Positions 1 to 34,604 of a DNA stretch of 34,604 nucleotides are shown here, one piece after another. How positions within the stretch are numbered: position 1 is the first letter of the stretch; each line of letters opens with the position of its first letter. A program made the position numbers and the translations under genes. Below the pieces are notes generated by a model. The model worked only from the letters and a program-made list of their open reading frames with translations. It had not been told where the DNA came from and made no database searches. Origin of the DNA: Candidatus Andersenbacteria bacterium RIFCSPHIGHO2_12_FULL_45_11b (GTDB taxonomy: Bacteria; Patescibacteriota; Andersenbacteria; UBA10190); contig MHHS01000006.1 in the NCBI GenBank assembly GCA_001817115.1, positions 1 to 34,604 of the forward strand, read 5' to 3'.

Positions 1-374
1 AGCGCAGCTTTCATTGCTTCGGCTTCTTCCTTTGCAACATTTTCTTTTATTACTACCGGAGCTTTGTCGACAAGATCTTTAGCATCCTTCAAGCCCATTT
101 GCGTAAGCTCTCGAACTGCTTTAATCACAGCGATCTTCTGCGCTCCAGAATCTGTAATTTCAACATTAAACGAAGATTTTGCTTCTGCCGGAGCTTCGCC
201 AGCCACTGCCGGGCCTGCTGCCATCATCATTGCAGGAGCTGCTGCTGATACGCCGAATTTATCTTCAAGAACATGCACGAGCTCTGATAAATCAAGCACG
301 GACATTTCTTCGATTTGCTTCACAATTGCCTGAAATTTCTCAGGAACTGCCACTGCTTCTTTTTCATCTGCCAT
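1..374 (-). CDS. rplL: 50S ribosomal protein L7/L12 (3' end cut by window edge)
   Basis: Minus-strand translation from ATG at 374: [124 protein letters not shown]; downstream of rplJ. Confidence 0.95.
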
Positions 375-417
375 AGGATTTGGTTATTTAGTGTATAAAT
401 ATTAATTCGTTTACTAC

Positions 418-497
418 TAACCCCCTCCAACTCCCCCTTCGTAAGGGGGAGAGAACGGCGTATCCCCCTCCTTACGAAGGAGGGGTTAGGGGAGGTT
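418..497. repeat. Palindromic repeat, family A (CCCCCTCC..CTCCCCCTTCGTAAGGGGGAG / CCTTACGAAGGAGGGGTTAGGGGAGG)
   Basis: Imperfect inverted repeat; second copy at ~6592-6687. Confidence 0.8.
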
Positions 498-1020
498 ATG
501 CGTTCTCTTTTTGTTCTTTAATAGCCGTTAGCACGTATACGGTTGCGCGAGGCACACCAGATAGCACTTGAACCATGCCTCGCATAGGACCTGCAAGCAC
601 GCCGACCAATTGGCCGAGTAATTGCTCCTTGCTTGGCAGCTTCGCAAGCGACTCAACTTCTTGAGTGGTAATTTCTTTCCCCTCAAGAATACCGGCTACA
701 AGGCGAAGATTTTCTTTTCCCTTTGCAAATGCAAAGAGCACCTTTGCAGGCGATACGGGATCAGAGCCAGTGATGATTGCCATTTGGCCTTCGTGAGCCA
801 TTGGATCAAAACCAAACTTTTTGTCTGCAAGAGCAATCTTTAAGAGCCTCTTTGGAACAACTCTCATAGAACAGCCCGCTGCAAACAGCGCATCCCGCAG
901 CTCATTTACATCCGCAACATTGAGCGCATCGTACGCGAGAAATACCGTGCCGACCGAAGCCTGCACTGCATCGCCCACTTCGCTAACGCGCGTTTCTTTT
1001 TGCTGTTTTGTAAGTGGCAT
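496..1020 (-). CDS. rplJ: 50S ribosomal protein L10
   Basis: MPLTKQQKETRVSEVGDAVQASVGTVFLAYDALNVADVNELRDAL..., directly upstream of rplL. Confidence 0.93.
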   Translation of the reverse strand: MPLTKQQKETRVSEVGDAVQASVGTVFLAYDALNVADVNELRDALFAAGCSMRVVPKRLLKIALADKKFGFDPMAHEGQMAIITGSDPVSPAKVLFAFAKGKENLRLVAGILEGKEITTQEVESLAKLPSKEQLLGQLVGVLAGPMRGMVQVLSGVPRATVYVLTAIKEQKENA

Positions 1021-1161
1021 AAACAGTTAATTAATCGTCACCAATTTGTAGATATATTTCACCAATAGAAGCCTGGGAAATTATCCTGCAGAGGTCTTAT
1101 AAACGCCCCTGGTCTTTGGATGACTATATACTGTATGACAGAATTGCCCGAAAAATGCAAC

Positions 1162-2169
1162 CTACTGCAAATATTTCACCTTATTGGCATTATGCTCATC
1201 GTTTGTTTTTGCGAATATAGTCGTTCCGTCATGCGCAGTCAGATAGTAGTAATAATCCGATTGCTCTGGGCGCAGCGCCGCCATTATTGCAGTTAATCCC
1301 GGGTTGTTAATCGGCGCAGGGGGCAAGCCTCGATACTTCCTCGTATTATATGGGGAATCAATAGCCAAATCCTTCGCAGTTAAATTTCCTTTTTTCTCAA
1401 CAATATATTCAATCGTCGCATCTACATACAGCCCCTCCTGGTTATCGAACCGCTTCCAGAGCACTCCTGAAACAAGCGCCATATCTTGCTTGCTTTGCAC
1501 TTCTTTTTCCAAAATGCTCGCCATATTTATTACTTCACCCAGCGTTCTTTCGTTTTTCTTGCCTTCCTCTCGAATATCCTGGGTAATTTTCTTATCAAAA
1601 TTGCCGAGCATGCGCATAATCACATCGTGGACTGTATCATCTTTCGCAATGCGATACGTATCTGGAAACAAATACCCTTCCAGCGATCGGTTCGGGGGCA
1701 GGTCTTTTAGAAAAGAAAACTCATCAGAATATTTGCTTGCTACGGCTTCTTGTGCAAAATCTTTTGCCGTACCAATTCCTCGCTGCTCCAGCCGCTCTGC
1801 TACTTGCTTGAGCGTAAATCCTTCCGGGAACGTAATGCTTAACTCATTCTGGTTTGCATCGCCTGAAATAAACCGCTGCAGCACTGCCTTAATACGCTCT
1901 CCCTTTTCAACATGATAAGTTCCTGCCTGAATTTTCTCTGCACTCCCCGAACGGCCATACCACTTCCAAGGAATCGTACGGTCTGAGTATCCTTCTTCTA
2001 CCAATGCGCGCCACACTTGAGAGCCGGCTTCCCCTTGCGCAATGCGCACATCGCCCGTTTTTAACATAACTCCAGAACCCCACACGAACCGGAATATAAG
2101 CGCGCCTACAATGATTGCTGTAATCAATACGATCGTAGTGAATTTCCTCGGATTTGTAACGCTGATCAT
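1162..2169 (-). CDS. mltG: Endolytic transglycosylase MltG (YceG-like)
   Basis: N-terminal TM; SLEGYLFPDTYRI, NMASILEKEV, YNTRKYRGLPPAPINNPG motifs. Confidence 0.92.
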   Translation of the reverse strand: MISVTNPRKFTTIVLITAIIVGALIFRFVWGSGVMLKTGDVRIAQGEAGSQVWRALVEEGYSDRTIPWKWYGRSGSAEKIQAGTYHVEKGERIKAVLQRFISGDANQNELSITFPEGFTLKQVAERLEQRGIGTAKDFAQEAVASKYSDEFSFLKDLPPNRSLEGYLFPDTYRIAKDDTVHDVIMRMLGNFDKKITQDIREEGKKNERTLGEVINMASILEKEVQSKQDMALVSGVLWKRFDNQEGLYVDATIEYIVEKKGNLTAKDLAIDSPYNTRKYRGLPPAPINNPGLTAIMAALRPEQSDYYYYLTAHDGTTIFAKTNDEHNANKVKYLQ

Positions 2170-3233
2170 AGGTACTCTTCCCTGTTGTCTTCCTCGATTC
2201 TTTTTACCACGTCTTTTACTTTCTGAGATGCATCTGTATCGGTAATAAGCACTGCATTGTCCGTAACCACTACGACAGTATTATGTATTCCAATTAATGA
2301 CACTACCTTGCTCGTTGCATTGTAAATATAATTATCATCGCTATCCACATGAATATGGTGCCCCTTGGGCATGTGGTCGCCATTTACTCCGAATAATTCC
2401 TTCACCACTGCCCAGCTCCCTATATCGCTCCAGCCGTAATCCCCCGTTACTGCGATAATCTTTTTTGTTTTTTCATTAAGAGCATAATCAATAGCGATTT
2501 TCGGCAGGCCGTGATATGCGTCTACGGCCCCCTGCTCGCTACCTTCCTCAAGAACCTGCGCAAATTTCTTAATACCCGTAACCAGTTCCGGCGTATGAAC
2601 TTCGAGCTCTTCGAGAAAGAAATTCGGCGTTGCACACATGTATCCCATATTCCAAAAATAAGATCCTTCAGTCACATATTCCTGCGCCGTTTCAAAATCA
2701 GGCTTTTCCTTGAACGCATCAATCGCATACGTATGGTCATGCCCCGCAACTTTCTTTCCCATTTTCATATAGCCATATCCTGTTTCCGGAGTCACGGGCA
2801 CGTGCCCGATAATAACAATGCGCCGCGCATCTTCTATGACTAGCTGCGCCATAGCGGCAAGGTCTTTCAGCAATACTTCTTCGTTCGTAAATACATGATC
2901 GGCCCAAAGGAATAATGTTGGCTCGTCTCCTTTTCCACGCATAATTAGCTGCATCGCTGCTGCAGCTAATGCAGGTCCAGTTTCTCGGCGTTCTGGTTCT
3001 GTGAAAATGTGCCCTTCAGGAAGATTCTTGAGCACCTCTTTCGTCTTTGCTTCATGTTCTTTTGTTGTAGCAACAAAAATGTGCTCATTATCAGCAAGCT
3101 TGAGCGCCCTATCGTATGTATGCTCAATAAGCGTTTTTCCTGAACCCAAATCTAAAAACTGCTTTGGCAGCGATCTTATAGATAGCGGCCATAGGCGCGT
3201 CCCGCCTCCTCCTGCAACAATAACAATATTCAT
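2166..3233 (-). CDS. manC: Mannose-1-phosphate guanylyltransferase-like nucleotidyltransferase
   Basis: MNIVIVAGGGGTRLWPLSIRSLPKQFLDL; start chosen at 3233 rather than the ORF-track start at 3302. Confidence 0.85.
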   Translation of the reverse strand: MNIVIVAGGGGTRLWPLSIRSLPKQFLDLGSGKTLIEHTYDRALKLADNEHIFVATTKEHEAKTKEVLKNLPEGHIFTEPERRETGPALAAAAMQLIMRGKGDEPTLFLWADHVFTNEEVLLKDLAAMAQLVIEDARRIVIIGHVPVTPETGYGYMKMGKKVAGHDHTYAIDAFKEKPDFETAQEYVTEGSYFWNMGYMCATPNFFLEELEVHTPELVTGIKKFAQVLEEGSEQGAVDAYHGLPKIAIDYALNEKTKKIIAVTGDYGWSDIGSWAVVKELFGVNGDHMPKGHHIHVDSDDNYIYNATSKVVSLIGIHNTVVVVTDNAVLITDTDASQKVKDVVKRIEEDNREEYL

Positions 3234-3262
3234 AGGATTAGTTATACGATACACTACGACAT

Positions 3263-4348
3263 ATGAGCAAGACCACTCTTGTACGGAGCCTTCACCACGC
3301 AAAAGTATGCTTCATTCCCTTTCCTGCTAATAATCACCATCCGTTGGCGCTTCGGCACAAGCCACTTACAGCCATTTCCTTGCTTCTCGTCATCACAAAA
3401 ATCGTTGCTATCAGCATTGTCGGCCTCACGCCAAGCGAAGCAACCCTTTCAACCATCACTACAAATCGCATCATACAGCTCACGAATGAAGAACGTGGAA
3501 ACACTGGCTTACCAGCGCTCGCCGTCAACAGCAAGCTCGCTCAAGCCGCACAGCTCAAAGCAAACGACATGCTGAAAAACCAATACTTTGCCCATATATC
3601 CCCGACGAACGTAACCCCGTGGCACTGGATGGAACAAACGGGCTATTCCTACGAAGTTGCAGGAGAAAATCTTGCCATCGACTTTACGCAGGCAGAGGAT
3701 GTAGTATCTGCATGGCTTGCAAGCCCGAAACATAAGGAAAACATGCTTCGAAAAGATTATACTGAAACTGGCGTTGCCATTGCATCGGGAAAATTCAAAG
3801 ATTCGACATCAATTATAGTAGTTCATATGTTCGGCAAGCCTTCTCAAGCATCTACCCCAGCATCCTCCCCTACCTCTCCCCTACCCGCCGAAGCTTTAGC
3901 GCAAGTGGAACCAAGCGCGCTCTTGCAGGCAAGGGCATTGCCGCCAAAGCTCACTCCCACAATAACACCAACACCGTCACCTTCCCCCGCGCCAGTTATT
4001 GCAAGTATCATTCTGTCTCCCTCTTTTGACCAAGAAGAGTTTGCTATTGCACCAGCACATGCGAGCACATCTTCCTGGCAACTATTCTCTGTGCATTCTG
4101 CCATTGCATCAGATACAGATGTAGTATCCGCGATTCCTCTATTTACTATTCATCCAGTATCAAAAACATCAACAACATTTTTCGCGTTTACCTCGCGCAT
4201 CAGTCGAGATATGAGCGCCAGCATCGCGCTCGCGATGTGCGCATTGCTTTTGATTGCTGTTTTTGTTCGTGTTAAGGTACAGCACCCGCTCATGATTGCG
4301 CACGCATCTGTTGTCATTGTTCTCGCATTTGCGCTGTTTATCGCGTAA
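3263..4348 (+). CDS. CAP/SCP (YkwD-like) domain protein with Pro-rich linker and C-terminal TM segments
   Basis: LTNEERGNTGLPALAVNSKLAQAAQLKANDML..FAHISPTN..WHWMEQTGYSYEVAGENLA..; start uncertain. Confidence 0.85.
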   Translation: MSKTTLVRSLHHAKVCFIPFPANNHHPLALRHKPLTAISLLLVITKIVAISIVGLTPSEATLSTITTNRIIQLTNEERGNTGLPALAVNSKLAQAAQLKANDMLKNQYFAHISPTNVTPWHWMEQTGYSYEVAGENLAIDFTQAEDVVSAWLASPKHKENMLRKDYTETGVAIASGKFKDSTSIIVVHMFGKPSQASTPASSPTSPLPAEALAQVEPSALLQARALPPKLTPTITPTPSPSPAPVIASIILSPSFDQEEFAIAPAHASTSSWQLFSVHSAIASDTDVVSAIPLFTIHPVSKTSTTFFAFTSRISRDMSASIALAMCALLLIAVFVRVKVQHPLMIAHASVVIVLAFALFIA

Positions 4349-4445
4349 TGTGCGGTAATTGCGCTCTTTTACCGTATGGTGTTAAACTTTCAGGGATGTG
4401 GAAAAACAGTACATCCAATGAACACGGCAAAGGAGGTGGGTATCT

Positions 4446-4622
4446 ATGAGCGAACTACTCGTTGTTGCAAGCAAGGTGCGAGCGTATCTTAAAGAAAAGG
4501 ACGCAAAGATGTCCGGAGACCTTCCTGAAGCCATAAACAAGAAAGTTATGGCTGTATTAGATGAAGCTGTTATGCGATCTAAGGGAAATAAGCGAACAAC
4601 CGTAAAACCACAAGACGTATAG
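4446..4622 (+). CDS. Small (58 aa) histone-fold protein, bacterial singlet histone-like
   Basis: MSELLVVASKVRAYLKEKDAKMSGDLPEAINKKVMAVLDEAVMRSKGNKRTTVKPQDV*; strong SD AAGGAGGTG; KRTTVKPQDV resembles the histone L2/alpha3 motif. Below the ORF-track length cut-off. Confidence 0.8.
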   Translation: MSELLVVASKVRAYLKEKDAKMSGDLPEAINKKVMAVLDEAVMRSKGNKRTTVKPQDV

Positions 4623-4648
4623 TCTTTTCGGGAATTTACAACGCGATT

Positions 4649-4672
4649 AACCGCTTTAATAAGCGGTTTTTT
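4649..4672 (+). terminator. Rho-independent terminator after histone-like ORF
   Basis: AACCGCTT-TAAT-AAGCGGTT-TTTT perfect 8-bp stem. Confidence 0.85.
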
Positions 4673-4693
4673 GCTATTGTACTTCCGCGATTA

Positions 4694-4722
4694 TTGACAT
4701 TTGCATTAAACTTTGCTATAAT
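4694..4722 (+). promoter_or_regulatory. Consensus sigma70-type promoter for sortase
   Basis: TTGACA-17 bp-TATAAT; ATG at 4731 falls roughly at the predicted TSS. Confidence 0.8.
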
Positions 4723-4730
4723 GCGATGTT

Positions 4731-5435
4731 ATGAAAAATGTCGTCATCACGTTTATAGCTACTCTGTTTTTTACATTCCTATTCCTCTATGGGGCTATTT
4801 CTAGTGTTCTTACCTTTGCCCCGTTCCTCGCAACTAGCATCTCGCAGATACAGCAACCAAAGCCTTCTCTTCAACTTCCGTTGAGCGCAAATCGCACAAT
4901 TCCATTTGCAACGCCAGCTCCTATTGTTGTGGTGCAACCATATCCTAAACTCACCCCGCTTGATCCTCCGTTCAACCCCGCAGATGCTGGAAAAAACTTT
5001 ATCCGCATTCCTGCAATCAACGTTACTGTTCCATTAGTGGAGAGCAAATCTCTTACCGATACTGATGTTATCTCTGCGTTGCAATCTGGCGTAGCCATGT
5101 ATCCCAATGGCGTAAGGCCAGGGGCGCTTGGGAACGTATTTATTGCGGGCCACAGCACGGGCAACCCATGGCAGGGAAAGTATAGATTTGCATTTACTAA
5201 GATTAATGAACTCCAGAATGGCGATGTCATCATGCTTGATTGGAAGGGTACTCGCTACACGTACCGAATTTATAAATCTGAAAAAATCGTACCAGCACCC
5301 GGATATACTGTTCCATCCGACCACCTATACCCCACCATGTCACTTATGGCATGCTGGCCGCTGTGGTCTACCAGCCAACGCATTCTTGTGCATGCGGACT
5401 TAACGAATATCACGCAGCTGAATCCGCGGAAGTAA
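4731..5435 (+). CDS. Sortase family transpeptidase
   Basis: N-terminal TM; FIAGHSTG (His), SLMACWPLWSTSQRILVHA (Cys/Arg). Confidence 0.88.
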   Translation: MKNVVITFIATLFFTFLFLYGAISSVLTFAPFLATSISQIQQPKPSLQLPLSANRTIPFATPAPIVVVQPYPKLTPLDPPFNPADAGKNFIRIPAINVTVPLVESKSLTDTDVISALQSGVAMYPNGVRPGALGNVFIAGHSTGNPWQGKYRFAFTKINELQNGDVIMLDWKGTRYTYRIYKSEKIVPAPGYTVPSDHLYPTMSLMACWPLWSTSQRILVHADLTNITQLNPRK

Positions 5436-5482
5436 GCGTTCGACTATACACGAAGCAAGATATCAGTACAATAAACATCCAT

Positions 5483-5556
5483 AGGGGTGTGGTCTAGTGG
5501 CATGACAGAAGCCTCCAAAGCTTTTGACGGGGGTTCGATTCCCTCCACCCCTGCCA
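5483..5556 (+). tRNA. tRNA-Trp (CCA)
   Basis: Acceptor AGGGGTG/CACCCCT, anticodon loop CTCCAAA, T-arm GGGGG-TTCGATT-CCCTC, encoded CCA. Confidence 0.92.
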
Positions 5557-5610
5557 TTTTACGAAAAATAAAAGGTACGCAACGAACGAATCGTTACATA
5601 CCTTTGCGCA

Positions 5611-6288
5611 TTACTGCAGCGAGGTTACAACTGCCCTGTGCCCGCGAAACGAAGGATAGATGCAGTTACTGCTTGTATCCTTCCACGTTCGCATTGCAAT
5701 TTGCAATTGCCCCTCTGCCACCTGAATGACAGGGGACATTTTTCCAATCAGACCATTTTCTTCCCACACGCTCCCCAATGCCATCAGCTGGTGCGTGCCG
5801 GCAATCGGCGGATATACAACTAAGTGCATCAAAAGTTGCCATAAAGTGTATGGAGTCGTTTGATGTGTTGCGAAGTACTGCATTCGCCGCTGCGGAAACT
5901 GCTGCACTGCCGAATGATCGTCATCGCAAAAATACAGCATATGCGGCCCTGCGTATTGAGCATCGCTACGCAGCACTTCTAATATACTGGAATTCAAATT
6001 GCCAGCGCCATCTATCCCTGGAATCTTCTTTGCGATTTGCCCGAGAATCCAGTCAAAACTTTTCACAGTCATTTGCCTTGGTATAACCAAAAATAACCGT
6101 AATGGACCTGTGGGCACCATTTTTCGAAATTCTGAAACCTCCTGAATGGTCAGCTGTATTTCCATTCGTTTCAATGCTTCCACCTGAAAATCAAACAGTT
6201 CCTCCATAGACGGAATTTGGAAACCGGTTTCCTGTAACGCAAAATACTGCTCAGGCGACAACGCCTGCCCCCTAATTGCATTCGACAT
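5611..6288 (-). CDS. Hypothetical protein (225 aa)
   Basis: Long ORF in coding context; no family recognised. Confidence 0.6.
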   Translation of the reverse strand: MSNAIRGQALSPEQYFALQETGFQIPSMEELFDFQVEALKRMEIQLTIQEVSEFRKMVPTGPLRLFLVIPRQMTVKSFDWILGQIAKKIPGIDGAGNLNSSILEVLRSDAQYAGPHMLYFCDDDHSAVQQFPQRRMQYFATHQTTPYTLWQLLMHLVVYPPIAGTHQLMALGSVWEENGLIGKMSPVIQVAEGQLQIAMRTWKDTSSNCIYPSFRGHRAVVTSLQ

Positions 6289-6377
6289 GGCTTAACCCCT
6301 TTACGTATGCGGTTTTGAAACGTGCAAAAGTGCACTGGTAAAAACCGTAAGCCCGCGCGCGGATAATGTCAAAACTA

Positions 6378-6542
6378 CTATTTCTTCCCTTTTTCTTTAT
6401 GAACCGTGTGTTTTCGGCACTTTTTGCAGTGCTTGGAATATTCCAGCTTATGACCATCGCCCCGCTTTAAATTTCTGCGAGTATGATAATTGAACGACTT
6501 GCAGTCGACGCATTGGAGGCGGATAAGAAAATCTTGTGACAT
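6378..6542 (-). CDS. rpmG: 50S ribosomal protein L33
   Basis: MSQDFLIRLQCVDCKSFNYHTRRNLKRGDGHKLEYSKHCKKCRKHTVHKEKGKK*; two CxxC knuckles; absent from ORF track (54 aa). Confidence 0.92.
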   Translation of the reverse strand: MSQDFLIRLQCVDCKSFNYHTRRNLKRGDGHKLEYSKHCKKCRKHTVHKEKGKK

Positions 6543-6591
6543 AGTCGATATGATACCAGAATGCGTATTTTTTGCAAGATATTTGTAGTTT

Positions 6592-6687
6592 CCCCTCCTT
6601 ACGAAGGAGGGGCTAGGGGAGGTTAAGCGAATACGACTAACCCCCTCCCCGCCAGCTGGCGGGCTCCCCCTTCGTAAGGGGGAGAGA
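6592..6687. repeat. Palindromic repeat, family A, with nested palindrome CCCGCCAGCTGGCGGG
   Basis: Same arms as 418-497; 'CTAACCCCCTCC' and 'CTCCCCCTTCG' are separated by CCGCCAGCTGGCGGG instead of AA. Confidence 0.8.
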
Positions 6688-6689
6688 CA

Positions 6690-8195
6690 CTAATACGTCT
6701 CCTTTAAAATCCACTGGGATACAGCATCCTCCCATTCATACAGCCTCTTTACCTTCGGGTCTGCATTATCCGCTGCCTGATCGCGCTTCCACTGGCCGGC
6801 AACAGGCACATAATGCGCCAAAATCTTCCATTGCGGATGGATAGCGTCTTGAATAACGACCAATATACGCTTCTCCGCCAAACCCCCGCTGGTATAATCG
6901 AGGTATACCGTATTCGGACTATCCGTCACCAGCATTCGCTCCGGATCTGCTTGCGCATCGGATGTAATATCCTTCATATAGTCATTCACAAATGCGAGCA
7001 ATTCCGTATCCTGCAATTGCCCCGCAATGCCCGCAATCGCCTTGTCTTGCTCTGCCTGTATTTCATTTGCTTGTACCACAAAAGTATCTCCTGAAAAGCT
7101 TGGGATAACCGTTTCGTCTTTTACCAGCCCTGTTGAAATTTGCAGTACATATAAATGCGTTTCTCCCGGACGCGGGTCCGCTACAAAGGCCGCCAAGTCT
7201 GCTGACCCGGAACTATGTACGCTTCGCAGACGAACATTCATGCGCGCAACAGGACGCTCTCCTGTACTATTAACCATCCAGAAGGTGAGGTTCGTTCCGT
7301 CCTGCACGGCATAAAAAAGCGCATCATTTTCCGTCCATCGCACAAATACAACATCCCCTTTTATCGACTGGCGCGTTACAGACCCGCTATCTTCCGCAAT
7401 CACTAATTGAGAAAAACCGAAAAAAGTCTGCTTTGCAAATGCAACTAAGGAGGAATCATCGCTCACATCCATCACTCCTGTATCTGCAATATTAGAATAT
7501 GCATCCCAATCTACCTGCTTAAACCTTGGCGTTGGGATTGCTTTGTCTTGCACAGGAACCGCAAGAAACTGCCGAGAGGGTGCATCTTGTAAAAACCAGG
7601 CAACTCGAGAAGATGCGTTCCATCGCACGCGGGTTGCAATATTTTTCTGCACTAAGTTTTCTGCAACCACTTTCGCGCCTCCCTGGCTATTGTCATACAC
7701 CCACAGCTCTGTGAGCCCTTGATTATCATGAATATTATCCAAAAAATATGCCACCTTTGTGCCGTCTGAACTCATCGTAAGTCCGCGCGGCTTTACGAGT
7801 TGATTTTGTTCCGATATTTTTTCAACGCTTCCGTCAGCCTTCGTTTTTTCCAACGCTACAATTTCATTTCCTTTTTTATCTTGATGTACAGAGTATCCAT
7901 ACCACGCGCTTCCATCGGAAAAAGAATCCTGATTGCCAGACGACGGCGCTGGAATCACAGAACACCCCTTTTCAGAACAAGACAGCAGTTTCTTTGTTGT
8001 GCTGTTGCTTTGCACAAGCAGTGCCTGCAACGAGGGTACTGTCTTGCTTGCGCTGAGCACCTGCGGACTTTTCTCACCACCCTTTATAACGCGCTGGCTC
8101 ATCACAAGCAATCCGCCAATAATAAGCGCCGCCACTGCGATGGCAATAACTGCATTTCTCAAGAATCTCAACATGCCACTAGCGTACCATTGCAT
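6690..8195 (-). CDS. Membrane-anchored hypothetical protein, possibly beta-propeller (TolB/WD40-like)
   Basis: N-terminal TM then repeated 'DGTKVAYFLD..', 'DDSSLVAFAKQ' style motifs. Confidence 0.6.
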   Translation of the reverse strand: MQWYASGMLRFLRNAVIAIAVAALIIGGLLVMSQRVIKGGEKSPQVLSASKTVPSLQALLVQSNSTTKKLLSCSEKGCSVIPAPSSGNQDSFSDGSAWYGYSVHQDKKGNEIVALEKTKADGSVEKISEQNQLVKPRGLTMSSDGTKVAYFLDNIHDNQGLTELWVYDNSQGGAKVVAENLVQKNIATRVRWNASSRVAWFLQDAPSRQFLAVPVQDKAIPTPRFKQVDWDAYSNIADTGVMDVSDDSSLVAFAKQTFFGFSQLVIAEDSGSVTRQSIKGDVVFVRWTENDALFYAVQDGTNLTFWMVNSTGERPVARMNVRLRSVHSSGSADLAAFVADPRPGETHLYVLQISTGLVKDETVIPSFSGDTFVVQANEIQAEQDKAIAGIAGQLQDTELLAFVNDYMKDITSDAQADPERMLVTDSPNTVYLDYTSGGLAEKRILVVIQDAIHPQWKILAHYVPVAGQWKRDQAADNADPKVKRLYEWEDAVSQWILKETY

Positions 8196-8231
8196 TGATT
8201 TTTTCTCATTTCAATTTATACTCCCTACATC

Positions 8232-8303
8232 GCCAGCATAGCTTAGTGGCAAAGCACGTTATTGGTAATGACGAGACCGTGGGTCCGATTCCCACTGCTG
8301 GCT
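8232..8303 (+). tRNA. tRNA-Thr (GGT)
   Basis: Acceptor GCCAGCA/TGCTGGC, loop TTGGTAA, no encoded CCA. Confidence 0.9.
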
Positions 8304-8312
8304 CACTTATGT

Positions 8313-8421
8313 ATTTCCCCTCTCCCAAATATGGGAGAGGGAGGGGGTGAGGGCTGGTCAAGCAGCATCTCTTTTCACTTGCCCTCATCCGCGCCTTCTC
8401 CCCAATTGGGGAGAAGGAATA
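8313..8421. repeat. Palindromic repeats, family C (CCCTCTCCC..GGGAGAGGGAGGGGGTGAGGGC and CCCTCATCC..CCTTCTCCCCAATTGGGGAGAAGG)
   Basis: Inverted repeats; related copies at 21484-21523, 22209-22306, 23047-23089. Confidence 0.75.
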
Positions 8422-8694
8422 TTACTTTTGCACAAACCGCTTCACCGTTTTTCCTTCGTACTCCACCTCTTCACTCCAATTAGCATACGTGCGCGCCCAT
8501 ACAGTGTTTCCGTGATCTATTGCTTGATATATCACCAGCGGTTCCAGCGTATCTTCTTTTACAGCAAGGGAAATAATTTCATACGTACCGCCTGCTTTAT
8601 AGTGCGTATATATTTGGCCAATTTTTACCGGAAGCTCTTCAAGCTTCGCTTGCGCCTTATCTTTTGCACTATCCTCGCTTTGCGATAACATCAT
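8422..8694 (-). CDS. DUF1653-like protein
   Basis: KIGQIYTHYKAGGTYEIISLAVKEDTLEPLVIYQAIDHGNTVWARTYANWSEEV. Confidence 0.7.
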   Translation of the reverse strand: MMLSQSEDSAKDKAQAKLEELPVKIGQIYTHYKAGGTYEIISLAVKEDTLEPLVIYQAIDHGNTVWARTYANWSEEVEYEGKTVKRFVQK

Positions 8695-9769
8695 CTAGTT
8701 CCTGTTTCATCGCTGCTATTTCAGGTTTTGCAAAATGTGCTCGAGCAGGTGCAAGCAGAGCAATAATTTCTTGCGCTACTGCAGATTTTAAGTCCATTGG
8801 ATGCACGTCGCCGTTTGCAAACGCCGTTTCTAATTCCTCGTACGATGCAAACGAAATATTTCCGCCGAATTTTTCCTCGCGCTCAATAGCAAAAGGCGTT
8901 GCCCTGTTCCAGAATAAAATGTTCTTCGTCCAATTTAAAATAGGATTCTTCTCTATGTTCTTTTCTTCGCAGAATGCTTTTTTAATTTTTGCGTTAATAC
9001 TTTCAGCGTCATCATGAACAAATACGGCAGAGTCTGGTTTTGATTTGCTCATTTTGTTATCGCCCGTAAGGCTGTCGATCAATGCGTGATGAATTGCTAT
9101 AGGCTTTCCTTGCCCGCCGAAGCCTTGGCGAAGGCTGGGGCTTATTTTATTTGCAACATCGCGCATCACCACGTGCGCCTTCCGCTGGTCCATACTTGCG
9201 TGTGCGATTACAATATCCTGGTAAAAAATATCCGCAACCTGCATCGCTGGATACAGCAGCGTTGCAAGCTCAACATCTTCTCCAGATTCCTTTCCCATAA
9301 TACTGATGCTTCGCTGCATGCGGGCAAGCGTGGTGTTTTTCGCAACCTTCACGACCGTATCCCAGTATTCCATCGCATCTTTTGCATACCACTCACTGGC
9401 CAATCGAAATTCCACAGCGTTACCATCTGCCCCTACTGCCAATAAACACGCTTTCATCGCTTCTGTAAAATACCCCTTCCCGATTTTTGCAGCGGTTTCT
9501 TTTGTGCCGTCCAACTTATTATTAATTGCCGTATGCCAATCTGCCAGCCAAATTGTGCAATGCACCCCCAGCGCCTGCAGATCTTTTATAACAAGCGCCG
9601 ACATAATCCCCTGCCCAATATGCACGTATCCGGAAATTTCAAAGCCGATATAATGGGTTATTTTTTCGCCGGCATCCACCCTAGCAATAAGCGCCTCAAA
9701 TTCTTCCGGCGTAATAATTTCCGCAAGATTAGCCTTGAGTCTATTGATAATTTCTTGTTTTTCTGTCAT
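8669..9769 (-). CDS. tyrS: Tyrosine--tRNA ligase, archaeal/eukaryal type
   Basis: HYIGFEISGYVHIGQG, YPAMQVADIFYQDIVIAHASMDQRKAHV, DNKMSKSKPDS, EEKFGGNISFASYEELETAFANGDVHPMDLKSAVAQEI; C-terminus closely resembles Methanocaldococcus TyrRS as I recall it. Confidence 0.88.
   Translation of the reverse strand: MTEKQEIINRLKANLAEIITPEEFEALIARVDAGEKITHYIGFEISGYVHIGQGIMSALVIKDLQALGVHCTIWLADWHTAINNKLDGTKETAAKIGKGYFTEAMKACLLAVGADGNAVEFRLASEWYAKDAMEYWDTVVKVAKNTTLARMQRSISIMGKESGEDVELATLLYPAMQVADIFYQDIVIAHASMDQRKAHVVMRDVANKISPSLRQGFGGQGKPIAIHHALIDSLTGDNKMSKSKPDSAVFVHDDAESINAKIKKAFCEEKNIEKNPILNWTKNILFWNRATPFAIEREEKFGGNISFASYEELETAFANGDVHPMDLKSAVAQEIIALLAPARAHFAKPEIAAMKQELDDVIAKRG
9110..9142. repeat. Palindromic element, family B, in frame inside tyrS (peptide SPSLRQGFGGQG)
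   Basis: TTGCCCGCCGAAGCCTTGGCGAAGGCTGGGG; related sequence at ~3885-3912. Confidence 0.7.
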
Positions 9770-9812
9770 ACATTCATAGTATACGAAACGCTGGCAGATG
9801 CCAGTTTTGTAT

Positions 9813-9884
9813 GCCAGCTTAGCTCAGTGGTAGAGCAACTGTTTTGTAAACAGAAGATCGTCGGTTCGATTCCGACAGCTGGCT
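9813..9884 (+). tRNA. tRNA-Thr (TGT)
   Basis: Acceptor GCCAGCT/AGCTGGC, loop TTTGTAA. Confidence 0.88.
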
Positions 9885-9885
9885 C

Positions 9886-9905
9886 AAAATTGCATAAGCA
9901 ATTTT
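9886..9905 (+). terminator. Hairpin/terminator after tRNA-Thr
   Basis: AAAATTGC-ATAA-GCAATTTT perfect inverted repeat. Confidence 0.55.
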
Positions 9906-9978
9906 GCCCCGCATAGCTTTAGCGACGTGGGGCCGGAAATTGGACTGTTCGTTAGGCAATTTACAGAAGGATGTGCCC

Positions 9979-10479
9979 ATGACAGGATTAGTTGAAGCAG
10001 CACCTGCAATGAGGAATGCGGAGTATTGGACCCCTGACTTAATCAAGAAAATGGAGGGTGCAACGACCTTTAGCGAGCTCGCAGATGTTGCCCTCACGGT
10101 GCAATGGCGTATGCGAAACCGTTTGGTAGAACGCAATATTCCACCCCATATCGCTCAAGTATGCGGCCCCATTTCGACGGGCGGAACCGGGAATAGAGCT
10201 TTGAATCTTCAGCGTTTTGATTCGGCGATCGATATGCTCGTGGGCGATGGGGTTGCCGTTTTTGACCAGATGCCATTTGAAGATCATTTTGACCGCATCA
10301 CACAGATTCATGGTCTCGGATTTCGAGAATTGCTCCTCCCTGCGTTTTACGGGACTTTATTCGCAAAGGGATACATTATGATTTTGTATTTCTTGCCGGA
10401 TTGGGAAACGTCGCAAGGCGCAACGTGGGAACGCAACATTGCAAAGTACCTGAGCAATATTGCTATCATTGACCTGTAA
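9979..10479 (+). CDS. Hypothetical protein (MTGLVEAAPAMRNAEYWTPDLI..., contains CGPISTGG)
   Basis: ORF with SD AGAAGG before ATG at 9979; no family recognised. Confidence 0.6.
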   Translation: MTGLVEAAPAMRNAEYWTPDLIKKMEGATTFSELADVALTVQWRMRNRLVERNIPPHIAQVCGPISTGGTGNRALNLQRFDSAIDMLVGDGVAVFDQMPFEDHFDRITQIHGLGFRELLLPAFYGTLFAKGYIMILYFLPDWETSQGATWERNIAKYLSNIAIIDL

Positions 10480-10577
10480 GCAAAACCACCAAAGCCGTAT
10501 CGGACACTTCCGGTACGGCTTTATTCTTTGCGTGTTCTTGTCATTCAGGGCATTTTCAACCATACTATCCAACATAT

Positions 10578-10648
10578 CCGGGGATGGCAGATCGGCTATG
10601 CAAGGGACTGTAAATCCCTCTAGATAGGTTCAACTCCTATTCCCCGGA
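10578..10648 (+). tRNA. tRNA-Tyr (GTA), short variable loop, C1:G72
   Basis: Acceptor CCGGGGA/TCCCCGG, anticodon stem-loop AGGGA-CTGTAAA-TCCCT, T-arm ATAGG-TTCAACT-CCTAT, ~4-nt variable loop (CTAG). Confidence 0.85.
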
Positions 10649-10712
10649 CCGCGTAAAATCTTGCCTTGGGCAAGATCACGCGGCAGGCCATGCAATTGGA
10701 CTGTCGCATGAA

Positions 10713-10740
10713 AATACCTCGTCTCAACGAGGTATTTTTT
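10713..10740 (+). terminator. Rho-independent terminator
   Basis: AATACCTCGT-CTCA-ACGAGGTATTTTTT. Confidence 0.85.
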
Positions 10741-10799
10741 ACGCGAGCCACGTGATGCGGCTTTGCCGCATTTTACGTGGCAGCGATATACTTCCTTGT

Positions 10800-11060
10800 A
10801 TGTATTGGGTTTATATTCTTAAGAGCGCTGATGGAACTTGGTATATCGGGCAAACTATAAATCTCAAAAAACGAATCAGGGAGCATAAGAATGGATACGG
10901 ATCTGAAACAACTCGTAAAAAATCGGAATGGAAATGCATATATTGCGAAGGTTATTTAAACCATAAAGATGCTATTGGTCGTGAACGATATTTAAAAAGT
11001 GGCGCGGGAAGACGGTTTCTCAACAAGCAGCTTGCTCATTATTTAGTCGAGAATTTATGA
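10800..11060 (+). CDS. GIY-YIG nuclease family protein
   Basis: MYWVYILKSADGTWYIGQTINLKKRIREHKNGYG... Confidence 0.88.
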   Translation: MYWVYILKSADGTWYIGQTINLKKRIREHKNGYGSETTRKKSEWKCIYCEGYLNHKDAIGRERYLKSGAGRRFLNKQLAHYLVENL

Positions 11061-11099
11061 AGCTATATCAAAGTATCTGGCATCTTCACTCCCGTATAG

Positions 11100-11360
11100 C
11101 TATTCCTTACGAAGTCCTCGTGCCAAACCTGCACCAAGGAAAGACGCAACAAAAATAATCGGCAGCGATATTAGCCCCGCCATCCATCCAGCAGTTATGA
11201 ATACCAGGATCAGGCTGACAAATCCTGTAATTTTTGCTGCGAAATCAAGCTTGCCCGTCCCTTTAATAACCAATATATGGGATGTAGCCCAAGATGTAGC
11301 AGAGATTACAAGAAAAATAACTCCAGCCGTTGAATATAAGTCTTGAAGAAATTGAATCAT
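11100..11360 (-). CDS. Small membrane protein, hypothetical
   Basis: 86 aa, three predicted hydrophobic segments. Confidence 0.5.
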   Translation of the reverse strand: MIQFLQDLYSTAGVIFLVISATSWATSHILVIKGTGKLDFAAKITGFVSLILVFITAGWMAGLISLPIIFVASFLGAGLARGLRKE

Positions 11361-11420
11361 TGTTGCCTTGGGATTATAAAAAGGTCAGGTACCTTCGCTT
11401 TTTCATAACTTTTAAGTCTT

Positions 11421-11630
11421 TTACTCAATCGTAATAAGGTGTATATCCGAGCTAGGAACACCGTGAATAATCGGATCGTCGTATCCTTTCTTTTTCGCAT
11501 CTGTCATTACATCCCGAAGAACAGTCCCGTGAGATATCACTCTGTGGGTTTCTTCTTCTAGCGCAAGCCACTCACCCCTATATTTCCCTTCATCAATAGG
11601 AGGCATTTGGATTATTTTTTCTTGTTGCAT
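11421..11630 (-). CDS. Small DUF5678-like protein
   Basis: KYRGEWLALEEETHRVISHGTVLRDVMTDAKKKGYDDPIIHGVPSSD. Confidence 0.5.
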   Translation of the reverse strand: MQQEKIIQMPPIDEGKYRGEWLALEEETHRVISHGTVLRDVMTDAKKKGYDDPIIHGVPSSDIHLITIE

Positions 11631-11722
11631 GCTTTCATTATACCCTCAAACTATTCGATCAGCTATAATAGTTTTGCGCTCCTTATTGATTCCAACATGT
11701 TCCGACTCACTGGACCACGTAT

Positions 11723-12133
11723 TTAAGATTGCTCTTCGAGCCACGCTAAGGCTTCTGCCTCATCTTGAAACCACTGCGTGGGAGATTTTCGATTCACGAC
11801 GTGGGAAAAAATTCCTGTCATAAGTTTCAACCAAGCGCCCAAGCCTACATATGCAATCCGGCCGGTCTGCGGCATGCCATAGACCCGTTTGTAGAATTTC
11901 CGAGCTTGAGGAGAAATAGATTTTGAACTACTCACACGCGACCCATCAATAATATAATCAAAGATCGCTCCCGGATTAGACATGTAGAGTTCTATTATCA
12001 TCTTTTCAAACTGCTGGGCCTGCTGTGCGCTCAACACAGGATCTTTCTCCAGTTTATAAAACCGCAATGCCATAATTGTCGGTTGAATTTCCTCTAGGAT
12101 GATAGAGTCCCCTACGCTCGCCTTTTTGTGCAT
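11723..12133 (-). CDS. Hypothetical protein, possible STAS/SpoIIAA-like
   Basis: C-terminal SPTQWFQDEAEALAWLEEQ pattern. Confidence 0.5.
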   Translation of the reverse strand: MHKKASVGDSIILEEIQPTIMALRFYKLEKDPVLSAQQAQQFEKMIIELYMSNPGAIFDYIIDGSRVSSSKSISPQARKFYKRVYGMPQTGRIAYVGLGAWLKLMTGIFSHVVNRKSPTQWFQDEAEALAWLEEQS

Positions 12134-12165
12134 GCCTATACTATGCTCCTTTTTCTGATAAGAAA

Positions 12166-12200
12166 AAACAGGCGGGTACTTTGCAGTAACCGCCTGCCGT
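12166..12200 (-). terminator. Terminator-like hairpin downstream of 12202-12570
   Basis: Minus: GGCAGGCGGTTACTGCAAAGTACCCGCCTGTTTTTT. Confidence 0.7.
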
Positions 12201-12201
12201 A

Positions 12202-12570
12202 TTATTTCCCGAAATGCGCATCGAAGATCATGTGCAGGCCCTCGACCGGATTCCCTTTATCCGCAAAAACAATCGTCCATTCTCGCGCATCAGGTCCGCA
12301 CGTCATTTTTTCAATCACTCCAAGCAACTCTTTCTGCAATGCAAGAAATTCTAGAAGCGCGGAAATGAGCGCAAACCTGCGGCTGTGTAAACGTTCAAAT
12401 TCTTCTCTGTTGTAAAGAATCACTGCCCCATCATCGCCATTATGGTCTAATCTAATGGCAAGCTCCGCTGGGGGCAATCTGTCAGCAGCATTCATCAAGA
12501 TGACATACACTTGCCCGACAATCGGGTCGGACATGTCAGGATCATACCGTCTGCCATTATTTGGGGACAC
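12202..12570 (-). CDS. Hypothetical protein (122 aa)
   Basis: ORF followed by a terminator-like hairpin. Confidence 0.5.
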   Translation of the reverse strand: MSPNNGRRYDPDMSDPIVGQVYVILMNAADRLPPAELAIRLDHNGDDGAVILYNREEFERLHSRRFALISALLEFLALQKELLGVIEKMTCGPDAREWTIVFADKGNPVEGLHMIFDAHFGK

Positions 12571-12650
12571 TCCATTCTCCTCAATATGCGGTTGCCAAGG
12601 AACAAGATGCTCTTAAACGCTTTAGCATCATATCGGATTACTACAAAAAA

Positions 12651-14906
12651 TCAATCCCCACGCACCTGATACACAAACACTTTCGAGTCGCCATTTTTAG
12701 TGGTATACGTTTTTGTATTTGCGAATAATTCCGGATGCTCGCGGACAATTTGCCACTGCGGCTTTCGATCTCGTTCAAACAAATATTGCATATTGTTTTG
12801 TTTGATAAATTGCAGCTCTTGATCTGCCAAGTTATTTGAACCGCTTGGTTTAAAAACAAATAAATCGGACCTCGGAATATACATTGCTACGTCAAGCTCT
12901 TCGAGGTCCGGAGCGCCAATGCGCATATGCGATGCGCGCAGATCTCGAAGAGCTCCAAGCATCACATGATTGTCCTGTGCTTGATTGTTATATTTTTCTG
13001 CGCGCTTATCTAGCACATTCCTACTATCGACAAGGAAAAAGATTGCTGCCGCTGCCATGATTGCCATTACTGCAAATTGCACTATTTTTTTCTTTGATGG
13101 AATCAGCGTATGAATGCCATATGCTAAAAAGAGATATAGAAATGGAATCGTTGGAAGAAAGTATCTTGTTTTGGGCAACACCCATATAATGACGGCTATT
13201 TGCGTTGCAATCGCAAGGAGCATTGCGAACGCATCGACTGGCCTCTTTTTTACAAATAATACGATACCGATGCCTGTTAAAATATACAGCATTGCAACTA
13301 TCAAGAATTTGTTTAACTCATTATTCATTGCGAGGAAAAAGAGAAATGCGCCCGCGCTCAACGCGCCTATAGCACTAAATAGATATGAATGCCTGCGCGG
13401 GAGTGCGTACTGCAATATAATAACCGCAAATCCGCTTGCCAAACCGATGCCAAGCCACTGCGCAATGTTCATGTTCTCTCCTTTCCACACCCATACATTA
13501 GTAAAGAATTCGTACGAACGTTCAATATTGAGCTCAAGCTGCTCATCCCAAATCGAATGCACTAAAAATAAGCCGTCATCATTTGCAATATCTTGCGGAG
13601 TTCGAATACCGGATTTGCCCGACCACAGCAATGATGATAGCGGAAGCGCCATGAGTAGCCCGGCCAGCACAACAGGCCAGATCATTTTTTTCCATGGAAT
13701 CCGGTAGCGTACCCATGCTGCCGGCAAGAGCACTGCGCCAACTAACGCACCTTCAAAGCGCGTAAGCATGGTAAGGCCAGCACTTGCTGCAAGCACCCAC
13801 AGCCACCGCTGTGATCGCGCAATCTGCAAATATGCATATACGGAAAAAAGAATTAAAAGCGTAAACAGCGTCATTGCAAGGCCGCTTGGCGCTTCCCATA
13901 TAAGCTCTTCGCTGCAGGCCGTAAGAACGCCGGCCATCAGCGCAATGCCCAAGGGCATTCCCATTCTTCGCCCAACAAGCGGAACCAACCCTGCTGTAAG
14001 CGCAGCTGCAACAATACCAACCCAGCGCGACCACACCAGAGGATCGGACGTAAGAAAACCTGGAATCAAAAGGAGTGAATACAATATTCCTTTTCTTGGA
14101 TCTGCTGCAAACGGGTCTCCGCCATGCAAAAGCGCGTACCCTTTCGACATATAATTAAATGCGTCTCCGCCAAACACACCCTGAATTTTTTCAACATATG
14201 GAGCGCGCACTATAAGGGCAATAATAAAAATAGCGAGTACAGAAATTACAAGATGCGCACTGGCGAACCTTTTGATTCTCATGCTCATCAAGGCGAATAG
14301 CACGCCCGCCCCCGCAACTCCTTGCACAACAAGAAACATCGTTGCGCGCATGCTCGTTGCATTCACCTGCCCCCACACAAGAATTGCGCGCCACACCGGT
14401 AAACGCTCTATAGCACGAAAAGCGATGTCGCCATATGAAGTAGTGCCGTCTACTACCATATTGCCCATGTCATATAACGTAGAATCCGGCTGAACGCGAA
14501 GCAATATTGCATTATCTATAGATGTTCCCGCTTCGGTTGTAAACGTAACGGTGTCTGTACCTTTCGGCAGCGACTTTTTAAACGGAATAGAAATCCACTG
14601 ATCGTTCGAAGTGAGCGACAGGGAAACTTCTCCAAGCCTGGTGCCGCGCGCATCGCTGGCAATAAGCAGCGCCATGCGCGCGCTATTTGCGCGCACAACA
14701 ACATCTATTCCCTTTATCCGATAATAGTCATGAACAAATACTTGCCCCACCGAATGATTGTCGTAGATACGCCGAATGTATTTCTCATCTTCTTTCGGCG
14801 GATTTTGCACGCGCACTACAAGCACTGGAAACAACATGATACCAAGCAGCAGCACAAGTCCGCCTACGAAGATGTACTCGGCAGCAAAATGATTAATGCG
14901 AATCAT
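12651..14906 (-). CDS. Multi-TM glycosyltransferase family 39/PMT-like protein
   Basis: RAPYVEKIQGVFGGDAFNYMSKGYALLHGGDPFAADPRKG plus many TM segments. Confidence 0.7.
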   Translation of the reverse strand: MIRINHFAAEYIFVGGLVLLLGIMLFPVLVVRVQNPPKEDEKYIRRIYDNHSVGQVFVHDYYRIKGIDVVVRANSARMALLIASDARGTRLGEVSLSLTSNDQWISIPFKKSLPKGTDTVTFTTEAGTSIDNAILLRVQPDSTLYDMGNMVVDGTTSYGDIAFRAIERLPVWRAILVWGQVNATSMRATMFLVVQGVAGAGVLFALMSMRIKRFASAHLVISVLAIFIIALIVRAPYVEKIQGVFGGDAFNYMSKGYALLHGGDPFAADPRKGILYSLLLIPGFLTSDPLVWSRWVGIVAAALTAGLVPLVGRRMGMPLGIALMAGVLTACSEELIWEAPSGLAMTLFTLLILFSVYAYLQIARSQRWLWVLAASAGLTMLTRFEGALVGAVLLPAAWVRYRIPWKKMIWPVVLAGLLMALPLSSLLWSGKSGIRTPQDIANDDGLFLVHSIWDEQLELNIERSYEFFTNVWVWKGENMNIAQWLGIGLASGFAVIILQYALPRRHSYLFSAIGALSAGAFLFFLAMNNELNKFLIVAMLYILTGIGIVLFVKKRPVDAFAMLLAIATQIAVIIWVLPKTRYFLPTIPFLYLFLAYGIHTLIPSKKKIVQFAVMAIMAAAAIFFLVDSRNVLDKRAEKYNNQAQDNHVMLGALRDLRASHMRIGAPDLEELDVAMYIPRSDLFVFKPSGSNNLADQELQFIKQNNMQYLFERDRKPQWQIVREHPELFANTKTYTTKNGDSKVFVYQVRGD

Positions 14907-14950
14907 ATGACTGAAATGCTATACCCTGCAGGCTGGTGCGAAATGCAAAT

Positions 14951-15988
14951 TTACACTTTCTGCTTCAGCGCTTCCAACTCTTCCATCACGCCCTTAACGA
15001 CAACTTTGTTATCCATTCTTCGCGCAATAAAAAGCAAATCTTCTCGAATGCCAATATGTTCCGGATCATTATCGCGCGCGCGCTGAAGCGCTTGCATCGC
15101 CATCGTAAACTTCCCCGCATGCAGTGCGGCATGGCCGAGCTGCGCATGGGCATCCACTTCTTCGTTATTCATCTTTAATACCTGCTGAAAGATTTCTACG
15201 GCTTCATCCCATGCACCCTTCCCTATCGCCGCTTTGCCAAGCAGCATATATGCCTTCGTATCAGATGCATGCTTCATAATGTACGGCACTAAAATGTCTT
15301 CCGCAGAATCAAAATCATTTTCGCCAATAACGCGCTCTGCTTTTTCTAGCTCCGTTTCCTCTTTCTGCCGCTGCATAATCTGCGATACGATTCCTCGCTT
15401 TTGCTCGCGAACGGGCTCCTGATGCACAAGCCGAATCACTGGAGTTGGCGTTGCTTGCTTGCCTTCTTTTTTGAGCATTGCTTGAATCCCATCTTTCATA
15501 TTGGGTGTTCTCGTGGAAATCTCTTTTCGCAATGCAGAAAATCCTTGCTTGCCTTTTTCCGTGAATGCCTCAAATTTTTCTCGAATACTTACTTCCGGCA
15601 GCTGAATTCCTTTCATCACTGATTTTAACCCAGCTTTTACTGTTGGCTTGGCATGTTGAGAATCTGGAGCCTGCATATTTTCTTCTTTCTTTGCTGCAAT
15701 ATTCGCTTTGCGCGCAGCAAGACTTGCCTGTATCGCAGGAATAATTCCCATAACGCCTGTTTTAAGCGCCGCAATTGCATGAAATAAACGATTCTTCACA
15801 ATGCGAACACTTCCCTTGGTCGGTCCGATCAGCGATTCTGCATGCACAGGAGCATCCGATAAGGCATGCGCCGCAATCTCTTGCGAAACTTCGTGAGCAC
15901 GCATTTTAACCATGGCACGAGCGATAAGCACGATAATCCCGCCGAGAGAAAAGAGTAACAGTAATGGCGGTAAAATATCGTATAGCAT
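14951..15988 (-). CDS. TPR-repeat membrane protein
   Basis: MLYDILPPLLLLFSLGGIIVLIAR...; AYMLLGKAAIGKGAWDEAVEIFQQVLKMNNEEVDAHAQLGHAALHAGKF. Confidence 0.7.
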   Translation of the reverse strand: MLYDILPPLLLLFSLGGIIVLIARAMVKMRAHEVSQEIAAHALSDAPVHAESLIGPTKGSVRIVKNRLFHAIAALKTGVMGIIPAIQASLAARKANIAAKKEENMQAPDSQHAKPTVKAGLKSVMKGIQLPEVSIREKFEAFTEKGKQGFSALRKEISTRTPNMKDGIQAMLKKEGKQATPTPVIRLVHQEPVREQKRGIVSQIMQRQKEETELEKAERVIGENDFDSAEDILVPYIMKHASDTKAYMLLGKAAIGKGAWDEAVEIFQQVLKMNNEEVDAHAQLGHAALHAGKFTMAMQALQRARDNDPEHIGIREDLLFIARRMDNKVVVKGVMEELEALKQKV

Positions 15989-16061
15989 GGAGGTTACAGT
16001 TATCGTACCAAGTCTGCAGCCCCTCGCCAAGGGGGCTTCATGCTATTTTTGTTCAATTTTA

Positions 16062-16649
16062 CTAGATGGAGATCTTTTTGAACTCCTGAACAGAGATATT
16101 TTCCCCCAGCTCCGCGACCGCTCCGGCAATAAGCTGCTCAATTGTCATTTTGGGGTCTTTTACGTATACCTGCGTCAACAGCGCCCGCTCTTCTCGAAAT
16201 TTCTTCATTTTGCCATCAATAATCTTACCGATCATGTCTGCCGGCTTACCCTCTTTTGCTAATTGAGTTTTTGCAAATTCCTTTTCTGCTTCCACGTCAG
16301 TATCCGATACTTCCTCCGGCTTTACGACTAGAGGGTCTGAAGCGGCGATATGCATTGCAATATTGCGAGCAAGCTCCTGAAACTTCTCGTTGCGCGCAAC
16401 AAAATCTGTTTCGCACAGCAGCGCAACTAACACTGCCATCTTCTTGTTCCCATGCACATAGGTAGCAACCGCGCCTTCTTTTGTTTCTCGGACAGATTTC
16501 TTAGCAACAGTAGCTTTGCCTTTTTCTCGCAGCCATAAAATAGCCTTTTCCACATCTCCGTTCGATGCTTCTAATGCCTGCTTTGCATCAACAACGCCTG
16601 CGCCCGTTCGGCCGCGTAAATCCTTTATTTGCTCCATTGTAATTGCCAT
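16062..16649 (-). CDS. tsf: Translation elongation factor Ts
   Basis: MAITMEQIKDLRGRTGAGVVDAKQALEASNGDVEKAILWLREKG; adjacent to rpsB. Confidence 0.95.
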   Translation of the reverse strand: MAITMEQIKDLRGRTGAGVVDAKQALEASNGDVEKAILWLREKGKATVAKKSVRETKEGAVATYVHGNKKMAVLVALLCETDFVARNEKFQELARNIAMHIAASDPLVVKPEEVSDTDVEAEKEFAKTQLAKEGKPADMIGKIIDGKMKKFREERALLTQVYVKDPKMTIEQLIAGAVAELGENISVQEFKKISI

Positions 16650-16650
16650 A

Positions 16651-17376
16651 TTATTTTGTTGCGCCTCGCGCTGCCATAACTGCCTTTGCAATAACGCTCG
16701 TTACCAGTTCGAGCGAGCGAATTGCATCATCATTTGCCGGAATCGGCATCGTAACGCTCGAAGGGTCTGCGTTCGTATCAGTAATTCCAATAACTGGGAT
16801 CCCCATGCGGATAGCTTCCCGTACTGCGATGCGTTCATCGTGAGCTCCGGCTACAAACAGTGCTGCGGGAAGAGATCGCAAATTCTTCATGCCTTCCAAC
16901 ACGCTTTCCAGCCGCTCAATTTCTTTTTGGCGTACTGCGCGCTCTTTCTTCGTAAGCCGGATGAGCGACTTATCATCTTCCGTTCGCTTTAATTCCTGAA
17001 GCTTTTCGATGCTTTTCAGGATCGTAGTGAAGTTCGTAAGCGTTCCCCCAAGCCATCGACGAGTGATATATGGCATCTTTGCCTCTTCTGCATACTTCTG
17101 GATAATTGGCCGTGCCTGGCGCTTCGTTCCCACAAAGAGAATTTCAGCATGCGGCTTTTGCGCTATTTCATACGCAAACTGCGCAGCCTTCAGCAATCCT
17201 TCGTGCGTATAATTCAAATCGATAATTGCAACCTTATTGCGATGCATGTAAATAAATTGTTCCATTTTCGGGTTTCTTTTGCTCTTTTCGTGCCCAAAAT
17301 GCACGCCGGCTTCCAGCATCGCCACCACATCAGGAACGAGCTTTGTAACTGGTGAATCTTGTAATTGAGTAGACAT
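16651..17376 (-). CDS. rpsB: 30S ribosomal protein S2
   Basis: MLEAGVHFGHEKSKRNPKMEQFIYMHRNKVAIIDL... Confidence 0.95.
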   Translation of the reverse strand: MSTQLQDSPVTKLVPDVVAMLEAGVHFGHEKSKRNPKMEQFIYMHRNKVAIIDLNYTHEGLLKAAQFAYEIAQKPHAEILFVGTKRQARPIIQKYAEEAKMPYITRRWLGGTLTNFTTILKSIEKLQELKRTEDDKSLIRLTKKERAVRQKEIERLESVLEGMKNLRSLPAALFVAGAHDERIAVREAIRMGIPVIGITDTNADPSSVTMPIPANDDAIRSLELVTSVIAKAVMAARGATK

Positions 17377-17399
17377 AGGATAGATGATAGAAGAAATGC

Positions 17400-17428
17400 T
17401 TGCAAAAATCAAGTAAAAAACCTATACT
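17400..17428 (+). promoter_or_regulatory. Promoter for rpmE
   Basis: TTGCAA-17 bp-TATACT, ATG at 17440. Confidence 0.65.
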
Positions 17429-17439
17429 CATGAAATCCT

Positions 17440-17733
17440 ATGAAAACCGATATCCATCCAGCTTACAATACCGAAGTAACCGTCACATGCGCGTGTGGCA
17501 ATACATTTGTGACCGGTTCGACACAAACTGCAATTTCCGTTGAAGTGTGCTCTGCATGCCACCCGTTCTACACCGGCAAACAAAAGCTCGTTGACGTAGC
17601 AGGCCGAGTGGATAAGTTCAAGAAACGCTTAGAAGAAGCTGGCGCTATTGCCGAACGGAAAAAGCAAGTAAAAGCTAAAACTTCTGCCAAAAAAACTGCA
17701 AAAAAAGACGACACTATTCGTATTTCTAAGTAA
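17440..17733 (+). CDS. rpmE: 50S ribosomal protein L31
   Basis: [55 protein letters not shown]. Confidence 0.94.
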
Positions 17734-17760
17734 GGGTAAGGCGATCAGATCGCTAACGAA

Positions 17761-18771
17761 TCATACATATTCATTAGTTCGCATCTCATACTCACTCAAT
17801 ACTATTTCCTCAAGATTATGAGCACTCCCATGTTGCAATAGACCAAGATAGGAATTCAGCGTCGGCAGTTTAGGGTTTTCTTGTATTCGCCGCATCATAC
17901 GTGTAGTTGTAGCTGACCTAAGGCGACGATAGTTGGAAAAATGAACCCACCCCAGAAAATCTACACCCGAAGCAAGCGAACGAATATATACTTTGCCAGG
18001 ATGCAAAGAGAGCTGAAGAAGCTGCACTAAAATATCTTCTATCTTCGGTATCTGGTCTTCAAGCAACTTTCTATCTTCAGATAAAAACACAAAATCATCT
18101 GCATACCGGATATAGTATTTGGCTTTTAAGAAATGCTTTGCGTATTGATCAAACTCATGCATATAAATATTCACGAGCAATTGAGATGTGAGATTCCCAA
18201 GCGGAAGCCCCTTGCCTGGTTTTGTTGATTGGAAGCTGGTGATAATTTCTTTGAGGAGCCAAAGAATATCTTGATCCGGAATGTAGGTTTGCAAAATACC
18301 CTGCAATATCGACTGATCAATACTGGCAAAGAATTTTCGGATGTCGCACTTGAGAACCCAACATGTCTTTGTGTAGTTGTGGCTAGCTTTTTGAGCTACC
18401 GATTTGAAACGGGCTAGCGCTTTGTGACTTCCTTTATTCAGACGGCAGGAATACGAATCATATATAAACACAGAATCGAAGAATGGATACAGAATACGAT
18501 ATATAGCATGGTGAAGAACCCTATCCCTCACGCTCGCTTTATGAATATTGCGCGGTTTCGAATCGGAAATCGAAAATGCTTTATACGGACCATGGCGATA
18601 CCGCTTGCTAGCTAAATCTTCGTGAAGGGAAAGTAGGCTATCAATCAAATTTCTTTCAAACGCTTGCACATCAGGCTTGTTTCGTTTACCGTTTATAAAC
18701 TCCGCCCAGGCTTGAAGTAAGTTATCTAAAGAAATAATATTGGCAAACGTATGGCTCAATTGAATGCGCAT
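17761..18771 (-). CDS. DGR reverse transcriptase (DGR1)
   Basis: DIRKFFASID, GLPLGNLTSQLLVNIYM (SQ-type motif of DGR RTs), YIRYADDFVF; paired with TR1/VR1. Confidence 0.93.
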   Translation of the reverse strand: MRIQLSHTFANIISLDNLLQAWAEFINGKRNKPDVQAFERNLIDSLLSLHEDLASKRYRHGPYKAFSISDSKPRNIHKASVRDRVLHHAIYRILYPFFDSVFIYDSYSCRLNKGSHKALARFKSVAQKASHNYTKTCWVLKCDIRKFFASIDQSILQGILQTYIPDQDILWLLKEIITSFQSTKPGKGLPLGNLTSQLLVNIYMHEFDQYAKHFLKAKYYIRYADDFVFLSEDRKLLEDQIPKIEDILVQLLQLSLHPGKVYIRSLASGVDFLGWVHFSNYRRLRSATTTRMMRRIQENPKLPTLNSYLGLLQHGSAHNLEEIVLSEYEMRTNEYV

Positions 18772-19191
18772 AAAAAATCATTTAACAATACCCCCCCCCC
18801 AGCAATAAGTTATCCACAGGGAGAATTACCACTGCTTAAAAAGGTAAAAAATGCTTATTTCCTATGGTATGGGCAGTACCAAATTTTGCCAAAAACTCAC
18901 CGACATACCCTAGGCAGCCGAATCGACACTCTCTTTATTACTCTCATTGAAGTTATAGCAGCCGCGAGCTTCATGCCTCGTCAGGAAAAATTACCGTATG
19001 TGCAAACTGCAATCCGCAAGCTTGATGCGATCAAGATTTTAATTATGATCCTTTGGGAAACAAAATCTCTTGATGACAAAAAGTATGTAATCATTTCGGA
19101 GCCATTACACGAAATCGGGCGCATGCTTGGCGGATGGAGTGGGCAACTTACCAAAGCTAAACAAGAAAAACAAAACTCCCTGCTTAGATAG
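18751..19191 (+). CDS. avd: Avd-like accessory protein of DGR1 (four-helix bundle, S23/IVP-like); start uncertain
   Basis: LPLLKKVKNAYFLWYGQYQILPKTHRHTLGSRIDTLFITLIEVIAAA..LHEIGRMLGGW; plus strand, opposite to RT. Confidence 0.85.
   Translation: MAQLNAHKKSFNNTPPPAISYPQGELPLLKKVKNAYFLWYGQYQILPKTHRHTLGSRIDTLFITLIEVIAAASFMPRQEKLPYVQTAIRKLDAIKILIMILWETKSLDDKKYVIISEPLHEIGRMLGGWSGQLTKAKQEKQNSLLR
18791..18800. repeat. Homopolymeric C10 tract (G10 upstream of RT1)
   Basis: ATA-CCCCCCCCCC-AGCAATA; 19 nt from the RT1 ATG. Confidence 0.9.
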
Positions 19192-19198
19192 CAGGGAG
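19176..19198. other. Perfect 8-bp hairpin between TR1 and avd1 stop codon
   Basis: CTCCCTGC-TTAGATA-GCAGGGAG; minus strand followed by TTTTGTTTTT. Confidence 0.8.
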
Positions 19199-19210
19199 AA
19201 ATGAAGAGAG

Positions 19211-19305
19211 TTGCGGACACCGGCGAACCACCAGTTGTCATTCCAGTCATTGTCATTGCGGTTAACGTTCACATTCCGCTCGTCATTCCACCGGTTGAAG
19301 ATCGC
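19211..19305 (-). repeat. DGR1 template repeat (TR1)
   Basis: Aligned to 19646-19740: 16 mismatches/95 bp, all at T on + (A on coding strand); peptide AIFNRWNDERNVNVNRNDNDWNDNWWFAGVRN, rich in AAT/AAC codons. Confidence 0.95.
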
Positions 19306-19550
19306 CCCTTATATGAAGTGCCATCTCTATCATATCGCCGCGCGAATACTCGCATTCGGCTTTTTTTGTTTTCGGCATCTCAACATGCCCTAGCACTTCA
19401 TACCAAGTATCTTCATTTTTTAGAAGTTTCTGCGTAAACCGCACTATTGCAAACCGTGATCGGCAATATTCTGGATATACGGATACTGGATTCGGCAGCG
19501 GGAAACCTTGGTCGGCCACGTATTCGCCTACTACCACGCATGATTATAGC

Positions 19551-19590
19551 AATAAAAAAGCGCCGCATACAAATGTACGCGACGCGAAGG
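19551..19590 (-). terminator. Terminator downstream of VP1
   Basis: Minus: GCGTCGCGTACATTTGTATGCGGCGCTTTTTT. Confidence 0.75.
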
Positions 19591-19614
19591 ACTAAGGCCA
19601 AAGCAACAAAGTGC

Positions 19615-20253
19615 TTAGGACAAAGTTTCTGACCGCAAAGAACTCTTGCGGACACCGGCGAACCACCAGTCGTCACCCCAGTCACCGCCATAGCGGTAAA
19701 CGTCCACACCCCGCCCGCCATCCCACCGGTGGAAGACCGCGTAGCACCAGTTGCTTTCAGCATCCTTCCAATGAGTGGCATTGGGATGATCGTCGGCGAA
19801 CGCGGGATCTTGCTCGTTAACGGCGGCCAGTGAGTACGGATCGACGGGCTTTAATCCCCGCAAATCGAACTCCTTTCCGAGGTCGACGTCGTTAACGTAA
19901 CGACCAAGCTTGAAGAAGTAGACATCCACTTCTTCACCCTCACCGTGCGGCATGGAAGCAGCTACTTCTTCATCTACGTACTGATTGCGACCCGTCGCCT
20001 TCATTGCTTCCTTTGGAGGGCAGGTGCGATCGACCTTGACGCGACGAACGATCATACCACTGATCGCTTCCACGCGCATACGGAACACCGCGAACAGGTC
20101 TGTGGCGAATTCCGGCTGACCAAGAACAGTTTGCACCGCCTCGGCGTCGAATTGGCCTGCATGCTTCTCGAGCATTGCTCGATACAGGCCGACCGCTTTA
20201 TCGACTTGACCAGCTGTCGTCGTCTTTGCGGATGGGGTCATGATCTGTGTCAT
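19615..20253 (-). CDS. DGR1 variable (target) protein, C-type-lectin-like C-terminus
   Basis: C-terminus NWCYAVFHRWDGGRGVDVYRYGGDWGDDWWFAGVRK encoded by VR1; SD AAGGAG before ATG. Confidence 0.9.
   Translation of the reverse strand: MTQIMTPSAKTTTAGQVDKAVGLYRAMLEKHAGQFDAEAVQTVLGQPEFATDLFAVFRMRVEAISGMIVRRVKVDRTCPPKEAMKATGRNQYVDEEVAASMPHGEGEEVDVYFFKLGRYVNDVDLGKEFDLRGLKPVDPYSLAAVNEQDPAFADDHPNATHWKDAESNWCYAVFHRWDGGRGVDVYRYGGDWGDDWWFAGVRKSSLRSETLS
19646..19740 (-). repeat. DGR1 variable repeat (VR1)
   Basis: See TR1; offset 435 bp, no indels. Confidence 0.95.
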
Positions 20254-20304
20254 GGCGTCATCTCCTTCTTGAGGTAAAGAACATACCGAAATTGGTATTC
20301 TCCC

Positions 20305-20355
20305 ATTATATACCTTATTGTATTATTTGTCAATACCAAGGTACTGTGCTATGTT
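20305..20355. promoter_or_regulatory. Divergent promoters sharing a -35 (VP1 minus / prfA plus)
   Basis: Minus: TTGACA(20333-20328)-17-TATAAT(20310-20305); plus: TTGTCA(20327-20332)-17-TATGTT(20350-20355). Confidence 0.75.
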
Positions 20356-20402
20356 AAAAGTGCTCTTACAAGAGCTTTTTAGGCCAAAAAGAGCTATATA
20401 CT

Positions 20403-21473
20403 ATGAATACTCCATCGGAAGAGGCATTGCAGCAAGAAATCGATTCGCTTACCCAAAAGATGAGCGATCCTGCTGCTATGAAACAGGCAAGTATTATAAA
20501 AGAACTGTCCCATTCCCTGCGGCACGCACGGGAAGTTCTTGAGGCGACTTACGCATTACGAATCATTACAGAGCAGCTTAATGCAAGCATCGAACTTGCT
20601 AACTCTTCCGAAGACGAAGACATGAAGGCGCTTGCACAAGAAGATATCAATACTCTCGCACAAAAAAAATCTGAAACTGAAAATAAATTAGAAGAGTTGC
20701 TGATTCCAGAAGATCCGCGAAATAGCCGCGACGTCATCCTGGAAATTCGCGCGGGAGCAGGCGGAGATGAAGCGGGGCTATTCGCAGGCGAGCTGCTGCG
20801 CGCATATATGCGCTACGCGGAAGTGAAGGGCTGGAAAATATCTTCCGTAAGCCAATCAGAAGGAGAGCACGGCGGAATCAAAGAGGCAATTGTTGAAATC
20901 TCTGGGGAAGATGTATACGGCCACTTAAAATTCGAGAGCGGAGTGCATCGGGTTCAGCGCATCCCAACCACAGAAAAAATGGGACGCGTGCACACATCAA
21001 CGATCACCGTTGCAATTCTTCCCCGTGCTGAAGAAGTAGATATTGAAATCAAGCCGGAAGATTTGCGTATCGACACCTACCGAGCATCAGGCGCCGGCGG
21101 ACAGCACGTGAATAAAACAAGCTCTGCCATCCGCATTACCCACATCCCTACTAACATCATGGTTGCTTGCCAGCAAGAACGAAGCCAGCACAAGAATCGC
21201 GACATGGCAATGAGCCTGCTGCGCGCAAAATTGCTTGCAAAAAAAGAAGAGGAAGTCCATGCCAAAGAAGCCTCTGCCCGCAAAGCGCAAATCGGAACTG
21301 CGGACCGATCAGAAAAAATTCGAACATACAACTTCCCCCAAGACCGCGTGACGGATCATCGCATCAAGCAATCATGGAGCGGAATCGAGCTGATTATGGA
21401 AGGCGCATTGGATCCGATATTTACAGATATTCGCAATGCTGACCGCGAGCTTCGTTTAGCGGCGGCGGGATGA
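20403..21473 (+). CDS. prfA: Peptide chain release factor 1
   Basis: GAGGDEAGLFAGELLRAY, GVHRVQRIPTTEKMGRVHTS, GAGGQHVNKTSSAIRITH. Confidence 0.94.
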   Translation: MNTPSEEALQQEIDSLTQKMSDPAAMKQASIIKELSHSLRHAREVLEATYALRIITEQLNASIELANSSEDEDMKALAQEDINTLAQKKSETENKLEELLIPEDPRNSRDVILEIRAGAGGDEAGLFAGELLRAYMRYAEVKGWKISSVSQSEGEHGGIKEAIVEISGEDVYGHLKFESGVHRVQRIPTTEKMGRVHTSTITVAILPRAEEVDIEIKPEDLRIDTYRASGAGGQHVNKTSSAIRITHIPTNIMVACQQERSQHKNRDMAMSLLRAKLLAKKEEEVHAKEASARKAQIGTADRSEKIRTYNFPQDRVTDHRIKQSWSGIELIMEGALDPIFTDIRNADRELRLAAAG

Positions 21474-22471
21474 AGAAGAGTCGCTCCCCTCTCCCCAATT
21501 GGGGAGAGGGAGGGGGTGAGGGCAGTATCGAAGCAATAAAAAAACACATTACAACAATGCTCGTTCGACATTCCGACGCCCCAGGACTGGATGCGAATCG
21601 AATTATTCTGCACGTTCTTGCACAAAGAGACGCCAGCTACCTGCTCGCCCATGGCGAAGAAATTATTTCCGAACAAGATGCACAGAAAATTCTAGAAATG
21701 GCAGAGGCGCGAAAAACAGGCATGCCTCTTGCATATGTGCTGGGCGAAGCAGATTTTTTTGGCAGGACATTTGCCGTTACACAGGATGTTTTAATCCCCC
21801 GCCCGGATACCGAAGCACTCATAGAAAAAGCACTAGAATATATCAAAGTCCGTCATGCCGGGCTCCGACCCGGCATCCACGTGGATTCCGGCTCACGGGC
21901 CGGAATGACAGAAAAAAAAGAAATTGTTATTGCAGATTTGTGTACCGGAAGCGGAATAATCGCAATAACTTTGGCTTTAGAATTACAAGATTCTGCATAC
22001 AACTTACAACATACAACTTACGACATAGTTGCTACAGATATTTCAGACAAAGCTCTGGCTGTTGCAAAACAAAATGCAAAGCAGCACGGCGTGGCTGACC
22101 GCATAGAATTTTTGCAGGGCGATATGCTTGAGCCTATTAAAAATAAAAAAATTGACTTGCTTGTGAGCAATCCGCCATACGTTCCAAGCGAGGAACTTGC
22201 GTCGATTTATCTCTCCCTGCATAGGGAGAGAACGGAAGAGAGGGTTAGTGATCGCGCGAACGACGAAACCCTCATCCCCTCCTTCTCCCTATCCAGGGAG
22301 AAGGTACCAACGACCCAAGAAACCCGTGGTCTCCTCTTTGAACCCCAAATAGCTTTAGATGGCGGCGAGGATGGCTTGAAATTCGTAAATCAAATTAAAG
22401 AATATGCTCAAAAAAATAATACTCTCGCAATTATTGAGACAGTGGGAGGAAAGATAGCTACATTTCCATAA
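21470..22471 (+). CDS. prmC: Release factor glutamine methyltransferase, containing repeat-derived insertions
   Basis: ATGA overlap with prfA; LIPRPDTEALIE, DLCTGSGIIAI, LLVSNPPYVPSEE, ALDGGEDGLKF. Confidence 0.9.
   Translation: MKKSRSPLPNWGEGGGEGSIEAIKKHITTMLVRHSDAPGLDANRIILHVLAQRDASYLLAHGEEIISEQDAQKILEMAEARKTGMPLAYVLGEADFFGRTFAVTQDVLIPRPDTEALIEKALEYIKVRHAGLRPGIHVDSGSRAGMTEKKEIVIADLCTGSGIIAITLALELQDSAYNLQHTTYDIVATDISDKALAVAKQNAKQHGVADRIEFLQGDMLEPIKNKKIDLLVSNPPYVPSEELASIYLSLHRERTEERVSDRANDETLIPSFSLSREKVPTTQETRGLLFEPQIALDGGEDGLKFVNQIKEYAQKNNTLAIIETVGGKIATFP
21484..21523. repeat. Palindromic repeat, family C, inside prmC 5' end
   Basis: CCCCTCTCCCCAATTGGGGAGAGGGAGGGGGTGAGGGC. Confidence 0.8.
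21849..21911. repeat. Palindromic repeat, family D, inside prmC
   Basis: GTCATGCCGGGCTCCGACCCGGCATCCACGTGGATTCCGGCTCACGGGCCGGAATGACA. Confidence 0.85.
22209..22306. repeat. Palindromic repeat, family C-like, inside prmC
   Basis: CTCTCCCTGCATAGGGAGAG ... CCTCATCCCCTCCTTCTCCCTATCCAGGGAGAAGG. Confidence 0.75.
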
Positions 22472-22814
22472 CTTCTAAATTCTTTACTTTTTTAAACGCT
22501 TTATCTCGCGTTGCCAGAGGAATGCCCAAAATTAGACCAGTTGCAGCAATAATACTATCTGGTGCCTTTAGCTTATATCGTCTGCACAAAAATGCAGCAT
22601 CTAAAGCTAATTTTGTATCAAGATCAACTATTTCAAAGCTTTGCAAAAATGCTTGAATAATATCTATTTCTTGTTTTGATAATTTCGGAAACGCGAGCAC
22701 CTCTATCACGGTAATTGCAGAAATATATAATTGCTTTTTCGAATCATGCAGCATATGCGCGATGCCCTGTTCTCCGTTTAAGTATGCTATGAGAATATTG
22801 GTATCACAAAGCAT
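22458..22814 (-). CDS. vapC: PIN-domain VapC-like toxin
   Basis: MLCDTNILIAYLNGE..SAITVIEVLAFP..APDSIIAATGLILGIPLATRDKAFKKV. Confidence 0.85.
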   Translation of the reverse strand: MLCDTNILIAYLNGEQGIAHMLHDSKKQLYISAITVIEVLAFPKLSKQEIDIIQAFLQSFEIVDLDTKLALDAAFLCRRYKLKAPDSIIAATGLILGIPLATRDKAFKKVKNLEVMEM

Positions 22815-22834
22815 ATTTCAGATATCTGCCTGCC

Positions 22835-22981
22835 CTATCTGCTCCATTCAGCACGTTTCTTCTTTTGATATCCCAATGCATTAATATGCTTTTTTTTAAG
22901 CAATCCAAATGCACGCAAGAAACTGTGCGAAGTCTTTTTTTGTCGCGTCTTTGTCGGATTAGAATGTAATTTGGTAGCCAT
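22835..22981 (-). CDS. Small basic ORF upstream of vapC, candidate cognate antitoxin
   Basis: MATKLHSNPTKTRQKKTSHSFLRAFGLLKKKHINALGYQKKKRAEWSR*. Confidence 0.5.
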   Translation of the reverse strand: MATKLHSNPTKTRQKKTSHSFLRAFGLLKKKHINALGYQKKKRAEWSR

Positions 22982-23046
22982 ATTAGAAGCATATCGAAAT
23001 ATACATAATCTCGCAACGAAAAAGCAGCCTTTCGGCTGCTTGATTT

Positions 23047-23089
23047 CACCCTCATCCCCTCCTTCTCCCTACTAGAGGGAGAAGGGATA
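23047..23089. repeat. Palindromic repeat, family C
   Basis: CCCTCATCCCCTCCTTCTCCCTACTAGAGGGAGAAGGG. Confidence 0.7.
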
Positions 23090-23092
23090 TAT

Positions 23093-23779
23093 TTACTCTC
23101 CTTTTTTCCCTTCTGGTTTTGCTTCCCCTTCCGCAGCTTCGCCTTCGACCGGCTCTTCCTTCTTCACTCCTTCTACTGCTTCCACGTCTTCCTTCACTTC
23201 TTCAGAGAGCGACTCAAGCTCTTCCTCTGATCGCGGAGGCTGCACAAGCGCAATAACTTCATCTGCCTCTGCGAGCGCAGTCACGCCCTTCGGCAAAGAG
23301 ACATTTGCAACATGCAATACAGTATCGAAATCTTTAATAGCGGAAATATCAACTTCTAATTCATGCGGCAAATCAATCGGCAGTGCTTCTACTTCTAGTT
23401 CGTCCATGCTTCGCACAAGCATACCGGCCAAATCTTTAACCGCCGGAGATTCCCCAATAAACTTCAATGGTACTTTTGCCGTAACTTTCTCATCCATGCG
23501 CACCTGATAAAAATCAATGTGGCGGATAGTGCTTTTTACCGGATGAAACTGCACATCGCGGATAAACACCGGATGTTCTTTTTTATCGTCGAGTACAAGG
23601 TTGATAATCGTTGTATATCCGGCCTTCGGAAGAAGCTTTAAAAATGCACGCAATTCAACGGCGATGCTTTGCGCCTCGATTCCGTGCCCGTACAACACTG
23701 CAGGAACATTGCCAGCACGACGAAGCTCCCCAATGTGGGAGTCCCGTGTTTGCGCGGTAATAGTAAGCGCTTCAGCCAT
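23093..23779 (-). CDS. rplY: 50S ribosomal protein L25/general stress protein Ctc
   Basis: REL-RAGNVPAVLYGHGIE, FIRDVQFHPVKSTIRHIDFYQV. Confidence 0.92.
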   Translation of the reverse strand: MAEALTITAQTRDSHIGELRRAGNVPAVLYGHGIEAQSIAVELRAFLKLLPKAGYTTIINLVLDDKKEHPVFIRDVQFHPVKSTIRHIDFYQVRMDEKVTAKVPLKFIGESPAVKDLAGMLVRSMDELEVEALPIDLPHELEVDISAIKDFDTVLHVANVSLPKGVTALAEADEVIALVQPPRSEEELESLSEEVKEDVEAVEGVKKEEPVEGEAAEGEAKPEGKKGE

Positions 23780-23803
23780 ATGAGATGTTAGCGTAGCTTA
23801 CTG

Positions 23804-24127
23804 CTATTTTTTCGTCAATGCCCGCAAGGCGTTATTGTCTTCCTTTAAAATTTCGTACATGGAAAGCAGTTCGTCTCCGGATACTTCTTTTGCTCCGAAA
23901 AACTTCTTCGTATCCTCGGCAGTCATGTCGGTTACCAGCCCCAGGCTTACGATTCCAAGACCCGTCATGGCAACCATGGCCACAATGGAGCTTTCGCATT
24001 TTGAACAGGTAACATATACGACTGTTGCATCCTCCTCTTCCCCAATCACGCGTGCCCCATCAAGATCGTATTCCGCGCTGCAAAATGGGCATCTGGAGAT
24101 AAAATGTACGTTTTCATCGAGTTCCAT
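23804..24127 (-). CDS. Zinc-ribbon hypothetical protein
   Basis: MELDENVHFISRCPFCSAEYDLDGA..VTCSKCESSIVAMVAM; two CxxC. Confidence 0.65.
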   Translation of the reverse strand: MELDENVHFISRCPFCSAEYDLDGARVIGEEEDATVVYVTCSKCESSIVAMVAMTGLGIVSLGLVTDMTAEDTKKFFGAKEVSGDELLSMYEILKEDNNALRALTKK

Positions 24128-24214
24128 AGGGTGCTTGTATGTTCTTATGATAGTCCAAAAAATGCTTCGTGTCAATCTGATTTCGTACATTTTCAGAACA
24201 CATATTGTGTTCGT

Positions 24215-25336
24215 TTACAGAAACGAGCTTAATTCCTCTGGGGCGCGCTGGTGAAACTTGCTATGAATTTTTACCGATTCAACTAATCCAAGAAGAAAGC
24301 ACGAGGTTATCAAGCTCGATCCTCCATAACTGATAAACGGCAGCGGAATTCCGGTAACGGGCAATATCCCCATATTCATCCCCGCGTTTACGGTAAAACC
24401 AGTAATGAGGAGAAAAAATGCACCCGCCCCGATTAATTGCGCAAACGGATCATCTACTATGCGAATAATTAATGTTACGCGCCAAAGCAGTACGCCATAC
24501 AACGCACAGATAAGCGCAATCCCCACAAATCCTAGCTCCTCCCCAACGCTGGCAAGAATAAAGTCCGTATGCTGTTCAGGAAGAAACTTGAGCTGCGATT
24601 GCGGCCCGTGCCCTAGTCCTCTGCCGAATATTTGCCCGCTTCCAAGCGCAATAATTGACTGGTTCACGTTATATCCTGTGCTGAGCGGATCTGCGGTCGG
24701 ATGCAGAAACGTCAAAATGCGCTTTTTTTGGTAATCGAATAATAACCCCTGCCATGCTCCCGCGAATACCAGCCCCCCAATCAAGCAAATAGCCATGAAT
24801 GTTCGAAACGGCAGTCCGAACACAATCAGCATTCCGAGCCATGCGCTGATCATTAAAATAGCCATTCCAAAATCAGGCTCCTTAAGAACGAGTACTATGG
24901 GCACCGCAATAACCCCAAGCGTCATCGCAAGCTGTCTCCATCCAATTCGCTTGTAATTTGCCAGCACCAGCGCAAGTACTAGCACAAGCGAAACTTTCAC
25001 AAATTCGGATGGCTGAATCTGAAACCCAAACACCTCCAACCTGCTTACCGTTCCGCGAATTGCGCGTCCGCCAACGGATAATCCTATTTGACTTGCCACG
25101 CCAAGCACAAAAATAATCGGCGCAACACGACGCCAGGTATGATACGGAATCTTCATTGTCAGCACCAGTACTGCAAACCCGAGCGCTAACGCAATGGCCT
25201 GGCGATACAATAGCGGAGAAAGCGCCTGGCCAGTGTCTGTAGCAGATGCAAGCATCGCAAGGCCGATGCTGGATAACAGCAGCATAGCTCCTATAATCGT
25301 CCAGTCCGCAGATCGAAATACTTCGGCAAATCTCAT
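24215..25336 (-). CDS. rodA: Rod shape-determining protein RodA/FtsW (SEDS family)
   Basis: MFGLPVTGIPLPFISYGGSSLI-type motif, multi-TM. Confidence 0.88.
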   Translation of the reverse strand: MRFAEVFRSADWTIIGAMLLLSSIGLAMLASATDTGQALSPLLYRQAIALALGFAVLVLTMKIPYHTWRRVAPIIFVLGVASQIGLSVGGRAIRGTVSRLEVFGFQIQPSEFVKVSLVLVLALVLANYKRIGWRQLAMTLGVIAVPIVLVLKEPDFGMAILMISAWLGMLIVFGLPFRTFMAICLIGGLVFAGAWQGLLFDYQKKRILTFLHPTADPLSTGYNVNQSIIALGSGQIFGRGLGHGPQSQLKFLPEQHTDFILASVGEELGFVGIALICALYGVLLWRVTLIIRIVDDPFAQLIGAGAFFLLITGFTVNAGMNMGILPVTGIPLPFISYGGSSLITSCFLLGLVESVKIHSKFHQRAPEELSSFL

Positions 25337-25345
25337 GCGTTCGTT

Positions 25346-26146
25346 TTACCGCAAATTATTCGGGTCTCCAACAATTTGCACAAAATTGGAATCTGAATAC
25401 ATATCCGTTGTTGCAATAGCAATCACCCTATTTGTCTTACCGCTCGGACGAGGCCACTGCAAGGTAAATTCTCGCTGTTCGCCGATGAGCAGCTTTCCAA
25501 CAAACGTTTTCCCTACCCCTACCACCTTTCCATTATCATCAACAGCAACCGCAACCACTTGCACTTTCTGCCAATCAAATGAGGATGTATTCGTCACAAT
25601 CCCTGTTTGCTGTTCTAACGGAAACGCTCCTGAAGATACGTACGTACGGTCGCGCAAGAAAATACTGAACTGCGGAGTTGGCGCAGACCCAGGAATAACA
25701 ATAAATGCAGGCTGTGCGGGCGTAGTTATATCTGCATGGTCGAACACAGCCCCTGGAGGCACTGGAATATCAAGTGCGGCAACATATTGAATGCTTCCCG
25801 GCAGCACATATTCATCTTGTGTTTTTGATTGAATCGCTGTTCCCGAAGCGTCATACAATGTGAACGATATGGGATATTTCACAACGCCTGCCCTCGGATT
25901 ATTATTCCTTAGCCGCGCCACCACATCTACCGTTTTTCCCGTTGGCCCCTGCTCGGCAATATGCGGAATAGCAACGATGTTTTCAACAATTATCGGTGCA
26001 AGCGGTTCTGGAGTTATAACAGGCCCCGTTGCCTGCTTTTTCGGTATAAACGGCGCAATAATAATAAATAACAACAACCCCGCTACCGCAATGTACCCTA
26101 CGGCATATGCCGTTTTCTTCAGAACCCGATGCATGCTCATATGCAC
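25346..26146 (-). CDS. Membrane-anchored hypothetical protein
   Basis: N-terminal TM, extracytoplasmic beta-rich region. Confidence 0.6.
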   Translation of the reverse strand: MHMSMHRVLKKTAYAVGYIAVAGLLLFIIIAPFIPKKQATGPVITPEPLAPIIVENIVAIPHIAEQGPTGKTVDVVARLRNNNPRAGVVKYPISFTLYDASGTAIQSKTQDEYVLPGSIQYVAALDIPVPPGAVFDHADITTPAQPAFIVIPGSAPTPQFSIFLRDRTYVSSGAFPLEQQTGIVTNTSSFDWQKVQVVAVAVDDNGKVVGVGKTFVGKLLIGEQREFTLQWPRPSGKTNRVIAIATTDMYSDSNFVQIVGDPNNLR

Positions 26147-26179
26147 ACATCATACCATATGCGGTATACTTTCTAAGCC

Positions 26180-29100
26180 ATGAACGACTTTACTCACCTC
26201 CACGTACACTCCCATTACTCCCTGCTTGACGGATTAGGTAAAATCGATGCGTTAGTTGCCCGTACAAAAGAGCTAGGCATGAATAGCCTTGCTATAACGG
26301 ATCACGGTGCTATGTATGCGGCAATTGAGTTTGTGCAAGCTGCACAAGAAGCGGGCATTAAGCCGATTATCGGCATGGAGGGGTACCTTGCCCCCAACGG
26401 GCACGAGAACAAGCGCGGAAAAATAGACGCAAACCCGCGGCACATTTCGCTCATCGCATCAAACAACGCCGGATACAAAAACCTGATGCAGCTTTCTACG
26501 AAAGCATTTTTACAAGGATACTATTATAAACCTCGCATCGATTACGCATTATTAGAAGAATATTCAGACGGCTTAATTGTTCTGTCCGGTTGCCTCAATG
26601 GCGATATTCCGAAAGCAGTGATGGAAAATCGCGAGGAGGATGCCAAACGGCTCATGGAATGGCATATCGAACACTTCGGGAAAGATCGGTTTTATTTGGA
26701 AGTGCAGGACCACCCGAATATTCCTGATCAAATAAAATTAAATGCAAAACTAATTGCATTGGCGAAAAAATATAACGTCGGATTAGTTGCAACTGCCGAC
26801 AGCCACTACATTCATCCGGAAGACGCAGCAGCACAAGACGTTTTGATTTGCGTACAGACTGGAAGAACGGTAGACGAAAAAGACCGCATGTGCATGCTGG
26901 ATGAAGATTTTTCATTGAAGAGCCCCCAAGAAGTAAAAGAAGCGTGGAAAGAATATCCCGAGGCAGTCGATAACACGCAAAAAATTGCAGACATGTGCGA
27001 TGTAACGTTTGAATTCTATAAAAACAAACTGCCCCGCTATCCGCTTCCAAACAATAAAACGCCCGATGATGCATTAAAAGAATTATGTGAATCCGGATTA
27101 CAAACACGATACGGAAAAGATTTGCCGGAGGGCGCGCGCGAGCGCCTGGAATACGAATTGGGCGTTATTACGCAAACAGGATTTTCTTCCTATTTCTTAA
27201 TCGTTTCCGATTTTGTGATGGAAGCGAAGAAACGAGGTATCTTCGTAGGGCCCGGAAGAGGAAGCGCTGCGGGGAGCTTCGTGGCATACCTTACCAATAT
27301 TACAAACGTAGATCCGCTGGCGTACGACTTGCTCTTTGAAAGATTTCTGAATCCGGAACGCGTCAACATGCCCGATATCGATTTGGATTTTGCCGACGAT
27401 CGCAGAGCGGAAGTTATCGATTACGTTCGGGAAAAATACGGGCAAGAACACGTATCGCAAATTATCACATTCGGAACTATGGCGGCGCGTGCTGCAGTAC
27501 GAGATGCCGGCAGAGCAATGGCTATGCCCTACTCATTTTGCGATCTGGTTGCAAAAGCAATTCCGCAGTTTACGAATTTCGAAGAAGCGCTGTCGCAAGA
27601 CGGCGATTTGAAAACGTTATACTCAAGCGACCCGCAGGCGAAAAAGCTGATCGACATGGCAAAAAAGCTGGAAGGAGTGTGCAGACATGCCAGCACACAT
27701 GCGGCTGCCGTGGTAATTACTGACAAGCCTCTCACGGAATACGTGCCCCTCCAGCTCTCCAGTACGTCAGACGGCACAAAAGATACGGTGACTCAATATG
27801 CGATGGCCGCGGTGGAATCGCTCGGTCTTCTGAAAATGGATTTCTTGGGGCTAAAAAACTTAACAGTGTTGCAAAAAGCGCTAGAGATCATCAAGAAGCT
27901 TCATGGCGTAGAAATTGACCTGGAAACGTTATCAACAAAAGATTCTAAAACGTATGAACTGCTCCAGCAAGCAAAGGCAATCGGCGTATTCCAGCTGGAA
28001 TCCTCCGGCATGCGCCGATACTTGAAGGAGTTAAAACCGACAGAATTCGAAGATATCATTTCCATGGTGGCGCTGTACCGCCCGGGCCCGATGGATTCTA
28101 TTCCCGACTTCATTGCAGCAAAACACGGCAGAAAAAAAATCACGTATCTGCACCCCACCCTCAAACCGATTCTCGAAAAAACATATGGCGTCATCGTAAC
28201 GCAAGATCAAGTGCTTATGATTGCCCGGCAATTTTCCGGATTCTCCTACGCAGAAGCAGATATTCTTCGAAAGGCAGTAGGGAAAAAAATTAAAGAACTG
28301 TTAGACGAGCAGCGCCAGAAATTCATTACGGGCGCAATTGAAACGCAAAAGGTCGACCAGAAAACAGCGCAGGCGGTTTGGGACTTCATCGAACCATTTG
28401 CCCGATATGGCTTCAATCGCGCTCATGCGGCATGCTATGCCATGATTGCGTACCACACTGCATATTTAAAAGCGCATTACCCGGCAGAATTTATGGCGGC
28501 ACTCCTTACCTGCGATGAAGGAAATACGGATCGCCAATCAATTGAAGTTGCCGATGCAATCGCGCTCAATATCCCCGTCCTTCCGCCAGATATCAACGAG
28601 AGCGAAGTTGATTTCTCTGTGGTAAATATAAAAGACGACGCAGCAGGCCTGCCTGCCGGCAGGCAGGCAATCCGTTTCGGATTATCTGCCGTTAAAAACG
28701 TGGGTCACCATGCCATGACGGCCCTTATTGCAGAACGAACATCACATGGGCCATTTATTGATTTGTTTGATATTTTCCGCAGAATCAACGTAAAAGATTT
28801 CAACAAAAAAACAGTGGAAAGCTTGGCAAAAGCCGGCGGATTCGATTGTGTTGCAGAGCGCAACCAAGTACTTACAAACGCGGATGCACTTCTTGAATTC
28901 AACCGCTCATTGCATCGCAAAGCAGACTTGGGGCAAAAGAATCTTTTCGGTACCGCCGAAGCTCCGCTTCCCGAACCGAAAATTACACTCGCGCAAGCAG
29001 TGCCAAGCACGCAAGATGAGCGCCTAGGATGGGAAAAAGAGTTATTGGGATTGTACGTATCGGAACATCCCCTTCGGGAATATGTCGCCATCATAGATCG

Positions 29101-29671
29101 CATCGCTTCTCCCTTGGCTTCCGTTACCACAGGGCGGGATGGCGCAACTATCCGCATTGCAGGAATTATTTCGCGCATTAAAAAAATTATTACAAAAAGC
29201 GGAAAGCCGATGCTGTTTGTAACCGTAGAAGATTTATCGCACAGCGCGGAAGTGCTCGTGTTTCCAAAGCTGTTAGAAGAAACTGCAGCGCTCTGGATCG
29301 ACGGTGCCAAAATAATTATTGACGGGACGCTTTCCGATAAAGATGGCGAAGCAAAAGTGCTGGCTAATAAAATCCGCCCGCTCACCCACGAAACTGCATC
29401 CGCGGAACCCTCCATCCCGCAGCATGAAAAACGCAGGCCGACTGTCACTCTTTCTTTGTCGCCCTCCGTATCTCGAGATCACTTGGAAAAGCTGCAAGCT
29501 ACGCTGGCGCAAAAACACGTAGATACGAATGGAATCCCCGTTACGCTCCATATCCCGCGAGGCGGCAGCGTAGCAACGATTGCAACTCCCTATCGCATCA
29601 CGCTTGAAGATGAAACAATATCAGCAATTTCTGCTATTATTGGCAGGCAATCAATCCGCATCCCCACATAG
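26180..29671 (+). CDS. dnaE: DNA polymerase III subunit alpha
   Basis: FTHLHVHSHYSLLDGLGKI, VGPGRGSAAGSFVAYLTNIT, NMPDIDLDFADDRR. Confidence 0.97.
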   Translation: MNDFTHLHVHSHYSLLDGLGKIDALVARTKELGMNSLAITDHGAMYAAIEFVQAAQEAGIKPIIGMEGYLAPNGHENKRGKIDANPRHISLIASNNAGYKNLMQLSTKAFLQGYYYKPRIDYALLEEYSDGLIVLSGCLNGDIPKAVMENREEDAKRLMEWHIEHFGKDRFYLEVQDHPNIPDQIKLNAKLIALAKKYNVGLVATADSHYIHPEDAAAQDVLICVQTGRTVDEKDRMCMLDEDFSLKSPQEVKEAWKEYPEAVDNTQKIADMCDVTFEFYKNKLPRYPLPNNKTPDDALKELCESGLQTRYGKDLPEGARERLEYELGVITQTGFSSYFLIVSDFVMEAKKRGIFVGPGRGSAAGSFVAYLTNITNVDPLAYDLLFERFLNPERVNMPDIDLDFADDRRAEVIDYVREKYGQEHVSQIITFGTMAARAAVRDAGRAMAMPYSFCDLVAKAIPQFTNFEEALSQDGDLKTLYSSDPQAKKLIDMAKKLEGVCRHASTHAAAVVITDKPLTEYVPLQLSSTSDGTKDTVTQYAMAAVESLGLLKMDFLGLKNLTVLQKALEIIKKLHGVEIDLETLSTKDSKTYELLQQAKAIGVFQLESSGMRRYLKELKPTEFEDIISMVALYRPGPMDSIPDFIAAKHGRKKITYLHPTLKPILEKTYGVIVTQDQVLMIARQFSGFSYAEADILRKAVGKKIKELLDEQRQKFITGAIETQKVDQKTAQAVWDFIEPFARYGFNRAHAACYAMIAYHTAYLKAHYPAEFMAALLTCDEGNTDRQSIEVADAIALNIPVLPPDINESEVDFSVVNIKDDAAGLPAGRQAIRFGLSAVKNVGHHAMTALIAERTSHGPFIDLFDIFRRINVKDFNKKTVESLAKAGGFDCVAERNQVLTNADALLEFNRSLHRKADLGQKNLFGTAEAPLPEPKITLAQAVPSTQDERLGWEKELLGLYVSEHPLREYVAIIDRIASPLASVTTGRDGATIRIAGIISRIKKIITKSGKPMLFVTVEDLSHSAEVLVFPKLLEETAALWIDGAKIIIDGTLSDKDGEAKVLANKIRPLTHETASAEPSIPQHEKRRPTVTLSLSPSVSRDHLEKLQATLAQKHVDTNGIPVTLHIPRGGSVATIATPYRITLEDETISAISAIIGRQSIRIPT
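28646..28671. repeat. Palindromic element in frame inside dnaE (peptide AGLPAGRQA)
   Basis: GGCCTGCCTGCCGGCAGGCAGGC. Confidence 0.75.
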
Positions 29672-29674
29672 CTT

Positions 29675-30808
29675 ATGGCAACTTTTTTTCAACTCCCTAA
29701 GAAAAGCATATCGCTTGTTGTTATTATTCTCGTTATTGCCGTTATTGGCATAGTGTTGACCACTGCGCTTCCGCACACAACTATCACCGTCCGCCCAAAA
29801 GTCGATCAACGCAAAATATCTAAAGACATCATACTCTCCTCCAAAACAACGACGCCTGATTACGTCCACTATGCCCTGCCAGCAAAAATCATTTCCCAAG
29901 AAGGCCATGCAGAGCAATCATTCACTCAATCCGACGGCGATGTAACACAGGGAAATTCCAAGGGCACGGTAACGTTTACGAATACGCAAGACACGGAACA
30001 GCGGCTGCTTCCAAAAACGCATCTTCGATACGAGCCCACGGGCGTGATGTTTTTAACTGATAATCCTGTCATCATTCCGCCGAACGGTACGGTTGACGCG
30101 CCGGTGGCTGCAAAAGAAACAGGAAAAGCTGGCGATGTTCCTCCTGGGAAATTTTTAGTAGATAAGTTTTCGCCTGGGCTGCAAAAAGCAGTATATGCAG
30201 AAAGTAAGTCGCAATTCTCCGGAGGAGAGCTTGGCGCGCATGCAATTTCCCAAGAAGATATCGATAAAGCAAAACAAACAGTACTTGAAGCAGCAAAACA
30301 GAAAGCGCTGGATGCAATTAAAAAAGAAGCCGGCAACGCAGAAGTGCGCTCCGACCTTTTATCCGTTACCCCAGAACATAACGACGCTTCCGTGCAAGCC
30401 GGGAGCAAGGCAGTCAGCTATACGGCAAGCGCAACGGTACAGGCGAAAGAATTTATCGTAGATTCGCATGACATCATCAGCCTGATGACGCTTGCGCTCC
30501 GTGCTGAAGTTGCGCCTGACGAAGAATTTATATCATACGACCCCGCATCTTTTTCTCTTGCGATCACACAAACAGATTGGAATACCGGGCAGGCGCGCAT
30601 TTCCGCATCGCTCACCGGAACATACGGCAAAAAAATCGGATCTAGCGAACTTTCGGAAGATAATCTCGCCGGCTTGGGCAAACAGGAACTGGCAAACCAC
30701 TTCAAAAATTTTCCCAGTATCGGAGATGTGGATATCAAGTTCTGGCCATTTTGGGTAACAAGCGCCCCTTCCCGCCCAAATCAAATCAACATCGAAGTAG
30801 CGCATTAA
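29675..30808 (+). CDS. Membrane-anchored hypothetical protein (possibly baseplate-J-like fold)
   Basis: N-terminal TM; GTVTFTNTQDTEQRLLPKTHLRYEPTGVMFLTDNPVIIPPNGTVDAPVAAKETGKAGDVPPG. Confidence 0.55.
   Translation: MATFFQLPKKSISLVVIILVIAVIGIVLTTALPHTTITVRPKVDQRKISKDIILSSKTTTPDYVHYALPAKIISQEGHAEQSFTQSDGDVTQGNSKGTVTFTNTQDTEQRLLPKTHLRYEPTGVMFLTDNPVIIPPNGTVDAPVAAKETGKAGDVPPGKFLVDKFSPGLQKAVYAESKSQFSGGELGAHAISQEDIDKAKQTVLEAAKQKALDAIKKEAGNAEVRSDLLSVTPEHNDASVQAGSKAVSYTASATVQAKEFIVDSHDIISLMTLALRAEVAPDEEFISYDPASFSLAITQTDWNTGQARISASLTGTYGKKIGSSELSEDNLAGLGKQELANHFKNFPSIGDVDIKFWPFWVTSAPSRPNQINIEVAH
30737..30808 (+). repeat. 72-bp direct repeat, copy 1 (3' end of 29675-30808 CDS)
   Basis: AAGTTCTGGCCATTTTGGGTAACAAGCGCCCCTTCCCGCCCAAATCAAATCAACATCGAAGTAGCGCATTAA identical to 31267-31338. 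Confidence 0.97.
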
Positions 30809-30846
30809 TTTTTGCAATCCACCATAATTTGTGATATAATGCAAAC

Positions 30847-31155
30847 ATGAGCAAAGATGATATTAAGCGCGCAGTCTGTAAAGCAATGGAAACAATGCCC
30901 CATAAGGAGGCTATTGATCGCGTACGATTATTTGGATCACAGCTTCACGGAGATGCAAAACCGACTAGTGACGTCGACTTATTAATCGATTTAAATGGTA
31001 AACTGCCGATTGGCTTTTTTGCGCTCTTCGACATACAAGAAGCATTCAAAAAAACAACTTGGTAAAGATGTGGATGTGGTGCCTTCAAAATCTTTGAGTA
31101 AGTATTTTCGAGATGATGTACTAAAAGAAGCACAACTATTATATGAACAAAAATC
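30847..31155 (+). pseudogene. MNT-family nucleotidyltransferase (antitoxin-type), frameshifted at an A7 run
   Basis: VRLFGSQLHGDAKPTSDVDLLIDL then FKK[frameshift]QLGKDVDVVPSKSLSKYFRDDVLKEAQLLYEQK. Confidence 0.8.
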
Positions 31156-31157
31156 CA

Positions 31158-31266
31158 GCGCAACGCCATGGTTCATGCATACTGGCAAATCAACGACGAA
31201 GTCGTTTGGGATGCATATAAAAACGATCTACCAGAACTGAAAAAGAAATTGGAGAAAATTGCTTGA
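31158..31266 (+). pseudogene. C-terminal remnant of HEPN (HepT/DUF86) toxin
   Basis: IQRNAMVHAYWQINDEVVWDAYKNDLPELKKKLEKIA*; retains R-X4-H-X-Y; N-terminal part missing. Confidence 0.7.
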
Positions 31267-31338
31267 AAGTTCTGGCCATTTTGGGTAACAAGCGCCCCTT
31301 CCCGCCCAAATCAAATCAACATCGAAGTAGCGCATTAA
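31267..31338 (+). repeat. 72-bp direct repeat, copy 2
   Basis: Identical to 30737-30808. Confidence 0.97.
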
Positions 31339-31348
31339 AGCAACTAAA

Positions 31349-32362
31349 CTATTCACTATTTTTTTCACGAAATAATCCGTACAAATTCAATACATCCTTC
31401 GTAAGCCGTTCCGTATTCCCATGCCGTAGTAACCCCAAATACGACTGAACCGTTTCTTCTTTAGGATTTTCTGCAATCTGCTTTTGCATACGTCTGCTCG
31501 TAGCTGATCTCAACACTCGATGGTCTGGAAAATTTACCCATCCCAGAAAATCTACTCCCGAAACTAAAGAACGAATATATACTTTGTCAGGATGCAGATT
31601 CAAACACAGCACCCCGTTTAAAAAATACTCTATCTTTGGAATCTGTTTTTCAAGCCATGCCCTATCGTGAGATAAAAGCACAAAATCATCAGCATAGCGA
31701 ACATACTGCTTTGCATGCAATCCATGTTTTGCATAGTGGTCAAATTCGTTCATATATATATTCACGAACAATTGTGACGTAAGATTGCCAAGTGGCAAGC
31801 CTTTCCCCGCTTCGTTTGCATGGAAGCTATTAATAATTTCCTTGAGCAACCGCATAATATCCACATCTGGAATAGAAAGGGAGAGAATTCCCAGTAAAAT
31901 ATTTTGATCAATGCTTGCAAAGAATTTTCTAATGTCGCACTTGAGAACATAACAAATTTTTGTATTATTATTGCTCAACTTCGTAGAATACTTTTTAAAT
32001 TGTTCAATTGCCTTGTGAGTTCCTTTATCTTTTCTACATGAATACGAATAATGGACAAACGTACGATCAAAAAATGGATAAAGTATCAGATATATTGCGT
32101 GATGTAACACGCGATCCCGAACAGTTGCTTTGTGAATATTTCTCGGCTTTGGGTCAGCTATCGCAAAAGCCTTATAGGCACCATGCTGATACGTATGGCT
32201 TGCAAGATCAGCATGGAGATCATAAAGATTATCAAACAGATTTCGATCGAACACTTGCACGTCTTTTTTATTTCGCTTACCCTTGAGAAATCCATTCCAT
32301 CCGCGTAGCAAATTATCCAAAGAAATAATATCTTTAAATGTATGACTCAATTGGATTCTCAT
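31349..32362 (-). CDS. DGR reverse transcriptase (DGR2)
   Basis: DIRKFFASID, GLPLGNLTSQLFVNIYM, YVRYADDFVLL; start MRIQLSHTF at 32362, matching RT1. Confidence 0.93.
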   Translation of the reverse strand: MRIQLSHTFKDIISLDNLLRGWNGFLKGKRNKKDVQVFDRNLFDNLYDLHADLASHTYQHGAYKAFAIADPKPRNIHKATVRDRVLHHAIYLILYPFFDRTFVHYSYSCRKDKGTHKAIEQFKKYSTKLSNNNTKICYVLKCDIRKFFASIDQNILLGILSLSIPDVDIMRLLKEIINSFHANEAGKGLPLGNLTSQLFVNIYMNEFDHYAKHGLHAKQYVRYADDFVLLSHDRAWLEKQIPKIEYFLNGVLCLNLHPDKVYIRSLVSGVDFLGWVNFPDHRVLRSATSRRMQKQIAENPKEETVQSYLGLLRHGNTERLTKDVLNLYGLFREKNSE

Positions 32363-32381
32363 AAACAACCAATAAAGCAGA

Positions 32382-32390
32382 CCCCCCCCC
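32382..32390. repeat. Homopolymeric C9 tract (G9 upstream of RT2)
   Basis: CAGA-CCCCCCCCC-ATCGCAA; 19 nt from the RT2 ATG. Confidence 0.9.
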
Positions 32391-32399
32391 ATCGCAAAG

Positions 32400-32762
32400 T
32401 TGTCCACAGATAATTTGCCAATCCTAAGCTGCTTAGGAGATGCATATAAGGCGTGGCATCGAAGTCTGCAAAATATGCAGAAGTTTTCTCGGTTTACCAT
32501 TGGCATAAAAATAGACATGCTGTTTCTTGAAACAATTGAATTTATTTTACTTGCGGAGTACGCACCGAAGGATCAAAAAAGCTCTATCATCAAACGGGCA
32601 AGCGGGAAATTAGACGCACTTAAATATTTCTTGCAATTAACTTCCGAGATGAGCATGCTGGAACACAACCAGTATATCCCTATCGCAGTACCGCTCACTG
32701 AAGCAGGCAAAATGCTTGGAGGATGGCAAAAACATATCAGACAAACAGCTCCTGCGCCGTAG
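32400..32762 (+). CDS. avd: Avd-like accessory protein of DGR2
   Basis: NLPILSCLGDAYKAWHRSLQNMQKFSRFTIGIKIDMLFLETIEFILLAEY..LTEAGKMLGGW; opposite strand to RT2; TTG start uncertain. Confidence 0.83.
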   Translation: MSTDNLPILSCLGDAYKAWHRSLQNMQKFSRFTIGIKIDMLFLETIEFILLAEYAPKDQKSSIIKRASGKLDALKYFLQLTSEMSMLEHNQYIPIAVPLTEAGKMLGGWQKHIRQTAPAP

Positions 32763-32772
32763 CTACGGGAGC
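32748..32772. other. Hairpin at avd2 stop codon, next to TR2
   Basis: GCTCC..CCGTAGCTACGG..GGAGC; contains palindrome CGTAGCTACG. Confidence 0.6.
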
Positions 32773-32794
32773 GTTGCCGTTAATCAGAAGAAAG

Positions 32795-32916
32795 TTGCGG
32801 GTAGAGGGGAAACGACAATTCTCATTCCAATCATTGTCACGGTAATTCAGATACAGCTTCCGCTTGCCATCGTTCTCGTTCGCATACAGAACACGAACCT
32901 TACCGTTCCGGTCAAC
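32795..32916 (-). repeat. DGR2 template repeat (TR2)
   Basis: Aligned to 33304-33425: 19 mismatches/122 bp, all at template A; peptide VRVLYANENDGKRKLYLNYRDNDWNENCRFPSTRN. Confidence 0.95.
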
Positions 32917-33060
32917 CATAGCGTGCAAGATAACTTCTATGTCACCGCCCCGCGAATATTCTTGGGACTGTTTCGCATTCGAGAGAATGATAACTCTCCT
33001 ATTATCTGCACCAAGTTTCTTCTTCAAAAGAATCATCCGCCGCACGCTAGGGTAAGCCCT

Positions 33061-33079
33061 GCCTACCCGACGGGTAGGC
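33061..33079. repeat. Palindrome GCCTACCCGACGGGTAGGC
   Basis: Inverted repeat in the TR2 leader. Confidence 0.7.
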
Positions 33080-33196
33080 TTCACCGATCCTATTCCGGCT
33101 GAAACGGAATGCTCTAGGGTTCAACCGCCCGAAGATATTATCCGCAGACTGTATCGTTTACTATCCATACGTATTATATATTCATTAATGCAAAAT

Positions 33197-33236
33197 AAAA
33201 AAGCTCTTGTCGCAAACCGAAGTTTGAACAAGAGCG
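33197..33236 (-). terminator. Terminator downstream of VP2
   Basis: Minus: GCTCTTGTTCAAACTTCGGTTTGCGACAAGAGCTTTTTT, UUCG-capped inner stem. Confidence 0.85.
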
Positions 33237-33293
33237 ACGAACGCCAAGATCCCGAGTGTCCTTTCCAAGCACTAAGGGTCCAATTGCCAAGGG

Positions 33294-33914
33294 CTAAGAA
33301 ACCTTGCGGGTAGAGGGGAAACGACAATACCCAGACCAAACACCGTCACGGCAACCCAGATACAGCCCCCGCTCGCCATCGTACTCGAGCGCAAACAGAA
33401 CACGAACCTCACCGTGCCGGTCAACGCAGATTTTCTGGGTACAGATGATGGGGTCTTCCCGCTGAAGGTTCGGATACGTTTCGCACAAGCTGAGAAAACG
33501 CGCGGGTGAAATCATATTTTTGCCGTTCTTGGCTTGAAAAGATTCCGCTCCGGAGCTGCTCATGCTCTTTCCGAAACGATCCAGCTCGATATGGATTGGA
33601 GAGGCATGCTCCTCTTCGGCCTCCACAAACGAATCGATGTACTGCCAGATCTCCGGATCGACGTAGTCGAACCTGCACCGCTCAATCCGATCTTTCCAAG
33701 TAAGTCCTGGAACGAATGGGGTCGGGTACGTTTTGGTCGGAGATGCAGAAGCAATCGGTGAAGATGCTTGCAGGGCGTGTTCCCACGGATTTTCTTTCCG
33801 TAGAAACTTCTTGAGTCCGACAAGCCATGCTTCGGACTCTTCACCGCAAAGTTTCTCGGTCAGGTCGTTGAGCGGTCCACGAACATCGCAGAGCGCAAGC
33901 CGAGTGTCAGTCAT
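33294..33914 (-). CDS. DGR2 variable (target) protein
   Basis: MTDTRLALCDVRGPLNDL...; C-terminus GEVRVLFALEYDGERGLYLGCRDGVWSGYCRFPSTRKVS encoded by VR2; SD AAAGGA before ATG at 33914. Confidence 0.88.
   Translation of the reverse strand: MTDTRLALCDVRGPLNDLTEKLCGEESEAWLVGLKKFLRKENPWEHALQASSPIASASPTKTYPTPFVPGLTWKDRIERCRFDYVDPEIWQYIDSFVEAEEEHASPIHIELDRFGKSMSSSGAESFQAKNGKNMISPARFLSLCETYPNLQREDPIICTQKICVDRHGEVRVLFALEYDGERGLYLGCRDGVWSGYCRFPSTRKVS
33304..33425 (-). repeat. DGR2 variable repeat (VR2)
   Basis: See TR2; offset 509 bp, no indels. Confidence 0.95.
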
Positions 33915-34000
33915 GACAGTCAGTCCTTTCAAAAAACTCTCGAAAACGCTGAATTCTGCCACAATGGCATCTATATGCAGGTTTTCAAAGAACTGCAATA

Positions 34001-34029
34001 ATTATACTCCTATTCATTTAAAATGTCAA
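34001..34029 (-). promoter_or_regulatory. Consensus promoter for VP2
   Basis: Minus: TTGACA-17 bp-TATAAT. Confidence 0.8.
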
Positions 34030-34067
34030 TGGAGAGATTTATGGGTATATGTAGTACAAATAGAGCT

Positions 34068-34604
34068 ATGAACGAACCAGAACAACAAATTCCTGATCAT
34101 AGAAAAATCGGGCAGGAAATGGATTTATTTACATTTTCCGAGCACGTGGGCCCGGGGCTACCGCTTTTTACGCCAAAAGGAACTGTTATCCGGAAGCAAT
34201 TAGAAAACTTTCTGTGGTCTATTTTGACTCCTCTTGGTTACGAACAAGTTTGGATTCCGCATATTACGAAACCGGAATTATATAAAACATCGGGGCACTG
34301 GGATAAATTCAAAGACGACCTATTCCACGTAAAAGGGCATAAAAATGACGACTTTGTGATCAAGCCGATGAACTGTCCGCACCATACGCAAATTTATGCA
34401 AGCAGACCAAGAAGTTATCGCGACTTGCCAATGCGCTATGCGGAAATGACAACGGTGTATCGAGACGAACAGGCTGGCGAACTATTGGGCTTGGCTCGCG
34501 TGCGCTCTATTACGCAAGACGATGCGCATATTTTCTGCAGACCAGACCAAATTCAAGAAGAAATTTCCCGCGTACTTAAAAGTATTTCGCAGTTCTATGC
34601 AGCG
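34068..34604 (+). CDS. thrS: Threonine--tRNA ligase, N-terminally short (starts at catalytic domain; 3' end cut by window)
   Basis: MNEPEQQIPDHRKIGQEMDLFTFSEHVGPGLPLFTPKGTVIRKQLE..IKPMNCPHHTQIYASRPRSYRDLPMRYAEMTTVYRDEQAGEL. Confidence 0.9.
   Translation, partial: MNEPEQQIPDHRKIGQEMDLFTFSEHVGPGLPLFTPKGTVIRKQLENFLWSILTPLGYEQVWIPHITKPELYKTSGHWDKFKDDLFHVKGHKNDDFVIKPMNCPHHTQIYASRPRSYRDLPMRYAEMTTVYRDEQAGELLGLARVRSITQDDAHIFCRPDQIQEEISRVLKSISQFYAA

Follow-up and report, generated by a model that had tools for sequence, protein, structure and literature searches.

The locus analysed here raises the question of whether an RT gene and a nearby repeat pair form a genuine DGR, and what might control its activity. 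The window, meaning the whole stretch of 34,604 nt from an 884-kb Candidatus Andersenbacteria genome, contains two such elements, DGR1 and DGR2 (Table 1). These are complete Patescibacteria DGRs in which slippage of a repeat very likely switches the mutator on and off, and in which the template RNA is probably a small RNA of its own. The switching is inferred from the sequence and has not been observed.

The template repeat TR1 aligns with the variable repeat VR1 at an offset of 435 over 95 bp with no indels, and recomputation gives the 16 substitutions counted in the original prediction. All 16 are at the 26 template adenines (hypergeometric P = 1e-11), with 13 A>G, 2 A>T and 1 A>C changes as previously tallied, and adenine is never the product. 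In the recomputed alignment no difference within the 95 bp falls at a non-adenine position. The peptides encoded by TR1 and VR1 also match those given earlier, and the target C-terminus reads ...WDGGRGVDVYRYGGDWGDDWWFAGVRK.... The pair is recovered as well by a repeat search without any adenine rule, and is therefore not an artefact of the search rule. The A-only counts pooled across 163 loci provide no independent test, because the locus finder required A-only mismatches. No remote VR for TR1 was found elsewhere in the 884-kb genome.

The RTs of DGR1 and DGR2 are both called as DGR-type (PHROG 1423, E 9e-105 and 6e-105), and the aligned RTs carry YADD and GNLTSQ motifs. With RT, TR, VR and a C-type-lectin-like target all present, DGR1 is a genuine DGR as had been proposed, and the positions of its target and RT reading frames were correctly placed. 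The original prediction is accurate in what it describes, but it omits the antisense avd gene, the repeat tract, the structured TR RNA and DGR2. Its suggestion that DGR1 is active or recently active is reasonable and not proven, as only one VR state per genome is available. DGR1 activity should depend on avd, which is apparently phase-variable.

Table 1. Features of DGR1 and DGR2 in the window.
Feature	Position	Strand	Evidence
DGR1 RT, 336 aa	17761..18771	-	RVT_1 E 4e-21; PHROG 1423 reverse transcriptase E 9e-105
DGR1 avd, on the strand opposite to TR and RT	18751..19191	+	bAvd PF22296 E 6e-11; PHROG 3206 Avd E 2e-15
C10 tract (G10 on RT strand), proposed phase-variation switch	18791..18800	+	G/C-run scan
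Hairpin, 9-bp stem and T-run, immediately following TR1 on its 3' side; probable terminator / TR-RNA 3' end	19176..19198	-	sequence
Template repeat TR1	19211..19305	-	TR/VR alignment
Structured TR-RNA leader, covarying helices; covariance-model core 19305-19416	19306..19535	-	covariation
TATAAT, -10-like box of TR-RNA promoter	19543..19548	-	sequence; -12/-13 position common to relatives
Terminator-like hairpin and T-run after target gene	19553..19585	-	sequence
DGR1 target gene, 212 aa; C-type-lectin-like domain residues 68-205	19615..20253	-	AF2 and VIA-align
Variable repeat VR1	19646..19740	-	TR/VR alignment
DGR2 RT, likely ATG 32362, ORF open to 32518	31349..32362	-	RVT_1 E 3.5e-19; 68% identical to RT1
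C9 tract, DGR2 avd/RT junction	32382..32390	+	G/C-run scan
DGR2 avd	32400..32762	+	bAvd E 2.3e-10; PHROG 3206
Template repeat TR2	32795..32916	-	TR/VR alignment
DGR2 TR-RNA structured leader core	32917..33024	-	covariance model R1, 82.8 bits
DGR2 target gene, VR2 at its 3' end	33294..33998	-	ORF
Variable repeat VR2	33304..33425	-	TR/VR alignment

The DGR1 target protein was modelled with AF2 from 14 sequences, giving a pLDDT of 79.5 overall with the last 140 residues confident. The closest structural neighbours of the C-terminal domain are C-type-lectin-like folds, with moderate VIA-align scores (Z 4.4-6.7), and the E values in a Foldseek search of the model were above 0.05. The C-terminus of the target thus models as a C-type-lectin-like domain ended by VR1, with the reservation that the Z scores are moderate.

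DGR2 is a second complete DGR at 31349-33998, 13.6 kb from DGR1. TR2 and VR2 differ by 19 substitutions, all 19 at adenines (P = 4e-14). DGR2 likewise consists of an RT, an antisense avd with a C9 tract, TR2, VR2 and a leader RNA, and its target is unlike that of DGR1. Beside RT2, a perfect 72-bp direct repeat (30737-30808 and 31267-31338) duplicates the 3'-terminal part of a gene (29675-30808). The short ORF enclosed by the two copies (30995-31240) matches a nucleotidyltransferase weakly, and the repeat is possibly an insertion scar. A third RT of the same genome is on another contig. In the third DGR (L034, G000:C29:1-7400), 17 N are present at ~3966-3990, at the avd/RT junction, exactly the expected tract site.

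In both DGRs of the window the order of elements is target, TR RNA, antisense avd and RT. The Avd accessory protein is present in each (bAvd PF22296, PHROG 3206), but its gene is antisense, occupying the opposite strand of the TR-RT interval head to head with RT. The window DGRs therefore do not have the one-strand avd-TR-RT operon of the BPP-1 type. An avd that is antisense and adjacent to RT is found in 122 of 136 sampled Patescibacteria RT loci. Among phage DGR records, including BPP-1, avd was detected in 8 of 12 and was always on the RT strand.

In DGR1 the C10 tract falls within the 5' part of the avd coding sequence and a short way upstream of where RT starts. The C10 and C9 junction tracts are the sole G/C runs of at least 9 in the whole 884-kb genome. 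The single-contig genome G035 has only three G9+ runs, which are the junctions of its three DGRs, and the only G9+ run of genome G004 is a DGR junction. Many or very long poly-G runs occur outside DGRs in some other genomes (G010, G012, G006:C16:54365 and G040:C118:11967), where they perhaps mark other phase-variable genes.

A set of 190 distinct Patescibacteria loci with an antisense, adjacent avd was pooled from phylum genomes and GTDB r220 contigs, and a junction repeat is present in 140 of them. The repeat unit is G in 115 loci, GA in 12, GT in 6 and CT in 3, and four loci have 4- or 5-base units (for example ATTGx7, CTGTCx7 and TGTCCx8). Units of 3 or 6 bases are absent from the tract loci. 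The units are of 1, 2, 4 or 5 bases, so only frameshifting repeats are kept. Tract density is 7.4/kb at the junction versus 0.05/kb in 704 kb of flanks. A junction tract is found in 75 of 77 loci in the GTDB set, where RTs closely related to the window RT are over-represented, versus 74 of 122 in the broader phylum sample. Since the loci are related, these counts are not independent, and assembled homopolymer lengths may be off by one. Two loci of the same genome that are 86% identical (L077 and L083) have G12 and G10 respectively; no further near-identical pair was informative for tract-length polymorphism.

The 50 loci without a junction tract include 19 that have a repeat within RT instead. 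In 18 of these it lies at RT-profile position ~173-194, the exception being (AC)13 near 126 in L163. Junction and RT tracts are mutually exclusive, with no locus having both (Fisher P 1.4e-9 for the first 122 loci, leaving out two weak ATx5 runs). At the thresholds used, 31 of the 190 loci have neither kind. One locus without a junction tract has G9 and C8 runs between VR and TR (L066:1024-1060). The twelve phage DGRs have no tract, and nine of 12 IMG/VR antisense-avd loci also lack a tract (L260, L262-L264, L266, L267, L269-L271), unlike most cellular loci. This is a hint that viral members may do without the switch, from a small sample in which some contigs are maybe not viral. The idea that tract-less loci are prophages was rejected, as PHROG scans of the neighbouring genes gave no clear separation of the groups.

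In 138 of the 140 junction loci the ATG of avd is on the far side of the tract from the domain, and only 2 of the 140 have an ATG between tract and domain. Exactly one of the three phases joins an ATG to avd in 121 of the 140, and the assembled phase is ON in 26 of these 121. In loci without a junction tract the avd ATG is near the domain in 49 of 50 cases (19/19 with an RT tract and 30/31 tract-less). RT is frameshifted, being split into two frames, in 10 of the 19 RT-tract loci, and out-of-frame alleles therefore exist without any assumption about start codons. In 54 junction loci no ATG is available to RT on the RT side of the tract either. In the loci where avd and RT each have one tract-dependent ON phase, that phase is identical for the two genes (33/33). 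Shared ancestry or the geometry of codons may account for part of this agreement, because 31 of the 33 loci share one antisense frame relation.

At its assembled tract length the avd of DGR1 has an open frame, with its ATG (18751) on the RT side of the tract and the Avd domain starting at ~18826. The corresponding ATG of DGR2 across the tract is out of frame as assembled, and a TTG (32400) is in frame. A TTG or GTG start past the tract could be a bypass in some avd genes, including that of DGR2. Two hallmarks of a contingency locus are thus present, a frameshifting repeat in the 5' coding region and the coexistence among relatives of alleles in and out of frame; the third, reversible length change within a clonal population, is inferred.

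Avd is required for retrohoming in BPP-1 (PMC12875486; also PMC10053308). Combined with a frameshifting repeat in avd or RT, this predicts stochastic ON/OFF switching of the mutator. Slipped-strand mispairing would alter the repeat length and so turn Avd on or off. In ~40% of the junction loci RT would apparently be switched too, in the same phase, and in the RT-tract loci RT alone would be affected. With Avd or RT out of frame there would be no mutagenic retrohoming and the current VR would be frozen; reversion to an in-frame length would allow diversification to resume. A clonal population is then expected to contain mutator cells alongside frozen ones.

A rival view is that of an ordinary Patescibacteria DGR with an antisense avd, whose tract is low-complexity sequence that merely serves as a neutral spacer or encodes a Gly/Pro linker. 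DGRs restricted to Patescibacteria (clade 2) are already known (PMC8144416), and the 31 tract-less loci are also compatible with this. However, such tracts are scarce in the rest of this DNA, the unit varies (G, GA, GT, CT, 4- and 5-mers) while the place stays constant and 3-base units are absent, and junction and RT tracts exclude each other, which leaves a neutral tract strongly disfavoured and very improbable. Transcriptional slippage or ribosomal frameshifting, by which every cell would produce a small constant share of its Avd or RT in frame without any genetic switch, is also improbable. Homopolymers can slip at RNA polymerase, and many assembled alleles are out of frame with the genes nonetheless intact. 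The occurrence of (GA)n, (GT)n, (CT)n, ATTGx7, CTGTCx7 and TGTCCx8 in the same place is typical of replication slippage, however, and in-frame as well as out-of-frame alleles occur.

Tracts in promoter spacers are a known form of phase variation, and the position of this tract between divergent genes would suit a role in tuning the spacer length or strength of a divergent promoter, affecting transcription of avd and RT and not their frame. This also seems unlikely, since the position of the avd ATG in 138 of 140 loci places the tract inside coding sequence, and in other loci the repeat is deep within RT. At L164:4986-4992 a C7 run lies immediately outside the avd start, in a locus where avd is downstream of RT and not divergent from it; this suggests that the tract acts on avd. 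Transcriptional slippage and promoter tuning are the main rivals to repeat slippage as a switch, and the di- to pentanucleotide units and the RT-internal tracts count against both.

The ~240 nt from the target terminator to TR are conserved as RNA and not as protein. Two-sided covariation is seen in 19 of 23 pairs of the 106-nt leader core, and 95.8% of cells pair; none of 500 shuffles equals this and slid controls drop to 31-55%. A longer leader alignment has 45 pairs, 36 with two-sided changes. The covariation model comprises helix P1 of 12 bp, helices P2 and P3, and two further hairpins upstream. The covariance model matches exactly two places in the window, the leader cores of DGR1 and DGR2, each abutting its TR. 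Beyond the window it has 59 hits across 98 further loci, a set that includes some of the loci from which the model was built. There was no match in the phage DGR controls, and the seven matches in IMG/VR are all antisense-avd loci. The leader has no Rfam match. A conserved small protein upstream of TR (EYSRGxxIExxLH, common to DGR1 and DGR2) was considered and rejected, as the conservation is that of RNA structure.

A hairpin with a stem of at least 6 is found within 75 nt of TR in 96 of 163 loci, versus 9.4 in shuffles, and has a T-run in 78 (versus 2.2). In DGR1 the avd stop codon (19189-19191) sits within this TR-RNA 3' hairpin. A -10-like box is present in 42 of the 75 loci with an anchored start (10.8 when shuffled), at -12 or -13 of the leader in 37 of the 42, and a terminator-like hairpin follows the target in 62 of 163 loci (2 when shuffled). 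The covarying leader, the -10-like box and the hairpin after TR suggest, from sequence alone, that TR is probably transcribed as a small RNA of its own, with a dedicated promoter, leader and terminator-like hairpin, and not within an avd-TR-RT operon as in BPP-1. It is a guess that the leader takes over the scaffold role of the BPP-1 spacer. Taken across the phylum, it is likely that these DGRs are a two-layer generator in which a slipping repeat toggles the mutator and a dedicated TR small RNA serves it, with RT-Avd recruitment and cDNA priming unlike those of BPP-1.

In three congeneric genomes (L340-L342) rpmE and prfA are adjacent without the 2.6-kb DGR1, an empty site corresponding to 17733-20403, and DGR1 was therefore gained here or lost there. 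The open literature, with subscription papers outside the scope, yielded no description of a DGR with an antisense avd, a repeat tract or phase-variable genes. That scope excludes the first CPR DGR surveys, so earlier mention of the antisense avd above all is possible. Slipped-strand variation is treated in one CPR paper, but for a different type of gene (PMC6851277). The natural regulation of DGR activity has been stated to be open (PMC12875486). If the proposed switching is true, these would be a group of DGRs with a built-in genetic switch, in which the hypermutator is itself phase-variable, and this would explain how a cell retains a good VR once found. Tract length would then be a one-base readout of the on or off state of a DGR. 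The covarying leader and antisense avd suggest that the TR RNA is built unlike that of BPP-1, and its design is possibly useful as an alternative chassis for targeted mutagenesis.

DGR1 and DGR2 resemble BPP-1 (NC_005357; mtd/avd/TR/brt) in having a DGR-type RT, Avd, adenine-specific TR/VR changes and a C-terminal C-type-lectin target. In BPP-1, avd is on the same strand upstream of TR, the avd mRNA flanks TR on the 5' side, and a structured TR-brt spacer recruits the RT-Avd complex and primes cDNA (PMC12875486). In the window DGRs, by contrast, an antisense avd fills the TR-RT interval, a covarying RNA lies 5' of TR with only a short hairpin after it, and a repeat tract is located within avd. 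They share with DGR clade 2 (Roux et al. 2021, PMC8144416), which is cellular and restricted to Patescibacteria/CPR, the host group, the cellular setting and a target without domains recognised by sequence; the main text of that paper makes no mention of Avd, orientation or accessory genes. The contingency loci of Campylobacter and Neisseria (PMC4965091, PMC5084427) are similar in having G7-G14 or short-unit tracts in 5' coding regions and both in-frame and out-of-frame alleles. They differ in that the gene switched here, by inference, is a component of a targeted mutator and not a surface antigen or a modifying enzyme.

Follow-up and report, generated by a model that had tools for sequence, protein, structure and literature searches.

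In the window, that is, the stretch of 34,604 nucleotides analysed here, two DGRs carry a homopolymeric tract within the first codons of the accessory gene avd, and the length of this tract decides in which frame avd is read. From these sequences and those of related loci we consider it very likely that slipped-strand phase variation at the avd tract, acting as a contingency locus, switches the DGR mutator on and off. With slightly less confidence, but still as the probable state of affairs, we propose that DGRs of Patescibacteria possess their own random and reversible switch, which can be located at two sites (the start of avd or the middle of the RT gene), is built from many types of repeats and in part of the cases acts on avd and RT together.

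The features of both elements are compiled in Table 1. Each has a reverse transcriptase of the DGR type (RVT_1 domain, (I/L)GxxxSQ motif), an Avd accessory gene whose product scores above the Pfam cut-off for bAvd, and a TR/VR pair with changes at adenines only. As all differences between TR and VR fall on TR adenines, both elements are genuine DGRs with past activity. The best match of RT1 among solved structures is 8ub7 ('Reverse transcriptase', E=3e-36); for Avd no solved structural relative was found by sequence. The genes avd and RT are arranged head-to-head on opposite strands and their starts overlap by 21 nt, so that the ATG of avd is the reverse complement of CAT, the His codon at position 7 of RT. 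TR1 and TR2 are located beyond the 3′ ends of the avd genes, on the RT strand. An avd start antisense to a conserved RT His codon, with a 5′ overlap of about 21 nt and codons in register, is seen at 18751-18771 and similarly in about 97 loci. The source genome contains a third DGR of the same type (G000:C29; L213:1971-1987), in which the avd/RT junction is an assembly gap of N17 exactly at the expected tract.

Table 1. Features of the two DGRs of the window (positions in the window) and loci with a repeat inside the RT gene
Feature	Position	Strand	Remarks
avd1, 146 aa	18751..19191	+	bAvd PF22296, E=6.1e-11; divergent from RT1; ATG antisense to RT1 His-7 codon
C10 tract (G10 on RT strand)	18791..18800	+	in 5′ coding part of avd1; avd predicted ON at present length
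RT1, DGR reverse transcriptase	17761..18771	-	RVT_1; MRIQLSHT..., motif LPLGNLTSQ
TR1	19211..19305	-	16/16 differences from VR1 on TR adenines
VR1, in target gene 1	19646..19740	-	from TR/VR comparison
target gene 1	19615..20253	-	carries VR1
avd2	32342..32762	+	bAvd, E=2.3e-10; ATG antisense to RT2 His-7 codon; core out of ATG frame at present length
C9 tract (G9 on RT strand)	32382..32390	+	in avd2; avd predicted OFF at present length
RT2	31349..32362	-	start assigned by homology to RT1
TR2	32795..32916	-	19/19 differences from VR2 on TR adenines
VR2, in target gene 2	33304..33425	-	from TR/VR comparison
target gene 2	33294-33998	-	carries VR2
12-mer CTGTGGATAACT (DGR1)	18808..18819	-	complementary to avd1 codons (SYPQ); not kept in other loci
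12-mer CTGTGGACAACT (DGR2)	32398..32409	-	reading frame in avd2 differs from that in avd1
RT-internal repeat loci	L015:2037-2070; also L021, L215-L217, L220-L225, L227-L229, L231		most break RT frame

The G run on the RT strand corresponds to a C run at about codons 14-17 of avd, i.e. within the first 17 or so codons. We translated tract-length variants from the shared avd ATG. For DGR1 the product has 146 aa with C10, 29 aa with C11 and 19 aa with C12. For DGR2 the present C9 gives 23 aa and C10 gives 28 aa, while C11 leads to 140 aa; the same 140 aa are restored with C8. As assembled, avd reads ON in DGR1 and OFF in DGR2. DGR2 has nevertheless been active, since all 19 VR-TR differences are at adenines, and an element that is OFF by tract length and has a diversified VR is what the switch model predicts.

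Related loci were collected by a phylum-wide search, which detected a related RT in 136 of 381 genomes, and by a scan of GTDB with an alignment as query, which added relatives nearly all of which belong to the Patescibacteria. A scan of genome contigs with one protein as query found no relatives; the alignment query retrieved them. The 184 loci collected contain 165 distinct junctions with avd antisense and adjacent to RT, and avd in sense orientation was seen in a single locus. At 125 of the 165 junctions we found a simple repeat: 104 runs of G (G8-G14), 18 dinucleotide repeats (GA/CT/GT), one tetranucleotide and two pentanucleotide repeats. One further repeat, ATCATx3, lies in RT and looks like a chance occurrence. 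The repeat units of these 126 repeats have 1, 2, 4 or 5 nt, never 3 or 6. With the same criteria only 19 repeats are present in 450.6 kb of flanking sequence versus 126 in 16.0 kb of junction sequence, where 0.67 would be expected; this is a density about 190 times that of the flanks, in a set of loci that are related to one another and were partly picked by similarity. The tract lengths differ between relatives. Among the loci compared there was no near-identical pair with different tract lengths, the closest pairs being 84% identical. Two contigs (L150 and L186) begin 13 and 6 nt from the tract. In 12 phage DGR loci no such repeat was found at the starts of avd or RT.

The preliminary description had read the junction from the RT strand only, as a conserved leader of the form CTGTGGAYAACT-N7-G10/G9-N19-ATG, and had overlooked that the plus strand encodes avd. 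The letters themselves are confirmed. The minus strand from 18819 to 18772, 5′ of RT1, reads exactly CTGTGGATAACT-TATTGCT-G10-N19-ATG and from 32409 to 32362, 5′ of RT2, exactly CTGTGGACAACT-TTGCGAT-G9-N19-ATG, and the pattern has no match in 100 shuffles. In the 884-kb genome assembly the two DGR tracts are the only runs of at least nine G, and in a relative (G005) the sole run of this kind likewise sits at its DGR. The proposal of a conserved and probably functional G tract is borne out; what is kept at this spot in most relatives is a simple repeat. The remainder of the motif is not conserved. The 12-mer is avd coding sequence just past the tract, in frames that differ between the two copies; it is present in only two of the 125 tract loci, both of them the window DGRs, and the next best site has three mismatches. 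Neither is the spacing a fixed unit, as the distance between the G tract and the RT start varies among 73 loci (most often 13 nt, 18 loci; 19 nt in 11 loci). The search among related DGR RTs proposed there thus showed that the 12-mer and its spacing are absent from the others. Within the 12-mer of DGR1, but not of DGR2, the positions 18810-18818 (+) form a perfect DnaA-box consensus, TTATCCACA. We rejected a DnaA box or replication element, since a site of this kind occurs at just 3 of the 165 junctions.

The 12-mer and the G tract could still be an element of the RT leader, namely an RNA structure, a G-quadruplex, a cDNA-priming or processing site in the TR RNA, or a protein-binding site. G8-G14 is indeed the commonest form (104 of 126 repeats) and the G tract would belong to a transcript running from TR to RT. 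However, G is replaced by GA, CT, GT, ATTG and CTGTC repeats on either strand in the relatives, the tract is placed in line with the reading frame of avd, and other DGRs have the repeat within the RT gene. Such replacement and relocation fit a switch of the reading frame and not a G-specific RNA or DNA structure, and together with the rarity of the 12-mer and the variable spacing they make a leader element highly improbable.

The reading frames support the frame switch. In 123 of the 125 tract loci an open frame leads from an ATG into the tract; this ATG is in frame with avd in 25 of them, 44 would need one additional unit and 54 would need two. With one uniform criterion an in-frame avd ATG is found in 34 of 125 loci with a tract versus 33 of 33 loci without (Fisher p=1.3e-15), where the ON/OFF calls presume ATG starts and a small number of loci, L011 among them, contain a further in-frame ATG next to the tract. 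Seven loci with only G7 comprise 2 ON and 5 OFF loci.

As the majority of tract loci read OFF, and as the third DGR of the source genome has its assembly gap at the tract, the repeats and frame breaks might be signs of avd genes that are dead or being lost, or of errors in assembly. Draft assemblies may contain single-base errors in G runs, but the OFF share is the same for units of 2-5 nt (15 of 20) as for G runs (83 of 103), an argument against miscalled homopolymers. Moreover, the full-length avd core is kept in one open frame in 94 of the 98 OFF loci, and pairs that include an OFF locus show low dN/dS (L051/L060, both OFF, dN 0.08 and dS 0.68; L127/L135, dN/dS values 0.08/1.41). The OFF state is thus not decay. 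The start codon is kept as well. The RT His codon antisense to the avd ATG is CAT in 99 and CAC in 2 tract loci, the other RT His codons being divided 754 to 584, and this bias indicates that the avd start is under selection. Considering also that the VR changes are adenine-only in the OFF element DGR2, we regard decay as extremely improbable. What is found instead are three features expected of translational phase variation: a non-triplet repeat in the 5′ coding part, a length which decides the frame, and a gene that is intact and selected when OFF. In the RT tree the ON/OFF state changes at least 15 times and the type of repeat at least 13 times, 4 of these changes (for the G/non-G label) being required by starred branches.

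Two further explanations have to be weighed against a switch of the avd frame. The frame could be corrected after transcription, in that RNA-polymerase slippage or ribosomal frameshifting yields some Avd at any tract length, so that the tract would be a device for tolerance or dosage. In favor of this, 98 of 123 loci are out of frame while avd remains under selection, and transcription can slip on long runs of G. RNA polymerase and ribosomes, however, do not slip readily on repeats with units of 2, 4 or 5 nt, and these are used in the same way; in addition every locus without a tract is in frame. We consider frame correction very unlikely. Alternatively, since the tract sits between two divergent starts, its length could alter promoter or operator spacing, which is how promoter-type phase variation works. 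Spacing would be indifferent to the unit size, yet no 3-nt unit occurs among the 126 repeats. The contrast in frame between loci with and without a tract and the location of the tract within a coding region, that of avd here and that of RT in other DGRs, also argue against such a spacing device, which we judge very unlikely.

Many matches to RT are split into two frames near residue 183. In 15 loci (16 records, one locus being recorded twice) we found (GA)8-20, (AG), (CT)16 or G10-11 just before the (I/L)GNLTSQ motif of RT. No junction repeat is present in those members of this set whose sequence stretch includes the junction. The set was chosen for a split RT, thus its OFF share is biased and not informative. 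In the RT bodies of 20 loci without a tract that were examined, the only repeat is a borderline (TC)5.5 in a single locus. These data suggest that the position of the switch differs between DGRs, being either avd or RT. DGRs whose sequence holds no switch exist too, and they are in frame.

In 34 tract loci, about a quarter, no start codon for RT follows the tract (L035, L071, L082 and L098 are examples), and 24 of these 34 have an ATG before the tract from which the frame runs open into it. The same change in length would bring both avd and RT in frame in 16 of the 24 loci, where one third is expected (p=0.0009); in control loci the count is 6 of 28. Tentatively, one tract may therefore switch both genes in part of the loci.

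We suggest that the switch operates as follows. The non-triplet repeat in the first avd codons, 3′ of the ATG that is antisense to the RT His codon, sets the frame of avd by its length. Slipped-strand mispairing during replication would add or remove units at a high rate and cells would flip between Avd-ON and Avd-OFF; at phase-variable loci, repeat tracts are known to have mutation rates 100-10,000 times the basal level (PMC11868660). DGRs require Avd both to synthesize cDNA and for retrohoming, and with a nonsense mutation in avd the activity of the BPP-1 DGR falls to about 1e-9 (PMC12875486). Because of this requirement, which is established for BPP-1 and carried over to the Patescibacteria elements by analogy, a flip of Avd would turn targeted hypermutation of VR on or off, heritably and reversibly. 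A useful VR variant, once made, could then be retained by the OFF state. The loci were read from one genome per species of uncultured hosts, and it is from sequence that we infer the switch.

The contingency loci of Neisseria, Campylobacter, Haemophilus and Helicobacter likewise have poly-G/C tracts or non-triplet repeats of 2-5 nt in the 5′ coding part. In these SSR loci, too, the reading frame determines ON and OFF and the gene stays intact when OFF, which for the DGRs is deduced from the letters. Their targets are genes for surface structures, adhesins and DNA methyltransferases, whereas here the switched gene would drive a targeted mutator; also, the tract is here common to two overlapping divergent genes. 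Phasevarions, that is, phase-variable DNA methyltransferases, similarly have a master function that is switched at random, with far-reaching consequences. Their effect is methylation, and here it would be mutation of the target gene.

With the DGR of the Bordetella phage BPP-1 (avd-TR-brt) the Patescibacteria loci share RT, Avd, the adenine-specific TR/VR pair and a VR in the 3′ part of the target gene. In BPP-1, and in those of the examined phage loci in which avd was detected, the gene is on the RT strand and ahead of RT. In the Patescibacteria loci, in contrast, avd is antisense between TR and RT, overlaps the RT start and contains the repeat tract. These loci do not have the BPP-1-type order of the cassette, in which avd shares the strand of TR and RT; avd on the RT strand is not a defining feature of all DGRs. 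Our elements are probably the same group as DGR clade 2 of Roux et al. 2021 (PMC8144416), which is restricted to Patescibacteria, as judged from host phylum and cell-encoded DGRs and not from a tree. In the parts of that study covered by a term search, the words antisense and orientation and phase variation are not mentioned. A DGR survey has found frameshifted RT genes and regards them as inactivation (PMC3521204). A search of the literature on DGRs with phase variation or repeat slippage, whose scope left out some key DGR surveys and most preprints, returned no repeat-switched DGR. Both ingredients, DGRs and slipped-strand phase variation, are known; their combination was not found described as far as we could search.

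It has been an open question how a permanent targeted mutator spares a good variant. A heritable random switch would be a direct answer: the cell diversifies when ON and holds when OFF. If true, this would join two mechanisms of localized hypermutation which are usually treated side by side. From the tract length, taken modulo 3, the activity state of a DGR could be read in the sequence, and where a frame break has led to a DGR being classed as without avd or with a broken RT, that DGR may be switchable. The switch reading allows a simple test in metagenome reads.

Three minor observations were made outside the junctions. A stretch GA(A/G)TATTCGCG(C/G)GGC precedes TR, about 570-600 nt upstream of RT, in L009, L010, L011, L018 and L138; it could be a coding remnant of the target gene or a 5′ element of the TR RNA. 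We discarded GA(A/G)TATTCGCG in the 5′ flank of TR as a general DGR element because it was found in 5 of 162 loci. Outside the DGR, a C18 run extends into an assembly gap at G009:C16:54365 (L212:1166). In the source genome a G8/C9 run is located just upstream of a CsrA-like ORF (L205:1239; G000:C25:18538), and in a congener a run adjoins the same neighbour gene (L208:1231; G004:C5:5330). The run beside the CsrA-like ORF is possibly a further switch locus.
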